Below are positions 1-64,000 of a stretch of DNA of 64,000 bases, one piece after another. The notes under the pieces are model-generated. The model ran no database searches. It was not told where the DNA came from and worked only from the letters and a program-made list of their open reading frames with translations. The first letter of the stretch is position 1. Every line of letters begins with the position of its first letter. A program made the position numbers and the translations under genes. Source of the stretch: Bacteroidetes bacterium MedPE-SWsnd-G2 (GTDB lineage Bacteria; Bacteroidota; Bacteroidia; Flavobacteriales; Flavobacteriaceae); assembly GCA_001874335.1 (NCBI GenBank), contig MPDE01000008.1, forward strand, positions 62,001 to 126,000, given 5' to 3'.

Positions 1-1305
1 GAATCCATAAATGCGATTCTACCCAAGATTAATGATAATAAGGAATACGAGCTTATCGATGCCTATCACCCGTTGCTTTTAAAATCTAATAAATTAAATG
101 GATTAAAGACTTATCCGCAGTCGGTAATGCTTAATAATTCAAATAGAATTATTGTTATTTCTGGTCCAAATGCTGGAGGTAAAAGTATCACGCTTAAAAC
201 AATTGGTTTATTGCAGTCTATGTTGCAATGTGGGATGTTGATCCCCGTGCATGAGCGCAGTAAAGTTTGTGTCTTTGATAGAATTTTAAGCGATATAGGA
301 GATAACCAATCTATTGAAAATCATTTGAGCACCTATAGTTATAGGTTGAAGCAAATGAATTATTTCTTGAAGAAATGTAATAAGAATACGTTATTTTTAA
401 TTGATGAATTTGGTACAGGAAGTGATCCTGAATTAGGTGGCGCTTTAGCCGAAACATTTTTAGAGGAGTTTTACGATAGAGAAGCTTTCGGTATTATTAC
501 TACACATTATTCAAATTTAAAGGTCTTAGCTAATGAGTTGCCTTATATGCAAAATGCAAACATGATGTTTGATGAGCGTAGTCTTGAGCCTATGTTTAAG
601 CTGGCACTTGGGCAAGCAGGTAGCTCCTTTACGTTTGAAGTCGCTCAGAAAAACGGAATACCATATAGCTTGATAAATAGAGCTAAAAAGAAAATTGAGC
701 GGGGCAAAGTAAGATTTGATGCAACTATTGCAAAACTGCAAAAAGAGCGTTCAAAATTGGAGAAAACGGAGCGATCACTAAAAGAAAATGAAAAAAGAAA
801 ATTAGACGAAGCTGAAAAATTAGAATTCATAAATCAGAAGGTTCAGAAAAAACTTGAAGGTTTTCAGGAGTTGTATGATAGTAATCAAAGGTTAATTTAT
901 ATTGGTCAAAAAGTGTCCGATTTAGCGGAGTCTTATGCCAACAATAAAAAGAAAGGCGCTTTGATGTCTGAATTGTTTAAATTAGTACAGATTGAAAACT
1001 CTAAACGGAAAAAGCTTAATTCTAAGCAAAAGAAAATTCAGAAGCAAAAGGAAGAAACGATAAAGAAAGAGGCTGAGAAAAAAGTAGCGGTAATACGTAA
1101 AAAGAAAAAGGAAGCAAAGAAAAAGGAAATAGCAAAACCTGTTGTAAGGCCTGTATTTAAAGTTGGGGACCGAGTGCGGTTAAAAGATGGGAAGGCCGTA
1201 GGAAGTATTGATAAAATCGAAAAAAACAAGGTTATTATTAACTATGGTATCTTTACGACTAACGCAAGTGAAGAGCAATTAGATCTCGTAGAATCAAAAA
1301 AATAG
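1..1305 (+). CDS. mutS2: MutS2-family DNA mismatch/recombination ATPase, 3' part
   Basis: The reading frame is open to the left window edge, so the N-terminal part is missing. The visible 434 codons hold the ABC-type ATPase of the MutS superfamily: Walker A GPNAGGKS (nt 163-186), Walker B LFLIDEFGTGSDP about 75 residues later, and the TTHYSNLK switch. A long, highly charged coiled coil follows, then a KOW/SH3-like strand segment (KVGDRVRLKDG). The protein stops there: the C-terminal Smr nuclease domain of Bacillus-type MutS2 is absent. MutS2 proteins are known to bind branched DNA and stalled or collided ribosomes rather than mismatches, but which role applies here cannot be read from the sequence. 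The DCC-family gene starts 3 nt after the stop, so the two are probably cotranscribed. Confidence 0.9.
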   Translation, partial: ESINAILPKINDNKEYELIDAYHPLLLKSNKLNGLKTYPQSVMLNNSNRIIVISGPNAGGKSITLKTIGLLQSMLQCGMLIPVHERSKVCVFDRILSDIGDNQSIENHLSTYSYRLKQMNYFLKKCNKNTLFLIDEFGTGSDPELGGALAETFLEEFYDREAFGIITTHYSNLKVLANELPYMQNANMMFDERSLEPMFKLALGQAGSSFTFEVAQKNGIPYSLINRAKKKIERGKVRFDATIAKLQKERSKLEKTERSLKENEKRKLDEAEKLEFINQKVQKKLEGFQELYDSNQRLIYIGQKVSDLAESYANNKKKGALMSELFKLVQIENSKRKKLNSKQKKIQKQKEETIKKEAEKKVAVIRKKKKEAKKKEIAKPVVRPVFKVGDRVRLKDGKAVGSIDKIEKNKVIINYGIFTTNASEEQLDLVESKK

Positions 1306-1308
1306 AAA

Positions 1309-1722
1309 ATGTCTGTCTTAACGGAATCTAAAATTATATTTTTTGATGGAGTTTGCAACTTATGTAATACTTCCGTGCAATATGTAATACGGCATGATTC
1401 TGATAATGTATTTAAATTTGCACCACTTCAAAGTGAATTGGCAAAAGAGCTTTTAAGTCCCTATGGTGTTAATGTATCAGAACTGAATTCAATAGTGTAT
1501 TATGATTCCGGAATAGCTGTTTATGAAAATTCTGATGCGGCTATCAAAATAGCATCTCAGTTGGATGGAGCAGTTTCAATGCTCAAATATTTTTGGTGGA
1601 TACCACGTTTTTTAAGAGATCCTATTTATAAATTTATTGCAAAAAATAGATATCGATGGTTCGGTAAAAAGGATGCCTGTATGATTCCAACGCCTGCAAT
1701 GAAATCAAAATTCATAGCATAA
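1309..1722 (+). CDS. DCC-family (DUF393/YuxK) thiol-disulfide oxidoreductase-like protein
   Basis: This 137-residue protein carries the family signature near the N-terminus: FFDGVCNLCN, with Cys16 and Cys19 forming a CxxC-like pair after the DG turn. It continues with the family's conserved YVIRHD, FAPLQS and WW/RDPIYKFIAKNRYRWFGK blocks. The family is predicted to have a thioredoxin-like fold with redox activity; substrates are not established. The start ATG lies 3 nt behind the mutS2 stop and the gene ends at a strong intrinsic terminator. Full length for the family. Confidence 0.85.
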   Translation: MSVLTESKIIFFDGVCNLCNTSVQYVIRHDSDNVFKFAPLQSELAKELLSPYGVNVSELNSIVYYDSGIAVYENSDAAIKIASQLDGAVSMLKYFWWIPRFLRDPIYKFIAKNRYRWFGKKDACMIPTPAMKSKFIA

Positions 1723-1748
1723 AAAAATCCCTTATAAAGGGATTTTTA
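1722..1748 (+). terminator. Intrinsic terminator after mutS2-DCC operon
   Basis: A near-perfect inverted repeat (AAAAATCCCTT / AAGGGATTTTT) sits just after the DCC-gene stop and ends in a T-run. It would end the mutS2-DCC transcript. Confidence 0.8.
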
Positions 1749-2280
1749 TTGTATTAAATAAACTTAACTAATAGGGAAAAAGTTTATAATTAATAGCACA
1801 TTTATATTGACTACCATAAAACTAAACGAATTCTTTCGTCTTGTTTGGGTTTTTCGATAAACCTCATTATTAATTAGTTAAAGGTTTGTGTTTTGTGTAA
1901 ATGTTCTATGAAATACAACGCCATCAAATTTTTTAAACTCATTATACAAGGGCGTTCACTCATTGAAAAATGGCGATGCCTCAATATGACTTTGTTTTGT
2001 CTTAAAATCTACTGAAATTCATACTTGTAATAAATAGTTGGTTATTTTATGTAACTAAAAGTTGAATTAGGAGTCTTTTTTATAGAAGTGTTGTTGAAGG
2101 TGTTTTTATAATGTTGAAGAATACCTCTATAAATTGATTTACAAACCTCAGGGCAAGTCAAAACAGCTTAACCCCTACTTCGGTTAGTTGGGAATGAGTT
2201 AAGTTTCTATGACACGCATGTCAAACGTGTTATTAGATGATTCCATTTTATTGGAAGGAGTATTAGGATTGCTTTGAGGT
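1749..2280. other. Gene-free intergenic stretch with hairpin
   Basis: About 530 bp between the operon terminator and the sulfurtransferase stop hold no convincing reading frame on either strand; the longest ATG-started stretches I could follow are a few tens of codons. A hairpin-forming segment lies at 2168-2204 (CTTAAC with GTTAAG, inner CCC with GGG or TAACC with GGTTA). It is downstream of the minus-strand sulfurtransferase gene, so it could be part of its 3' end, although no clean T-run follows. The stretch could also be decayed gene remnants. I see nothing more specific. Confidence 0.4.
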
Positions 2281-3123
2281 TTAACTTTTAGTGTTAGAAG
2301 TTAATGTGGCATATTCCGTCCAAGATCCATCATATACCGTAAGATTTTTGTATCCGCACAAATCTGCACCTAATACCAAAATACAAGCTGTAATTCCTGA
2401 CCCACAACTAAAAATTGTAGCAGTATCATTATTAGGAATTAACTGATTATAGATCGCTGTCAATTGCGATTTTGGTTTAAAACAGTTTTCTTCAAACAAA
2501 GTTGTAAATGGAAGATTTTTTGAATTGGGTATGTGACCGCTTTTTAATTCCTTTCGTGGTTCTGGAGATGTGCCTTTAAATCGGCCTTCCGATCTTGCAT
2601 CTAAAATTAAAGGTGACTTTAAGATAGAAGCATTTAATACGGTATCAAAATTTACAAAATAATCAGGATTATAAGTAGCCTTAAAATTACCTGGCGTTTC
2701 TAGCGTGGAATACGTTGTATTAGTTTTAAACTTCTTGTTATTCCATTCTGGTAAACCGCCATTTAATACCATAACATTTTGGTGTCCCATAGCTTTGAAT
2801 AACCACCATACTCTTGCCGAAGAATAAACCCCTTTGTTATCATAAACAACTATAATTGAATTGTTGTTGATTCCTAATCGTTGTGCCTCTAACTCAAATT
2901 GAGTTTTGGTTGGTAAGCTGTTAGGAAAAATACTTGATGTGTCCGCAAATTTGTATTTAAGGTCAAAAAATAAGGCTCCAGGAATACAGTGTAAATTAGT
3001 TTCAGACTTTGTGTTTCCCGCTTTAGCAATTGTAGCATCCAGTACAATTAAGTTGGGATGAGAAAGATTGTTAGAAAGCCAATCAACCGAAACCAAATTA
3101 GCAGGGAAATTACCTTTATTCAT
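2281..3123 (-). CDS. sseA: Sulfurtransferase, 3-mercaptopyruvate/thiosulfate type (tandem rhodanese)
   Basis: This 280-residue protein has two rhodanese domains. The N-terminal one is catalytically silent (VSVDWLSNNLSHPNLIVLDATI, then VVYDNKGVYSSARVWWLFKAMGH). The C-terminal one carries the active-site loop C-G-S-G-I-T-A-C with the sulfur-carrying cysteine at residue 240. The CGSG[VI]TAC loop is the form known for 3-mercaptopyruvate sulfurtransferases rather than thiosulfate rhodaneses, so cysteine-derived 3-mercaptopyruvate is the likelier donor (inference). It is the last gene of a tight minus-strand run, 14 nt behind the symporter gene. No signal peptide, so cytoplasmic. Confidence 0.88.
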   Translation of the reverse strand: MNKGNFPANLVSVDWLSNNLSHPNLIVLDATIAKAGNTKSETNLHCIPGALFFDLKYKFADTSSIFPNSLPTKTQFELEAQRLGINNNSIIVVYDNKGVYSSARVWWLFKAMGHQNVMVLNGGLPEWNNKKFKTNTTYSTLETPGNFKATYNPDYFVNFDTVLNASILKSPLILDARSEGRFKGTSPEPRKELKSGHIPNSKNLPFTTLFEENCFKPKSQLTAIYNQLIPNNDTATIFSCGSGITACILVLGADLCGYKNLTVYDGSWTEYATLTSNTKS

Positions 3124-3137
3124 ATATCTAAAACATA

Positions 3138-4439
3138 TTATTTCTTATAGTTGTCATCCCAATTTTTAATCTTGGGTTCACCTAATTTATCAACCGATTT
3201 GGCGACAAGCATAGATACGGCAGCATCACCAGTTACATTAACTACTGTACGGCACATATCTAAAGGCCTATCTATTGCGAATATTAGAGCTAATCCAGCT
3301 TCAGGGATTCCAGCTTGGCCTAAAACGATAACCAGCATAACCATTCCAGCACCAGGGACAGCGGCGCTACCAATAGAAGCTAATGTGGCTGTAACTATAA
3401 TTGCTAGTTGGGCTTCAATTCCTAAGTTCATCCCAAAAGCTTGTGCAATAAATACCGCAGCTACAGCTTGGTATAGACTTGTACCATCCATATTAATAGT
3501 AGCACCAATTGGCAATACAAAACTTGTGACTTCTTCTTCAACACCCATATGTTCTTCAACACGCTCCATAGTCACTGGTAAGGTAGCGGCACTACTACTT
3601 GTTGAAAATGCTAATAACTGAGCAGGTGCAATTCCTTCAAAGAAAAATTTAGGTGTTCTTTTAGTGAAAATATAAACGATAAATGAATAGATTATCATCA
3701 TTAAACCTAAGCCTAATAAAACACATATTGCATACCAAGCAAGGGCTTTGAATAGATCAGCACTAGGTGATTCAACTACGAGTGCAGCAAGTAATGCAAA
3801 TACACCATATGGGGCAGCAAGCATAATCAGGTCAATGAGTTTTAGAATTACTTCATTAAAGGAATCGAAAAAAGCCTTGGCGGGTTTTGCTTTTTCTTCA
3901 GGAATTAGGATCAGACCAATACCAAAGAATATGGCAAAAAAGATAACTTGTAACATGTTTCCGTTATCACTGGCAGCTTTAAAAATATTACTTGGTACAA
4001 GGTCAACAAGAGCTTGTAATTTACCTGCTTTTTTCTGTTCGGCGGCAGCTGCAATTTTGGCATCTGCAGCAGTACTATAACTTTCAACTAATTCCGCTCT
4101 GGTTTCTTCAGATATAGTTTCTCCGGGTTTAACGATATTTACTATAGTTAATCCTATAGTTACTGCTATAATTGTTGTTATAATATAAGTAACAATGGTC
4201 CTTCCTCCCATTTGAGAAAGTTTAGAGATATCTTTTAAATCGGAAATTCCTTTTATTAAAGATGCGAGAATTAAAGGGACTGCAATTAATTTTAATGAAT
4301 TAATAAATATAGTTCCAAATGGTTTAATAAATTCAACCACAAAATCTTTACCCCAATCAAAATTAATCATTAATAAAGCGAAAATAATACCGAGAGCCAT
4401 TCCGATTAGTATTTTCCAATGTAAGGCAAGATTTTTCAT
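3138..4439 (-). CDS. Dicarboxylate/amino acid:cation symporter (DAACS family)
   Basis: This 433-residue inner-membrane carrier has the hallmarks of the glutamate/dicarboxylate transporter fold: several hydrophobic helices, the serine-rich re-entrant hairpin HP1 (FSTSSSAATLPVTM), the NMDGTS motif of TM7 and the TM8 substrate-binding helix DRPLDMCRTVVNVTGDA. The arginine in TM8 (DMCRT) is the position that in characterised members favours acidic substrates such as glutamate, aspartate or C4-dicarboxylates. A long charged loop (about residues 110-150) separates TM3 and TM4. It lies in a minus-strand run with a small membrane protein gene 16 nt upstream and the sulfurtransferase 14 nt downstream. 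The exact substrate is not decided by sequence. Confidence 0.9.
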   Translation of the reverse strand: MKNLALHWKILIGMALGIIFALLMINFDWGKDFVVEFIKPFGTIFINSLKLIAVPLILASLIKGISDLKDISKLSQMGGRTIVTYIITTIIAVTIGLTIVNIVKPGETISEETRAELVESYSTAADAKIAAAAEQKKAGKLQALVDLVPSNIFKAASDNGNMLQVIFFAIFFGIGLILIPEEKAKPAKAFFDSFNEVILKLIDLIMLAAPYGVFALLAALVVESPSADLFKALAWYAICVLLGLGLMMIIYSFIVYIFTKRTPKFFFEGIAPAQLLAFSTSSSAATLPVTMERVEEHMGVEEEVTSFVLPIGATINMDGTSLYQAVAAVFIAQAFGMNLGIEAQLAIIVTATLASIGSAAVPGAGMVMLVIVLGQAGIPEAGLALIFAIDRPLDMCRTVVNVTGDAAVSMLVAKSVDKLGEPKIKNWDDNYKK

Positions 4440-4455
4440 GTTGTATAGTCGTTAT

Positions 4456-4947
4456 TTAGTTGAATAATTTAGCAATCCACTTTCGAAATGCAATAGTTAG
4501 AGTGCCAACAAAAATATATAAAATGCTTAAATATAAAGCATACTCATCAGAGATATATTGCTCCGCATGGTTTAATGTTGAAGCATTAAATCTAAAATAG
4601 AAATATAGCTCGATTAAAACTTGAGGTAAATTTTTAAGTACAAAAAACAATCCTACTACTCCTGCTCCAATTTCAATAAACAAAGAGGTTTTGTTGGATG
4701 TGAAATTAAAGGTTTCAGAATCAAATCCTTTGTCAAGTTTTAAGGTGTTTAACACCCAATCGGTTTTGAAGATTAATGCGTAAATGACGCATAAAACTAT
4801 GATAATAGTTAAAACAAGAAATATTACGGAGGTCAAATCTGTATTAAGCCATTCTACAAGATTTATAAAAGCAGGTACTACGCCGTTGAACAATAGTAAT
4901 AGTCCTATAAGTTTTAAAATGACTCTGAATAAATCTCTTGGTTTCAT
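4456..4947 (-). CDS. Uncharacterised four-helix membrane protein
   Basis: I do not recognise a family. The 163-residue product has about four hydrophobic segments, roughly residues 8-30, 38-60, 88-112 and 135-155, joined by short polar loops. No conserved motif or catalytic residue stands out. Its stop codon is followed immediately by the symporter gene 16 nt away, and its ATG directly abuts the aroC stop region with no intergenic base, so it is very probably translated from an aroC-initiated message. It might be an accessory membrane subunit or simply an operon passenger. Confidence 0.7.
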   Translation of the reverse strand: MKPRDLFRVILKLIGLLLLFNGVVPAFINLVEWLNTDLTSVIFLVLTIIIVLCVIYALIFKTDWVLNTLKLDKGFDSETFNFTSNKTSLFIEIGAGVVGLFFVLKNLPQVLIELYFYFRFNASTLNHAEQYISDEYALYLSILYIFVGTLTIAFRKWIAKLFN

Positions 4948-6012
4948 TTAAATTTTACTATTTGAGTTTTGAAGCATAAAGTCGGCAATTACCAATGCCG
5001 CCATAGCTTCTACAATAGGTACCGCTCTTGGGACAACGCAAGGATCATGTCTACCTTTGCCTTCCATAACAACTTTATTTCCAAATTTATCGATGGTGTC
5101 TTGTTTCTGAATTACTGTCGCTACTGGTTTAAACGCTACTCTAAAGTATATGTCCATCCCATTGCTAATTCCACCTTGAATTCCTCCAGATAGGTTAGTT
5201 ATTGTTGAGCCATTTACATTAAAAATATCGTTATGCTCAGATCCTTTCATTTTGGCACCACAAAAACCACTACCATATTCAAAGCCTTTAACGGCATTTA
5301 TGGATAGCATAGCCTTACCTAATTCGGCATGTAATTTGTCAAAAACAGGTTCGCCTAAGCCTACAGGTACATTTTTAATGACACAAGTCACGGTCCCACC
5401 AATGGTGTCTCCTTCTTTTCTTATGGCTTTAATTTTTTCAATCATTTTATGAGCAACATCCAAATCTGGACATCTCACAGCTGTAGATTCTGTTAAACTA
5501 AAATCTAAATCTTGATAGGGTTTATTGATAAACAAATCCCCTACTGAAGATGTGAACGCATGAAAAGAAATTTTGCCTAAAAACTGCTTTGCAATTGCTC
5601 CAGCAACCACTCTACAAGCCGTTTCTCTTGCCGAACTTCGTCCTCCTCCTCTATAATCTCTGATACCATATTTCTTTTCGTATGTGAAATCGGCATGACT
5701 CGGCCTAAACACATCCTTAATATGTGAATAGTCTTTTGATTTTTGATTGGTGTTTTTAATGATAAAACCAATAGAGGTTCCGGTTGTTTTACCTTCGAAA
5801 ATTCCTGATAAAAATTCTACTTTATCGTCTTCCTTTCGTTGGGTAACAATAGCTGACTGACCGGGTTTTCTTTTGTCTAATTCGTTTTGAATTTCTTCTA
5901 AATCTATTGTTAACCCTGCCGGGCAACCATCAATAACACCACCTATTGCTTGTCCATGGGATTCACCGAAAGTGGTTAGTTTAAAAAGAGTTCCGAAAGT
6001 ATTTCCAGCCAT
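4948..6012 (-). CDS. aroC: Chorismate synthase
   Basis: This 354-residue enzyme makes chorismate from 5-enolpyruvylshikimate-3-phosphate, the last common step to aromatic amino acids and menaquinone, using reduced FMN. All family signatures are present: [17 protein letters not shown] near the N-terminus, the arginine-rich [12 protein letters not shown] block (about residue 120), and [18 protein letters not shown] near the C-terminus. It is full length and cytoplasmic. It heads a minus-strand run with the membrane protein, the symporter and the sulfurtransferase. Confidence 0.97.
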
Positions 6013-6147
6013 TGTAGTTATTTTATGCTAATGTAATTGTATTATTTGTGAATCAAAAGCACATTAAGTCTTAATTGATTGTATTGAAAAGGGTTTTCTG
6101 AATGCATCAATATAACCTGCCAAAGCAACCAAAAATGACTTCTCCTT

Positions 6148-9078
6148 CTATAATAAAGCATCTAACAACAGCTCTATGGGGTGAAATGCTTTTTTGTTTG
6201 CTCCGTCTTTTATTTGATGTCGACAACTTGTTCCGTTTGCAGATACAATAGTTTCTGCCTCTGTTTGTCTTATAGTAGGAAAAAGAGTTTGTTCTCCAAT
6301 AGCCATGCTTATATGGTATTTGTCTTTTTCGTATCCAAATGACCCAGCCATACCACAGCATCCACTGTTAATCTCTTTGGCTGAAAAGTTACTTGGAAAA
6401 TTGAGAAGGTCTAAACTGTATTTTGTAGTTGATAATGCCTTTTGATGACAATGCCCGTGAAAAATAATATCTTTCTTTAAATCTGAAAATTGTTCACTCT
6501 TAATATGGTCTAATTCTATTTCTCGAATTAGAAATTCTTCAATTAAATAGGTGTGCTTAGCTATGTTTTTAGAGTGTTCAATAAGCTCGGTATCCACTAA
6601 TTTTGGATATTCATCTTTAAAGCTAAAAATAGCTGATGGTTCTATGCCTAATAACACCGATTTTTCAGAAATTAAATCTTGGTACAACCTAACGTTGAAA
6701 TTTGCTAATTGTTTAGCTGTTTTAAGAAATCCTTTTGAAATATATGCTCTTCCTGATTCCTTGTTATTTATGATTTTTACGTTGTAGTTTAAGCCTTGTA
6801 GCAACGAAATTGTTGCAATGCCTATTTCTGTGTCTAATCGATTTGTAAATTCATCGTTAAATAAGTATATTGTTTTAACGCTGTTGTTATTAGTCTTATT
6901 TTTAGGGTCTTGGCAGTGTTTATTTAAAGTTTTACTTGATATTAATGGAATTGATCTTTGTTGAGAAATTCCGATTAGGTTTTTGATAAATCGGCTACTA
7001 ACTTTGTTTTGATACCCCCAATTTGTTATTCTTGGAAATAGCCCTAAAACAGAATTTATTCTATTGTTATGAGCTAACAATATATTTTTAAGACTTGTTC
7101 CGTTTACAGATTGATATTGGTGTAAAAACTCTGATTTTAATGCTGCAACATTTACACTACTTGGACATTCCGATGAACAGGCTTTACAACTCAAACACAG
7201 GTCAAATACTTCAAGTAATTCGGGGTGATTAAATGCATTTTTTGAATTGGGTTTAGAGAGAAATTCTCTTAGGGCATTAGCTCTTGCTCTTGTGGTGTCT
7301 TTTTCATTTCGAGTAGCACGATAACTTGGACACATTGTTCCTCCAAATTCGCTTAACTTTCGGCAATCTCCAGAACCGTTACATTTTTCAGTAGCACGAA
7401 GTATACCTTTTGAATCAGAAAAGTCTAAAGTGGTTTTTATTGCGGTTACTTCTTTGGTAATGTCGGTCCTAAAGTTTTCATCCATCGGTAAAGAATCTAC
7501 TATTTTACCGGGGTTAAGTATGCCTTTTGCATCGAACGCCCGTTTTATAGTTTTAAAGAATTGATAATTCTTCTCGCCTACCATAAATGGGATAAATTCG
7601 GCCCTTACTATACCATCTCCATGTTCGCCTGAAAATGAACCACGATATGATTTTACCAACTTTGCAATTTCTGTGGTAATGCTCCTAAAACGTTTTACAT
7701 CGGTAGTTTCTTTTAGGTTTAAAATTGGTCTTAAATGGAGTTCTCCTGCACCAGCATGGGCGTAATACACTATATCTTGGTTGTTTTTTTCCATTAAGGC
7801 TGCAAAATCCGAAATGTAATTAGGTAAATCAGAAAGGGCTACTGCTGTATCTTCAATGCATGCCACAGCTTTCTTGTCTCCAATTAAATTACCTAATAAT
7901 CCGAGCCCAGCTTTTCTTAATTCAAAAGCTTTATTGACGTTGATGCCTTCTAATACAGCGCTGGCATAGCTTAATTTAGAAGCTTCGATTGCTTTAAGAA
8001 ACTTCTCAATTTGTTGGGTTAAGGTTTTAGGGTTGTCCGATCTTAATTCGCAAAGTAATAAGGCTTTGGGGTCACCCGAAATGAAATTTCTATTTTTTTG
8101 TTGTGTCTTGTTTTGTTTGGTGCAATCTAATATGGTTTTATCCATCATTTCGCACATATACAAATCAAATGACATGGCGATTTGAGTTGCCAGTAAACAT
8201 GATTTGATACTGTCAAAATGTGAAGCAATAATAACGCTTTGTGGAGGTGGTAGTTGGTCTAAGCGTAATGTAATAGATTTAGAAAACGCTAAGGTTCCCT
8301 CTGAGCCACAAAGCAGCTGAGCAATATTAATAGGAGTACCTGAAGGATTATATTGTTTAGAATCAGACAAAACATCTAATGCGTATCCTGTATTTCTTCT
8401 ATGAATTTCTTTTTTAGGAAATTTTGATTCAATTTCAGTTCTGTTTTGTGGATCTGAAAGAATTTCATGTATCGAATTATAAATTTCTCCTTCTAACGAA
8501 TCTAATTCTAATTTGGAGTTAAACTCGGCAGGTTGTAATACTGAAAAAACAGCTTCGCTTCCATTTGAAAGTATAGCGTCAATACGTACTATTTTATCTC
8601 GGGTGGTTCCATATTTTATAGAAGTAGTGCCTGATGAGTTGTTACCAACCATGCCTCCTATCATGCATCTGTTGGATGTGGAAGTGTTTGGTCCAAAAAA
8701 TAAGCCGTAAGGTTTTAGGAAATTATTTAGTTCATCTCTTACAACACCAGGTTGCACAGTGATAGTTCTTTCTTTTTTATTAAAATGTAATATCTTATTC
8801 AGGTATTTAGAAACATCAATTACAATCCCATCACCCACACACTGCCCAGCTAAGGAGGTTCCTGCAGTTCTAAAAATTACAGAGGTATCATTGGATTTGG
8901 CAAAGGTCAAAATTAACCTTACATCCAAATAAGATTTTGGAAAGGCAACAGCTAAAGGTAAAATCCTATATACAGAAGCATCTGTGGCAAATAGAGATCG
9001 ATGCAAATCATCGAAAAATAATTCGCCTTCTAATTGATTTTTAAGCTGGTATAGATGTTCCTGCTGATTTTTAGCCAT
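6148..9078 (-). CDS. FAD-linked oxidase fused to Fe-S/CCG module (YdiJ/D-2-hydroxyacid dehydrogenase-like)
   Basis: This 976-residue fusion starts with a PCMH-type FAD-binding domain (residues about 35-270; FRTAGTSLAGQCVGDG and the GGMVGNNSSGTTSIKYG flavin loop). The FAD-oxidase C-terminal domain follows to about 530, with the catalytic-type SGEHGDGI at 484-491. Then come an Fe-S region with Cys566/572/583, a 4Fe-4S site at Cys628/631/634/638 (CLSCKACSSECP), and a C-terminal cysteine-rich domain with CCG at 907-909. The layout matches the GlcD plus GlpC-like fusions that oxidise D-2-hydroxyacids such as D-lactate or D-2-hydroxyglutarate and pass electrons to the quinone pool. The substrate is not determined. 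No transmembrane helix, so probably peripheral at the inner face. Confidence 0.88.
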   Translation of the reverse strand: MAKNQQEHLYQLKNQLEGELFFDDLHRSLFATDASVYRILPLAVAFPKSYLDVRLILTFAKSNDTSVIFRTAGTSLAGQCVGDGIVIDVSKYLNKILHFNKKERTITVQPGVVRDELNNFLKPYGLFFGPNTSTSNRCMIGGMVGNNSSGTTSIKYGTTRDKIVRIDAILSNGSEAVFSVLQPAEFNSKLELDSLEGEIYNSIHEILSDPQNRTEIESKFPKKEIHRRNTGYALDVLSDSKQYNPSGTPINIAQLLCGSEGTLAFSKSITLRLDQLPPPQSVIIASHFDSIKSCLLATQIAMSFDLYMCEMMDKTILDCTKQNKTQQKNRNFISGDPKALLLCELRSDNPKTLTQQIEKFLKAIEASKLSYASAVLEGINVNKAFELRKAGLGLLGNLIGDKKAVACIEDTAVALSDLPNYISDFAALMEKNNQDIVYYAHAGAGELHLRPILNLKETTDVKRFRSITTEIAKLVKSYRGSFSGEHGDGIVRAEFIPFMVGEKNYQFFKTIKRAFDAKGILNPGKIVDSLPMDENFRTDITKEVTAIKTTLDFSDSKGILRATEKCNGSGDCRKLSEFGGTMCPSYRATRNEKDTTRARANALREFLSKPNSKNAFNHPELLEVFDLCLSCKACSSECPSSVNVAALKSEFLHQYQSVNGTSLKNILLAHNNRINSVLGLFPRITNWGYQNKVSSRFIKNLIGISQQRSIPLISSKTLNKHCQDPKNKTNNNSVKTIYLFNDEFTNRLDTEIGIATISLLQGLNYNVKIINNKESGRAYISKGFLKTAKQLANFNVRLYQDLISEKSVLLGIEPSAIFSFKDEYPKLVDTELIEHSKNIAKHTYLIEEFLIREIELDHIKSEQFSDLKKDIIFHGHCHQKALSTTKYSLDLLNFPSNFSAKEINSGCCGMAGSFGYEKDKYHISMAIGEQTLFPTIRQTEAETIVSANGTSCRHQIKDGANKKAFHPIELLLDALL

Positions 9079-9166
9079 TTAATTCCTAAATTAGAAACTA
9101 AAATTAATGTAAGTCAACCAATTTTTAATTGATGTTGCCGTTATATTTTTTAAGAATTTTAAACTA

Positions 9167-9670
9167 ATGATGATTATGAAAAAAGTGGTTTTAAGTTGTT
9201 TGTTTGGTTTTTTAGTGATGTTTAGTGTGCAATCTCAGGATATTGCAGAAAATGCGATTGGATTGAGGTTGGGTGATAGTGATGGTTTTGGAGCGGAAAT
9301 CACTTATCAACGATTCATTGCAAATAATAATCGTGTGGAGTTTGATTTGGGATGGCGAAGTGGAAATAACTCAGACGGATTTAAACTTGCAGCTTTATAT
9401 CAATGGGTTTGGTTGTTAGATGGCAGTTTTAATTGGTACGCAGGTGTTGGTGGAGGTTTGACGTCTTATAATTTTGATAATGTTCCTGCCGGTCAGGATG
9501 ATAGTGATACTTTTGTGTTTGTAGCTGGAGATATCGGGATTGAATATAGTTTTGATATCCCCTTGTTGTTGTCGTTAGATTTTAGACCGGAAATTGGTTT
9601 TGGTAGCGATGCTTTTGATAATAATGATTTAGATTTTGATATAGGGATTGGTGTTAAGTATCAATTTTGA
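9167..9670 (+). CDS. Small outer-membrane beta-barrel-like protein
   Basis: This 167-residue protein has a clear signal peptide (KKVVLSCLFGFLVMFSVQS, cleavage before QD). A region rich in alternating polar and aromatic/hydrophobic residues and glycine follows, ending in an aromatic residue (GIGVKYQF), as outer-membrane barrel proteins often do. Eight short amphipathic strands are plausible. The ATGs at 9167, 9170 and 9176 are all in frame; 9176 gives the tidiest signal peptide (MKKVV...). It is divergent from the FAD/Fe-S gene and is followed by a weak hairpin. Function unknown; a porin-like or OmpA/OmpW-like role would be a guess. Confidence 0.75.
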   Translation: MMIMKKVVLSCLFGFLVMFSVQSQDIAENAIGLRLGDSDGFGAEITYQRFIANNNRVEFDLGWRSGNNSDGFKLAALYQWVWLLDGSFNWYAGVGGGLTSYNFDNVPAGQDDSDTFVFVAGDIGIEYSFDIPLLLSLDFRPEIGFGSDAFDNNDLDFDIGIGVKYQF

Positions 9671-9681
9671 AAACAGAGTTG

Positions 9682-9703
9682 TAATCTGTTAAATTTCAGA
9701 TTA
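9682..9703 (+). terminator. Weak hairpin after outer-membrane protein gene
   Basis: A 7-bp stem (TAATCTG / CAGATTA) with an 8-nt loop is followed by an AT-rich tail rather than a pure T-run. It may end the preceding transcript or act as an mRNA 3' stabiliser. Confidence 0.4.
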
Positions 9704-9740
9704 TTATTATATCTTGGATGAGTTAATTTAAATTCAAATT

Positions 9741-10382
9741 ATGAATATTTCATCCAAAAACAATAGAAGACAGTTCTTAAAATCTACAATGGCATTATCT
9801 TCTGCCTTAGTTTTAACGCCAAGTTTAATGGCATTTCCTGAAACTGATTATGCTGATTCAGAAAAGTATATGTTGGGACCACAAAAGGGGTTTTCTCCCC
9901 AAGTTGGGCAGTTATTATCTACAATGACAATGATGCGCGAGTGGGTAATGGATACCGTAAAAGATTTGTCTGTAGACGAATTAGATTTTCAGATTGACGA
10001 TCAATCAAATTCGATTGGTGCGATGCTGCTGCATCTGGCAGCTACCGAACGCTACTATCAATTAAACACATTTGATAATGTAGAATGGGGGTCTTGGGAT
10101 CAATCTATTAAAGACGAATGGGATTTAGGTATGAATTTGGGAGAAAAAGGGAGAGAAGAAATTAAAGGTCATAAAGTATCCTATTATTTGAAAAAATTAA
10201 AAACTGTTCGTGCTCATACTATCGAAGAATTTGCAAAAAGGGATGATAAATGGATTCAAGAATCGGAGCCATTTTTTGAAAATAAGCCTACTAATAACTA
10301 CTGTAAATGGTTTCATGTTTGTGAACATGAATCCAATCATAGGGGTCAGATGAAATTTGTAATAAAGCGTTTGCCTAAATAG
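9741..10382 (+). CDS. Tat-exported DinB-superfamily (BstA-like) metalloprotein
   Basis: The 213-residue product opens with a twin-arginine signal (NNRRQFLK, then a hydrophobic stretch to about residue 31), so it is probably exported folded. The rest is a DinB-type four-helix bundle with the expected three metal-ligand histidines: His98 in LLHLAATE and His196/His200 in HESNH, followed by RGQ. DinB-superfamily proteins include the bacillithiol S-transferase BstA and other thiol-dependent enzymes. The adjacent convergent gene is bshA, a bacillithiol synthesis gene, although the stop codons merely abut and the two are on opposite strands. A periplasmic thiol-transferase role is an inference only. 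Confidence 0.8.
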   Translation: MNISSKNNRRQFLKSTMALSSALVLTPSLMAFPETDYADSEKYMLGPQKGFSPQVGQLLSTMTMMREWVMDTVKDLSVDELDFQIDDQSNSIGAMLLHLAATERYYQLNTFDNVEWGSWDQSIKDEWDLGMNLGEKGREEIKGHKVSYYLKKLKTVRAHTIEEFAKRDDKWIQESEPFFENKPTNNYCKWFHVCEHESNHRGQMKFVIKRLPK

Positions 10383-11519
10383 TTATAGGTTTAGGCATTT
10401 AGAGGTCGTTCGTTTATAAATGTCCTCATACACGGGTACAATTGAATGAATATCAAACTTTGAAGCTTCAAGTTTCGCACTTGCTTTAAACAGCTTTAAT
10501 CGCTCACTATTTTCTAAAATATGAATGGCATTTTTACTCATGTCTTCAATGTCATTCACATCACTAAGAAAACCAGAGACTCCATGTTTGTTGACTTCTG
10601 GTATACCTCCAGTGTTACTTGAGATAACAGGAACGCCTGAGGCCATTGCTTCTAAGGCTGCAAGACCAAAACTTTCTGTTGTAGATGGTAATAAAAACAA
10701 GTCACTAAAACATAAAATTTTGTCAATTTCATTACTGTTTCCGAAGAATACAACCTTGTCTTCGATCCCGAGAGTTGCACAAAGTTCCTCTGCGGCTTCT
10801 CTTTCAGGGCCCTCTCCTACCATCATTAATTTTGCGGGTAAAACTTTTTGAACAGTATTAAAAATGTTGATGACATCAGGTATTTGTTTAACTTCTCTAA
10901 AGTTACTAATGTGTGTAATGATTACTTCATTTTCATTTGCCATCATTGCACGCTGACAATCGGTAAAATCTTTTTTATGTTTATCCATGTCAATAAAATT
11001 GGGAACAACATCAATTTCATTGGTAATATTAAATAATCTAAGAGTGTCATCTTTTAAACTTTGAGAAACCGAAGTCACGGCATCCGATTTGTTTATACTG
11101 AAGGTTACTGCCGTTTTGTAAAACGGATGACTTCCAACTAAAGTGATATCAGTACCATGTAAGGTTGTAACAAAGGGAACATAAATACCTTCTTCTTGAA
11201 GCATTTTTTGAGCCATATAAGCGGCATAAGCATGCGGAATGGCATAATGTACATGAAGTACTTCGATATCATGTAATTTCACCATATCAACCAATTTACT
11301 GGATAGTGCTAGTTCATAGGGTTGATAATGAAATAAGGGATATTCAGGAACGTGAACCTCGTGAAAGTGAACATTTGAACTTAACAACTCTAATCTCACA
11401 GGTTGATTATAGGTGATAAAATGAATTTCATGCCCTTTTTTAGATAATTCTAAACCTAATTCGGTCGCTACGACTCCAGACCCGCCAAAAGTGGGGTAAC
11501 ACACTATTCCTATTCGCAT
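10383..11519 (-). CDS. bshA: N-acetyl-alpha-D-glucosaminyl L-malate synthase
   Basis: This 378-residue GT4-fold glycosyltransferase joins GlcNAc from UDP-GlcNAc to L-malate, the first step of bacillithiol synthesis. The N-terminus IGIVCYPTFGGSGVVATELG is the family signature, followed by LHGTDITLVGSHPFY and the nucleotide-sugar site E-S-F-G-L-A-A-L-E-A-M-A-S-G near residue 285. Length is normal. Its ATG lies 1 nt from the stop of the upstream GH3-serine hydrolase gene, so translation is probably coupled. Convergent with the DinB gene with no intergenic space. Confidence 0.95.
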   Translation of the reverse strand: MRIGIVCYPTFGGSGVVATELGLELSKKGHEIHFITYNQPVRLELLSSNVHFHEVHVPEYPLFHYQPYELALSSKLVDMVKLHDIEVLHVHYAIPHAYAAYMAQKMLQEEGIYVPFVTTLHGTDITLVGSHPFYKTAVTFSINKSDAVTSVSQSLKDDTLRLFNITNEIDVVPNFIDMDKHKKDFTDCQRAMMANENEVIITHISNFREVKQIPDVINIFNTVQKVLPAKLMMVGEGPEREAAEELCATLGIEDKVVFFGNSNEIDKILCFSDLFLLPSTTESFGLAALEAMASGVPVISSNTGGIPEVNKHGVSGFLSDVNDIEDMSKNAIHILENSERLKLFKASAKLEASKFDIHSIVPVYEDIYKRTTSKCLNL

Positions 11520-11520
11520 A

Positions 11521-14439
11521 TTATTCTAGTATTGCTTCATAAATTAATCGTTGTATTTCAGTGCGTACATTTTCTCTTAATAAGCTATTATTAGAAGCTG
11601 ATGGATATGTACGATTAGAAAGAAATATATATACTATTTCTTCCTCTGGGTCTGCCCAAGCATAAGTACCTGTAAACCCTGAGTGTCCAAAACTTGTCAT
11701 TGAAATACAGCCACAAGTTGGGCCTTTGTCTCCTAATTGAGGTTTATCAAAACCTACACCTCTCCTATTATCCTTTTCGCAATAATAACAGGTGTTAAAT
11801 TTATTTATAGTTTCTGTTTGAAAATATCGTCTTCCGCCATAAAAGCCTTTTTGAAGGTACATTTGCATAATTTTTGCCAAATCGTTAGCGTTACTAAAAA
11901 TTCCAGCATGACCACCTACTCCATTTTGCATTGCAGCACCCATATCATGAACGTAGCCCTGCACAGTAGTATCTCTATAGTAATCATCTTCTTCGGTTGG
12001 AGGAATTTGAGAATTACTAAATATAGAACTCGGATTGTAAGTTGTATAATTAGCACCTAAAGGCTTGTAAAAATGATTCTGAACTAATTGATCCAAACCC
12101 TGTTTGTAATGTTCTTCTATGTATGTTTTTAGAATATAGTAAGGCATATCGCTGTAACGATATCTCAACCTATCTAATAAGTCTGAAGACTTAATAATAT
12201 TGTACATACTATCCTTATACACCGTTTTTAAATATAGGTTTTCTGAAACTTTTATACTATAGTCGTTACTATATGCTTTTCTATACCACGTTGAATCAGT
12301 TTTTTTTGTCACCGAATCTAATGTTGCGGTATAAAAGGGAATCCAAGGTTTTAATTTGGCATAATGAGAAAGCATTTGTTTTACCGTAATATGTGCCTTA
12401 TTCGAATTACGGTAATCCGGAATTAATTCTTGTAATTTGGAATCTAACGAAACTGCTTTAGCTTCTTCAAGCTCCATTAACAAGGGTAATGTTGCTACAA
12501 TTTTTGTAATTGAAGCAATATCGTAAATGTCTGAATTTTTGGTTGTTATCTTTTTATTGAACGTGTGGTGACCAAAACTTTTATTGTAGATCACCTTGCC
12601 TTTTCGTGCTACAAGCAGCTGTAGACCAGGTGTGGTTTTTTTTTTTACTGCCCAAAGGGATAAGGAATCTAATTTTTTGAGTTTTTCAGAACTCATCCCT
12701 ACCCGCTCTGGGATGCCATAACTCAAGGTTTTTAATTCATTAAAAGTGACTCCGTCTCCGGCTTTAAAATTATGTCCAATTGAAACTGGAAGTTTGCCTT
12801 TTGCAGAAAGTGCCCCAAAAATGATTTGCGCTGCCTTTTGTTGCGCAATAGCACTATTTTGATAGCTTACCATTATTGCTTCTAAATTAGCGGTGGTGTG
12901 CATGTTTTGCAAAGCATATGGCTTTGTGAAAACATTGACTATCACTTTATGCTTTCTTGAAATTTCATGTAACCAAACTAATTCTCGTTCAGTGAAATTG
13001 TAGGATTTCCAAGGATTTGCGTTTGATCGATGTAGGCTTATTATAACAGTGTTATAATTATCTAATTTTCTTAGCATTTCATCCAATTGATTAGATTTTA
13101 CCTGGTGTACTTTTGTGTACTTTTTCAATTCATTATAAAACACCGAACCATCCGCATCACCAAACTTTACAAAGGCTACCTTTTGAGAATCTAATCGTCT
13201 TAATGGTAAAATTTGATCTGCATTCTTAACAATAGTAATGGCGTTTTCGATAAGCTCGCCATATAGTGCCTTGTCCTTAATTCGGTTTAAATCTTCAACA
13301 AGATTTTTAGTTTCTATGGGTTGATAATTGTTCAATCCCACCTTGTATTTAGACTTCAATATTTTTTTTACTGAATGCTCTAAACGGTCTTCTGTAATTT
13401 TTCCTTCATTGTAGGCTGTAATAATCTTTGAAATTCCCCTTGGTGTATCTTCAGATATAAGTAACACATCATTTCCTGCAAGAAAGGCCTCTAAGTCGGC
13501 ATCTCCCGGTTCTCCAATGTTCGCAACACCTTTCATTTCTAAAGCATCTGTAAATATTAGTCCTTTAAAGTTTAGTGAGTCTTTAAGAATATCTGAAACA
13601 ATATGATGAGAAATAGATGATGGATAGCCACTTCGTTTTTCTAAACTCGGAACGTTAAGATGTCCCACCATTACACTTGCTAATCCTTCATCAATTAGCC
13701 TTCTGTAAGGATATAATTCAATAGAGTCTATACGTTCTTTACTAAAGCTTATGGTTGGAAGTGTTTTATGCGAGTCACTATCTGTGTCACCATGGCCTGG
13801 AAAATGCTTGGCATTTGCTAAAACGCCGGCATCTTGCATGCCTTTCATAAAAGCTAAGGCTTTTTCTGTGACATTGTCTCTTTCTTCTCCAAAAGATCTG
13901 TTCCCGATTATTGGGTTTTTGGGATTGGTGTTAATATCTACAACAGGAGCGAAATTATAATGTACCCCAATACGTTTGCAGTGTTCTCCTAGTTGTCTGC
14001 CGGTTTGCTCAATGAGTTTATTATCGGTAATAGCGCCTAAGGTCATATTCCAAGGAAAACTAAATGTAGAATCTAAGCGCATGCTCAATCCCCATTCGGC
14101 ATCCATCCCTATTAGAAGTGGTGTTTTTGATAAATTTTGAAGTTTGTTATTGAGCTTTGCTTGAGCTACTGGTCCGCCTTTTGAATAAATTATGCCACCA
14201 ATATGATACGACTTTATTAAATTATAAACTTGGTTTTCATGAGCATCACCTTTGTTGGAATAGGCTCTAACCATAAATAATTGACCAACCTTTTCATTTA
14301 AGGACATTCCCCCATAAATGCTATCAACCCATTTGGTTTGTGCTACATTATCTTTTTGGTCTAATGGGAAGTTTTGAGCATAAAAAGAACTGCTAAATAA
14401 CAAGGCCACAACCGTTAATGATAACAAATTTTTGAGCAT
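11521..14439 (-). CDS. Glycoside hydrolase family 3 fused to serine beta-lactamase-like hydrolase
   Basis: This exported 972-residue fusion has a signal peptide (to about AQ22). Residues about 40-380 form a GH3 barrel of NagZ type: the KHFPGHGDT motif at 211-219 holds the catalytic-loop histidine, and the nucleophile is Asp298 in FTDALEM. A middle GH3 C-terminal-like domain runs to about 560. The last 390 residues are a serine hydrolase of the class C beta-lactamase/DD-peptidase fold with S-I-T-K at 643-646, a YSD motif near 750 and HSGFTGT at 919-925 in the KTG position. The parts suggest cleavage of beta-GlcNAc-(anhydro)MurNAc plus a peptidase or esterase step on cell-wall fragments in the periplasm (inference). 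This fusion is seen across Bacteroidota. Directly upstream of bshA. Confidence 0.9.
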   Translation of the reverse strand: MLKNLLSLTVVALLFSSSFYAQNFPLDQKDNVAQTKWVDSIYGGMSLNEKVGQLFMVRAYSNKGDAHENQVYNLIKSYHIGGIIYSKGGPVAQAKLNNKLQNLSKTPLLIGMDAEWGLSMRLDSTFSFPWNMTLGAITDNKLIEQTGRQLGEHCKRIGVHYNFAPVVDINTNPKNPIIGNRSFGEERDNVTEKALAFMKGMQDAGVLANAKHFPGHGDTDSDSHKTLPTISFSKERIDSIELYPYRRLIDEGLASVMVGHLNVPSLEKRSGYPSSISHHIVSDILKDSLNFKGLIFTDALEMKGVANIGEPGDADLEAFLAGNDVLLISEDTPRGISKIITAYNEGKITEDRLEHSVKKILKSKYKVGLNNYQPIETKNLVEDLNRIKDKALYGELIENAITIVKNADQILPLRRLDSQKVAFVKFGDADGSVFYNELKKYTKVHQVKSNQLDEMLRKLDNYNTVIISLHRSNANPWKSYNFTERELVWLHEISRKHKVIVNVFTKPYALQNMHTTANLEAIMVSYQNSAIAQQKAAQIIFGALSAKGKLPVSIGHNFKAGDGVTFNELKTLSYGIPERVGMSSEKLKKLDSLSLWAVKKKTTPGLQLLVARKGKVIYNKSFGHHTFNKKITTKNSDIYDIASITKIVATLPLLMELEEAKAVSLDSKLQELIPDYRNSNKAHITVKQMLSHYAKLKPWIPFYTATLDSVTKKTDSTWYRKAYSNDYSIKVSENLYLKTVYKDSMYNIIKSSDLLDRLRYRYSDMPYYILKTYIEEHYKQGLDQLVQNHFYKPLGANYTTYNPSSIFSNSQIPPTEEDDYYRDTTVQGYVHDMGAAMQNGVGGHAGIFSNANDLAKIMQMYLQKGFYGGRRYFQTETINKFNTCYYCEKDNRRGVGFDKPQLGDKGPTCGCISMTSFGHSGFTGTYAWADPEEEIVYIFLSNRTYPSASNNSLLRENVRTEIQRLIYEAILE

Positions 14440-14607
14440 ATATTAAGGTTTAATATTGATTGAAAAGGATAAAGCAAATTACCCAATTAAAATACAATTA
14501 TTCTAAGTTTTAAGATAGTTTTATCATCTTAAAATTATATAATTTCCTTCGCCATATTATAGCGATTATTTAGTCTAAACGCAATTAATTGTCGAATGTT
14601 ATTTGGT

Positions 14608-15090
14608 TTAAAAAAATCGGCTATGCCAACTCTCACTTGCAGGTACTTCCCAATTTTCTTTAAACTCAGCCACATTTGTAACTAAATTATTAAATACGAT
14701 GGTTTTGTCGTTAACAGATTTTTGTTTTACCATTTTTCTGAAATCCGAAAGAGGTTTATAGGCAACAAATTCACCTTGCTTGAAAGAGACATTCATTTTG
14801 TCCATTAAATCGACATTGTATTCCTTCTCTAACTGTTGAATAAATTGAACAGATGAATCTATAGAGCATCCTGTTGCTGTATTAATGCTTTGGTTTAATC
14901 CAATAACTATAAATCGCTTATATTTAATGGTGTAGCCCGCGTTCAAATCTGAGCCATGAGCCGCCCAATTAGTTAAAAAAGTCTCAACTTGATTTTCAAT
15001 TCTATCCAATTCTTCTACCGAAAACGACCTATTTGCTTGATAAATCCAAACTCGTGATTCGTCAGGTAATTCATTAAAATCTACTAACAT
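14608..15090 (-). CDS. Conserved small protein of unknown function (not an ABC ATPase)
   Basis: The 160-residue soluble product begins MLVDFNELPDESRVWIYQANRSF and ends ESWHSRFF. I recall close relatives in flavobacteria carrying the database label 'ABC transporter ATPase'. The sequence has no Walker A P-loop, no ABC signature and no Walker B, so the label is not supported. It looks like a compact alpha/beta protein with a single cysteine in a TGCSIDSS turn. The gene follows the CCG-domain Fe-S gene by 20 nt and is the last gene of the amidase-to-Fe-S run, which suggests a link with that redox unit. Function unknown. Confidence 0.8.
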   Translation of the reverse strand: MLVDFNELPDESRVWIYQANRSFSVEELDRIENQVETFLTNWAAHGSDLNAGYTIKYKRFIVIGLNQSINTATGCSIDSSVQFIQQLEKEYNVDLMDKMNVSFKQGEFVAYKPLSDFRKMVKQKSVNDKTIVFNNLVTNVAEFKENWEVPASESWHSRFF

Positions 15091-15110
15091 AAAATTGTAT
15101 TATTATAGAA

Positions 15111-15902
15111 TTATAAGTCTTGAGCGTTAGCTATTAATTCAGCAACGTCCATAACTTCTACTGCATTTTCTTTTTCTTTAGCCTTAACACCATCAGTAAT
15201 CATAGTGTTGCAAAATGGACAACCTGCAGCAATTATTTCAGGTTTTGTATCCAAAGCCTGTTCTGTACGTTCTACATTAATGTCCTTATCTCCTTGTTCA
15301 GGTTCTTTAAACATTTGCGCACCTCCAGCACCACAACACAGCCCTTTTTTGCGGCAATTTTTCATTTCTACTAATTCGGCTTCAAGCTTAGTAATTAACT
15401 CTCTTGGTGCCTCGTAAACATCATTAGCGCGACCTAAATAACAAGGGTCATGAAACGTGATGCGTTTGCCTTTAAATTTACCGCCTTCAATGGTTAACCT
15501 CCCATCGTCTAAAAGTGATTTTAAAAACTGAGTATGATGCATCACTTGGTAGGTTCCACCAAGTTCAGGGTATTCATTTTTTATTGTATTGAAACAGTGC
15601 GGACAAGCAGTTACAATTTTTTTAACTTCATAGGCATTAAGTACTTCTATGTTTGTTACGGCCTGCATCTGAAACAAAAATTCGTTACCAGAACGTTTTG
15701 CAGGATCACCAGTACAGCTTTCTTCTGTACCTAATACTGCAAATTCTACATTAGCTTTATTTAGAAGTTTTACAAATGCCTTTGTTATTTTTTTAGCTCT
15801 ATCGTCAAAACTACCTGCGCAACCAACCCAAAACAACACTTCAGGTTGTTTTCCTTGGGCCATATATTCTGCCATTGTAGGCACTTTAAGTAATTCGCTC
15901 AT
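15111..15902 (-). CDS. CCG-domain (heterodisulfide reductase-like) Fe-S protein
   Basis: The 263-residue soluble protein has two cysteine-rich CCG domains of the HdrB/GlpC/LutA type. The first contains VGCAGSFDD and ACPHCFNTIKNEYPE; the second contains HDPCYLGR, LCCGAGGAQMF and GCPFCNTM. Such domains bind 4Fe-4S clusters and handle thiol, disulfide or flavoprotein electron transfer. I chose the ATG at 15902 (MSELLKVPTMAEY) over the in-frame ATG at 15947, because the latter would overlap the upstream HAD-like gene by 26 nt and adds a lysine-rich tail unlike the family. With the membrane Fe-S protein two genes upstream it makes up all the domains of an EMO/EtfD-type reductase. Confidence 0.88.
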   Translation of the reverse strand: MSELLKVPTMAEYMAQGKQPEVLFWVGCAGSFDDRAKKITKAFVKLLNKANVEFAVLGTEESCTGDPAKRSGNEFLFQMQAVTNIEVLNAYEVKKIVTACPHCFNTIKNEYPELGGTYQVMHHTQFLKSLLDDGRLTIEGGKFKGKRITFHDPCYLGRANDVYEAPRELITKLEAELVEMKNCRKKGLCCGAGGAQMFKEPEQGDKDINVERTEQALDTKPEIIAAGCPFCNTMITDGVKAKEKENAVEVMDVAELIANAQDL

Positions 15903-15921
15903 CTTCCGTTTTTGAGTTTTA

Positions 15922-16371
15922 TTATTTTGAATTTGGACCATCATCAAACACTTGAATGGTCACTTTTTTATCAACTAAATCTGTAAATTTCCCTTTATAT
16001 CTTGTTGCTTTTACCAAGTGATTATCTATCCAATGGTAGTTTCCTCCACGAGGTTTTCCCATTAATAAACTATGATATTTAAAGCCGTGCTTAGTAAGCC
16101 AATCTTGAGTAACAGCTCTGTGGTCTTCTGTTCTAGACGTAAAGAAACAAATCATATGTCCTTCGTCAAACCATTTGTTACAAGTTGCAAGAGCGTCTAA
16201 ATATGGCTCACACGTTGCCATTCGCTCGGGTTCTTCATTAGGAACATCCTCTGTAATTGTACCATCAATGTCAATTAAATAATTTTTAATGCCATCTGGT
16301 AAAATTGGGCTTACTTTCTCACCTTGTTCTACTTTTTCATGTAATAATTTGTCTGCGTCTTCTCTTTTCAT
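15922..16371 (-). CDS. Small HAD-like phosphatase-fold protein
   Basis: The 149-residue protein has the HAD-superfamily motif I with both aspartates (LIDIDGTIT, about residues 32-40), a motif II-like block (CFFTSRTEDH) and a C-terminal acidic end (VFDDGPN) in the motif IV position. It lacks a cap domain, and the central MGKPRGGNYHWIDN block is family specific. Relatives are sometimes labelled phosphoheptose isomerase, which the motifs do not support. It sits between the two Fe-S genes (19-22 nt spacing) in an apparently single transcript. A regulatory or metabolite-repair phosphatase role is possible but unproven. Confidence 0.8.
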   Translation of the reverse strand: MKREDADKLLHEKVEQGEKVSPILPDGIKNYLIDIDGTITEDVPNEEPERMATCEPYLDALATCNKWFDEGHMICFFTSRTEDHRAVTQDWLTKHGFKYHSLLMGKPRGGNYHWIDNHLVKATRYKGKFTDLVDKKVTIQVFDDGPNSK

Positions 16372-16393
16372 AAGTGATTAAGGTAATAGGTTG

Positions 16394-17734
16394 TTATTCG
16401 TCTTTCCAGTTTAAACGATCCATTTGGTTGTACGGCCAAGGGGCTCCATTGTTTTCTATATTGGTCATCATATTATTTAGTTCCATTGGAGCTGCCGATT
16501 GTTCCATGACTAAATATCGTCTCATTTCTAATATAATAGAAAGCGGATCAATACTTACAGGACAAGCTTCGGTACATGCGTTACATGATGTACAAGCCCA
16601 AAGTTCTTCGGGAGTGATATAGTCATTCAATAATTGTTTACCATCTTCTTTAAACTCTCCGTTATTTTTATCTATGTTTTTACCAACTTCTTCAAGCCTA
16701 TCTCTGGTATCCATCATCACTTTACGAGGTGATAATTTTTTACCTGTTTGGTTTGCTGGGCATTCGCTTGTACATCTACCACACTCGGTACAGGTATAAG
16801 CGTTTAATAAACTCACCCAGCTTAAATCTTGCACATCACTTGCGCCAAATTTTTCAGGGTCCTCATCCATTTCTCCTTCTGCTGGTGCTGCAAATGGATC
16901 GGCATTTGGATCCATCATCATCATTACTTCTTTGGTTACAGCTTCAACATTATTGAATTGTCCTTTAGGTTTAACACTGCCATAAAAGGTATTAGGAAAT
17001 GCTAATAAGATGTGTAAATGCTTAGAATAATAGAGGTAATTTAAAAATATTAAAATGCCCATAATGTGTAGCCACCATGCTGTGCGCTCAACGATAACCA
17101 AGCTTCCATAAGTCATACCTTCAAATAAAGGAGATATAAATTGGCTAATTGGGTAAGAACCCGCTGCTATATAAGGATTGTTTTCAGGTGCTCCAGGCAT
17201 AGTTTGTAATTGTAGATCGGCAGCATTCATGACCAAAAACAAAGTCATTAGTACCATTTCGAAATAAAGGATAATGTTACCATCATTTTTTGGCCAATCT
17301 TTCATTTCTGGTTTCCAGAATCGTTGAATTTTAACAACATTACGTCTAAACCAAAAAATGATAACTGCTACTAATACTAAGAAAGCAAGAATTTCAAAAG
17401 ACCCGATCAACACGTTATAAAATCCGCCCATAAAGGCAAACAGTCTGTGTGTACCAAATAATCCATCAAAAACAATTTCTAAAACTTCAATGTTTATGAT
17501 AACAAAACCAATGTAAACTACAATATGTAGAAGTCCTGCTATTGGGCGCTTAACCATTTTTGATTGTCCAAGCGCGATGTTGATCATGTTTTTCCAGCGT
17601 TCAGAATTGTTATCGCTGACATCAACATCTTTTCCAAGTTTTATGTTCCGTATTAATTTTTTGACATTCTTAGCAAAATAACCAACTCCAGCTATAAGTA
17701 GGATGGCAAAAAGAATGTTTGGTAGGTAATTCAT
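16394..17734 (-). CDS. Membrane Fe-S protein with cytochrome b-like domain (EMO/EtfD N-terminal half)
   Basis: The 446-residue protein has about five transmembrane helices in its first 250 residues. Histidines lie in or next to helices at 70, 96, 223, 239 and 241 (HIVVYIGF; WWLHIMG; SKHLHIL), the pattern of a NarI-like di-heme b domain. Two 4Fe-4S sites follow: Cys315/318/321/325 (CTECGRCTSECP) and Cys381/384/387/391 (CTSCNACTEACP). In described EMO/EtfD proteins this module is fused to CCG domains and moves electrons between electron-transfer flavoprotein and quinone. Here the CCG part is a separate gene just downstream. The partner donor is not in the window. Confidence 0.88.
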   Translation of the reverse strand: MNYLPNILFAILLIAGVGYFAKNVKKLIRNIKLGKDVDVSDNNSERWKNMINIALGQSKMVKRPIAGLLHIVVYIGFVIINIEVLEIVFDGLFGTHRLFAFMGGFYNVLIGSFEILAFLVLVAVIIFWFRRNVVKIQRFWKPEMKDWPKNDGNIILYFEMVLMTLFLVMNAADLQLQTMPGAPENNPYIAAGSYPISQFISPLFEGMTYGSLVIVERTAWWLHIMGILIFLNYLYYSKHLHILLAFPNTFYGSVKPKGQFNNVEAVTKEVMMMMDPNADPFAAPAEGEMDEDPEKFGASDVQDLSWVSLLNAYTCTECGRCTSECPANQTGKKLSPRKVMMDTRDRLEEVGKNIDKNNGEFKEDGKQLLNDYITPEELWACTSCNACTEACPVSIDPLSIILEMRRYLVMEQSAAPMELNNMMTNIENNGAPWPYNQMDRLNWKDE

Positions 17735-17748
17735 GTTAGTTTAGTTTC

Positions 17749-18711
17749 CTAATTATCAATTTCAACTTCGTTTCCTTCGGCGTCTTTAATTTTTACTTTT
17801 CTTCCAAAAAGCGAAAAGTGAACATAACGTTTTGGGTTAAGCTTCATATCTTCAAAAAGTGCTTCAAGTTGTTTTGTTGCACCTTCAATATTTACATATA
17901 ACCCATCATCCTTGAGTAATTTACCCATGGTTCCCTCTCCGTTTTCTAATCCTTTTAAAATGCTATTAAAACTAGCAATAGAACCTTCAAGATTGTGTAA
18001 TGTTTCTTTTAAATTAGCTTGAGCTATAGAATCTGTGATTTGCTCCATATTAGAAGTTACACCTTCCATGTTATCTAATGAGTTGTTTAATTTTCCTTTG
18101 TTATCTGATAGCCAGTCATTAATAGCATAAGAGGTCTGTTTAAACGCGACTATGGTTTCGTTTAAATTTGCTACGCTACTTTTTAGATTAGCTTTTGTTT
18201 GATCATCAAAGGTTTCGTTTATGTTTTTTGCTAGTAATTCAACTTGGGTTAAAGTAGCTTCAATTTTAGCTTGTACCGGATTTAATTTTTGTACCAAAGC
18301 ATCAGTGATTCCCACTTTGGATTCTGAGCTTAAGTAAGCTCCGTTTTGTGCAATTGGTGCACCATCGTTTGCAGGGATAATTTCAATTCCCTTTCCTCCT
18401 ATAATACTTGTTTGAAATAATTGAACTTGACTGTTCTCAGAAAACTCTATAGGATTAGAAATTTGAATGTTTACTTCTAATTTACCAGGGTGTTTTTCAC
18501 TAAAATAGATTTTATGAACACGTCCAACATTTAGGCCAGAAATAGTGACAGGCGTAGATGGTGTAAGACCTCCAACATTGTCATACAGCGCATAAAATGT
18601 TCGTGATGATGTTAGTAAATTTTCACCTTTTAAATAATTAAATAAATAGATGAAAAGTAAAATTCCTGAAATAACAAGAATTGCGGTTTTAACTTCTCTT
18701 GTAATCTTCAA
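17749..18711 (-). CDS. MlaD-like MCE-domain lipid transport protein
   Basis: The 320-residue protein is anchored by one N-terminal helix (about residues 9-26) and has one MCE domain directly behind it (about 38-115; YALYDNVGGLTPSTPVTISG, VGRVHKIYF). A long helical, coiled-coil-prone segment follows to about residue 290. It is the substrate-binding subunit type of ABC lipid-transport systems that move phospholipids between inner and outer membrane. The partner ATPase and permease genes are not adjacent here. It lies between the amidase (55 nt upstream) and the membrane Fe-S gene (14 nt downstream). Confidence 0.9.
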   Translation of the reverse strand: MKITREVKTAILVISGILLFIYLFNYLKGENLLTSSRTFYALYDNVGGLTPSTPVTISGLNVGRVHKIYFSEKHPGKLEVNIQISNPIEFSENSQVQLFQTSIIGGKGIEIIPANDGAPIAQNGAYLSSESKVGITDALVQKLNPVQAKIEATLTQVELLAKNINETFDDQTKANLKSSVANLNETIVAFKQTSYAINDWLSDNKGKLNNSLDNMEGVTSNMEQITDSIAQANLKETLHNLEGSIASFNSILKGLENGEGTMGKLLKDDGLYVNIEGATKQLEALFEDMKLNPKRYVHFSLFGRKVKIKDAEGNEVEIDN

Positions 18712-18766
18712 TTGATTTCATATTTGGTTGCACACAAAATTAGGGATAAATATATAAAGAAAGTAA

Positions 18767-19882
18767 TTAATTTGGGCTTGTTTTAAGGGCTTCTGATAGG
18801 TTTATTTTTTCTCCATCTTTAAAGGCAACAACAAAGCAAGAATCATATCCTTTCTCTTTGGCTTCAATTTGCATTCGTTTTATTAATGCATAATCTGAGG
18901 TTTCACCGTAATAATATTTAAAAACGCTTCCTACTTTCGATCTCGAAATTTGCGGTAATCCTTTAAAATTATACGATTTTGTAGCGAGTTTTCTTTTACT
19001 CGCTGCTAATTGTACCATAAATGTAATATCCTCATAAATTTCTGAGGGATCTCCGGATTCTATTGGCGATTCAGGTTCTGAAGATTCAAATGCCATTGTA
19101 CCAACATTTTGATCTAAACTTTTTTTGTAGTCTAAAACAGCTTTAGTAATAGATTTAGACATTCCCTCCTGGCCATTGTTAGAATTTAGATATGCACCTT
19201 CCTTTTTATAGGTTAAAAATCCAGTTTCAACCAATATACTTGGCATATACGTATTGTGTAGCACCCAAAAACCAGCTTGCTTTACGCCTCTGTTTTTTCG
19301 TTTTAAATTGTTTGTAAAGTTCTTTTGAACATACGATGCTAATAAGGTGCTTTGGTCAAGATATTCTTCTTGCATTAGTGTTAAAGCAATAACATCCTCT
19401 ACTGAATTTGGGTCAAAACCTTCATAATCTGCTTGGTGGTTGTCCTCTAAAAAGATTACTTCATTTTCTCTTTTAGCAACCTCAAAATTTCTTTGGTTAG
19501 CATGCAAACCAAGAACAAATGTTTCCGTTCCATTTGCCGCAGAGTTATGTGCATTACAGTGGACAGACACAAATAAATCGGCATCAGCGTTATTCGCAAT
19601 TTTAGCTCTATCCTTTAGCTTAATGAAAACGTCTGTCTTTCTAGTGTAAATGACTTTGATGTCAGGATTCTTCTCAAGTGCTTTACCTACTTTTAGTATG
19701 ATTTTTAAAGCAATATCCTTTTCTTTATAACCATTTCCTGTATTACCAGGATCATTACCACCATGCCCAGCATCTAAAACGACTACAAACTTATTACTAG
19801 AGTTTTGAGCAATAGAAGGCGTTAAAAAAAGTGTTAATAAAAGGAATGCTAATACGAAGTGGGGTTTGAGTATCGTTTTCAT
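18767..19882 (-). CDS. N-acetylmuramoyl-L-alanine amidase (AmiC type) with SPOR-like tail
   Basis: The 371-residue exported enzyme has a signal peptide (to about SIAQ) and an Amidase_3 zinc domain: VVLDAGHGGNDPGNTG with the first zinc histidine, a Glu in GYKEKDIA, VSVHCNAH with the second histidine, and LVETGFL with the catalytic glutamate. The last 80 residues (ITFMVQLAAS to the end) resemble a SPOR peptidoglycan-binding repeat. It cuts the bond between MurNAc and L-Ala in septal peptidoglycan. It is the first gene of a long minus-strand run and is divergent from lptD. Confidence 0.92.
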   Translation of the reverse strand: MKTILKPHFVLAFLLLTLFLTPSIAQNSSNKFVVVLDAGHGGNDPGNTGNGYKEKDIALKIILKVGKALEKNPDIKVIYTRKTDVFIKLKDRAKIANNADADLFVSVHCNAHNSAANGTETFVLGLHANQRNFEVAKRENEVIFLEDNHQADYEGFDPNSVEDVIALTLMQEEYLDQSTLLASYVQKNFTNNLKRKNRGVKQAGFWVLHNTYMPSILVETGFLTYKKEGAYLNSNNGQEGMSKSITKAVLDYKKSLDQNVGTMAFESSEPESPIESGDPSEIYEDITFMVQLAASKRKLATKSYNFKGLPQISRSKVGSVFKYYYGETSDYALIKRMQIEAKEKGYDSCFVVAFKDGEKINLSEALKTSPN

Positions 19883-19965
19883 AATTGTTATAACGGCTAA
19901 TTTTGTGCTTATATTTTATTTAGAAATTTTAAACGAATAATAAATTATTCCCAAAAAAATATATG

Positions 19966-19973
19966 TAATTTTG
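19966..19973 (+). promoter_or_regulatory. Candidate -7 box (TANNTTTG) for lptD
   Basis: TAATTTTG matches the Bacteroidota -7 consensus exactly. A second exact match lies at 19898-19905. If the nearer box is used, transcription starts near 19980, which rules out the upstream in-frame TTG at 19971 as the lptD start. No good -33 TTG was found at the right distance. Confidence 0.5.
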
Positions 19974-20021
19974 ACTTTTCAAAAACCGAGCCATACTTTT
20001 ACAAAAATACATTTAAAAGCA

Positions 20022-22718
20022 TTGCGTACAAACATACTTCAAATACTTTTTACTCTAAGTTTTACAGTGTTTATTAACATAAGTGGGGTGGCGCAAGAGC
20101 GTCCTGTTACGACTGCTAATATTAAACCTGAAAGACAAAAGGAATCTAAGACTATTACCCCAGAATCCAAACCGATAAATCTGACGGAAAATGACTCTAT
20201 TGAATTTGATACCATTATAAAACCACCTCAAATGATAACTGATGTGGTGACTTATAAGGCAAAGGATTATGTGTCAATGAATCAGAAAACAGGTAAAATA
20301 ACCTTGTATAATGAAGCTTTGGTGTTGTATCAAGACATGGAAATTACATCTGGTACTATAGTAATTGATAACAATACCAATTTAGTTTACGCAGGAAGAA
20401 TTAAAGATACTGCTGGAAATTATTCTCAAAAACCAGTGTTTAAACAAGGGCAAAATGTAATCGAACCAGATTCTATTGTCTTTAATATGAAATCTCAAAA
20501 GGCTTTGATTTTTAACTCGAGGTCTGAGCAAAGTGGCGGATATATCAGCTCCGAAGTGGCTAAGAAAGAAAACGATTCAGTCTATTTCTTATCTAATATG
20601 CGATTTACAACAGCAGAAGATGAAGAAGATCCTGAATATTGGATTCAAACACGAAAGGCAAAAGTTGTTCCTAATAAAAAGGTAGTAACAGGTTCATCAA
20701 ACATGTACTTTTATGGTGTCCCTACTCCTATTTATGTGCCCTTTGCGTTTTTTCCGCTCACAAAAAAACAAACTTCAGGGATTATATTTCCGTCCTTTGG
20801 AGAAGAGACGTCTAACGATAGAGGTTACTTTATTCAAAATGGTGGTTATTATTTTGCGATAAGTGATTATGTTGATTTGGCTGTATTAGGAGATTATTAT
20901 ACTAATGGCAGTTATGGATTGAGATTAGAATCAAATTATGCCTTGCGCTATAAGTTTAGAGGAAATTTAAGTTTTAGGTATGAAAACCTAATAACTAGCG
21001 AGCGTGGGTTCCCTGATTATGCAACCTCTTCTGTTTATAACTTAAGATGGTCACATAATCAAGATGCTAAAGCTAATCCTAACTCAAGATTCTCAGCATC
21101 TGTCAATTTAGGTAGTAGTAGTTATTATCAAGATTCTGCCAACCAATTAAATCAGTCAAACTTTTTAAATAATACCTTATCTTCTTCTGTATCTTATTCA
21201 AAAACATTTGAAGGTGATCCCGTAGTGAATTTAAATATATCTGCCACGCATACGCAGAATACAAATACAGAAACCATTAATATGACCTTGCCAACCTTGC
21301 AAGGTAGTATGGGAAGGGTTTTTCCGTTTGAGCCTAAAGTGGGGGCTAAAAAAGGGATTATTCAAAATATTAATTTTCAATATAACCTAAGAGGAGAAAA
21401 TAGAATTGAAACTACAGATTCATTATTCTTTAAAAGTGAAATGTTTGACGAAGCACGATTAGGTATGCAACACAGTATTCCTATTAGTACCAATTTCAAA
21501 GTGTTCAAATATTTTAGTGTTAGTGCAAACGCCAATTTTGAAGAAAATTGGACCTTTAACACTGTTGAAAAGTACTACGATACTGAGGAGGAAGAAGAAG
21601 TAACAGAAGATAAATCAGGTTTTGATAGGTTTAGTACCTATAACTTTAATGCGAGTATTGGTACCACAATTTATGGTATGTTCCCGTTCAAAAAGGAAGG
21701 CACAGATCCTAAAATACAAGCTATAAGGCATGTGATGAGACCTTCGTTAAGTTATAATATCAATCCGTCGTTTGATGAGTATTATGATACTTTTGAAATC
21801 ATTGATGCAGACGGCACTACACTTGAAGAATATACCCGCTTTGAAGAGTTTATGTTTGGTTCTCCCGGACAGAATTACTCCAGTTCAATTGGTATGACTT
21901 TGGGTAATAATTTTGAAGCTAAGGTAAGAGATAAAGATTCTACAGCTACAGAACCTAAGAAAATACAACTGCTTAATAATTTAAATTTCTCGACGTCATA
22001 CAATATAGCCGGTGACTCTTTAAACTGGAGTCCTGTTCGAATTTCTGGCGGAACTCAAATATTAAATGACAAGATGAATATTAATTTTGGAATGGTGTTA
22101 GATCCTTATGCTTTGGATAATAACAATACCAGAATTGATAAATTTAACATAGATAACGGCGGTAGCTTATTTAGAATGACTTCTGCCAATATGAATATTA
22201 GCTACAATCTTTCAAGTGATAGTTTTAAAGAGACAGGAAAAGATAAACGCGGTAAGAATGAATCTTTAAGAAGTGGTGGTCGTGCAGATGATTTATTTGG
22301 GAAAACCGAAGACTTTGCAGATCGAAGATTAGGAGATGATGATCAAGATGAAGAAGATAAAGGCCCTATTGATGCTTATAATTATAAAATCCCTTGGAGT
22401 TTAAGATTGGCATATGCTGTGAATTATTCTAACTCTGCACGTCAAAACGAAATATCATCACACTCCTTAATGTTTTCTGGAGATATTGAGATTGCACCTC
22501 GTTGGAAAGTTGGAGCTTCTTCTGGATATGATTTCAAAAATCAAGGCTTTACTTATACGCAATTACGTTTTGAAAGAGATTTATTAAGTTGGCGAATGAA
22601 TTTCACTTGGGTGCCTTTTAGTGATAGAAGTTCATGGAATTTCTTTATCGGAATTAAATCAAGTTTACTTAAAGATTTAAAATACGACAAACGTAAGCAG
22701 CCAGATCAAAGTTTATAA
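20022..22718 (+). CDS. lptD: LPS-assembly outer-membrane protein LptD
   Basis: The protein has a signal peptide, an OstA/LptA-like beta-jellyroll (about residues 60-200 of the longer frame; YNEALVLYQDMEITSGTIVIDNNTNLVYA), and a large C-terminal barrel beginning at VPFAFFPLTKKQTSGIIFPSFGEE. In the LPS export bridge it inserts lipopolysaccharide into the outer leaflet with LptE. There is no ATG near the start. A TTG at 20022 gives a well-formed signal peptide (MRTNILQILFTLSF..., ending GVAQ) and follows the -7 box by about 50 nt. The TTG at 19971 would add 17 residues. Bacteroidota LptD keeps an acidic insertion like DDDQDEEDKG near the end. ridA follows 14 nt later. Confidence 0.92.
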   Translation: MRTNILQILFTLSFTVFINISGVAQERPVTTANIKPERQKESKTITPESKPINLTENDSIEFDTIIKPPQMITDVVTYKAKDYVSMNQKTGKITLYNEALVLYQDMEITSGTIVIDNNTNLVYAGRIKDTAGNYSQKPVFKQGQNVIEPDSIVFNMKSQKALIFNSRSEQSGGYISSEVAKKENDSVYFLSNMRFTTAEDEEDPEYWIQTRKAKVVPNKKVVTGSSNMYFYGVPTPIYVPFAFFPLTKKQTSGIIFPSFGEETSNDRGYFIQNGGYYFAISDYVDLAVLGDYYTNGSYGLRLESNYALRYKFRGNLSFRYENLITSERGFPDYATSSVYNLRWSHNQDAKANPNSRFSASVNLGSSSYYQDSANQLNQSNFLNNTLSSSVSYSKTFEGDPVVNLNISATHTQNTNTETINMTLPTLQGSMGRVFPFEPKVGAKKGIIQNINFQYNLRGENRIETTDSLFFKSEMFDEARLGMQHSIPISTNFKVFKYFSVSANANFEENWTFNTVEKYYDTEEEEEVTEDKSGFDRFSTYNFNASIGTTIYGMFPFKKEGTDPKIQAIRHVMRPSLSYNINPSFDEYYDTFEIIDADGTTLEEYTRFEEFMFGSPGQNYSSSIGMTLGNNFEAKVRDKDSTATEPKKIQLLNNLNFSTSYNIAGDSLNWSPVRISGGTQILNDKMNINFGMVLDPYALDNNNTRIDKFNIDNGGSLFRMTSANMNISYNLSSDSFKETGKDKRGKNESLRSGGRADDLFGKTEDFADRRLGDDDQDEEDKGPIDAYNYKIPWSLRLAYAVNYSNSARQNEISSHSLMFSGDIEIAPRWKVGASSGYDFKNQGFTYTQLRFERDLLSWRMNFTWVPFSDRSSWNFFIGIKSSLLKDLKYDKRKQPDQSL

Positions 22719-22732
22719 TTTTATACTTTTTT

Positions 22733-23113
22733 ATGAAAACTATTATACATACTTCAGATGCTCCTGCTCCTATCGGGCCATATAGTCAAGCTGTAAAAGT
22801 TGGAAACACACTTTATACTTCGGGACAAATTGCACTTCATCCGGTTTCAGGAGAATTGGTAATGGATACGATTGCAAAGGAAACTACTCAAGTTATGGAA
22901 AATATGAAAGCGGTTTTAGCTGCTGCTGATATGGATTTTGAGAATGTAATTAAGTCAACGATTTTCATAAGTGATATGAATAACTTTAATGCAATTAATG
23001 CTGTTTATGCTCAGTATTTTAATGAAGCCACTGCTCCCGCTAGAGAAACTGTAGAAGTTGCTAATCTGCCTAAGTTTGTTAATGTTGAAATTAGTATGAT
23101 TGCTGTAAAGTAG
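22733..23113 (+). CDS. ridA: RidA-family 2-iminobutanoate/2-iminopropanoate deaminase
   Basis: The 126-residue protein fits the YjgF/YER057c/UK114 family in length and motifs: SDAPAPIGPYSQAVKVGNTLYTSGQ at the N-terminus and APARETVEVANLPK with the substrate-binding arginine near residue 105, then the closing VEISMIAVK. RidA hydrolyses reactive enamine/imine products of PLP enzymes and so protects them. It trims at the subunit interface, so the active form is a trimer in the family. 14 nt behind lptD, probably the same transcript. Confidence 0.95.
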   Translation: MKTIIHTSDAPAPIGPYSQAVKVGNTLYTSGQIALHPVSGELVMDTIAKETTQVMENMKAVLAAADMDFENVIKSTIFISDMNNFNAINAVYAQYFNEATAPARETVEVANLPKFVNVEISMIAVK

Positions 23114-23211
23114 TTGTATCTCTCCTTTAGTCTTTTCCTCAATTATTGCTTAACTTTACGATACAAGTAATTATAATTTAATGCTTGATTTAACCTGTTA
23201 ATCTGATTGTT

Positions 23212-24252
23212 ATGAGGATAGAAAGTGATATTAAATTAGGGTTTAAAGATGTAATGTTTAGGCCTAAGCGTTCTACATTAAAAAGTAGATCTGAAGTAAG
23301 TTTAAATAGAACTTTTAAATTTATGCACTCCTCTCATTCTTGGACGGGTGTGCCAATAATGGCTGCAAATATGGATACAGTTGGGACTTTTAGTATGGCT
23401 GAAAAACTAGCCAATCACGGTTTATTTACAACAATCCATAAACATTATAGCCTCCAAGAATGGTCAGAATTTTTAAAAGACGCCTCCACATCCCTTTACA
23501 ACTTTATAGCCTTAAGTACTGGTACAGGCCCCAAAGATTCTGAAAAAACGGAACTCATATTAAATAATCACCCTGAGTTAAAATACGTTTGCATTGATGT
23601 AGCAAATGGCTATTCCGAACATTTTGTCAATTATGTAAGAGCTACACGCGAAAAATTCCCCGACAAAGTAATTATAGCTGGCAACGTGGTAACTGGTGAA
23701 ATGGTTGAGGAATTATTGATTTCTGGAGCGGATATTATTAAAGTGGGTATTGGTCCTGGTTCAGTTTGTACGACTAGAGTGAAAACGGGAGTTGGTTATC
23801 CTCAAATTAGCGCTATTATAGAATGCGCTGATGCTGCACACGGTTTAGGAGGTCAAATAATTAGTGATGGTGGTTGTGCTGTTCCTGGTGATATTTCTAA
23901 AGCCTTTGGCGCTGGAGCAGATTTTGTAATGCTTGGAGGCATGTTAGCTGGTCATGATGAAAGTGGTGGGGAAACAATAGAAAGAGACGGATTAAAGTAT
24001 AAACAGTTTTATGGAATGAGCTCAGAGACTGCCATGAATAAACACGTTGGTGGATTAGCAAACTACCGCGCAAGTGAAGGAAAAACTGTAGAAGTGCCAT
24101 ACAGAGGAAGTGTGGATCAAACTGTAAACGACTTTTTAGGAGGCATTAGAAGTACCTGTACTTATGTTGGTGCCTCAAGATTAAAGGAACTAACTAAAAG
24201 AACTACTTTTATTCGAGTAAACGAGCAAGAAAATAGAGTATATACCAAATAA
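23212..24252 (+). CDS. guaC: GMP reductase
   Basis: The 346-residue IMPDH/GMPR-fold enzyme lacks the CBS domains of IMP dehydrogenase and has GMP reductase length. The catalytic loop [18 protein letters not shown] holds the active-site cysteine, and [24 protein letters not shown] forms the phosphate site. It converts GMP to IMP with NADPH, returning guanine nucleotides to the purine pool. About 100 nt separate it from ridA, so it may have its own promoter. It ends in a hairpin shared with the convergent mgsA. Confidence 0.95.
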
Positions 24253-24255
24253 AAA

Positions 24256-24281
24256 TAGAGCCTTTTAAACTAAAGACTCTA
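24256..24281. terminator. Shared hairpin between guaC and mgsA
   Basis: TAGAG-C-CTTT, a 6-nt loop, then AAAG-A-CTCTA form a stem with one internal mismatch between the convergent stop codons; it overlaps the last codons of mgsA. No long T-run on either side, so termination strength is uncertain. Confidence 0.5.
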
Positions 24282-24630
24282 TTAATATATCTGCAGAAGC
24301 AACATTGGTTGCTAATGGAATATTGTGAACGTCACATAATCTTAATAGCATAAGTACATCGGGTTCGTGCGGGTGTTTTTCTAGAGGATCTCTAAAAAAT
24401 ATCACCATTTTACATTTCCCTTCAGCCACTCGCGCAGCAATTTGAGCATCCCCACCTAATGGTCCGGATAACTGTTTGTTCACTTTAAATCCAGCTTTTT
24501 CAGCTTGACTCCCGGTAGTGCCAGTTGCAATTAAAGTTGCATTGGCCGCAATGAGTTTTGATTTATGCTCATTTAAAAATTGAACCATTTCGGCCTTTTT
24601 TCCGTCATGAGCAATAATTGCTATTTCCAT
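24265..24630 (-). CDS. mgsA: Methylglyoxal synthase
   Basis: The 121-residue enzyme converts dihydroxyacetone phosphate to methylglyoxal and phosphate, a bypass of lower glycolysis under phosphate limitation. Diagnostic blocks are AHDGKKAEMV, ATGTTGSQ (phosphate loop), SGPLGGDAQIAARVAEGK with the catalytic aspartate, and FFRDPLEKHPHEPDVLMLLRLCDVHNIPLATN. Its start is 24 nt from the stop of the BadF-type kinase gene, placing it at the end of a sugar-phosphate cluster with gap and pfkA. Confidence 0.96.
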   Translation of the reverse strand: MEIAIIAHDGKKAEMVQFLNEHKSKLIAANATLIATGTTGSQAEKAGFKVNKQLSGPLGGDAQIAARVAEGKCKMVIFFRDPLEKHPHEPDVLMLLRLCDVHNIPLATNVASADILIESLV

Positions 24631-24654
24631 AAGTGATGAGTGTTGTGGGAATTA

Positions 24655-25509
24655 TTAATCTGTGTGGTATTTTACAAGACCTTCAATTGGACGTCTTACA
24701 AAATTCCCAGTCTTATAACCAAATTCTTCGGCTACCTTGTTGATTTCATTTTGAGAAAAATAAGCTATAGACCCCGCAAAATGTAAGGGTACATTCTTCA
24801 ATTCCTCATCAAACTGAAATACCATGTTAGTCATAAACAATCTAATTCCAGAGGTAATGACTTCTTGAATATATTCAGAATCTTTATTTAAAAACATAAA
24901 TTCAGCAAAATTTGCCAAATAAGCATTTGGGTTGGGTTGCTTGTACAACCTACTTTTAATAACGTCTGCTTCTAAATCATATTTTGATGCAAATGCAACT
25001 CTTATATCTTCAGGCATTTTATCAAAATAATAATCCCTTATAAGTTGTTTGCCAAAATAATTTCCAGACGCATCGTCCATTAAGGTATAGCCCAACGATT
25101 TTACACGTTGATGAAGAAATTCGCCATCAAAATAGCTACAATTAGATCCCGTACCTAAAATACAAACTACAGCGGCTTCTGTAATTGAATTTTGAGTAGC
25201 TCTAACGGCTGCCATAGTGTCTTCCTGCACATCTACATAAGCTTTCGGGAATATTTCTCCCAATACTCCTTCAAGTAATTCTCTAGGTTTATCGGTGCCA
25301 CATCCAGCGCCGTAAAAGTAAAGGTGAGACACCTTGTCTTTATGTTCAGAAAGTTCGGGGCTTTCCAATATTATCGATCTTAATTCATCCTGAGATAATA
25401 TAGCAGGGTTAAGACCATTGGTTCTAATTTTCTCCAATAATTGATTGCCTTCTGTATCTACAGAAATCCAATCGCATTTGGTAGAACCGCTATCTACGAT
25501 TAATATCAT
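24655..25509 (-). CDS. BadF/BadG-family sugar kinase, N-acetylglucosamine kinase-like
   Basis: The 284-residue ASKHA-fold protein begins with the phosphate-1 loop LIVDSGSTKCDWI, has a second ATP motif CILGTGSNCSYFDGE (about residue 115) and an adenosine-type motif HFAGSIAYF near the C-terminus. This is the arrangement of eukaryote-like N-acetylglucosamine kinases of the BadF/BadG/BcrA family. GlcNAc is the probable substrate (inference), which would fit recycling of cell-wall sugar from enzymes such as the GH3 fusion. It lies between mgsA and gap, separated from gap by a stem-loop. Confidence 0.8.
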   Translation of the reverse strand: MILIVDSGSTKCDWISVDTEGNQLLEKIRTNGLNPAILSQDELRSIILESPELSEHKDKVSHLYFYGAGCGTDKPRELLEGVLGEIFPKAYVDVQEDTMAAVRATQNSITEAAVVCILGTGSNCSYFDGEFLHQRVKSLGYTLMDDASGNYFGKQLIRDYYFDKMPEDIRVAFASKYDLEADVIKSRLYKQPNPNAYLANFAEFMFLNKDSEYIQEVITSGIRLFMTNMVFQFDEELKNVPLHFAGSIAYFSQNEINKVAEEFGYKTGNFVRRPIEGLVKYHTD

Positions 25510-25525
25510 AATAATAGAATAAAGA

Positions 25526-25572
25526 AATCCGTAATGTAAACCGAAGCATACCTTCCTATTACATTACGGATT
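25526..25572 (-). terminator. Long stem-loop downstream of gap
   Basis: Two perfectly complementary 14-nt arms (beginning AATCCGTAATG and TTACATTACGG on the plus strand) enclose a 19-nt loop. On the minus strand a short T-rich tail follows. It lies between the gap stop and the kinase start and can act as a terminator or attenuator that separates glycolytic expression from the kinase-mgsA pair. Confidence 0.65.
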
Positions 25573-25581
25573 ATATTGATA

Positions 25582-26619
<1,038 letters not shown>

Positions 26620-26626
26620 TTATTCA

Positions 26627-27613
26627 TTAAGTGGTCATGATATCTGACACTCGTAATAATTCTGTATTTATTTTTGATTGACCTTTTATGGCTTGGTCTA
26701 ATGGCGTTAAATTCATTTTATCGTTAACTAAGCCAACCATAAAATTTGTTTTTCCGTCTAATAAACTCTCTACGGCTTTTACTCCCATCCTACTTGCTAA
26801 TACTCGGTCAAAGCAAGACGGAGATCCACCACGTTGCATGTGACCCAATACAGATACACGAACTTCGTAATCATGCATGTGCTCATCAACGTAATCTTTT
26901 AATTCGAAAACACTTTTTCCAATTTTATCACCTTCAGCTACTACAACTATACTCGATGATTTACCAGAACGTTTACTGCGTCTCAAAGATTCTGTTAAAC
27001 GTTCTAACCCTAAATCTTCCTCAGGTATTAAAATCTCTTCTGCTCCAGCTCCTACTCCAGTGTTAAGTGCTATATGTCCAGCATCACGTCCCATTACTTC
27101 TATAAAGAATAATCTGTTATGAGAGCTTGCTGTATCACGAATTTTATCAATTACATCAACCACAGTATTAAGTGCAGTGTCGTAACCTAGGGTTGCAGTC
27201 GTACCGTAAATGTCATTATCTATAGTACCAGGGATTCCCATTACTGGAAAGCCAAATTCTTGATTAAATATTAATGCACCGGTGAATGAACCATCACCAC
27301 CTACAACTACTAATCCATCTACATTTTCTTCTTTTAAAGAATCATATGCTTTTTGACGACCTTCTTTAGTTCTAAACTCGGTAGACCTTGCAGATTTAAG
27401 CATTGTTCCACCTTTATTAATAATTCCTTTTACAGAGCGCGCATCCATTGGTTTGAAATCACCTTCAATCATTCCTTGATATCCGCGATAAATTCCTACA
27501 CACTCAATGTTATAATACGCACAGGTTCTAACCACCGAACGTATTGCCGCATTCATTCCTGGAGCATCTCCTCCGGAAGTCATAACCGCTATTTTTTTCA
27601 TATTTTTTAACAT
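26627..27613 (-). CDS. pfkA: ATP-dependent 6-phosphofructokinase
   Basis: The 328-residue enzyme shows ATP and substrate motifs GGDAPGMNAAIR, VVGGDGSFTGA, GTIDNDIYGTT (catalytic TIDND) and VLGHMQRGGSPS. The glycine in GGDGS after the second GG is the ATP-type rather than the pyrophosphate-type residue. It commits fructose-6-phosphate to glycolysis. I kept the ATG at 27613; an in-frame ATG 5 codons later (MKKIAVMTSGG) is the alternative. A palindrome upstream (27686-27706) and two -7-like boxes mark a likely regulated promoter. Confidence 0.95.
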   Translation of the reverse strand: MLKNMKKIAVMTSGGDAPGMNAAIRSVVRTCAYYNIECVGIYRGYQGMIEGDFKPMDARSVKGIINKGGTMLKSARSTEFRTKEGRQKAYDSLKEENVDGLVVVGGDGSFTGALIFNQEFGFPVMGIPGTIDNDIYGTTATLGYDTALNTVVDVIDKIRDTASSHNRLFFIEVMGRDAGHIALNTGVGAGAEEILIPEEDLGLERLTESLRRSKRSGKSSSIVVVAEGDKIGKSVFELKDYVDEHMHDYEVRVSVLGHMQRGGSPSCFDRVLASRMGVKAVESLLDGKTNFMVGLVNDKMNLTPLDQAIKGQSKINTELLRVSDIMTT

Positions 27614-27631
27614 CTTGAATTAATTGCAAAA

Positions 27632-27648
27632 CAAAATTAACAAACATA
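27632..27648 (-). promoter_or_regulatory. Two TANNTTTG boxes upstream of pfkA
   Basis: On the minus strand TATGTTTG (27648-27641) and TAATTTTG (27639-27632) both match the -7 consensus. No convincing -33 TTG is visible at the usual distance, which would fit an activator-dependent or weak promoter. Confidence 0.45.
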
Positions 27649-27685
27649 ATGGATAGATTATGAGAGATTTGAAATTATTTAACAG

Positions 27686-27706
27686 AACGTTTGCATTTCA
27701 AACGTT
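27686..27706. promoter_or_regulatory. 8-bp-arm palindrome, candidate operator of pfkA-gap
   Basis: AACGTTTG and CAAACGTT are perfect inverted arms around a 5-nt spacer, about 73 nt upstream of the pfkA ATG and about 40 nt upstream of the -7-like boxes. The AACGTT core resembles sites of LacI-family sugar regulators, but the binding protein is unknown. It has no T-run, and tamB, on the same strand, ends 43 nt away, so a terminator is less likely. Confidence 0.5.
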
Positions 27707-27748
27707 TTCGTTAACAACTAATTTTTAATTTGATAAAATAAGGGCTAT

Positions 27749-30700
27749 TTAATTGTTGATTTCTTGATTGGAATCGGTGGTTCTGATGTACGATGGTAGT
27801 TTTTCTTCGTCAGAATTATCTTCAACTTTAGTTTTGTTTTTGGAAGCTTTGTCTTTATTTTTTTTCGTGAAGATTATTTGAATCAATTCTTTGAAGGTGT
27901 CAAATTCTACATTATATGTTATCCCTACACCTTGGGTATAACCTATTTCTTCTCCAAAGTTTCTAATACTATTTTCTCTATTAAAAACCTTAGCAACTAG
28001 AGTTCCTTTTTCGTTAATTAGAATGTCCATTTGAACATCTCCACCAATTACGGTTTCGCTAACACCACCAACAGGTACTCCAACCTTTCCGTTTATTAAA
28101 ACACGGTCCGAAATATTGGTTTTAAACGTTAGTCCTAATTGGGTATCTGTTTGATACTCGGGTGTGTCTTCTTTGGCTTGAATGTTGACACCAACGACCA
28201 ATTTACCATCCTCATTTTCAAACCAGCTGTTAATCAAATTGTTTACACGGTCTTCGATTGTTCCGTAGGCGTTTGAGCCTAGGGCAGCATCATTTGCAAA
28301 GGTGCCTATGGCAAGAAGGTACAATGCTTGCCGTTCACGTTCTTCTTTGGATTCTAAACGGTACTGAAGCTCAGATTCTATAGTTGAGCCTGTATTGGGG
28401 AAATTAAAAGAAAACTCGGGGTTAGGTTGTTCTAATTGCCCAGTTAAATTAATGCCTACTTCTACAGGGATTCTTCTATTAATCGGACTATCTAGTAATA
28501 CTGAAGGATTGGCTTCTGTTTTATAAATTGCTTTAATATTGATTTGAGCATTTAAAGGGTCACCTTCCCATTCTAATTTTCCGCCTGGTTCTACATCAAA
28601 TTCTTTAAGAAAAAGTCCGCCATAAATAAAATTATAAGTGCCTTCAAACACTGAGAAATCACCCCACATATTAAATTTATCATTTGTGTTTATTTCAAAT
28701 AATAAATTGCCTTCCCCAATGCCTTTTATGGTACTACCTGTATTTTTATCGATTACAATTTCTATTTCGGCATCAGGAGTGACATCTAGATCAAAAGCTA
28801 ATTCTAAGCCAGAAACTTTGATGTCCTTTATTTCTTTACCTTGAGAGATAGCGTCCTTCTCTTCTTGAGTTAAAAAGTGTATGTATGAGTTGTCTCCAAA
28901 AGATTCGACATCATTTAAAGGGATTTTAAACACTGTTCCCTCTCCTGTTCGTCCTTCTACGTCAATTAGTAATTGGTCGGCGGGTCCAGTTATGTCTGCT
29001 CTACCATCTATAAATGCTGTTCCGTAATACAGTGATTCTTCAGAGTCTTTGGTGTTTAAAACCAATAACCTATCTGTAGTTAATTCTAACCCTAATTTCC
29101 AATCAGAAAAATTAGTATGCGCAACAAATCCATTTAGGTTGGCTTGCGAGAAGTATTCAGAATCTGTTAGCGTGTTATTTTGAAACAAAAACTGTTGTCC
29201 TTCTAATTTTACTTCAGAATCAAAATCGAAACTGTAATCGACATTTAAATAAGGGATAGTAAGTCCTGCGTTATTTAGTATTAAACTTCCTGTGATATCA
29301 GGTTTCTCCAATGCCCCTGTTACTTTAGCGTTTCCAGTTGCATCGCCTCTAATGTTGGTGATGACGCCTTCCCCAAAAGGGTTTAAGGGATTTAGTATAA
29401 ATTCATTTAAATAAATGTCTAAATCAATATTCGAGTTGTTGTTACTTAAATCTATGGTTCCTTTGGCATCTAAAGATTTCATGATGTTGTTTTCGAGGGT
29501 AACATCTACCGTGTAATTGGTTAGAGATTGATTTCCTTCTATTTTAGTTTTCAAATCTCCAAGCTCGTAATCGTTGGCCTCAAAATCACTAATGGATAAG
29601 TTAGAATATGGTAAAAAGATGTCGTTTTTTTGAATCAATTCAAGCTTACCGTTAATAGTTCCTGCAAGTTTTAAGCTGTCTATTGGCGGAGTGATTTTTA
29701 CCAGATCTACATCTTTAAAATTTAAGGATATGTTTTTAGCTGTATCCCTCACAAAGCCTTTTAACTCCATGTCTTCTCCCCGATGACTCATGACAATTTT
29801 CTCTAAGTCAATATTCTTAAACTCACGATCGAAAACAATTTTGTTTTGTTTGTTTTCTTCTCTGTTGATATACCAGTCGTTTTCCTTAAAAGTAATGTCC
29901 GATTTTTTAAACCCTAATACAGATTTGTTGTCTTCGTTTATGGTATAAAATAAGTTGATGTCATAAAAGTCGTCATTGTACTTACCACCTTGGAATTCAG
30001 ATTTAATAAATAAGGTGTCTCTTAAGGTAACATTGATAAGATTAAATTTTGAAACATCATAGTACTTTGTGTTTACAGAATCTATACCAATATATGTGTT
30101 ATAAAGTGGGTTGCTGTTATCAATTTGAAGATCGATATCACTGGCAAAATAATCAAGGATTTTAATTTTTGGAGATTTAAAATTAAGTCTAAATCCTTCT
30201 TCATTAGTTTCAATACGCCCTTTAAGTGTTGTGTTTAAACCAATATTTATGTCGTGATAAAAAACTTCAGCAATTTTAGAATTTATGATGAAATTAAAGT
30301 TTAAATACTGATTTTCTTCTGCAATATGAGGTTCATAATTACTGTAGATGTAGCCTAACGAGTTTTCAATTAAGCGGGGCACATCTCTCACCTTAAAATG
30401 ACCTTGCACTTGCCCTTGAATAATATCAGGTGAATTAATGGTGATTAAACGTTCCTTACCTTCAAATACTGAAGTTATTGTAAAGTCTTCAAAAAAGTAA
30501 TGACCATATTCATTTTCATAGGTCGTGTTTTTAACTACAACAGTTCCTCTCGAGTTGTCTATAGTAGAACCTGTAACAGACATGTTAATGTTACCTTTAA
30601 AAATAGATAGCTCGTCATTAGACGTAAAGTTTAGTGTTTTTAAATCGGCGTATTCAACATTTGCATTAAAATTAAAGACGTTTTCAGTTTTGGTTAAATC

Positions 30701-32155
30701 TGCTAACCCATCAAACTTAAGTCTGAAATTTTCGTCATTGGAAATTAATACACCATTAAAAATATTATTACCCAATTGCCCAGAAATACTTAAATCTTGA
30801 TAATTGTATGCGTTGTATTCTATGCTACTAACGGTACCTAATACTTGGGTGTCTAAGTTTTCAAGAGTAAAGCCATTGCCATCTACTTCTATATTAAAAC
30901 TTGCCAAGTTTACATCTGGATTACCAATAAATTGTCCTAAATCAAATTCTTCAAAAATGATATTTCCCTTATAGCTTGAATTGTCAATTTCATTAACCCT
31001 AATCATATCCAAATTAGCATTTATAAACCCTAATTCGGTAACTAAATCTAAGTCGGCAGCCACAGTTGTATTGGTTACAGCAGTTGTGCCCTGAAGGGTA
31101 AACTTTCCTAATTTATCGAATATTGAAGGAATACTTTTTCCTAATACATTAGGGAGTAGCTCATTTAAATCTATGTAGCTTGAAGTTAATCTTTCAAAAT
31201 CGCCATCCATTGAAAAATCGTTTTCAGCTTTGCTAAATAAGTTTTTGAAATTTAAATCCCCGACTATTTTGGTTGAGTTTCCAGATTTTAAATTTAGGTT
31301 GGTAGCAGAAAGGTTATTTAAGGTCCCTGATAAATCGGCATTAAATTCTGTCGATTGATTTTTACCAAATTCGTTATAGAAGACATTTAGTTCATCAAGT
31401 GAAACCTTAGAGTCTCTAAAACTAGCTTTTACATTTACTTTATTAGAGAAATCTTTAAAATCTTTTCTATCGTAATCAAACTGCAAACGTCCCGCTAAGT
31501 TTGAATTAGGTGTTTTAATCTTTAAGTTTTCAAAAGACATTTTAGTCAATGTATATTGAAAATTAGTAGACATCCTTTCAATTCGCAAACCTCTACTATC
31601 TGTGAAAGACAATTGATTTATTCGTGCACTTACATCACTTCCGTTTATTAAAAAATCGGTAGCATTTATATCTAAATCAACAAACTCAAAAATATCTCTT
31701 GTTTCAGTGTTTTCATCAATTAGCCTAAAAGTACCACCATTAATAGAAACATCACTTGAAGACATAAGAAAGTTACTCTTACCAGTTCTTGGTTTATCGT
31801 CGTCGAAACTCGCTACAAAAACATCGAGATTAGCATCTTGCTCGCCTTCATATGTTTTTACATTAAAAACTAAACCATCAATATTAATATCGCCAAAAGT
31901 TAATCTGCTTTCAAATAATTTCTTAAAGTTTAATATAGAGGTGTTTAATTTTTCAATTGCAATAAGCGTATCTTGATGGTGGTCCTCGATATAAATTTGT
32001 TCGACTTTTACGTCTCCATTAAGCTGAAGGCCTAATTTGTTTATATTAATATTAGTGTTGAAGTCCTTATTTAACCTATCGGTAGCATATTTACCAAGGC
32101 CAGTTTGTACCGCAGGAATTGAAAAAACAAGAAATAGTATGATGATAAGCAGCAA
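27749..32155 (-). CDS. tamB: TamB-like translocation/assembly protein (AsmA/DUF490 family)
   Basis: The 1468-residue-plus protein has one N-terminal membrane helix (LLIIILFLVFSIPAVQTGLGKY) and then over a thousand residues of repeating beta-strand pattern typical of periplasm-spanning bridge proteins. The conserved TamB/DUF490 domain fills the C-terminal third (NAGLTIPYLNVDYSF; VFEGTYNFIYGGLFLKEFDVEPGG; the NPEFSFNFPNTG block). TamB-type proteins carry phospholipid or help outer-membrane protein assembly. The start is unusual: the frame is open up to a TAA at 32207-32209 but has no ATG or GTG there. TTG at 32155 starts inside the helix; an ATA or ATC start near 32206-32198 would add RIKKFLKIVSKIVGI, the basic flank expected before such a helix. 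Confidence 0.88.
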   Translation of the reverse strand: MLLIIILFLVFSIPAVQTGLGKYATDRLNKDFNTNININKLGLQLNGDVKVEQIYIEDHHQDTLIAIEKLNTSILNFKKLFESRLTFGDINIDGLVFNVKTYEGEQDANLDVFVASFDDDKPRTGKSNFLMSSSDVSINGGTFRLIDENTETRDIFEFVDLDINATDFLINGSDVSARINQLSFTDSRGLRIERMSTNFQYTLTKMSFENLKIKTPNSNLAGRLQFDYDRKDFKDFSNKVNVKASFRDSKVSLDELNVFYNEFGKNQSTEFNADLSGTLNNLSATNLNLKSGNSTKIVGDLNFKNLFSKAENDFSMDGDFERLTSSYIDLNELLPNVLGKSIPSIFDKLGKFTLQGTTAVTNTTVAADLDLVTELGFINANLDMIRVNEIDNSSYKGNIIFEEFDLGQFIGNPDVNLASFNIEVDGNGFTLENLDTQVLGTVSSIEYNAYNYQDLSISGQLGNNIFNGVLISNDENFRLKFDGLADLTKTENVFNFNANVEYADLKTLNFTSNDELSIFKGNINMSVTGSTIDNSRGTVVVKNTTYENEYGHYFFEDFTITSVFEGKERLITINSPDIIQGQVQGHFKVRDVPRLIENSLGYIYSNYEPHIAEENQYLNFNFIINSKIAEVFYHDINIGLNTTLKGRIETNEEGFRLNFKSPKIKILDYFASDIDLQIDNSNPLYNTYIGIDSVNTKYYDVSKFNLINVTLRDTLFIKSEFQGGKYNDDFYDINLFYTINEDNKSVLGFKKSDITFKENDWYINREENKQNKIVFDREFKNIDLEKIVMSHRGEDMELKGFVRDTAKNISLNFKDVDLVKITPPIDSLKLAGTINGKLELIQKNDIFLPYSNLSISDFEANDYELGDLKTKIEGNQSLTNYTVDVTLENNIMKSLDAKGTIDLSNNNSNIDLDIYLNEFILNPLNPFGEGVITNIRGDATGNAKVTGALEKPDITGSLILNNAGLTIPYLNVDYSFDFDSEVKLEGQQFLFQNNTLTDSEYFSQANLNGFVAHTNFSDWKLGLELTTDRLLVLNTKDSEESLYYGTAFIDGRADITGPADQLLIDVEGRTGEGTVFKIPLNDVESFGDNSYIHFLTQEEKDAISQGKEIKDIKVSGLELAFDLDVTPDAEIEIVIDKNTGSTIKGIGEGNLLFEINTNDKFNMWGDFSVFEGTYNFIYGGLFLKEFDVEPGGKLEWEGDPLNAQINIKAIYKTEANPSVLLDSPINRRIPVEVGINLTGQLEQPNPEFSFNFPNTGSTIESELQYRLESKEERERQALYLLAIGTFANDAALGSNAYGTIEDRVNNLINSWFENEDGKLVVGVNIQAKEDTPEYQTDTQLGLTFKTNISDRVLINGKVGVPVGGVSETVIGGDVQMDILINEKGTLVAKVFNRENSIRNFGEEIGYTQGVGITYNVEFDTFKELIQIIFTKKNKDKASKNKTKVEDNSDEEKLPSYIRTTDSNQEINN

Positions 32156-32194
32156 TATAATGCCGACTATTTTGGATACTATTTTTAAAAATTT

Positions 32195-32223
32195 TTTGAT
32201 ACGTATTTAAAATTATAACTTTG
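32195..32223 (+). promoter_or_regulatory. Promoter of tsaD
   Basis: TTTG at 32195-32198 and TAACTTTG at 32216-32223 are spaced 17 nt, within the range accepted for flavobacterial promoters (TTG-N17-23-TANNTTTG). The transcript would begin about 30 nt before the tsaD ATG. A single TACGTA (32200-32205) lies in the spacer. Confidence 0.6.
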
Positions 32224-32261
32224 AAGCCAAATTTAACAATAATTGTGCCTAATATTTCTTT

Positions 32262-33284
32262 ATGGCTTCAGAAAATATTTATATTCTTGGAATAGAGTCT
32301 TCATGCGATGATACAGCAGCCGCTGTTATGTGTAACGGAAAGATTTTAAGTAATGTTGTAGCGAGTCAAAAGATTCATGAAGAATATGGTGGTGTTGTGC
32401 CCGAATTGGCTTCAAGAGCACACCAGCAAAACATAGTTCCAGTAGTCCATCAAGCATTAAAACAAGCGGGTGTTGCTAAAGAACAATTGCATGCCATCGC
32501 CTTTACCCGTGGCCCTGGGTTAATGGGGTCTTTATTGGTTGGGACTTCTTTTGCAAAATCATTGGCTTACGGATTAAATATTCCTTTAATTGATGTGAAT
32601 CATATGCAAGGGCATATTCTGGCTCATTTTATAGAGGAAGATGGTTTTAAAAAACCACCTTTTCCTTTTTTAGCAATGACCATTTCTGGAGGACATACTC
32701 AAATAGTTAAGGTGATAAATCACTTTGATATGGAGGTGATAGGAGAAACTATAGATGATGCCGTTGGAGAAGCCTATGATAAAAGTGGAAAAATTCTTGG
32801 TTTAGGTTACCCAGCCGGACCCGAAATTGATAGAAGAGCTCAATTGGGAAATCCAAAGGCATTTACATTTTCAAAACCAAAGGTAAAAGGACTCGATTTT
32901 AGTTTTTCAGGATTGAAAACGGCTATCTTATATTTTATTCAGCGTGAAGTAAAAAAGAATCCGGATTTTATTTCAGAAAATCTTAATGATATCTGTGCTT
33001 CTATTCAATATACAATTATTGGTATTTTAATAGACAAACTAAAATTAGCGACTAAACAAACAGGGATTAGTCATATTGCCATTGGTGGTGGTGTTTCTGC
33101 AAACTCTGGAATTAGAAAGGCTTTAAAAGATGGAGAGTCTAAATTTGGCTGGACAACCTATATTCCTAAATTTGAATTCACTACTGATAATGCAGCTATG
33201 ATTGCAATTGTTGGGCATTTAAAATATTTGAATAATGATTTTGCAGATGCCGATGTTATGGCTTCAGCGCGATTAAAAATATAA
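32262..33284 (+). CDS. tsaD: tRNA N6-adenosine threonylcarbamoyltransferase
   Basis: The 340-residue ASKHA-fold enzyme transfers threonylcarbamoyl to A37 of ANN-reading tRNAs with TsaB and TsaE. Signatures are YILGIESSCDDTAAAVM at the start, the metal-binding NHMQGHILAHF (about residue 113) with both histidines, TISGGHTQIV, and GGGVSANSGIRKAL. Full length. Opposite in direction to tamB and followed by rsmE after 77 nt. Confidence 0.97.
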   Translation: MASENIYILGIESSCDDTAAAVMCNGKILSNVVASQKIHEEYGGVVPELASRAHQQNIVPVVHQALKQAGVAKEQLHAIAFTRGPGLMGSLLVGTSFAKSLAYGLNIPLIDVNHMQGHILAHFIEEDGFKKPPFPFLAMTISGGHTQIVKVINHFDMEVIGETIDDAVGEAYDKSGKILGLGYPAGPEIDRRAQLGNPKAFTFSKPKVKGLDFSFSGLKTAILYFIQREVKKNPDFISENLNDICASIQYTIIGILIDKLKLATKQTGISHIAIGGGVSANSGIRKALKDGESKFGWTTYIPKFEFTTDNAAMIAIVGHLKYLNNDFADADVMASARLKI

Positions 33285-33361
33285 TATTCGCTTTCATTTA
33301 AAATTAGTACTATTTTTACCTTATAGGCATTACGCCATAATCTGTATTGTAACCTTATTTC

Positions 33362-34069
33362 ATGCAACTATTTTATAATTCAAGCATTACTCATTCGCAA
33401 TCTGAAATCCAGTTTTCTAAAGAAGAAAGCAAACATATTGTAAAGGTATTACGTAAAAAGGAAGGTGATATTTTACATATCACTAACGGAAAAGGACAGT
33501 TGTTTCAAGTAGAATTAGGTATAGCAGATGTGAAAAACTGCTTGGGGCAAATTGTATCAACCGAGGATCAAGAAAAAAGAGAGTATGCTGTACATTTGGT
33601 TGTTGCTCCTACAAAAATGAATGATCGATTTGAGTGGTTTTTAGAAAAAGCAACCGAAATTGGTGTGGATACCATTACTCCTATTTTGTGTGATCATAGC
33701 GAACGAAAAATTATCAAAGCAGAGCGTTTTGAGAAAATTATAGTTTCGGCAATGAAACAATCTTTAAGTTGTTATTTGCCAAAATTAAACCCGTTAATTG
33801 GCTTTAATGAATTCATTTCAACTGTAGATTCTGACCACAAATTTATTGCCCATTGTGAAGATGGTGATAAATCTACATTATTCAATTCTATTAAATCAAA
33901 ATCAAATATTTGTATTTTGATTGGTCCTGAAGGAGATTTTAGTATTAACGAAATAGAGAAAGCAATTTCTGCTGGATTTAAACCAGTGAGTTTAGGTGAA
34001 AGTAGATTACGTACAGAAACTGCAGCAATTGTAGCATGTCACACAGTTGCCTTAAAAAACGACAATTAA
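33362..34069 (+). CDS. rsmE: 16S rRNA (uracil-1498-N3)-methyltransferase
   Basis: The 235-residue SPOUT-fold enzyme methylates U1498 of 16S rRNA. An N-terminal PUA-like domain (KEESKHIVKVLRKKEGDILHITNGKGQ) precedes the knot: KATEIGVDTITPILCDHSERK, then ILIGPEGDFSINEIEKAI and SLGESRLRTETAAI, which bind S-adenosylmethionine. Two nucleotides separate its stop from the ATG of the DUF4159 gene, so translation is probably coupled. Confidence 0.95.
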   Translation: MQLFYNSSITHSQSEIQFSKEESKHIVKVLRKKEGDILHITNGKGQLFQVELGIADVKNCLGQIVSTEDQEKREYAVHLVVAPTKMNDRFEWFLEKATEIGVDTITPILCDHSERKIIKAERFEKIIVSAMKQSLSCYLPKLNPLIGFNEFISTVDSDHKFIAHCEDGDKSTLFNSIKSKSNICILIGPEGDFSINEIEKAISAGFKPVSLGESRLRTETAAIVACHTVALKNDN

Positions 34070-34071
34070 TT

Positions 34072-34713
34072 ATGAAGTATACTATATTTTGTTTACTCTT
34101 TTGCTTGAGTTCTTTCATGTTTTCTCAGGACATAGCGGTTTTAAAGTATGGCGGTGGTGGAGATTGGTACAGTAACCCTACGGCCTTAAAAAACTTGATA
34201 AGTTTTTGTAATACGAATATTAAAACCAATATGAATTCTAAGCCTCAAACTGTTGAAGTTGGAAGTATCGATATATTTCAATTTCCTTATTTGCATATGA
34301 CAGGGCATGGAAATGTGTTTTTTACTGAATCTGATGCCGAAAATCTTAGAAGTTATTTGCTATCAGGAGGATTTCTTCATATTGATGATAATTATGGAAT
34401 GGAACCTTTTATCAAAAAAGAATTAGTAAAAGTGTTTCCTGATAAAGAATTAATAGAATTACCGTTTGACCATCCAATTTTTAATGTAGAATACCAATTT
34501 AAGAATGGATTACCAAAAATACATGAGCATGATGGAAAGAAGCCGCAAGCCTATGGCATATTTCATGAGGATAGACTTCTATTGCTTTTTACTTTTGAAA
34601 GTGATTTAGGAGATGGTTGGGAAGATGCCGAAGTGCATAATGACCCTGAAGAAGTGAGGTTAAAAGCATTACAAATGGGGGCAAATATTATTAAATACGC
34701 TTTCGAAAACTAA
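34072..34713 (+). CDS. Secreted DUF4159 protein
   Basis: The ATG at 34072 yields a signal peptide (MKYTIFCLLFCLSSFMFSQ) and a 213-residue product; a longer frame from 34036 would bury it behind a tail overlapping rsmE. The mature protein matches DUF4159: LKYGGGGDWYSNPTALKNLI, PYLHMTGHGNVFFTESDAENLRSYL, GGFLHIDDNYGMEPFIKKEL, and a closing ANIIKYAFEN. The fold is thought to be a flavodoxin/ThuA-like alpha/beta domain; no catalytic role is established. It probably acts in the periplasm. The neighbours are RNA-modification genes, so the placement gives no functional clue. Confidence 0.85.
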   Translation: MKYTIFCLLFCLSSFMFSQDIAVLKYGGGGDWYSNPTALKNLISFCNTNIKTNMNSKPQTVEVGSIDIFQFPYLHMTGHGNVFFTESDAENLRSYLLSGGFLHIDDNYGMEPFIKKELVKVFPDKELIELPFDHPIFNVEYQFKNGLPKIHEHDGKKPQAYGIFHEDRLLLLFTFESDLGDGWEDAEVHNDPEEVRLKALQMGANIIKYAFEN

Positions 34714-34723
34714 TTACATTAAA

Positions 34724-35227
34724 GTGCAGTTAAATCATTATAATTCAAAATTTAAACAACAGTTGTTTCCGCTGACTGTGGTTGCCGATAATATAAATAA
34801 CGCACCAAATATTGGTAGTTTGTTTAGGACTTGTGACGCCTTTGGAGTGCATCAATTGGTTTTATGTGGTGGCAATATTGAATTGGGTAGAAAAATGACC
34901 AAAACATCGCGTTCTACTGAGAAAAACGTAAATTTTTCTATTGAGGAAAATGCTTTAACTGTTGTCAAAGAATTGAAACAAAAAGGAGCAAAAATTATTG
35001 GATTAGAAATCACATCTAAAAGTATTTCTGTTCAAAATTTAGATGTTAGAAAAGAAAAGAACCTTGTAATTATTGTAGGTAGTGAGAAATTTGGTATTTC
35101 AGAGCAGCTTTTAGAGTTGTGTGATGAAGTTGTTCATATCGATATGTTTGGTCAAAATAGCAGTATGAATGCTGTTCAAGCAACGAGTATTGCGCTTTAT
35201 GAGATTACAAAGCAACTTTCTTCTTAG
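34724..35227 (+). CDS. SpoU/TrmH-family RNA methyltransferase
   Basis: The 167-residue SPOUT methyltransferase starts at a GTG (34724) and lacks an extra N-terminal RNA-binding domain. It has motif 1 NAPNIGSLFRTCDAFGV, motif 2 LVIIVGSEKFGISE and motif 3 HIDMFGQNSSMNAVQATSIALYE. The target is a tRNA or rRNA ribose 2'-O position, not identifiable here. Ten nucleotides behind the DUF4159 gene. Confidence 0.9.
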   Translation: MQLNHYNSKFKQQLFPLTVVADNINNAPNIGSLFRTCDAFGVHQLVLCGGNIELGRKMTKTSRSTEKNVNFSIEENALTVVKELKQKGAKIIGLEITSKSISVQNLDVRKEKNLVIIVGSEKFGISEQLLELCDEVVHIDMFGQNSSMNAVQATSIALYEITKQLSS

Positions 35228-35266
35228 AACTTTTATATCTTTAAAAACAATATTAAAAACCAATCA

Positions 35267-36355
35267 TTGAAAGCACAAGACATTACAAAAGGAATTTTAG
35301 GCGCGATAGGTACTATACTCGCAATAGTAATTGTAGGTTACTTTTTAGTTCAAATTCAATCGGTATTAGTATATATTGCTATTGCCGGTATTACTGCATT
35401 AATTGGAAGACCGTTAGTAAATATCTTTAATAAGAAACTAAAATTTAATCTCACCATATCGGTTGTAATTACCATTTCCTTGTTTGTTGGGCTTTTAATT
35501 GGGTTAATAAGTCTGTTTGTGCCACTTATAGTAGAGCAAGGTCAAAACTTGTCTCTTTTGGATATTGAAAGTGTTAAAGGGAATATGAATGAGGTATATA
35601 AGCAGTTTATCTCCTATTTCAATTTAAAGGATGTAAATGTTAGTGATAAATTACAAGATTCTAATCTTTGGTCAAAAGTAAATTTAAACCTTATTCCAGA
35701 ATTGTTAAACTCGGTGATTGGTGGTTTTGGTAGCTTTAGTATTGGTCTATTTTCAGTAATGTTTATTACGTTTTTCTTTTTAAAAGATGGTGGTTCTATC
35801 GAGTCTGGAGTGATGTCTTTGCTTAAAACAAAAGATCGTCATCACTGGCAAAATTCTTTTCACAAAATTAAAAATTTCCTTTCCAGATACTTTGTTGGGT
35901 TGATTATTCAAATCAGTATTCTGTTTGTTATTTACACGATTACATTACTTATTGTTGGCATTGATAACGCCATTGTGATTGCTTTTTTATGTGCCTTATT
36001 AAATCTAATACCATATTTAGGGCCGCTTATTAGTGCTATTTTAATGTGCTTTTTAACTATGACCAGTAATTTAGGTGCTGGTTTTAGTGAGGTGATTTTG
36101 CCTAAAACTATTTATGTAATGATAGGATTCGGAATTGGTCAATTGGTTGATAACTTCTTTAGTCAGCCTTTTATCTTTTCAAAAAGTATGAAATCTCACC
36201 CTTTAGAAATTTTCCTGGTAATTCTAATTTCAGGGATTTTATTTGGGGTTGTTGGTATGGTTATAGCTGTTCCTTCTTTTACGGCTATAAAGGTGATTTT
36301 AAAAGAGTTTTTGTCTGAAAATAAAGTTGTTCAACAACTTACAAAAGATTTATAG
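35267..36355 (+). CDS. AI-2E-family membrane permease
   Basis: The 362-residue inner-membrane protein has about eight hydrophobic segments and the family's conserved GGFGSFSIGLFSVMFITFFFLKDGGS region and C-terminal NLIPYLGPLISAI / FSKSMKSHPLEIFLVILISGILFG blocks. Members export diverse small molecules or Na+/H+; autoinducer-2 export in one member gave the name. The start is a TTG at 35267, since no ATG precedes the first helix. 39 nt follow the methyltransferase stop. Confidence 0.9.
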   Translation: MKAQDITKGILGAIGTILAIVIVGYFLVQIQSVLVYIAIAGITALIGRPLVNIFNKKLKFNLTISVVITISLFVGLLIGLISLFVPLIVEQGQNLSLLDIESVKGNMNEVYKQFISYFNLKDVNVSDKLQDSNLWSKVNLNLIPELLNSVIGGFGSFSIGLFSVMFITFFFLKDGGSIESGVMSLLKTKDRHHWQNSFHKIKNFLSRYFVGLIIQISILFVIYTITLLIVGIDNAIVIAFLCALLNLIPYLGPLISAILMCFLTMTSNLGAGFSEVILPKTIYVMIGFGIGQLVDNFFSQPFIFSKSMKSHPLEIFLVILISGILFGVVGMVIAVPSFTAIKVILKEFLSENKVVQQLTKDL

Positions 36356-36362
36356 TAAAACT

Positions 36363-37544
36363 TTGAATAAGCGTATTTTAAGTGTTGAAATTCAAGAATT
36401 TATAAATGTAAATATAAATTCAAACATTAGTAATTTAGTTTTAAAAGGTTCACCTTTTCTGGATGTCCCAATGCAATTGTTAATTGAGCAGATTGAAGCC
36501 AAAAAACGATGTGAAACTAAACTTTCAAATTGGTTTAATACACCTTCCATATATTATCCCAACAAGTTAAATATTGAACAAACCTCTTCAGAAATTACTG
36601 CTTCCTTTAAAAGTGAATTAATGCAGGGAAAATCTATTATTGACTTAACTGGAGGTTTTGGAGTTGATTGCTTCTATTTTTCAAAACGATTTAATTCTGT
36701 AATACATTCAGAAATAAATCCTGAGCTTTCAGAAATTGTTGAACATAATTACAAAGCTCTTGGAGTAACTAATATTGAATGTGTTTCTGGGGACGGAATT
36801 GAAGTCTTAAAAACAACTCCTCAAAATTTTGATTGGATTTATATTGATCCATCAAGGCGTCATGAATCAAAGGGAAAGGTGTTTTTCTTGAAAGATTGTC
36901 TTCCAAATGTTCCAGAACATATAAATATGTTGGTAGAGAAGTCTGAAAACATAATGATTAAAACCTCTCCTTTACTTGATATTTCTTCTGGTTTAGAGGA
37001 GTTGTCTTACGTAAAAGATATTTATATAGTTGCCGTTAATAACGAGGTAAAAGAGCTATTGTGGTGTATTAAAAAGGGCTTTGAAGGTGATGTAAAATTA
37101 CATACTTGTAATTTGAGTAGTAAAGGTAATGAGTTCTTTTCGTTTTATAAAAACGAAGAACCATCATCTCATGTGCAATTAGGGGAACCAAAAACTTACC
37201 TTTATGAGCCTAATGCTAGCATTTTAAAAAGCGGTGGATTCAAGGTTATTTCAAAAGCCTTTCCAATTGATAAATTGCATTTGCATTCTCATTTGTATTC
37301 GGGAGATCAACTGATCGATTTTCCTGGACGAAAATTCAAAATACTTGACGTTTTACCTTATTCTAAGTCTGTTTTGAAAAAAGAACTGCCTAAGAAAGCA
37401 AATGTGACTACTCGAAATTTTCCTGAACGCGTAGATGTTATTCGGAAAAAGTATAAAATTAAAGATGGAGGTTCTACTTACCTATTCTTTACAACCTTAA
37501 TGGACAATAGTAAGGTGGTTTTATGTTGTGAAAAATGTAATTAA
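36363..37544 (+). CDS. THUMP-like class I SAM-dependent methyltransferase (PG_1098 type)
   Basis: The 393-residue protein has a ferredoxin-like N-terminal region, a Rossmann methyltransferase core (SIIDLTGGFGVDCFYFSKRF for SAM binding, FDWIYIDPSRR as the catalytic DPP-like motif, about residue 155) and a C-terminal THUMP-like domain with the FPGRKFKILDVLPYSK block. It is probably an RNA methyltransferase of Bacteroidota. I chose the TTG at 36363 (MNKRILSVEIQEF), 7 nt behind the permease stop, over 36327, which overlaps the permease. Its 3' end overlaps the convergent ychJ-like gene by 4 nt. Confidence 0.85.
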   Translation: MNKRILSVEIQEFINVNINSNISNLVLKGSPFLDVPMQLLIEQIEAKKRCETKLSNWFNTPSIYYPNKLNIEQTSSEITASFKSELMQGKSIIDLTGGFGVDCFYFSKRFNSVIHSEINPELSEIVEHNYKALGVTNIECVSGDGIEVLKTTPQNFDWIYIDPSRRHESKGKVFFLKDCLPNVPEHINMLVEKSENIMIKTSPLLDISSGLEELSYVKDIYIVAVNNEVKELLWCIKKGFEGDVKLHTCNLSSKGNEFFSFYKNEEPSSHVQLGEPKTYLYEPNASILKSGGFKVISKAFPIDKLHLHSHLYSGDQLIDFPGRKFKILDVLPYSKSVLKKELPKKANVTTRNFPERVDVIRKKYKIKDGGSTYLFFTTLMDNSKVVLCCEKCN

Positions 37545-37939
37545 ATGGCATTTAAGTAATACCACTGATCATTTTCAAACGTGAATTTAGAGTGCTCTTC
37601 AATAGTTTGTACCGCCCCGTTTTCGTAGTAAAAGGCTTTGAATTCTACATATCCAATTTTTGAATTATTAGCATTTAATTTTGATGACAAAACTTCTAAC
37701 TTTATCCAAGACACAGATTTAGCCCATTGTTCAATCTCTTTTTTATCCTTAATTGGTCTGGTAGACTTATGCCATGATAGCATCAAAAATTCTATGTTTG
37801 CTTTGGTGAATGCTGTATATCTTGAACGCATTAATAATTCGGGAGAAGTTGCGAGTTTAACATTGTTATGAATTAGTCCACAACAGTCAAGGTAATGTTT
37901 AGGTAAACCGCAGGGACAATTAAAGGTACTTTTATTCAT
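37541..37939 (-). CDS. YchJ-family SEC-C zinc protein with NTF2-like domain
   Basis: The 132-residue protein opens with a SEC-C metal site (CPCGLPKHYLDCC) and continues with the UPF0225/YchJ core (LMRSRYTAFTKANIEFLMLSWHKSTRP ... FKAFYYENG). The E. coli homologue has two SEC-C motifs; only the N-terminal one is visible here. No function is established. The gene overlaps the 53-codon gene upstream by 8 nt. Confidence 0.85.
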   Translation of the reverse strand: MNKSTFNCPCGLPKHYLDCCGLIHNNVKLATSPELLMRSRYTAFTKANIEFLMLSWHKSTRPIKDKKEIEQWAKSVSWIKLEVLSSKLNANNSKIGYVEFKAFYYENGAVQTIEEHSKFTFENDQWYYLNAI

Positions 37940-38093
37940 TTTCTTTAATTGAATTGTTAGCCTTAGTAATTATCTGTTTGAGCTTTAATTTGCGCGCTTC
38001 CTTTTCCTTTTTTAATTTATTGTTTTTGCGCGCCATTAGTTTAGAGTGTTTGGCTTTGTTTTTTGTATTCTTTTCTTGTCCTTTTTTAGCCAT
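37932..38093 (-). CDS. Small highly basic protein, 53 residues
   Basis: A complete frame from ATG (38093) to TAA (37932) encodes a 53-residue protein with about 19 Lys/Arg and no hydrophobic segment: it starts MAKKGQEKNTKNKAKHSK and ends SIKENE. Its last codons overlap the ATG of the ychJ-like gene (ATGAATAA), a typical coupling arrangement, which supports translation. Lysine-rich helical peptides of this kind bind nucleic acids or ribosomes, but no family is recognised. Easy to miss because of its length. Confidence 0.7.
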   Translation of the reverse strand: MAKKGQEKNTKNKAKHSKLMARKNNKLKKEKEARKLKLKQIITKANNSIKENE

Positions 38094-38127
38094 AATTATA
38101 GATATTCATCACAAAGGTATTACTTCC

Positions 38128-38859
38128 TTAGAATAATGTTTGAAGTTCTTGGTAAAAATAAGGTTTTAAAACATCTGGTGTATTTGAGTCAATTCCTCTT
38201 TTGTACACCACATTATTTATGGGATAATGGTCTAATTGTGTTTCATCAAAATGTGAATTTATGCAATTTTTAATGTCGTCTACATTAGACTTTGGATTTA
38301 ACCAATGCTTAATGTTATTTCTATTTAAAATTACGGGTTGCCTCTTTTTCACATTATGTATTTCAGCGAAAAAAGGAGAGGCCGTTTTTGTAATAATACT
38401 AAAGGTTGTAAAATTTTGAAATTGAGTATATAAACCAGCAAGGGAAATACTTAAGTTTTTTTTATGTTTAATGTAGTATGGGTAAGATTTGCCATTAAAT
38501 TTATAGGGCTCTATAAAGCCAGAAACCGGTATTAAACAACGTTGTTGATAGATAATCTCCTTATATAGAAAATGAGAAAATAACACTTCGCTTTTTGAAT
38601 TGAGTCCGCCACCAAAACTATGAGCATTAGAATAGTATTTATCTATATCTATAGTGTTTTCTGGCGCTATTCCCCATCTACTTTCGCTTATAGAATAATC
38701 ATTATTTGCTGAAGTAATTATAAGGGCTTTCGGATGGTTAAATCCATTTAAATGAAAATTGGGCTGATCAATTTTAGATGCTAATTCTTTAGAAGATTTT
38801 GCAGCATACTTTTTATTCAATTCTTTAATCGCTTGGCTTTGAGAAATTTGAAAACACAT
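38128..38859 (-). CDS. SRAP/HMCES-family DNA-protein crosslinking protein (YedK-like)
   Basis: The 243-residue protein begins Met-Cys; Cys2 is the residue that in YedK/HMCES forms a thiazolidine link to abasic sites in single-stranded DNA. Family blocks are visible: SRWGIAPE, RCLIPVSGFIEPYKFNGKSYPYYI (the GFxE glutamate), FSIITKTASPFFAEIHNVKKRQPVIL with the catalytic histidine, and WLNPKSN. Bacteroidota members often have this size. It shields abasic sites during replication. Separated by 34 nt from the small basic gene. Confidence 0.9.
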   Translation of the reverse strand: MCFQISQSQAIKELNKKYAAKSSKELASKIDQPNFHLNGFNHPKALIITSANNDYSISESRWGIAPENTIDIDKYYSNAHSFGGGLNSKSEVLFSHFLYKEIIYQQRCLIPVSGFIEPYKFNGKSYPYYIKHKKNLSISLAGLYTQFQNFTTFSIITKTASPFFAEIHNVKKRQPVILNRNNIKHWLNPKSNVDDIKNCINSHFDETQLDHYPINNVVYKRGIDSNTPDVLKPYFYQELQTLF

Positions 38860-38898
38860 AAACTTTCCATTTCTTAAATTTAATAAAAGAAAAAATAA

Positions 38899-38925
38899 AA
38901 GCCCGCATTTAGCGGGCTTAAAAAA
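38899..38925 (-). terminator. Intrinsic terminator of the 38940 gene
   Basis: AAGCCCGC and GCGGGCTT arms with a 5-nt loop; on the minus strand a T-rich tail follows. It is a GC-rich hairpin right behind the stop at 38940. Confidence 0.85.
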
Positions 38926-38939
38926 GTAGAGTAGGTAGA

Positions 38940-39398
38940 TTATATATGTTCAAAAATTTGAGGTTTCGCCTCAAATTCACCAAAGTTTTCTGAGTAATGT
39001 AGTTTGCCATTTAGGCCCTTGTAAAACCCATTTCTCCAAGTCCTAAAACTGTCTTTAAGTTCTCTAAAAGAAAATTCAGGATTGGGGAATACTATTTCTT
39101 CGATACTTGATAAGCCTTCACTACACTCTTTATCGAAACAGTGTTTTGAGGATATAGAGATAGAGTTATTTTCAAATCCTAAACAAAATTTATGAGTGTA
39201 TGAGTTGTATTGGTCACTAGTTTTATAAGACGAACAAATTGTCATTGGTTCACTTGGGCTCATGGCTTCAAAATGTTCCAAGTAAAAAACCACCTTAGAG
39301 CATGCAAGCATGAATTCGGGTGATAAATCAAATTCCATATTGTTATTTAGTAGGTTTTTAAAAAACGCTTTTAAATCGATTAATAATTCTGTTTCCAT
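38940..39398 (-). CDS. Hypothetical protein behind the first TACGTA-pair promoter
   Basis: I do not recognise the family. From the ATG at 39398 (METELLIDLKAFFKNLL) the product has 152 residues, is soluble and mildly acidic, and contains three cysteines, FCLGFENNSISISSKHCFDKEC and a C-terminal FRTWRNGFYKGLNGKLHYSENFGEFE block. A longer frame (to 39506) runs through the promoter and is rejected. The gene has its own promoter (-7 TAGTTTTG at 39448-39441), a double TACGTA site just upstream, and its own terminator, so it is a tightly individual transcription unit. Confidence 0.65.
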   Translation of the reverse strand: METELLIDLKAFFKNLLNNNMEFDLSPEFMLACSKVVFYLEHFEAMSPSEPMTICSSYKTSDQYNSYTHKFCLGFENNSISISSKHCFDKECSEGLSSIEEIVFPNPEFSFRELKDSFRTWRNGFYKGLNGKLHYSENFGEFEAKPQIFEHI

Positions 39399-39440
39399 AG
39401 TGTTGAGTTGTTGAGAGTTGCTATTGATTATTTTACAATT

Positions 39441-39448
39441 CAAAACTA
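39441..39448 (-). promoter_or_regulatory. -7 box of the 38940 gene
   Basis: TAGTTTTG on the minus strand is an exact TANNTTTG. The start of transcription would be about 35 nt before the ATG at 39398. No TTG occurs 17-23 nt upstream; GTTTT lies there instead, as expected for an activator-dependent promoter. Confidence 0.55.
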
Positions 39449-39471
39449 CAGTAAACAAGTTTGCGAAAACA

Positions 39472-39487
39472 TACGTAGAATTACGTA
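39472..39487. promoter_or_regulatory. Double TACGTA operator, copy A
   Basis: TACGTA (39472-39477), spacer GAAT, TACGTA (39482-39487). The promoter-proximal half ends 23 nt before the -7 box on the minus strand. Self-complementary halves with 10-bp spacing lie on one face of the helix. Confidence 0.6.
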
Positions 39488-39598
39488 TTTTTTTATTTTC
39501 GTACAAAGTGTAATCTCTTAGTTTATAGGGTTTTGTTTTATTTTGTAAGAATAGTTTTAAGTCAATTAAGATTCAATTCAATTAGTGTTAGATGAATA

Positions 39599-41326
39599 TC
39601 ATTTCTCTAAAACCTCAGGAAGTAGGAAGCCATCTGTACCAGAAGGAGGTTTAATTCCCATAAGTGCTGATAATGTTGGTGCAATATCCACAGTTTCAAT
39701 ACGTCTATGTATTGTCTTATTTTTTATAGTATGACCAGCAAAAATTACGGGTACGTAGGTATCGTAATTCCAAACAGAGCCGTGATAAGATGCGACGTGC
39801 AATCCGTCAAAGTTATTAACGAAACTATGAGGTTTAAAAACAAGATAAATATCACCTGCTCGCCTCGGATCATGATTATTAATCACTTTCTGTAATACAT
39901 TTGTGGTTGGAATACTTCCAGCATTCAAATCTGCAGAAGTAACAGCATGTTCTACAATTTTAAATTTAGCTACTTCTTCAGCAACTGCTTTTTGAACTTC
40001 AGATAAATCTAATTTTCTTTCATTAATCACGTCGTGGTTTAGATATAAATATGGAGGAAAGAATTCACTAATCAGCTCTTGTCCTATGCCAAAACGTTGT
40101 TTAAGTCTTTCAATTGCTGGGTCTTTATCTAGTTGGCTAAAATCTACTGTACTAGCTTCCATACCTAAGCTATTTAAGTAACCTGGAGCTTCTGGGCTAC
40201 CGTGGTCAGCAGATAACACTATAAGCGTGTTTTCTAAACCAACATTTTCATCGATGAATTGTATGAATTGAGCAAGGGTTTTATCTAGTCTCAATAGATT
40301 ATCTTCCATTTCTAAGCTAGAAGGTCCAAACATATGCCCTACATAATCGGTTGAAGAGAAGCTAACAGATAGGAAATCTGTAATGTCATCTTGCCCCAAT
40401 TTCTCATTTGTAATTACAGATTGCGCAAATTTAGAAGTGATTTCATCCCCTGCAGGACTTATGGTTAATAGTGTATTATAGTATTTACCATCACCTTTAC
40501 CAAACTTGTGAGGAAATGTTCTTCCAAATCCAGCAAGATCAACTTCCCATTCTTGGTTGTCGTTTTCGCCAAATAAATATGAGTCAATGCTATTTGATAA
40601 TTCCCAATTGGTATCAGCATAAAAAAGTTGGTGTTTTTCAGCATTCCAAGACTTCACCCATTCCGGATAACTTTTATAATAGTAGTTACTAGTAACAAAT
40701 TCGCCAGATTTTTTAGAAAACCAGAACGCTTTTCCGGTATGCCCTGCAAATGATACGGCTCCTCTATCCTTTACTGAGACACCAAATACTTTGGCTTTTC
40801 CGTTTGATGCAAGTTTTAATTCGTCACTAAATGTGGAAACTTTAATATTTGCTGGAGAGCGTCCAGAAGAACGGGCTTTCTTTTGAGTAGGATCAATTTC
40901 AGTTTTTTGATTGACATCAGCATCAGCAGAAAGAAGTGAAAACCGTGGATCCTCAATATTATAACTCAGTACACCAGTTTCTCTGTTTAACCAAACATTT
41001 GCAATCATTCCGTGGGTAGATGGATACGCTCCTGTTGCCAATGATGCATGCCCTACTATAGTTTCTGTATTTGAATGTGCATGGTGGGCATTATTGTAAA
41101 CAACCCCATTAGTGTAAAAATATTTAAAGCCATTTTCAGACATTTTATCCATAAAACGTAACGGTAAATCACCCCTTAGTTGGTCTATTGTGATTTGAAC
41201 AATTAGTTTGGGTTTTGCATTAGAGTCCACTGTTTGATGCTCTGCTTTTTTGTTTTGGCAAGAAACTATAAAAAGGCATATAAAAAGAGTTAATAATTTG
41301 AGGTGTGCTTTATTAATAGGTAACAT
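39599..41326 (-). CDS. pafA: Alkaline phosphatase PafA, lipoprotein
   Basis: The 575-residue alkaline phosphatase-superfamily enzyme has a lipoprotein signal (LFIVSC, Cys23), so it is anchored in the envelope. Family marks include LIVQITIDQLRGD (metal ligand Asp), AHSNTETIVGHASLATG with the catalytic threonine, and SADHGSPEAPG with Asp/His ligands, all of PafA type. It releases phosphate from organic monoesters in the periplasm or on the surface. It differs from PhoA, whose nucleophile is serine. A 25-bp palindrome lies 22 nt upstream of its ATG. Confidence 0.93.
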   Translation of the reverse strand: MLPINKAHLKLLTLFICLFIVSCQNKKAEHQTVDSNAKPKLIVQITIDQLRGDLPLRFMDKMSENGFKYFYTNGVVYNNAHHAHSNTETIVGHASLATGAYPSTHGMIANVWLNRETGVLSYNIEDPRFSLLSADADVNQKTEIDPTQKKARSSGRSPANIKVSTFSDELKLASNGKAKVFGVSVKDRGAVSFAGHTGKAFWFSKKSGEFVTSNYYYKSYPEWVKSWNAEKHQLFYADTNWELSNSIDSYLFGENDNQEWEVDLAGFGRTFPHKFGKGDGKYYNTLLTISPAGDEITSKFAQSVITNEKLGQDDITDFLSVSFSSTDYVGHMFGPSSLEMEDNLLRLDKTLAQFIQFIDENVGLENTLIVLSADHGSPEAPGYLNSLGMEASTVDFSQLDKDPAIERLKQRFGIGQELISEFFPPYLYLNHDVINERKLDLSEVQKAVAEEVAKFKIVEHAVTSADLNAGSIPTTNVLQKVINNHDPRRAGDIYLVFKPHSFVNNFDGLHVASYHGSVWNYDTYVPVIFAGHTIKNKTIHRRIETVDIAPTLSALMGIKPPSGTDGFLLPEVLEK

Positions 41327-41348
41327 AATTAAAAGGTTGATTTTCAGT

Positions 41349-41373
41349 TAATTAAATTTACTAAATTTAATTA
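41349..41373. promoter_or_regulatory. Perfect 25-bp palindrome upstream of pafA
   Basis: TAATTAAATTTA and its reverse complement flank a single central C. It lies 22 nt before the pafA ATG and 14 nt behind the DUF4240 stop. It is A/T-only apart from the centre and has no following T-run, so a repressor or activator site for pafA is more likely than a terminator. Confidence 0.5.
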
Positions 41374-41387
41374 TGTAATGGTGTTTA

Positions 41388-41972
41388 TTAGTGCCATAAT
41401 TTTTGAAAAAGATTTGGACATTGCTTTTTCATTGATTCAGCTTGGTAAATTTTCCAATTAATATCAATATGTAGGTAATTTGCTTTATGATACAAAAAGG
41501 CTTCACTAATATACTTATCCAAAACTCTTCCAGTTTTACTGAGGAAAGCCTGTTTTGCAATTAAATCAAAACCTTTAAAATCGTAATACGATTTATTGTC
41601 TGTTAATTCCGTAATAAGGAAATCTGGTGTGATTTTGGTTTCTTGGTAAGTTAGTTGTCCTCTAGAAATCACCCAATTTCTGAATGATAGAAATTCGTCG
41701 TCGTCAGCGCTTCCGTTTATGATGTATGATGCACACCACATATTTGAGTTATATAGATCAAATAATAGTTTTTCTGTTCGAAGATGAAACCCAAGGATAT
41801 ATTCAACAGAATTACTTAGTAAATGTAAATGAATGTAATTTTCTTGGTCCTTTTGATTTAGGGCTTTGGTTAGTGAACGTTGAATGACCTGCCAATACTC
41901 CTTTTCATTGAGCATTTGGTTAGTAGGTTTAATGGGTTTTACCCGTTTAAGAAAATTTGAAATTAATTTCAT
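41388..41972 (-). CDS. DUF4240-family protein behind the second TACGTA-pair promoter
   Basis: From the ATG at 41972 the product has 194 residues. It matches DUF4240 in the WQVIQRSLTKALNQKDQENYIHLHLLSN start, the LFDLYNSNMWCASYIINGSADDDEFLSFRNWVISRG core (the aspartate triplet and FRxW are family marks) and KITPDFL. Function is unknown; the family also occurs as a domain of bacterial proteins without established activity. A TTG at 41999 is an alternative start. It has its own promoter (TATATTTG at 42075-42068, TTG at 42099-42097) with the double TACGTA site directly upstream. Confidence 0.8.
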   Translation of the reverse strand: MKLISNFLKRVKPIKPTNQMLNEKEYWQVIQRSLTKALNQKDQENYIHLHLLSNSVEYILGFHLRTEKLLFDLYNSNMWCASYIINGSADDDEFLSFRNWVISRGQLTYQETKITPDFLITELTDNKSYYDFKGFDLIAKQAFLSKTGRVLDKYISEAFLYHKANYLHIDINWKIYQAESMKKQCPNLFQKLWH

Positions 41973-42067
41973 AATCAATTTTAAAATTGGGGTCAACAAG
42001 TATTAATAAACAGTAGTTTATTAATCACCAATTATGAATTAAAATTTCGTTGTATTTATAGCTATGA

Positions 42068-42099
42068 CAAATATACCAAATTATTCTATTGTAAACCAA
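42068..42099 (-). promoter_or_regulatory. Promoter of the DUF4240 gene
   Basis: TATATTTG at 42075-42068 is an exact -7 box; TTG at 42099-42097 is spaced 21 nt from it. The -33 TTG begins one base after the promoter-proximal TACGTA. Confidence 0.6.
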
Positions 42100-42115
42100 T
42101 ACGTACAGATACGTA
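42100..42115. promoter_or_regulatory. Double TACGTA operator, copy B
   Basis: TACGTA (42100-42105), spacer CAGA, TACGTA (42110-42115). On the minus strand the promoter-proximal half ends 24 nt before the -7 box, one nt different from copy A. Confidence 0.6.
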
Positions 42116-42144
42116 TTTACATATTTTGAAGTATGTTGAAAACA

Positions 42145-42173
42145 AAAAAGCCATACGTTATGTATGGCTTTTT
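42145..42173 (-). terminator. Terminator of the tRNA operon
   Basis: AAAAAGCCATAC and GTATGGCTTTTT arms with a 5-nt loop start 2 nt behind the 3' end of tRNA-Arg; on the minus strand a T-run follows. Confidence 0.85.
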
Positions 42174-42174
42174 G

Positions 42175-42248
42175 TGATCGCGACAGGATTCGAACCTGTG
42201 ACCGTCTGCTTAGAAGGCAGATGCTCTATCCAGCTGAGCTACGCGACC
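42175..42248 (-). tRNA. tRNA-Arg, anticodon TCT
   Basis: On the minus strand a complete cloverleaf reads: acceptor GGTCGCG/CGCGATC, D stem GCTC/GAGC, anticodon stem TCTGC/GCAGA with loop CTTCTAA (TCT reads AGA), and T arm ACAGG-TTCGAAT-CCTGT. The CCA end is not encoded. Last gene of a three-tRNA transcript. Confidence 0.95.
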
Positions 42249-42281
42249 TTAAACATTATTAATTTTGCTTTAAAAAAATTG

Positions 42282-42356
42282 TCGGGGTGGCAGGATTCGA
42301 ACCTGCGACCTCCGCGTCCCAAACGCGGCGCGATAACCGGGCTACGCTACACCCCG
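42282..42356 (-). tRNA. tRNA-Pro, anticodon TGG
   Basis: Minus-strand cloverleaf with acceptor CGGGGTG/CACCCCG, anticodon stem CCGCG/CGCGG and loop TTTGGGA (TGG reads CCA), and T loop TTCGAAT. CCA is not encoded. Middle gene of the tRNA operon. Confidence 0.95.
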
Positions 42357-42395
42357 AATTAACTTAATTATGCAAAATTACAATAAATAAATTTG

Positions 42396-42479
42396 CGGAG
42401 AGACAGGGATTCGAACCCTGGCGACACTTACGCGTCGACAGATTAGCAATCTGCTCCATTACCACTCTGGCACCTCTCC
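42396..42479 (-). tRNA. tRNA-Ser, anticodon GCT
   Basis: Minus-strand cloverleaf with acceptor GGAGAGG/TCTCTCC, anticodon loop TTGCTAA (GCT reads AGC), a long class II variable arm built from the CGACGCGTAAGTGTCG hairpin, and T loop TTCGAAT. CCA is not encoded. First gene of the tRNA operon. Confidence 0.95.
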
Positions 42480-42515
42480 TAAAATTATAAAGAACGTTCC
42501 TTAAAATTGCGGTTG

Positions 42516-42546
42516 CAAATGTAACTCAACATTTAAAAAACCACAA
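42516..42546 (-). promoter_or_regulatory. Promoter of the Ser-Pro-Arg tRNA operon
   Basis: TTG (42546-42544) and TACATTTG (42523-42516) on the minus strand are spaced 20 nt, a textbook Bacteroidota promoter, about 35 nt before tRNA-Ser. It lies behind the pgpH stop, so the tRNAs need not be read through from pgpH. Confidence 0.7.
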
Positions 42547-42577
42547 CTATTTTTTCAGTTTTTTTTAAGGTTTTTTT

Positions 42578-44626
42578 TTATTCAGGGTATTCTATCCTGA
42601 GGTGGAAGATGTTAGCTAGTTTATTCTTTAATACTTTTTTGATAGATTCTATCTCTTTGAAGGTGATATCTGCATTTAAAAACTGCCCATCTTCCATCTG
42701 TTTTTTGATAATAGCGTCAACAAAGGAATCTATTTTGGTTGAAGATGGTTCTTTTAAACTTTTTGAGGCCGCCTCTACACTATCGCACATCATTAAAATT
42801 GCGGTTTCTTTATTAAAGGGTTTTGGTCCTATATATCTAAAATCTTCTTCAGAGGTTTCACTATCAAATTCTTTTTGTTTCATGTAGAAATAGTAAACCA
42901 TACTCGTACCATGATGAGTTCTAATAAAATCAATAAGGCGATCTGGTAGTTTGTTTTTCTTGGCAATTTCTATTCCGTCAATAACATGATTTAAGATAAT
43001 TGAAGCACTTTCTACAGGAGATAATTCGTCGTGAGGGTTAATTCCTGTCGATTGGTTTTCTGTAAAATAAGTGGGTTGAACCATTTTCCCAATATCGTGA
43101 TATAAAGCTCCTACCCTAACCAACATAGCATTTGCTCCAATTTCATTTGCAGCGGCTTCAGCTAAATTGGCTACATTTAACGAGTGATGAAAGGTTCCAG
43201 GCGCCTTGTTGGCTAATTCTTTTAAAAGTTTACTGTTGGTGTCTGAAAGTTCTAATAATGACACATCTGATACCAGACCAAAAAGCTTTTCGTAAATATA
43301 AATTAGGGGTTGAACAAACAAGGTTGCTAAACCACCCAAAATAAACATCCCGAAGGTTTCAAATCTAATATTTGCAATACTGCCTTCATGTATCACATAA
43401 AAGCTGAAATAAGCGATGATATAAATTAATGTAATTTGACCAACCGATATGAATAAATTGGCTCTTTTATAAAGTTCTGTAACCGTCAAAATAGTTACCA
43501 TTCCTGCAATGATCTGAAGAAACATATACTCGTAACTATTTGGCACAACAAAACCTAAAAGTAATACAGTAAGAACATGTGAAAATAATCCTAAACGCGC
43601 GTCAAAAAATGCCTTAAGCACTAAGGGAAGCACACAAAGAGGTACAACGTATACATATTGTGAATTGTAATTTGTAACCGCAGTAGTTAGCACAATCATC
43701 AAAACCACATTAAAAAAGATAAAGGATACCTTTTTGTTGTCGTAAAACACATTAGGCCTATACTTTCTTAAAAAGAGTAAAAGCATTAAAAGTGTTAAGG
43801 CTACTAAAATGGAATATGCAAATATTATAAGATTGTAATTAGAAGCGCTCCAAGTTTGAGATTCGTATTCTGATTCTAATGATAAAAGAATGGCGTAGTT
43901 CTCGCCTTCTACAATTTCGCCTTTAGCTATAATCAAAGTTTCTCGTTCAATAATACCTCGGGTAGGTGAAATTTTACTCACTTCTTCTTGCAAAGATTGT
44001 TCTGTAATAGTGCTGTTTAAAGCAATATTGGGTTTAATGATGTCAAAGAATAAAGACACCATCATTGTAGAAAATTCATCAAATTGATTTTTATTCAATT
44101 CATTTTCAACCAATTCTCTAACATCATTGATTTTTGTAAACTCAGTAAAATCAACAGTTTCAACTTGTTTTTGATCTTCTAATACAATGCAGGTTTTATC
44201 TTTATTGTAATTGTAATCTTCGTCTAAAACACCTTTTTCATAAACTTCATTTAAAACAGACTCCCCTAAATTGTAAATGATAGACTTAATTGGCATTGTT
44301 AGAGAATCTAATTCTAAAGCTTCAAATTCTTTTTCATAGGAAAGCAATACATCAGATTTAATTTCTAATGAACGATCAAAGTAAACAGGGCTTTTACTAA
44401 CAATCTCTTGTTGCTCTTCTTCAAGTTCCTCCGCCGATTTCTTTATTGCAAAATCAAACGGAGCATATAAGTTTTCAGATTGCCATGGCTTACCCTTGTC
44501 AAAGGAGTATTTAAATTTTCCACTCTTTGGAAATAAGTAGACTATAAACACTATAGTACTGACAAATAATATAAGTTTATATGCAAGTGAATGATTCTTA
44601 TACCATTTGTTTAAAAGCTGACTCAT
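42578..44626 (-). CDS. pgpH: 7TM-HD phosphohydrolase (PgpH/YqfF-like)
   Basis: The 682-residue inner-membrane protein has an N-terminal helix (about 15-35), a periplasmic 7TMR-HDED domain (about 50-265), seven transmembrane helices (about 270-450) and a cytoplasmic HD domain: HHSLNVANLAEAAA, then LYHDIGKMVQPTYF with His510-Asp511, and THHGTSMVYYFYMKQ. The characterised PgpH enzymes cleave the second messenger c-di-AMP. All HD metal residues appear intact, so it is probably active. First gene on its strand before the tRNA operon. Confidence 0.9.
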   Translation of the reverse strand: MSQLLNKWYKNHSLAYKLILFVSTIVFIVYLFPKSGKFKYSFDKGKPWQSENLYAPFDFAIKKSAEELEEEQQEIVSKSPVYFDRSLEIKSDVLLSYEKEFEALELDSLTMPIKSIIYNLGESVLNEVYEKGVLDEDYNYNKDKTCIVLEDQKQVETVDFTEFTKINDVRELVENELNKNQFDEFSTMMVSLFFDIIKPNIALNSTITEQSLQEEVSKISPTRGIIERETLIIAKGEIVEGENYAILLSLESEYESQTWSASNYNLIIFAYSILVALTLLMLLLFLRKYRPNVFYDNKKVSFIFFNVVLMIVLTTAVTNYNSQYVYVVPLCVLPLVLKAFFDARLGLFSHVLTVLLLGFVVPNSYEYMFLQIIAGMVTILTVTELYKRANLFISVGQITLIYIIAYFSFYVIHEGSIANIRFETFGMFILGGLATLFVQPLIYIYEKLFGLVSDVSLLELSDTNSKLLKELANKAPGTFHHSLNVANLAEAAANEIGANAMLVRVGALYHDIGKMVQPTYFTENQSTGINPHDELSPVESASIILNHVIDGIEIAKKNKLPDRLIDFIRTHHGTSMVYYFYMKQKEFDSETSEEDFRYIGPKPFNKETAILMMCDSVEAASKSLKEPSSTKIDSFVDAIIKKQMEDGQFLNADITFKEIESIKKVLKNKLANIFHLRIEYPE

Positions 44627-44753
44627 TTATTGGATTTAATAGGTCATAAATATAAAGTAAATATAAATGTTATTTATAGGATTAAAGTGCCTAATCATTC
44701 CAAATTCTTAGAAATTTGATTAAATTCGCTCGATAAAAACTAAACAATAAGTA

Positions 44754-45932
44754 ATGAATAAAGAGGTCGTAATTGTATCCGCTGCAAGAACTCCGATAGG
44801 GAGTTTTTTAGGTGCATTATCAACTGTAACGGCTCCTAAACTTGGAGCTACAGCTATAAAAGGCGCATTAGATAAAATAAATTTAGATCCCAACTTGGTA
44901 GAAGAAGTGTATATGGGGCACGTGGTTCAAGCTGGTGCTGGTCAGGCTCCTGCAAGACAAGCTGCTATTTATGCCGGATTATCAAATAATGTTCCTTGTA
45001 CTACTGTAAATAAAGTTTGTGCTTCTGGAATGAAATCGGTGATGTTAGCAGCTCAGGCTATTGCCTTAGGTGATGCTGATATTGTTGTTGCTGGTGGAAT
45101 GGAAAACATGAGTTTAATTCCTCACTACATGCATGCAAGGTCTGCAACAAAATTTGGACCGGCTACTTTACAAGACGGAATGCAGAAAGATGGATTGGTA
45201 GATGCTTATGACAATAATGCTATGGGTGTTTGTGCTGACGCTTGTGCAAAAGAATATGAATTCTCAAGAGAAGATCAGGATAATTATGCAATTCAATCTT
45301 ACAACAGATCATCTGCGGCTTGGGCAGCAGGTAAATTTGATAATGAGGTTGTTCCTGTAGCTGTTCCTCAGCGTCGTGGAGAGCCAGTAATGGTAACTGT
45401 GGATCAAGAATTCACGAATGTGAAAATGGAAAAAATTCCAGCTTTACGTCCAGCCTTTACTAAAGATGGTACTGTTACTGCCGCAAATGCATCTACTATT
45501 AATGATGGTGCAGGTGCAATGGTTTTAATGAGTAAGGATAAAGCAGAGGCTTTAGGTTTAACTCCCTTAGCTACAATTAAAAGTTATGCAGATGCAGCTC
45601 ATGAGCCAGAATGGTTTACAACTGCTCCTGCAAAAGCTTTGCCGAAAGCGTTAGACAAAGCCGGAATATCTATTGATGATGTCGATTATTTTGAATTTAA
45701 CGAAGCCTTTTCGGTAGTTGGTTTAGCTAATATGAAAATCTTAGGGTTAACTGATTCTAATGTAAATGTAAATGGAGGAGCTGTTTCATTAGGTCATCCT
45801 TTAGGATGTTCGGGTGTTAGAATTTTAATTACATTGCTAAGTGTTTTAGAACAAAACAATGGTAAAATTGGTGCTGCAGCTATTTGTAATGGCGGCGGTG
45901 GAGCATCAGCAGTAGTTTTAGAACGTAACTAA
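44754..45932 (+). CDS. Acetyl-CoA C-acetyltransferase (thiolase)
   Basis: The 392-residue enzyme has the two thiolase signatures: NKVCASGMKSVMLAAQAI with the nucleophilic cysteine (about residue 88) and, at the end, NEAFSVVG, GHPLGCSGVRI with the catalytic histidine, and ICNGGGGASAVV with the second cysteine. The length and motif pattern fit the biosynthetic or short-chain class (AtoB/PhaA-like), which joins two acetyl-CoA or splits acetoacetyl-CoA. The neighbours give no pathway context. Divergent from pgpH. Confidence 0.92.
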   Translation: MNKEVVIVSAARTPIGSFLGALSTVTAPKLGATAIKGALDKINLDPNLVEEVYMGHVVQAGAGQAPARQAAIYAGLSNNVPCTTVNKVCASGMKSVMLAAQAIALGDADIVVAGGMENMSLIPHYMHARSATKFGPATLQDGMQKDGLVDAYDNNAMGVCADACAKEYEFSREDQDNYAIQSYNRSSAAWAAGKFDNEVVPVAVPQRRGEPVMVTVDQEFTNVKMEKIPALRPAFTKDGTVTAANASTINDGAGAMVLMSKDKAEALGLTPLATIKSYADAAHEPEWFTTAPAKALPKALDKAGISIDDVDYFEFNEAFSVVGLANMKILGLTDSNVNVNGGAVSLGHPLGCSGVRILITLLSVLEQNNGKIGAAAICNGGGGASAVVLERN

Positions 45933-45948
45933 TTTCTTTATATAATTA

Positions 45949-46698
45949 ATGCAATACGGCATTTGTAATTTAAGTATCGTACCTCTTAGAGATGAGCCAG
46001 CAGATATGTCTGAGCTTGTGTCTCAGGTATTGTATGGCGAATTTTTTAAAGTTCTTGAACAGCGCAAAAAATGGAGTAGAATTAGATTAGCCTTTGATGG
46101 TTATGAAGGTTGGATTGATAATAAGCAATATTTGGAAATCACTGAATATGATTTTAAGATGCACGCCCAGCAATCACCTATTCTATCTAAAGATTTAGTA
46201 GAGTTTGTTGAAGATAAAAACACCCATTTACATACCGTTGTAGTGGGGTCAACTTTAAATGGTATTAACTTATTGCAACATAAATTTGATGGTCAAATTA
46301 CAGAGCATCAGTTTCCAAAATCTAATTTAATTGAAACAGCGTTTTCTTATTTAAATGCTCCTTATTTATGGGGAGGAAAGACCCCTTTTGGTATTGACTG
46401 TTCAGGGTTTACTCAGATGGTATATAAATTAAACGGTTACAAATTGTTTAGAGATGCCTCACAACAAGCTACTCAGGGAGAAGCATTAAGTTTTATTGAA
46501 GAAAGTGAACCTGGGGATTTGGCGTTTTTTGACAATCAAGAAGGGGCTATTGTTCACGTTGGTATAATAATGGAGAATAATTATATTATCCATGCCCACG
46601 GACAAGTACGAATAGATCGTTTAGACCACTCTGGTATTTATAATGCAGATAAACGTATGCATACTCATAAGTTAAGAGTGATAAAGAAAATTATTTAA
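45949..46698 (+). CDS. SH3 plus NlpC/P60 (C40) peptidase
   Basis: The 249-residue protein has a bacterial SH3-like region (about 1-60; CNLSIVPLRDEPADMSELVSQVLYGE) and an NlpC/P60 domain (about 120-245) with the catalytic cysteine in FGIDCSGFTQMVYKL, the histidine in IVHVGIIM and the third residue in IIHAHGQVRID. It is the type that cuts gamma-D-Glu-diaminopimelate bonds in cell-wall peptides. It has no signal peptide, so it probably works in the cytoplasm on recycled muropeptides (inference). 16 nt after the thiolase stop. Confidence 0.92.
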   Translation: MQYGICNLSIVPLRDEPADMSELVSQVLYGEFFKVLEQRKKWSRIRLAFDGYEGWIDNKQYLEITEYDFKMHAQQSPILSKDLVEFVEDKNTHLHTVVVGSTLNGINLLQHKFDGQITEHQFPKSNLIETAFSYLNAPYLWGGKTPFGIDCSGFTQMVYKLNGYKLFRDASQQATQGEALSFIEESEPGDLAFFDNQEGAIVHVGIIMENNYIIHAHGQVRIDRLDHSGIYNADKRMHTHKLRVIKKII

Positions 46699-46712
46699 AT
46701 AGTATATATTAG

Positions 46713-46748
46713 AAAAAAAAAGGCTACTCAATTAGAGTAGCCTTTTTT
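46713..46748. terminator. Bidirectional terminator
   Basis: An A-run, GGCTACTC, a 5-nt loop, GAGTAGCC and a T-run lie between convergent genes. It can end both the peptidase and the TPR-protein transcripts. Confidence 0.9.
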
Positions 46749-46768
46749 AGTATTGTAATTCTTATTGT

Positions 46769-48040
46769 TTATTGACCAGCTTCTAACTGTTCAACTAAGG
46801 CCTTCATTTCTTTGAACCTTGGCATATTGTCAACCGCACTATAGATTTGCATCAATGTTCTTGCAGCATCAATGTTTTTAGGTTGAAGTTTTAAGGTTTT
46901 TTCTAAATATGGAGCTGCCTCATTATAGATTTCAAGTCTTTCAGCTTTCAACTCATCGTACCTTTTATTGTCAGCAGAACTACTTCCTAAGTTGTTCATT
47001 TCGGAAATAATATCCTGTTCAGTACTTAAAATTAATACAGCTAAGTTGTTGTATGCATCAGCATATTCAGGGTTTAATTGGATTGCTCTTTCATAATATT
47101 TTTTAGCTGCTGCAGTATCTCCAGCATCTGCAGAAATTACACCTAAATTGTATTGTAATGTAGCATTGCCCGGATCCATTTGAGTCGCTTCCATCATTAA
47201 TTTTTTAAACTCTTCTCTGTTGCCCATTTTTAATTGGACGTTAGCTTCGTTTAAAACTAAGTTTACATCTCCTGGATTCTCTTTACGAGCAGCTTGCATC
47301 GCCGCAATAGCCTCTTCATTTTTTCCTTGATTAACGTAAATTAATGCAATGTTTTTAATGATTTCAGAAGACTTAGATTTTGATTTAGTTGTTTGAGGAT
47401 TTTCATGAGTTCCAGCTTGAACAGAAAACGTCATTACATCCTTATTATCAAAAGATTCAATTTCTCCTGTCGCTTTGTTTTTAGCCTTGTACTCAGTTTC
47501 AATACCTTTATATCCCAACTCTCTAAGTTCTTTGTAATATTCTAGCGAAGAATCGTAATCCTTAGATGTTACAGCTGAGACAGCAGCAAAATATAGATAA
47601 ACTGTATCCTTTTTAGACATTCTATAAGCTTGCTCAAATTTCACAGCAGCTGCATCATACTGTTTCGCCTGATATGCACTACTTGCATTATCTACAAAAC
47701 TTGTAAGCATTGCTTGTTTCATTTCGGTAACATAAGTAGAATATTTTCCACTTCCACCTTCAATCTTTTCAACTTCTTCAAAACTTGAAATCGCAACCTT
47801 TACATCTTCAGCTGTTCCTTTGCCATTCGCATAATATGCTTTTCCTTTTAGAAAATAATATTTAGCTTTAGTTTTAGCATCTGCTGCTCCAATTAATCCG
47901 TCTGCCGCAGAAATTGCTGTTTTTGCATCTGCATAATTTTCACTTTTAATAGCTTTTTCAGCTAATTTTAATTCACTCTTTTGGGAGAAAGAGAATGAAC
48001 TCACTAATAGTGCTACCGCAACTATAATTTGATTTCTCAT
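46769..48040 (-). CDS. Secreted tetratricopeptide-repeat protein
   Basis: From the ATG at 48040 the 423-residue product has a signal peptide (MRNQIIVAVALLVSSFSFSQ) and several TPR-like helix pairs: ENYADAKTAISAADG, YQAKQYDAAAVKFEQAY, VNQGKNEEAIAAMQAARKENPGDVN, and the clear pair ATLQYNLGVISADAGDTAAAKKYYERAIQLNPEYADAYNNLAV. A longer frame to 48145 overlaps gyrA and is rejected. A periplasmic scaffold role is likely; partners are unknown. It follows gyrA by 28 nt and probably shares its message. Confidence 0.85.
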   Translation of the reverse strand: MRNQIIVAVALLVSSFSFSQKSELKLAEKAIKSENYADAKTAISAADGLIGAADAKTKAKYYFLKGKAYYANGKGTAEDVKVAISSFEEVEKIEGGSGKYSTYVTEMKQAMLTSFVDNASSAYQAKQYDAAAVKFEQAYRMSKKDTVYLYFAAVSAVTSKDYDSSLEYYKELRELGYKGIETEYKAKNKATGEIESFDNKDVMTFSVQAGTHENPQTTKSKSKSSEIIKNIALIYVNQGKNEEAIAAMQAARKENPGDVNLVLNEANVQLKMGNREEFKKLMMEATQMDPGNATLQYNLGVISADAGDTAAAKKYYERAIQLNPEYADAYNNLAVLILSTEQDIISEMNNLGSSSADNKRYDELKAERLEIYNEAAPYLEKTLKLQPKNIDAARTLMQIYSAVDNMPRFKEMKALVEQLEAGQ

Positions 48041-48068
48041 CACTTTATTAATGTTTAAAATATGTATT

Positions 48069-50609
48069 CTACTCTTCGGTAGTAGGGTTATCAATTGTTG
48101 TGCCATTTTCCGTATCTGAAATATTGTCAGTAGATGTGTTTTCATCTAACTCATCAATAGTCTCTTCATCTTCGTCTTTCATTACCTTTGCAACGGCTGC
48201 GATAGAGTCGTTACCTTTAAGGTTGATTAGCTTAACACCTTGGGTTGCTCTTCCCATTACTCTAAGATCTGAAATAGCCATTCTAATTGCGATTCCAGAT
48301 TTATTGATAATCATTAAATCATCTTCATCAGAAACGTTTTTAATTGCTACTAAATGCCCTGTTTTATCAGTAATTGAAATGGTTTTAACTCCTTTTCCTC
48401 CTCTATTGGTAATACGGTAATCTTCTAAGCTCGATCTCTTCCCGTAACCTTTTTCAGATACAACGAGAATATTACTTTCCATGTCATTAACAGCTACCAT
48501 ACCTATAACTTCATCTTGATCATGCGCTAAGGTAACTCCTCTTACACCTGAAGCATTACGGCCCATTGGTCTTGTTTTAGCTTCCTCAAATCGAATAGCC
48601 TTACCAGATTTTAGAGCTAACATAACTTGGCTTTCACCAGTAGTTAATTTTGCTTCTAATAATTCATCATCTTCTTTAATGGTAATAGCGTTGATTCCGT
48701 TTGTTCGAGGTCTTGAATATTGTTCTAAAGATGTTTTCTTAACCTGTCCTTTTTTGGTAGCCATAATTACATAATGACTATTGATGTAATCCTCATCTTT
48801 TAAATCTTGAGTACAGATAAAAGCTTTCACTTTATCGTCCTGTTCAATGTTAATAAGATTCTGAATTGCCCTTCCTTTAGATGATTTACTTCCTTCAGGA
48901 ATTTCATATACTCTCATCCAGAAACATTTTCCTTTTTGAGTAAAGAATATCATGTACTGGTGGTTGGTTCCTACAAACAAGTGCTCAAGGAAATCTTGAT
49001 TTCTTGTGGTAGAAGCTTTTTGGCCCACCCCTCCTCTATTTTGAGTTTTATACTCTGTTAATGAAGTTCTCTTGATGTATCCAGCGTGTGAAATAGTAAT
49101 TACTACTTTTTCATTAGGAATCATATCTTCAATACTTAAATCTCCACCTGCATATTCAATTGTTGAACGTCTATCATCTCCGTACTTGTCTTTAACAACA
49201 AGTAGTTCATCTTTAATGATGTTCATTCTACGTTCTTTCTTCTCTAAGATGTCTTTTAAGTCTTCAATGGTTTTCATTAAAGCTTCATACTCAGTACGTA
49301 ACTTATCTTGCTCAAGACCCGTTAACTGTCTCAATCGCATTTCGACAATTGCCTTAGCCTGTATTTCAGTTAATTTGAATCTTTCAATTAATTTACCACG
49401 AGCTTCTTCGGCATTAGAAGATGATCTTATTAAAGCAATTACTTCATCAATATTATCTGATGCAATAATTAACCCTTCAAGAATGTGAGCTCTTTCTTCA
49501 GCCTTTTTAAGTTCGTACTTTGTACGTCTAACTACTACTTCATGTCTGTGCTCAACAAAATGATGAATCATATCTTTTAGATTCAACAATTCTGGTCTAC
49601 CTTTTACTAAAGCAATATTATTTACACTAAACGAAGATTGTAACGCAGTGTATTTATAAAGGGTATTTAATACAATGTTAGGGATGGCGTCACGTTTTAA
49701 AATGTATACAATGCGCATACCATTTCTGTCAGACTCGTCTCTAATTGTTGAAATACCTTCAATTTTCTTATCATTAACTAAATCGGCAGTTTTCTTAATC
49801 ATGTCTGCCTTATTCACTTGATAAGGGATTTCAGAAACAATTATACATTCTCTGCCTTGTATTTCTTCAATAATCGCCTTTGCTCTCATAACAACACGAC
49901 CTCTACCCGTTTTGAAGGCTTCTCTAACGCCGTCATAGCCATAGATAATACCGCCCGTTGGGAAATCAGGGGCTTTGATATGCGTTATAAGCTCATCTAT
50001 TTCAATATCTTGGTTGTCAATGTAAGCTATAGTACCATCTACTACTTCAGATAAATTGTGAGGTGGCATATTAGTTGCCATACCAACTGCAATACCAGAA
50101 GCACCATTAACAAGTAATCCAGGGATTCTTGTTGGTAATACTGTAGGTTCTTTTAAGGTGTCATCAAAGTTTAAACTATGATCAACTGTATCTTTGTCGA
50201 TATCTGCTAACATGTCTTCAGATATCTTTCGCATTCTTGCTTCTGTATAACGCATTGCAGCAGGACTATCACCATCAATAGAACCAAAGTTACCTTGGCC
50301 ATCAACAAGCATATATCTCAAACTCCATTCCTGAGCCATACGTACCATAGTATCATATACCGAAGTGTCACCATGTGGGTGATACTTACCAAGTACTTCC
50401 CCGACTATTCTTGCTGACTTTTTATGAGCTGTATTAGATTTTACTCCTAATTCATGCATCCCGAATAAAACGCGTCGATGCACAGGTTTTAAACCATCTC
50501 TTACATCTGGTAGTGCACGTGACACAATGACGGACATTGAATAATCAATGTAAGCCGATTTCATTTCATCCTCAATGTTAATAGGAATAAGTTTTTCTCC
50601 TTCTGCCAT
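48069..50609 (-). CDS. gyrA: DNA gyrase subunit A
   Basis: The 846-residue protein has the winged-helix and tower parts ([47 protein letters not shown], with threonine at the E. coli Ser83 position; AMRYTEARM with the catalytic tyrosine), a coiled-coil region, and a beta-pinwheel C-terminal domain. The GyrA-box position reads QNRGGVG, while the canonical QRRGGKG is not intact. A separate NRGGKG occurs near the end. An acidic tail ([18 protein letters not shown]) closes the protein. With GyrB it introduces negative supercoils. Confidence 0.95.
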
Positions 50610-50804
50610 ATATAAAAAAATTATGTTTTTGTAGGTTTTACAACGTGCTAATATAACTAAATTCAGATGCTATTTCATAGGATGTAAAGGTATTTTTAAG
50701 ACTATTTATTAACAAAAATAAAATTGAAATTAGTTAATAATTATCCTGTTAAAAAATTTGAGTTTTACAATATAATTCACTCTATTAGCTACAATAAATC
50801 ATTT

Positions 50805-50823
50805 GGGGTATGATTTTTGCCCC
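50805..50823. promoter_or_regulatory. Small inverted repeat upstream of clpC
   Basis: GGGGTA and TGCCCC (one T:G pair) flank 7 nt, about 46 nt before the clpC ATG. Its place in the 260-bp gyrA-clpC space suggests an operator or a 5' leader hairpin. It does not match CIRCE. Confidence 0.35.
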
Positions 50824-50869
50824 ATGAATAGTATGATTTTAGTAATTTTATAGAAGAAAGGATATTACT

Positions 50870-53422
50870 ATGGATGATAATTTTTCCCCAAGAGTTAAAG
50901 ATGTAATTGCATATAGCAAAGAAGAAGCGTTGCGCTTAGGCCATGATTTTATTGGCACTGAGCACTTGATGCTTGGTTTGCTGCGTGATGGTAATGGAAA
51001 AGCGATTGATATTTTGGGGGCTTTAGAAATAGATTTAAACCATTTAAGACGTAAAGTTGAAATTTTAAGCCCTGCCAATTCTAACATAACAACTGCCTCT
51101 AACGAAAAGAAAAACTTGCACTTAACGCGTCAAGCCGAACGTGCTTTAAAAACTACTTTTTTAGAAGCTAAATTGTTTCAAAGCACTTCAATAAACACAG
51201 CACATTTGCTTTTATGTATTTTAAGAAATGAAAATGATCCAACTACTAAGCTACTTAACAAGCTTAAAGTGGATTATGACAATGTTAAAGAACAATTTAA
51301 ATTTATGATTACAAACGATGATGATTATATAGAGTCTCCTAAATCGGAATCATTTTCGGACGACGAGTTACAAGAGAACGACGATTCTAAAAAGAATCCG
51401 TTTGGCCAACCTGCTTCTTCCAAACAAAATAAAAAGTCTAAAACTCCTGTTTTAGATAATTTTGGAAGGGATTTAACAGTAATGGCCGAAGAAGGTAAAT
51501 TAGACCCTGTAGTAGGGCGTGAAAAGGAAATACAACGTGTTTCTCAGATATTAAGTAGACGAAAAAAGAATAATCCGTTACTTATTGGTGAACCTGGTGT
51601 TGGTAAATCTGCAATAGCTGAAGGTTTGGCATTACGTATTGTAAAACGTAAAGTATCACGTATTTTATTCAATAAGCGTGTTGTGACCCTTGATTTAGCG
51701 AGTTTGGTTGCCGGAACAAAATATAGAGGGCAGTTTGAAGAACGCATGAAAGCTGTTATGAATGAGCTTGAAAAGAATGATGATATTATTCTTTTCATAG
51801 ATGAAATTCATACTATAGTTGGTGCCGGTGGAGCAACAGGAAGTTTGGATGCTTCAAATATGTTTAAACCTGCATTAGCAAGAGGAGAAATACAATGTAT
51901 TGGTGCTACTACTCTTGATGAGTACAGACAATACATAGAAAAAGATGGTGCTTTAGAGCGACGTTTTCAAAAAGTACTTGTAGAGCCTACAACAGTTGAA
52001 GAAACGATTCAGATTCTAAATAATATTAAAGAAAAATATGAAGAACATCATAATGTTTCATATACAGATGAAGCAATTGAAGCTTGTGTAAAATTAACAA
52101 GCCGATATATGACCGATAGATTCTTACCAGACAAAGCGATTGATGCTTTAGACGAAGCTGGTTCTCGTGTTCATATCACAAATATTGATGTTCCTAAACA
52201 GATTATAGAGTTAGAAGAAAAACTTGAAGAAGTAAAAATCACTAAAAACTCAGTTGTTAAGAAGCAGAAATATGAGGAAGCTGCAAAGCTTAGAGATGAT
52301 GAAAAACGTCTGGAAAAAGATTTAGCACTGGCTCAAGAAAAATGGGAAGAAGATACCAAACTACATAGAGAAACGGTTACAGAAGATAATGTTGCTGATG
52401 TTATTTCTATGATGACCGGTGTGCCTGTTAATAGAATTGCACAAACAGAAATAAATAAGTTATCTCAATTACCAGATCTTATCAAAGGGAATGTAATTGG
52501 TCAAGATAATGCTGTTGCAAAGGTTGTTAAAGCCATTCAAAGAAACCGTGCCGGACTTAAAGATCCGAATAAGCCAATTGGGTCATTTATATTTTTAGGT
52601 CAAACAGGTGTTGGTAAAACACAATTGGCCAAAGTTATGGCTCGTGAACTTTTTGATAGTGAAGAAGCTCTTATTAGAATTGATATGAGTGAATACATGG
52701 AGAAGTTTGCGATATCTAGATTAGTAGGTGCGCCTCCGGGATATGTAGGATATGAAGAAGGTGGTCAACTGACTGAAAAAGTGAGAAGAAAACCTTATTC
52801 TGTTATTCTTTTAGATGAAATTGAAAAAGCACATCCAGATGTATTTAACATGTTATTACAAGTGTTAGATGATGGTTATTTAACCGATAGCTTGGGACGT
52901 AAAATTGATTTTAGGAATACAATTATAATAATGACTTCAAACATTGGAGCAAGACGTCTTAAAGACTTTGGTCAGGGTGTTGGTTTTGGCACTGCTGCTA
53001 AAGAATCTCAGGCCTCTTCTAATGCGAAAAGTGTTATTGAAAATGCGCTTAAAAAGGCATTTGCTCCTGAGTTTTTAAACAGAATTGATGACGTGATTGT
53101 TTTCAATGCTTTAGAAAAAGAAGACATTAATAAGATTATTGATATCGAACTTAAAAAACTGATATTGAGAATTAAAGGTCTTGGATATGAGTTAGATTTA
53201 AGTGATGCCGCTAAGTCTTATATTGCAGATAAAGGTTTTGATAAACAATACGGAGCAAGACCTTTAAAAAGAGCGATTCAAAAGTATATTGAGGATGCCT
53301 TGGCAGAAGAGATTATCAATTCTCAATTAGAAGAAGGTGATACAATCCATATGGATGTTCAAAAAGATGCTGATGAGTTAGCAATTACAATTGAAAAAAA
53401 GCCTAAAGAAACAGAATCTTAA
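50870..53422 (+). CDS. clpC: ATP-dependent Clp protease ATP-binding subunit ClpC
   Basis: The 850-residue AAA+ unfoldase has two Clp-N repeats (about 5-145), the first AAA domain with GEPGVGKS at 240-247, an M-domain with a UVR-like motif ([19 protein letters not shown]), and a second AAA domain with GQTGVGKT at 577-584 and the C-terminal sensor region [18 protein letters not shown]. The UVR-bearing M-domain, shorter than that of ClpB, separates it from ClpB. It feeds proteins to ClpP. Followed by a terminator. Confidence 0.95.
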
Positions 53423-53440
53423 AATAAATTAAATGTTGAA

Positions 53441-53474
53441 AAAGCTCCCTTTTTTAATTAAAGGGAGTTTTTTA
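53441..53474 (+). terminator. Terminator of clpC
   Basis: CTCCCTTT and AAAGGGAG arms with a 7-nt loop, followed by a run of six T. Confidence 0.85.
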
Positions 53475-53498
53475 TTATCTTAAGTCAAAACTAAAAGA

Positions 53499-53861
53499 AT
53501 GGAAGATCATTTGAGGTATGATTTTGGGGATATTTACATTTCTGATAGGTTCATGATTGGCAAAATGGTTGTGGGGACTCAGATTAACGAAAAACACAAC
53601 CTCATACTTAAAAACCTAATAGATACCTATTTTGAAAATAAACCCTTTGTATACATTTCATTACGTGTAAACAATTATAAGGTAGATCCTTCAATGTTTG
53701 TAAACACATCAAAAATTAAAAATTTAATGGGTGGCGCTGTGGTGTCTAATGGCTTTGAAGGTAAAAAGAAGGCTGAACAAGATTTTGCTTTTTTAGAGAA
53801 ACCATTTAGAATATTTGATACTATTGAAGAAGCTAAAGCCTGGGGGAATAGTTTGTTTTAA
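53499..53861 (+). CDS. Small STAS/SpoIIAA-like protein
   Basis: The 120-residue soluble protein resembles flavobacterial SpoIIAA/STAS-like proteins: alternating strands and helices (DIYISDRFMIGKMVVG; FVYISLRVNNYKVDPSMF; MGGAVVSNGFEGKKKAEQDFAFLEKPFRIFDTIEEAKAWGNSL). The IEEAKAW helix at the end is typical. Function unknown. It has its own terminators on both sides and lies between clpC and the giant adhesin gene. Confidence 0.7.
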   Translation: MEDHLRYDFGDIYISDRFMIGKMVVGTQINEKHNLILKNLIDTYFENKPFVYISLRVNNYKVDPSMFVNTSKIKNLMGGAVVSNGFEGKKKAEQDFAFLEKPFRIFDTIEEAKAWGNSLF

Positions 53862-53890
53862 ACCTAAAACAAATAACTACTATAAATATT

Positions 53891-53929
53891 AAAGTGAGTA
53901 TAGATTGCATTTCTATACTCACTTTTTTT
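53891..53929 (+). terminator. Terminator of the STAS-like gene
   Basis: A 14-bp stem (AAAGTGAGTATAGA with TCTATACTCACTTT) with a 7-nt loop, followed by T-residues on the plus strand. Confidence 0.85.
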
Positions 53930-53948
53930 GTGATATATATTCACAAAA

Positions 53949-53975
53949 AAAAGGCAACCAAATTGGTTGCCTTTT
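53949..53975 (-). terminator. Terminator of the giant T9SS gene
   Basis: AAAAGGCAACCA and TGGTTGCCTTTT arms with a 3-nt loop; on the minus strand a long T-run follows. 27 nt behind the stop of the giant gene. Confidence 0.85.
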
Positions 53976-54001
53976 AATTTGTATTTGAGTTTTACCTCAA
54001 A

Positions 54002-57000
54002 TTATCTTCGGTTAGGAGAATTAGAAACAATTTTCTTAGTCACCTTACCTTGACTTGTTGTCACCTGTACATAGAACATTTGATTAGCAGTTCTGGATAA
54101 GTCGAAAGTAACTATTCCGTTTGAACCTTTAATGTAGTTCTTGTCAGTTTGAGCAGAGATCAATAATCCTTTAGTATCAAATAACTCTACTGTTACATCT
54201 GTTTTGAAATCGAAGTTATAAGCAATGTTCACTTCTTTGTCAAAAGGAACTGGATAAGCAGTGAAGTCTAACTCAACTTCCGTCTTAACAATTTCTTTAT
54301 CAAATATAGTGTGCTCAATAATTTCACTTTTACTTCTCGCCACTTGACCAGGAACAGACCATGTATATGTAATATCACATTCAGAAGAATTACCTGCAGC
54401 ATCAGTTGCTGTAAATGTTCTTACTAAAGTATAATCCATTTGTTGCGGACCTGCAATTTCAAAGTTTGAAATTGTTAAGGATGCATCTCCTAAAATACCA
54501 TCAGAACTATTAATTCTAAATCCGATTACATCTCCTGGCGCACAATTAACAGACACGAATCCTGATTGTGAATCAGCTCCACCATTATCGGTTAATTGAA
54601 TTGCAGCACCATTTAGGTAGAAAGCTGGATCTAACCCTGGGCCATCAACATCATTTGTTAAATAATCCCAGTTAAATGAATACACACCGCCATACAAACA
54701 TGTTATTGTTGCTTGTGTGTTTATATCATCTTGACCATCATCATTACCCGTTACTACCATTGTAGAGGCGTTGATTGATACACTACCGTCGGCTCCACCA
54801 AGATCTACACTCCAATTACCTGGCGCATAGTCTCCTGTGAACCCTTGAATTGGTTGTCCGTCAGATAATACATATCCTAAGTCATCTGAGTAGTCTGAAG
54901 TATATCCAGGCTCATCACAGTTATCAGAGTAATGTACTTGGTCAACTACACCATATGGCAATCCATCTTGATCTAAATCTGGATCAAATCCAAAGTCTAC
55001 ACCTGGCTCACATTTAATGTCTGGTGCCGTAGCATCATTAACAATAAAGGTTGCAGTTGTACTTGTTGAATTACCACATTCATCGGTAGCAGTAAACGTT
55101 ACTGTTGTACCTGCTTGCTCATATGGTTCAGAGCTTACAAAGAATGATAACTGATTTTCATAGTGATGATTAATGTCAGTACAATTAGCCCCATCTAATT
55201 CTGGTGCTATTGTAAAAGGACCCTCTACATTACATTGGCCAAAAGGGAATCCCCAGTCTTGTAATTCGGTATCCTCATCAGCATGAACAATACAACAATT
55301 ACTAGATACAGTCGTTAAATATGTTTTTCCAACAAATTGATCAGCGATATCATGTAATACACTTTGTGGTGCTAATTCAAATCCAGGTGCTGCAGCGCCA
55401 TTTGTACCATCTAAATAGTATAAATACCCGTTGTGCATTACCATAGCTTCCTCAACATACTCCACATTATTGTTAATTGTTGAACCACAAGGGTCTAACT
55501 GACAATCATTATTAACTCTGTATACATAGTTTAAATGAACTCCACCACAGTTATCTTGAACATAAGCAGACGTTGCCGTGTTATTTCCACCTGGATCATT
55601 ATATCCTGGATTACCTAAATCTACTTTATGATCATGCGCAATCTCTGCACAACCTGCAATTCCCCAAGTAGAACTCCAACTCATATTGTTCATCCCAACC
55701 GGATCTGTAGAAATAATATAATCTTCTGGATCTCCACCAAATAATAAGGCAGCAGCTTCTTGTCCGGTGTAAACAGCTGGATTAGTTGTCCAAAATGGTC
55801 CAGCATGAGTGTCAAATGTTCCAACATACTCAGGTATGCCAGGCCCATCAGAATCTTCACATTGGTACATCCAAGTTACTTCACCACAATTATCAGTAGC
55901 TGTAGCTCCACCATGATTATCTAACCATGCTTGGAAATCAGCCAGGTAATCAGATTCAGTATCTGACGCCCCATCTTGAGCTTCAGCAGTCATTTCTGGA
56001 TCAACACTATCTTGAACAGTTATTAAACCTGTTGATTTAACTTCTCTTCCACAAGCGTCAGTTGCAGTAAACTCTACTTCAAGAGAACCACATCCATCTT
56101 CTAACTTATCAAAATCATTAGACCATACTAATGCGTTACATAAGTAACTTGCACTTGCACCACCATTGGCAGCTAACCATGCTTCTACTTCAGCAACATT
56201 ACCAGCGCCATCACATTGTACGATTAATTCACCTGCTGCAACAGCAATTGATGGTAATACATCTTCAGAAATGTTGATGTTTACTACATATGCACCTTCA
56301 GATACATTGTCACATCCATCAACCGCTTCGAAAGACACAGAAAGGTCTCTTGAGCAATCTCCTGCAACACCGTTATCAACAGCTCTTACTCTATACGTCA
56401 CATCTTGACAGTCGTCAAAACAAGGCTCAATTACAGCCTGAATTGCAGCTAAATCAACATTTGCAACTGAGAATAAGTTGTTTAAATCTAACTCATCACC
56501 TACTTCAAGAGCAATTACTGCAGCTTCAGAAGAAGGACAAGCAGCGCCTAAACTTGTAAATAGATTAATTTGAGCAGCTTCACAATCAGCAAATACCGGA
56601 GCATCTTGATCCATACCTTGATAATTTACTTTAACATAACCGCCATCGTTTCCACAATCATCAGTAATGATATATTCGTAAACTACAATCCAGCTACAAT
56701 CGTCTCCGTAAGTTTTAGTGATTTTCTCAACGTTTACGTTGTCACCAAGTTCTTCACCACAGTTATCAGAGTATAATACTCTAATCTCATCTTCAGAAGG
56801 ACCTTCTGGTGCATCAGCTAAACAAGCGTTTATCTCATTTTCACCATCTGGAACAACTCCTACTAATACAGGTGCTTCAGAATCATAACCACTTAAGTTA
56901 ATTACGATATCATCGGCTTGGTTTCCACATCCGTCAGCAACGCTAAAAGCGAATACTCCAGACCATCCACAATCGCCATCATCAGAGAAGCCATTGTTTT

Positions 57001-60000
57001 CATTGGCAGTAACAAGTACACCTGCTACACCAGCATCTGCAAATATCGCAACGATGTCATCAATTTTTGGTACGTGCAATTCTTCTAAAGCAGCTATTTC
57101 TGAGTAACATGCGTTGATGTCACTTAAAGTGTTTGATAAAGATGCTGAAACTAATTCTGGAGCAGTTTGATCGCTACCATTATAGTATACTTTTACAGTA
57201 TCTGCATAGTTTCCACAGTCATCATATACTTCATAGCTGTACATTACAGCCCAATCACAATCATCACCTAATATTTTTTCAGATTTGATAACATTTACGT
57301 TACCACAGTTATCTTCATAAATAGCGGCAATTTCTTCTGCAGTTGGTCCTAATGGGATATCAGCTAAAACAGCGTCTACATTAGACTCTCCTTGTGGTAA
57401 AGGTAATACCATTACCGGAGCAGTTTCATCTATTACTGTTACCGTAATTGAAGCTGTAATTTCACGTCCACAATCGTCAACAAATGACCAGTTTACGTCA
57501 AATTCTCCACAGCTACCAACAAATTCATCAGCAACGCCATCAACTTCACCTTCAATTACACATCCGCCAGTTCCCTGGTTAGAATATGATAATTTACCTG
57601 GATCGAAGCTTGCTAAATCTTCACAAGCAATCTCGTAATCTGAAACGTCTTCAAACTGAGCCATTGGTGCAGGTAAAACAGTAATTGTTTGTTTGTAAGC
57701 AATCTCTCTGTCACAGTTATCTTTAAAGAACCAGTCTACATAAAGAGTACCTCCACATTCGTCAAACTCACCTGTTAATTCACCCATTACTTCTCCTTCT
57801 ATTGCACAGTACTGAGTACCACCATTAGAATAAGATAAGTAACCAGCTTCAAATGTATTAGCGTCTTCACAAGAAATCTCTAAATCATCAACTGGAGCCC
57901 ATTCTGCCATTGGAGCAGCTTGAACAGTAATTACTTTTTGAGCGTTTATTGTACGTCCACAATCATCGGTATAAGACCAATCTTCGTAAAGTGTTCCACC
58001 ACATTCTGTGTAAGAACCACTTAATTGTCCCATTACTTCACCAGAGATTATACAGCTTCCTGTACCTTCATTAGAATAACCTAAATAACTAACTTGGTAG
58101 TCATTAGCTTCTTCACAAGTAATTTCCATATCCTCAACATTGTCAAACTCAGCCATTGGTGCCGGTAAAACAGTAATTGTTTGCTTGTATGAAATATCTC
58201 TATCACAGTTATCTTTAAAGAACCAGTCTACGTATAACGTACCACCACATTCGTCAAATTCACCTGATAATTCACCTTCTGCTTCACCTTCTATAGTACA
58301 ATATTGAGTTCCCCCATTAGAGTAACCTAAAACTCCAGCTTCAAAGCTATTCGCTTCTTCACAAGAAATCTCTAAGTCATCAATAGGATCCCATTCTGCC
58401 ATCGGCGCTGGTAATACAGTAATAACTTTTTGGGCAGCAATAGTACGTCCACAATCGTCAACGAAATACCAATCTTCATATAGTGTACCACCACATTCAG
58501 AGTATTGTCCACTTACGTATCCCATTACTTCACCTTCTATCACACAGCTTCCTGTACCTTGGTTAGAATACCCTAAGTATCCAGCTTGGTAATCATTTGC
58601 TTCTTCACAAGTGATTTCCATATCCACAACTGGCGCAAATTCGGCCATTGGAGCTGGTAATACAGTAATTGTTTGTTTAGAAGAAATATCTCTATCACAA
58701 TCATCTTTAAATGTCCAATCAATGTAAAGTTCTCCTCCACATTCATCAAATTCTCCAGATAATTCACCCATTACTTTACCACTAATTTCGCAACCTTCAG
58801 TTCCTCCATTAGAATAATCTAATTCGTAAGCTTCAAATGAGTTTGCTTCTTCACAAGAGATTTCAATATTCTCAACTGGTGCAAATTCAGCCATTGGTGC
58901 TGGCATAACAGTAATAACTTTTTGAGCGTTTATTGTACGTCCACAATCGTCAGTAAAACTGTAATCTTCATATAAAGTACCACCACATTCGTCGTAATTT
59001 CCTGAAACAACACCTAAGGCGTCACCTTCAATTACACAGCTTCCTGTACCTTGATTTGAGTACCAAAGGTATCCAGCTTGATAAACGTTAGCTTCTTCAC
59101 AAGAAATTTCAACATCCACAGGCTCATTAAATTCAGCCATTGGCGCTGGTAAAACAGTAATAGTTTGTTGTGCAGAAATATCTCTGTCACATTCATCTTT
59201 AAAGAACCAATCAACATAAAGTGTACCTCCACATTCATCGAAATCTCCAGATAATTCACCCATTACTTCACCGCTAATATCACAACCTTCAGTTCCATCG
59301 TTAGAGTATGATAAATAATAAGCTTCAAAAGAATTAGCGTCTTCACAAGAAATTTCTAAATCTTCAACTGGCTCAAATTCAGCTTGAGGAGCTGGATCAA
59401 CTTTTACTTGTTGCGTATGTGTGATTGTTCTACCACAGTAATCTGTAAATGACCAATCAACAAATAATAATCCACCACACTCTGTATATTCACCAGATAA
59501 TTGTCCCATTACTTCACCACTAATTTCACAACCTTGAGTTCCGCCATTAGTATATGATAAGTAACCAGCTTCAAATACATTAGCTTCTTCACAGCTAATT
59601 GAAATATGATCAATACCATCAAATTGAGCTTGAGGTGCTGGTAAAACTGTTATAATTTTTTGAGCATCAATTGTTCTTCCACAATCATCAGTATAAGACC
59701 AATCTTGGTAAAGTGTTCCTCCACATTCATTAAACTCTCCACTTACATAACCCATTACTTGTCCACTAATGTCACAGCTTTCAGATCCACCGTTTGAGTA
59801 CGATAAATAACTAGCTTCGTAATCATTTGCTTCTTCACAAGTGATTTCCATATCTATAACATCTTCGAATACTGCTTCAGGAGCTGATAATACTGTTATA
59901 GTTTGTTTATGAGAAATTTCTCTTTCACAATCATCTTTAAAGTACCAATCTACGTATAGTGTTCCTCCACATTCATCATACTCACCAGATAATTCGCCAG

Positions 60001-63000
60001 CAACTTCACCGCTAATTTCACATCCTTGAGTACCTCCGTTAGAGTAACCTAAATTACTTGGAGCAAAAGCATTTGCTTCTTCACATGTTAATTCTAAATC
60101 ATCAATAGCGTCAAACTCAGCCATTGGAGCAGGAACAACAGTTACTACTTTTTGAGCTGTTATTGTACGATCACAGTTATCAGTAAATGACCAATCAACA
60201 TATAATGTACCACCGCACTCATCAAAATCTCCTGATAAAACGCCATCAACAGATCCTTCTATAGCACAAGGACCAGACTCACCGTTAGAGTAGCTTAAGC
60301 TATCTGCCGAGAATGATAAAGCTTCTTCACAAGTAATCTCCATATCTTCAACGTTATCAAACGACGCTTGATCTGAAGGAGAAACTGTTATAACCTTTTG
60401 ATAAGAAATATCTCTATCACAATCATCTTTAAAGAACCAATCAACGTAAAGTGTACCTCCACATTCGTCGTACTCTCCAGATAGCACACCATCTACAGAA
60501 CCTTCAATTGCACATGCTCCTGAACCTCCATTAGAATAATCTAAAGATGTTGCCATATATAAGGCTGCTTGCTCACAAGAAATTGTGATATTTGCAGGAG
60601 GGTTTACAAATTCAGCTCCTGGAGCTGGTAATACTGTAATAACTTTTTGAGCAGTAATTTCTCTACCACAATCATCTGTGTAAGACCAATCTTGGTAAAG
60701 TGTTCCACCACATTCATCGTAGCTTCCACTCATAACACCCATTACTTCACCGCTAATATCGCAAGCTTCAGAACCTTGGTTAGAGTAAGCTAAGTATCCT
60801 GCTTGATATTCGTTAGCTTCTTCACAAGAAAGCTCAACGTCTTCTACATTTTCGAACTCAGCCATTGGTGCTGGTAATACGTTAATTGTTTGTTTAGCTG
60901 AGATATCTCTATCACAATCATCTTTATATAACCAATCAACATATAATGTACCACCACATTCGTCAAATTCTCCAGATAATACACCCATTACTTCACCGCT
61001 AATTTCACAATCTTGAGTTCCGCCATTAGTATATGATAAATAACCAGCAGCAAAAGAGTTTGCTTCTTCACAAGAGATTTCTAAATCGTCTACTGGAGCA
61101 AATTCTGCCATTGGAGCAGGCATTACCGTGATTACTTTTTGAGCATCAATTGTTCTTCCACAATCATCAGTGTAAGACCAATCAACATAAAGAGTACCTC
61201 CACATTCATCAAATTCTCCACTTAACAATCCATCAACACTACCTGAAATATCACATGCATCAGTACCTGCATTTGAATACCCTAAACTACCAGCTTGGTA
61301 ATCATTAGCTTCTTCGCAAGAAATCTCCATGTCTTCAACGTTCTCAAAAGATGCTTGAGGCGCTGGTAAAACAGTAATTGTTTGTTTTACTGCTATATCC
61401 CTATCGCAATCGTCTTTATAGAACCAGTCAACGTATAATTCACCACCACATTCATCAAATGAACCTGATAACTCACCCATTACTTCACCGCTGATTTCGC
61501 AATCTTGAGTTCCTCCATTAGTATATGATAAATATCCTGCAGCAAAAGAATTTGCTTCTTCACAAGAGATTTCTAAATCGTCTACTGGTGCAAATTCTGC
61601 CATTGGAGCAGGCATTACTGAAATTACTTTTTGAGCATTAATTGTTCTTCCACAATTATCTGTATAAGACCAATCTTGGTATAATGTACCACCACATTCA
61701 TCAAATGATCCACTAACAACACCAGTTACAGAACCAGAGATTTCACAACCTTCTGTTCCTCCGTTTGTATATGCTAAATCACTTGCAGAATAATCATTTG
61801 CTTCTTCACATGAAATTTCCATGTCTTCAACATTATCAAAAGTAGCTTGTGGAGCCGGTAAAACCGTTACAATTACTTTTGCTGAAATATCTCTATCACA
61901 ATTATCTTTAAAGAACCAGTCTACAGACAATGTTCCTCCACATTCATTGTAATCACCAGTAAGTTCTCCCATAACTTTTCCAGAAATTTCACAATTTCCG
62001 GAATCACCATTAGAATAATCTAATTCCCATGCTTCAAAAGCGTTAGCTTCTTCACATGTGATTTCCATATCTTGAACTGGATCAAATTCTGCCATTGGAG
62101 CAGGTAATACTTCGATATTTTGAGTATGAGAAATAGCTCTACCACATTCGTCTTCATAAGACCATGTCACAGATAATGCTCCTCCGCACTCGGTGTACGA
62201 ACCAGATAACTCACCTACTGCTTCACCATTAATTGCACAAGCGCCTTCTGATACGCCGTTAGAGTATCCTAAGTTAGCTGGCTGATAGCCTTCTGCTTCA
62301 GCACAAGACATAGACATGTCTTGAGGTAATTCTGAAAATTCAGCTGCAGGTGCAGGGTTAATAGTTACAGTTTGACTTTGTGAAACTTCATTTCCACAGT
62401 TATCTGTAGCGGTCCATGTTCTTACGAACACACCACCTTCACAAGCTAATCCTACTTGGCTATCATCATTTACTACTACAATATCAACATTGTCATCGCA
62501 GTTATCTGAAGCCGTTGGAGCACTAGCTCCTTTAGGATTACTTGGTATTTCATCTATACAATCTACTGTTATGTCATCTGGAATTCCAGCTAATACTGGG
62601 TCTTCCGAATCAAATCCTTGGTATACCAATTGGAACTCATCTGCAACGTTACCACAACTATCTGCAACAGTATAACTGTAAACGGCTAACCATTTACAAT
62701 CAGTTCCTTTTGAATTTGCTGTTTTTGTAACAACAACATCACCACAATTATCGCTGTATAAAGCTGCGATATCATCTTCTGATGGTCCTTGAGATTTATC
62801 TTCAAAACATAAATTTAAACCTACTTCCCCTTGAGGTAATGCAGTTTTTGGTAATAAATTTGGTGCTTCAGAATCTCCACCACTATACTCTACTTTGATA
62901 TCATCAGAAACTATGTTTCCACAGTCATCTGTTACCTCATAAGAGTAAGTCACTTGCCAGCTGCAATTATCACCAGAAGGGCTTCCAGTTTTAACTACAT

Positions 63001-63568
63001 TGACATTGTTACAGTTGTCAGAAAACAACAATCCAATTTCTTCAGCAGAAGGCCCTTCAGGTATGTCATCATAACATAAATTAAGGTCTACTCCTCCATC
63101 AGGAATTGACGCTCCATCATTTAATTCTGGAGCTGTCTGATCACTACCATCGTAAGTGATTTTGATTTGGTCTACAATGTCTGAACACTCATCATATCCT
63201 TGGATATCATAAGTATATTCTACACTCCAGCTACAATCATCACCAATAGGTGTACCAGACTTAGTAACAGTTACTTTACTACATGAATTGACATAAATCA
63301 TTTCAATGTCTTCAACTGTTGGCCCCTCTGGTACATCGTCAAAACACAGATTTAACTCTGTACTTCTTTGCGCATCTTGAAGGCTTTGAACAGCCGTTTT
63401 CAAATTTTGTGCATACATTGAACTAACTCCAAACATAAAAAGCATTGCAAAGCTTAAAGCCTTGATGCCTCCCATTTGTTTCGATAAAATTTCAATGCTA
63501 CAACACGATAATTTAGTAGCAGATTTCCAGAACCTGGACCTCCCACTACTTCGGGTAAAATTGCTCAT
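54002..63568 (-). CDS. Giant T9SS-exported repeat protein, adhesin-like
   Basis: From the ATG at 63568 (MSNFTRSSGRSRF; an ATG two codons upstream at 63574 is the alternative) the protein has 3188 residues. Its signal region is long (about 53 residues, hydrophobic core ALSFAMLFMFGVSSMYA). Counting from 63574, the mature part starts with three about 80-residue modules (LNLCxDDxPEGP ... DCSW ... CGN ... GxDxxAP), then an HYR-like module (329-413), then 20 units of about 82 residues (414 to about 2050), three more modules of the first type, and mixed modules with aromatic, glycine-rich loops. It ends with a T9SS C-terminal sorting domain (FTAYPVPFDKEVNIAYNF ... GKVTKKIVSNSPNRR). It is very acidic. 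It is probably carried across the outer membrane by T9SS and attached to the surface; adhesion is an inference from the architecture. Confidence 0.92.
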   Translation of the reverse strand: MSNFTRSSGRSRFWKSATKLSCCSIEILSKQMGGIKALSFAMLFMFGVSSMYAQNLKTAVQSLQDAQRSTELNLCFDDVPEGPTVEDIEMIYVNSCSKVTVTKSGTPIGDDCSWSVEYTYDIQGYDECSDIVDQIKITYDGSDQTAPELNDGASIPDGGVDLNLCYDDIPEGPSAEEIGLLFSDNCNNVNVVKTGSPSGDNCSWQVTYSYEVTDDCGNIVSDDIKVEYSGGDSEAPNLLPKTALPQGEVGLNLCFEDKSQGPSEDDIAALYSDNCGDVVVTKTANSKGTDCKWLAVYSYTVADSCGNVADEFQLVYQGFDSEDPVLAGIPDDITVDCIDEIPSNPKGASAPTASDNCDDNVDIVVVNDDSQVGLACEGGVFVRTWTATDNCGNEVSQSQTVTINPAPAAEFSELPQDMSMSCAEAEGYQPANLGYSNGVSEGACAINGEAVGELSGSYTECGGALSVTWSYEDECGRAISHTQNIEVLPAPMAEFDPVQDMEITCEEANAFEAWELDYSNGDSGNCEISGKVMGELTGDYNECGGTLSVDWFFKDNCDRDISAKVIVTVLPAPQATFDNVEDMEISCEEANDYSASDLAYTNGGTEGCEISGSVTGVVSGSFDECGGTLYQDWSYTDNCGRTINAQKVISVMPAPMAEFAPVDDLEISCEEANSFAAGYLSYTNGGTQDCEISGEVMGELSGSFDECGGELYVDWFYKDDCDRDIAVKQTITVLPAPQASFENVEDMEISCEEANDYQAGSLGYSNAGTDACDISGSVDGLLSGEFDECGGTLYVDWSYTDDCGRTIDAQKVITVMPAPMAEFAPVDDLEISCEEANSFAAGYLSYTNGGTQDCEISGEVMGVLSGEFDECGGTLYVDWLYKDDCDRDISAKQTINVLPAPMAEFENVEDVELSCEEANEYQAGYLAYSNQGSEACDISGEVMGVMSGSYDECGGTLYQDWSYTDDCGREITAQKVITVLPAPGAEFVNPPANITISCEQAALYMATSLDYSNGGSGACAIEGSVDGVLSGEYDECGGTLYVDWFFKDDCDRDISYQKVITVSPSDQASFDNVEDMEITCEEALSFSADSLSYSNGESGPCAIEGSVDGVLSGDFDECGGTLYVDWSFTDNCDRTITAQKVVTVVPAPMAEFDAIDDLELTCEEANAFAPSNLGYSNGGTQGCEISGEVAGELSGEYDECGGTLYVDWYFKDDCEREISHKQTITVLSAPEAVFEDVIDMEITCEEANDYEASYLSYSNGGSESCDISGQVMGYVSGEFNECGGTLYQDWSYTDDCGRTIDAQKIITVLPAPQAQFDGIDHISISCEEANVFEAGYLSYTNGGTQGCEISGEVMGQLSGEYTECGGLLFVDWSFTDYCGRTITHTQQVKVDPAPQAEFEPVEDLEISCEDANSFEAYYLSYSNDGTEGCDISGEVMGELSGDFDECGGTLYVDWFFKDECDRDISAQQTITVLPAPMAEFNEPVDVEISCEEANVYQAGYLWYSNQGTGSCVIEGDALGVVSGNYDECGGTLYEDYSFTDDCGRTINAQKVITVMPAPMAEFAPVENIEISCEEANSFEAYELDYSNGGTEGCEISGKVMGELSGEFDECGGELYIDWTFKDDCDRDISSKQTITVLPAPMAEFAPVVDMEITCEEANDYQAGYLGYSNQGTGSCVIEGEVMGYVSGQYSECGGTLYEDWYFVDDCGRTIAAQKVITVLPAPMAEWDPIDDLEISCEEANSFEAGVLGYSNGGTQYCTIEGEAEGELSGEFDECGGTLYVDWFFKDNCDRDISYKQTITVLPAPMAEFDNVEDMEITCEEANDYQVSYLGYSNEGTGSCIISGEVMGQLSGSYTECGGTLYEDWSYTDDCGRTINAQKVITVQAAPMAEWAPVDDLEISCEDANTFEAGYLSYSNGGTQYCAIEGEVMGELTGEFDECGGTLYVDWFFKDNCDREIAYKQTITVLPAPMAQFEDVSDYEIACEDLASFDPGKLSYSNQGTGGCVIEGEVDGVADEFVGSCGEFDVNWSFVDDCGREITASITVTVIDETAPVMVLPLPQGESNVDAVLADIPLGPTAEEIAAIYEDNCGNVNVIKSEKILGDDCDWAVMYSYEVYDDCGNYADTVKVYYNGSDQTAPELVSASLSNTLSDINACYSEIAALEELHVPKIDDIVAIFADAGVAGVLVTANENNGFSDDGDCGWSGVFAFSVADGCGNQADDIVINLSGYDSEAPVLVGVVPDGENEINACLADAPEGPSEDEIRVLYSDNCGEELGDNVNVEKITKTYGDDCSWIVVYEYIITDDCGNDGGYVKVNYQGMDQDAPVFADCEAAQINLFTSLGAACPSSEAAVIALEVGDELDLNNLFSVANVDLAAIQAVIEPCFDDCQDVTYRVRAVDNGVAGDCSRDLSVSFEAVDGCDNVSEGAYVVNINISEDVLPSIAVAAGELIVQCDGAGNVAEVEAWLAANGGASASYLCNALVWSNDFDKLEDGCGSLEVEFTATDACGREVKSTGLITVQDSVDPEMTAEAQDGASDTESDYLADFQAWLDNHGGATATDNCGEVTWMYQCEDSDGPGIPEYVGTFDTHAGPFWTTNPAVYTGQEAAALLFGGDPEDYIISTDPVGMNNMSWSSTWGIAGCAEIAHDHKVDLGNPGYNDPGGNNTATSAYVQDNCGGVHLNYVYRVNNDCQLDPCGSTINNNVEYVEEAMVMHNGYLYYLDGTNGAAAPGFELAPQSVLHDIADQFVGKTYLTTVSSNCCIVHADEDTELQDWGFPFGQCNVEGPFTIAPELDGANCTDINHHYENQLSFFVSSEPYEQAGTTVTFTATDECGNSTSTTATFIVNDATAPDIKCEPGVDFGFDPDLDQDGLPYGVVDQVHYSDNCDEPGYTSDYSDDLGYVLSDGQPIQGFTGDYAPGNWSVDLGGADGSVSINASTMVVTGNDDGQDDINTQATITCLYGGVYSFNWDYLTNDVDGPGLDPAFYLNGAAIQLTDNGGADSQSGFVSVNCAPGDVIGFRINSSDGILGDASLTISNFEIAGPQQMDYTLVRTFTATDAAGNSSECDITYTWSVPGQVARSKSEIIEHTIFDKEIVKTEVELDFTAYPVPFDKEVNIAYNFDFKTDVTVELFDTKGLLISAQTDKNYIKGSNGIVTFDLSRTANQMFYVQVTTSQGKVTKKIVSNSPNRR
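57430..62335 (-). repeat. Twenty tandem 246-bp units encoding 82-residue four-cysteine modules
   Basis: Each unit encodes roughly xVxDxEISCEEANxFxAGYLSY(S/T)NGGT..C.ISGEVMGxLSGxFDECGGTLYVDW, then a subtype-specific end. Cysteines fall near positions 10, 31, 48 and 62, so two disulfides per unit are likely. Units alternate between a 'CDRDIS-KQTITVLPAP' end (units 2, 4, 6, 8, 10, 13, 15, 17, 19) and a 'CGRTI-AQKVITVMPAP' end (3, 5, 7, 11, 14, 16, 18, 20). Units 9 and 12 are intermediate, and unit 1 is divergent. The effective period is therefore a 164-residue pair. Confidence 0.85.
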
Positions 63569-63574
63569 AAACAT

Positions 63575-63957
63575 AACATTTGGTTTAAATTAAAATTATA
63601 TTAACATTTATAACAACGACAAAAGTCGCTCGCATAAACACAAGCAAGTAGTTATGTAAATAAAGGTAGGATTGGGGTCCAAATACAGTTACTCTCACAT
63701 AGAAAAACTATGTAAAACCAACAAATGCGTCAACCAAATTACTTTGATTAACAATCAATAAATGTGCTAATAATCAATTGTTTTGCTATTAAACAATTTT
63801 TAAGAAAGGCGTATAAACCGTGTACTATAATTAGTACGTATTTATACGTAATTAGTACATAATCAGGTACTAATTCATATCAAATTTAGATTTTATAATA
63901 CGTAATCACAAATAAATTTAACTTTTTTTTGGCGTTTCCGCACTTGAGCATTTTTTT
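63575..63957. promoter_or_regulatory. Palindrome-rich intergenic region before the giant gene
   Basis: This 383-bp gap separates the giant gene from the right-edge gene. Besides the TACGTA pair it holds ACATAG-N5-CTATGT (63697-63713), TTGATT-N3-AATCAA (63744-63758) and CGAC-N4-GTCG near 63616-63626, the last inside the probable leader of the giant gene. On the minus strand TGTATTTG (near 63684-63691) is a one-mismatch -7 box for the giant gene. No gene is seen in it. Confidence 0.5.
63822..63875. promoter_or_regulatory. Double TACGTA operator, copy C, embedded in nested GTAC palindromes
   Basis: TACGTA (63835-63840), spacer TTTA, TACGTA (63845-63850). On the left it overlaps GTACTA-N4-TAGTAC (63822-63837). 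On the right it joins AATTAGTAC-N8-GTACTAATT (63850-63875), a 9-bp perfect inverted repeat. The four GTAC cores start at 63822, 63834, 63855 and 63867, spaced 12, 21 and 12 nt, so the array is mirror-symmetric. No exact TANNTTTG box follows at the 23-24-nt distance on either strand. Confidence 0.55.
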
Positions 63958-64000
63958 ATGCAGTTAATCGAAAAGCAAATCATTGTCGATGCAAAAATCA
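63958..64000 (+). CDS. Start of a possible START/SRPBCC-like gene, truncated by the window
   Basis: An ATG at 63958 opens a frame to the right edge: 14 residues, MQLIEKQIIVDAKI. The charged start followed by an IEKQIIVDA strand is how many SRPBCC/AHSA1 (START-like) proteins begin. Fourteen residues cannot establish a family. The copy C operator lies about 110 nt upstream on the same strand. Confidence 0.35.
   Translation, partial: MQLIEKQIIVDAKI

Follow-up and report, generated by a model that had tools for sequence, protein, structure and literature searches.

A giant ORF and its twenty-unit array

The window analyzed here is a stretch of 64,000 nucleotides from Bacteroidetes bacterium MedPE-SWsnd-G2, a member of the Flavobacteriaceae. 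It was found that a giant ORF lies on the minus strand of the window, among the genes for gyrA, a Clp-family ATPase, and hutH. The ORF consists of the following parts.

54002..63574, minus strand: giant ORF, 3190 amino acids
62357..63475, minus strand: N-terminal cap (residues 34-406), a signal-like helix followed by three four-Cys Ig-like modules and one HYR_4C module
62360..62584, minus strand: the HYR_4C module, adjoining the array on its N-terminal side (47.9 and 48.2 bits in two runs, cut-off 27)
57431..62356, minus strand: array of 20 four-Cys units, u00 to u19
62105-62356, minus strand: u00, the first unit
59642..62104, minus strand: u01-u10, alternating between type A (u01, u03, u05, u07, u09) and type B (u02, u04, u06, u08, u10)
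59396..59641, minus strand: u11, an off-type unit at a phase slip, A-like in its first half and B-like in its second half
57674..59395, minus strand: u12-u18, alternating with shifted phase between A (u12, u14, u16, u18) and B (u13, u15, u17)
57431..57673, minus strand: u19, the divergent last unit, in which SCG replaces ECGG
56375..57430, minus strand: post-array modules (residues 2049-2400)
54026..54256, minus strand: type A C-terminal sorting domain of the type IX secretion system (T9SS), residues 3107-3183 (PF18962, 27.3 bits, cut-off 27; TIGR04183, 24.1 bits, cut-off 23)

Translation probably begins at codon 34 (position 63475), at the start of the signal-peptide-like segment. The 20 units are contiguous, and all of them have four cysteine residues; 17 units are 82 residues long and the remaining ones are 84, 83, and 81 residues. 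A sequence-only reading had placed the array at 57430-62335. The array is indeed there, but the first unit reaches 21 bases further.

Both models of the type A sorting domain pass their curated cut-offs, both marginally, and the T9SS translocon protein SprA is encoded in the same genome (SprA_N, E 2.5e-123). NCBIfam includes a type B sorting-domain model; no such model was among the profile matches of the giant protein at E ≤ 1. The type C sorting model NF033708 gave E 0.34, below its cut-off. Thus, the protein may be exported by the T9SS and anchored at the cell surface. The N-terminal cap models as further Ig-like modules, and no adhesive tip was recognized.

Ten ORFs with both caps have about 5 to 40 unit hits, as compared between species. 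The N-terminal cap is 46-50% identical in nine of the ten, counting the window protein as the reference, and 37% identical in L085. The post-array modules are 36-46% identical in the relatives whose match follows the array, and the sorting domain is 57-72% identical among the relatives having one. A last unit resembling u19 also ends the arrays of L031, L030, L040, and L039. The ends are therefore fixed while the unit number varies.

Predicted fold and kinship of the unit

The unit had not been recognized as a named domain in the sequence-only reading. It is true that single units stay below the cut-off of Pfam HYR_4C (PF23237), but 17 of the 20 match this family at E ≤ 1 and three have no match. 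The best unit, u04, reaches E 3.1e-4 or 21.3 bits against the cut-off of 27, and the five units with scores given range from 13.7 to 21.3 bits. A profile-profile comparison of the units with HYR_4C units gave a probability of 83.6 and E 8.1e-6. Judging from these profiles, the array unit is distantly related to HYR_4C. No significant match in PDB sequences was obtained with a unit profile, with a three-unit profile, or with the whole protein (best E 0.17). No known binding domain matched significantly in Pfam, NCBIfam, or PDB sequences, although a sequence search can miss such domains.

An AlphaFold2 model of three units has a pLDDT of 95.8, and the unit is confidently predicted to be an Ig-like beta-sandwich. 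The pTM of 0.74 for the three units suggests that the monomer may be rod-like. The Foldseek and VIA lists contain tandem beta-domain chains including the RTX adhesin 6xi1 and cadherins. The 6xi1 match has a Foldseek E of 1e-5 and a TM-score of 0.32-0.34. The VIA list is crowded, and its highest Z is 7.0. The query-normalized TM-scores were low, not exceeding 0.38 among the 50 Foldseek matches listed. Kinship with GhpA of Aureispira (9fly) is not claimed; its VIA Z of 4.6, with an rmsd of 10.4 over 203 residues, is at the same level as unrelated rows.

Two alternating unit types

It had been proposed that the array contains two subtypes in alternating order, and this was confirmed by several measures. 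Tandem Repeats Finder gives a period of 492 bp at 69-77% matches, versus 246 bp at 64-66%. Among u01-u18, protein identity averages 0.70 between units two apart (lag 2), compared with 0.59 for lag 1 and 0.60 for lag 3. In sets of 5000 order shuffles, the whole-unit alternation score was attained once for the 20 units and never for u01-u18. At 18 of the 19 junctions, residue 66 changes from K to another residue or back, a count that 8 of 100,000 shuffles reach. The alternation is imperfect, since u11 is an extra off-type unit that shifts the phase in a single slip; u00, u07, u08, and u19 are also partly atypical. The A and B labels were assigned by position after this slip had been noticed. In the residue and codon tables (nine A and eight B units, with u00, u11, and u19 left out), the type residues are nearly fixed: K66 in 9/9 A units, and Q76 and K77 in 8/8 B units. 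The u11 unit also gave the idea that the junction, the second half of one unit plus the first half of the next, is what alternates. This was rejected because K76 couples to columns 23-25 of the first half more within a unit than to the next unit.

Where do the type-specific residues lie? Over 12 arrays, with 264 units in total, the polar columns are 62, 64, 66, 70, 72, 74, 76, 78, and 80, and the hydrophobic ones are 59, 61, 63, 65, 73, 75, 79, and 81. Most diagnostic positions are in the polar register. The type-specific residues would lie mostly on the outer face of the last hairpin, as a patch that is charged in A and neutral in B. The A patch has K at 66, D/E at 70 and 72, and mostly K at 76, with 4.78 charged residues; the B patch has T/V at 66, mostly G at 70, mostly T at 72, and Q at 76, with 1.50. 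As exceptions, three diagnostic columns (61, 75, and 77) have the opposite register, and A and B differ in first-half columns too. The mean unit charge is very acidic in both types (A -14.8, B -13.5).

A tree of the units had been suggested as a check. In a tree with relatives, the eight A units and the seven B units each form a starred clade (100/99 and 99/97). This tree has the 15 typical window units, without u00, u07, u08, u11, and u19, and a minority of the relatives' units. When the 20 units were analyzed alone, the split was weak in the DNA tree (61/90, with u06 on the A side) and was not recovered in the protein tree. Synonymous identity is 0.567 between A and B, 0.583 within B, and 0.642 within A, where 0.565 is expected. 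For A-B and B-B comparisons, synonymous codons have thus come close to saturation. The closest pair, u03/u05, is 88% identical in nucleotides, while the neighboring pairs u02/u04 and u04/u06 reach 76% and 69%. This unmatched similarity seems to result from the copying of one unit, not of a 492-bp block. The u15-u16 and u17-u18 pairs (77% and 82%) could be a block copy. The proposal that the array grew in blocks of 492 bp is partly supported. A two-unit ancestor is likely, but the near-saturated codons and the apparent single-unit copy as the closest pair speak against the proposal in its full form. Together, the near saturation and the u03/u05 copying suggest that the alternation is old and that the type-specific residues have been kept.

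Origin and meaning of the alternation

Is the alternation found in relatives? Order tests covered arrays of 8 or more units, and the test on K76 covered those with at least three K and at least three non-K units at residue 76. K76 and non-K alternate in 7 of 16 arrays (≤61 of 5000 shuffles), namely in the window and in six Psychroserpens genomes; the positive relatives are all Psychroserpens, and the other nine arrays with both states miss that cut-off. A test on whole-unit similarity, applied to the 48 arrays with at least 8 hits, showed alternation in five at ≤10 of 1000 shuffles and in 11 at the looser limit of ≤50. Records named Saprospiraceae are absent from the five and contribute three (L088, L070, and L061) to the 11. 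L046, a long array of 19 units from Saprospiraceae, has no alternation. By the C-terminal segment, 6 of 21 arrays with at least 8 contiguous units alternate at ≤10 of 1000 shuffles. These array counts are not species counts, as L027, L029, and L045 are one genome in pieces and L032 and L034 another. Many arrays end at contig edges, and short-read assembly of repeats may contain errors. The units of the six alternating Psychroserpens arrays are otherwise much alike, with a synonymous identity of 0.77-0.82 where 0.58-0.60 is expected.

The reading that I favor, at slightly less than even confidence, is a length-variable, T9SS-exported surface stalk with an old and selected two-faced A/B chemistry. 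The stalk would be a rod of about 20 four-Cys Ig-like domains, distant kin of HYR_4C, probably disulfide-bonded and joined by short Pro-Ala-Pro linkers. The conserved N- and C-terminal caps would allow the rod to change in length while its ends stay fixed. The outer face of the last beta-hairpin would alternate between the charged patch of A and the neutral patch of B, and this old order would have been maintained through selection. If each domain is twisted by about half a turn, the A patches would all come to one side and the B patches to the opposite side. Such a two-faced rod may function in lateral packing of stalks or bind one partner along one face.

The order may instead be a historical by-product, a reading that is somewhat less probable. 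A two-unit block would have been duplicated, and later recombination would mostly have kept the register by shifting an even number of units. A and B would be equally good versions of the fold, and their order would have no function. The 492-bp period and the two clades fit this reading. Synonymous sites alternate as well in the window (z 2.6), L030 (z 2.8), and L027 (z 4.5, versus 4.0 for amino acids), which is what neutral block duplication predicts and counts against selection. In Psychroserpens, the best DNA match in L031 mostly has the same K76 state (12/12 units of L029, 17/18 of L027, 26/29 of L042, and 25/25 of L030), and the units with and without K76 thus mostly find their best match within their own class across species, as inherited sublineages would. 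The window units, however, share the state of their L031 matches in just 12 of 20. Against a mere by-product, the type residues of the window persist while its synonymous sites are near saturation, and u03/u05 points to single-unit copying with the phase retained. The amino-acid z exceeds the synonymous z in five of the six Psychroserpens arrays, most clearly in L031 (5.5 versus 1.7) and L056 (4.1 versus 1.4). Furthermore, the outward positions 70 and 76 alternate both in the window and in Psychroserpens, although a single clade of window A units and Psychroserpens K units is rejected (p-AU 0.0037). It is conceivable, if rather unlikely, that an exposed charge patch on every second domain is a selected, convergent design of bacterial Ig-like stalks. 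It would have arisen or been reset separately in the window lineage (A/B) and in Psychroserpens (K76/non-K76), and would give a two-faced rod with packing or binding on one of its sides, being kept while recombination homogenizes the rest of the units.

Two further explanations are improbable. Alternation could make neighbors less alike, and thereby reduce domain swaps and wrong disulfides among the 80 array cysteines in the periplasm; according to PMC8201768 and PMC9704523, misfolding is believed to be limited when adjacent domains differ in sequence. Window neighbors are indeed 51-66% identical in protein sequence, while same-type units reach 91%. Neighbor identity is below random order in the window (36 of 2000 shuffles), L031 (2 of 2000), and L027 (14 of 2000). 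These are the only such arrays among 21, whereas 7 of the 21 are above random (at least 1950 of 2000 shuffles at or below) and neighbors reach 96-100% identity in five arrays of relatives. Thus, avoidance of like neighbors is not general. In addition, the diagnostic positions mostly point outward by their register and do not belong to the core. Marginally less probable still is that the unit or the A-B pair itself binds glycans or metal ions as ligands, which would make the array a multivalent binder instead of a spacer. The charged exposed patch of A, the acidity of the units, and the lack of a recognizable tip in the Ig-like N-terminal cap would suit a binder. The searches for known binding domains described above speak against it, as far as such domains do not escape them.

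Bacterial repeat stalks are usually regarded as spacers whose repeats are kept alike via recombination. Here, a surface patch alternates, and the pattern outlasts synonymous near-saturation in one lineage and homogenization in another. This is a testable case of stalk domain order, beyond length alone, being under selection. The gene family identified in Psychroserpens and relatives (N-terminal cap, array of about 5-40 units, post-array modules, and T9SS domain) can be used for such tests. A literature search on HYR_4C, on the HYR domain with type IX secretion, and on Bacteroidetes HYR repeats found no paper, most subscription papers being outside its scope. In the wider literature, the titles and abstract beginnings of the matches listed contain no description of this array.

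How does the array compare with known systems? The units resemble HYR_4C in the order of four cysteines, a similar length, and the ..D.C.R/N.I..Q.I.V ending, and one true HYR_4C module adjoins the array. They differ in their single-unit scores below 27 bits, a longer first loop, and the two alternating subtypes. Periscope Proteins, among them Sgo_0707 SHIRT, Rib, and SasG/Aap (PMC8201768 and PMC9704523), likewise have a long stalk of tandem domains in variable number. A Pro-Ala-Pro linker is found in Sgo_0707 too, where bending is limited and the twist is significant (PMC8201768). The variation in repeat number with kept ends is seen here between species only. The high identity of adjacent repeats, 82-100% for the SHIRT domains of Sgo_0707 (PMC8201768), is not seen in the window array but is reached by neighbors in the five arrays of relatives mentioned above. 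The T9SS sorting domain sets the window protein apart from Periscope Proteins. According to PMC9704523, the E-G5 stalk of SasG/Aap is a surface stalk made from a two-domain repeat, mediates biofilm formation, and has been suggested to be a cell-to-cell tether. E and G5 are separate domain types, whereas A and B share one predicted fold with different surface residues. The gliding adhesin SprB, as described in PMC12635249, is also a giant T9SS-exported surface fiber of Flavobacteriaceae. In contrast, SprB belongs to the type B substrates and is carried by SprF, while type A is the sorting domain matched by the giant protein, whose gene stands among gyrA, the Clp-family ATPase gene, and hutH.

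The giant gene and its alternating array

The genome around the window (3.0 Mb in 19 contigs) encodes the T9SS component SprA. The giant gene has ordinary flanks, gyrA and a Clp-family ATPase gene on one side and histidine ammonia-lyase on the other.

Features of the giant gene and its protein
54002-63574, minus strand: giant ORF, 3190 aa
N terminus: signal-like segment and three 4-Cys modules
Residues 331-405: one HYR_4C module, after the three 4-Cys modules and ahead of the array
Residues 407-2048: 20 array units
Between the array and the sorting domain: further modules
Residues 3107-3183: T9SS type A sorting domain

The second gene upstream (L099:13102-14157, plus strand) encodes a TlpA/ResA-like thiol-disulfide domain protein, which scored below the models' cut-offs. 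Its nearness to a gene with 80 array cysteines is proximity only.

The units (u00 to u19 from the N terminus) are 81-84 aa long, and all 20 have four cysteines. The sequence-only reading had described two alternating subtypes, here A and B, and this was correct, the alternation being stronger than chance. The mean identity of interior units is higher at lag 2 (0.70) than at lag 1 (0.59) or lag 3 (0.60). The whole-unit alternation score was equalled by 1/5000 order shuffles for all 20 units and by 0/5000 for u01-u18. Taken by segment over the complete array, the first half of the unit and its last 16 residues each alternate (0/5000 shuffles), and the middle stretch does so more weakly (283/5000). 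From u00 to u19, the residues at position 66 are EKTKTKTKTKTTKTKVKTKV, with a switch at 18/19 junctions, which was reached in 8/100,000 shuffles; there is a single phase slip at u11, an off-type unit. The unit tree proposed as a check in the same reading was only partly in agreement. With the 20 units alone, the A/B split was weak in the DNA tree (61/90, with u06 misplaced) and absent from the protein tree, but when 15 typical units of the window were placed in a joint tree with 46 relatives' units, the 8 A units and the 7 B units each formed a starred clade.

Position of the differences and identity of the unit

Where in the unit do A and B differ? In a confident AlphaFold2 model of three units (pLDDT 95.8, pTM 0.74), strands are predicted at 56-66 and 72-81 of each unit. 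Across 264 units from 12 arrays, hydrophobic residues (a class including Ala, Cys and aromatics) make up at least 95% of columns 59, 61, 63, 65, 73, 75, 79 and 81 and at most 15% of columns 62, 64, 66, 70, 72, 74, 76, 78 and 80; column 77 is likewise polar and column 60 mixed. Since the A/B-diagnostic positions 64, 66, 70, 72, 74, 76 and 78 belong to the polar set, I infer that they form an outward-facing patch; its mean number of charged residues is 4.78 in A and 1.50 in B. Positions 61, 75 and 77 also differ but sit in the other register, and first-half positions 9, 11, 13, 22-24 and others differ as well. The units of the window and of relatives' arrays are very acidic, with a mean net charge of about -10 to -15 per unit, depending on array and class.

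The unit had not been recognised as a named domain. It is true that single units stay below the cut-off of Pfam HYR_4C, which matches 17/20 units at E<=1 (best 3.1e-4, 21.3 bits against a cut-off of 27). However, an array-unit profile compared with ten HYR_4C units of a second giant gene on the same contig, plus one of the array protein, gave a probability of 83.6, and the unit is a divergent relative of this known domain. Foldseek and VIA list tandem Ig-like, cadherin and RTX-adhesin chains, none of which stands out as best. Judging from its model (pLDDT 87.2, pTM 0.61), the N-terminal cap (N-cap, residues 34-406) looks like additional Ig-like modules; no adhesive tip was seen in the model. 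The second giant gene (L100:355-7476, contig C18:150354-157475; at least 2374 aa, cut by the contig end) has many HYR_4C modules, and of ten that were aligned, six are the first of these ten itself or 84-89% identical to it. Another contig of this genome starts within an HYR_4C-containing frame of 377 aa (C12:9-557), which may be the opposite end of a giant gene that the assembly split.

Copying and probable selection in the window and its relatives

Searching with a unit profile gave 73 loci in named genomes (the best 80 of 85 relatives being retained), and the closest units among these named records were from Flavobacteriaceae, e.g., Meridianimaribacter and Psychroserpens. Six of 60 related whole genomes have unit matches. 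Ten ORFs match both the N-cap and the sorting domain, with 5 (L085), 15 (L038), 19 (L051), 20 (window), 20 (L066), 21 (L039), 23 (L041), 25 (L056), 26 (L030) and 40 (L031) unit matches; the window count is its 20 units, omitting one weak extra match further down, and single matches of the other ORFs may likewise be weak or counted twice, L039 being an example. Thus, the gene family has constant ends and a varying unit number. Two loci have two giant-gene copies in the same orientation, L051 with 19 and 19 unit matches and L066 with 20 and 4, the second copy of L066 reaching the locus end. In L039 (ORF at offset 7255), the loop preceding the second Cys is enlarged by a long (Asn-Gly)n insertion in one array unit, at about residues 567-666.

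The repeat text of Psychroserpens arrays is unlike that of the window, yet K alternates with other residues at position 76. Of the 16 arrays having three or more units in each state, seven show an alternation that was reached in at most 61/5000 shuffles (L031 0, L030 0, L042 1, L032 9, L027 13, L056 33, window 61); L038 (71) and L043 (126) lie near this level, and the remaining seven stand at 480/5000 or higher. Among eight arrays chosen beforehand for alternation, column 76 alternates in 7/8 and columns 62, 70 and 74 in 5/8 each (z over 1.8). Within units, K76 is coupled most strongly with columns 62, 74, 78 and 25, and next with 60, 70 and 23. Units matched their own class (K or non-K) in L031 in 12/12 cases for L029, 17/18 for L027, 26/29 for L042 and 25/25 for L030, as against 12/20 for the window, and a single clade of window A units and K units was rejected (p-AU 0.0037). 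Thus, the two classes look inherited inside Psychroserpens, whose two lineages do not simply correspond to the window types; such trees are, however, blurred by the exchange of units. Two kinds of landmark unit, one with GLL(F/Y)(V/I)DW and a QIK(V/I)N ending and one with QDI.I.C.LA.QY, are found repeatedly between homogenised neighbours in L031, L042, L035, L030, L040 and L039; u11 of the window carries GLLFVDW and QQVKVD, the counterparts of the first kind.

Did the arrays grow by block duplication, or is the order of units selected? In the window, codon agreement at shared residues is 0.567 for A-B, 0.583 for B-B and 0.642 for A-A; random draws from the codon usage of the array would give 0.565. 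The A-B and B-B comparisons are therefore close to synonymous saturation. The type residues nevertheless persist, with K66 in 9/9 A and Q76 and K77 in 8/8 B (u00, u11 and u19 left out), which implies selection on type-specific residues but is not in itself proof of selection on unit order. The DNA of u03 and u05 is 88% identical, unmatched by u02/u04 (76%) and u04/u06 (69%); thus, the likely event is the copying of a single unit onto a same-type position. This does not fit pure growth by 492-bp blocks, as had been proposed from the repeat pattern, while u15-u16 and u17-u18 (77% and 82%) may derive from the copying of a block; the proposal is therefore incomplete. In eight Psychroserpens arrays (L031, L030, L056, L027, L042, L032, L040, L035), synonymous identity is 0.74-0.82 against 0.58-0.60 expected (window, 0.58 against 0.56), so recent copying is common to their units. 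The alternation z for amino acids/synonymous codons is 4.8/2.6 in the window, 5.5/1.7 in L031, 4.2/2.8 in L030, 4.1/1.4 in L056, 4.0/4.5 in L027, 2.4/1.5 in L042, 2.1/1.8 in L032 and 1.2/1.0 in L040; in L035, L039 and L038, z is at most 0.6 for amino acids and at most 1.0 for synonymous codons. Since the synonymous test has lower power and L027 is consistent with plain block duplication, selection on unit order is regarded only as likely from these sequence comparisons.

A putative stalk and known systems

The favoured reading of the giant protein is a T9SS-exported stalk of variable length, along which the two subtypes would expose different faces; such a stalk might have a two-faced geometry with twist and lateral packing. 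The point of interest is that alternation of the putatively exposed patch recurs in a second lineage. The closest concept is that of the Periscope Proteins (PMC8201768, PMC9704523). According to these papers, the E-G5 stalks of SasG and Aap mediate biofilm formation, and in Sgo_0707 a Pro-Ala-Pro linker accompanies a limited bend and significant twist. Identity between neighbours is 82-100% for the SHIRT domains of that protein in the same accounts, whereas it is only 51-66% for the units of the window.
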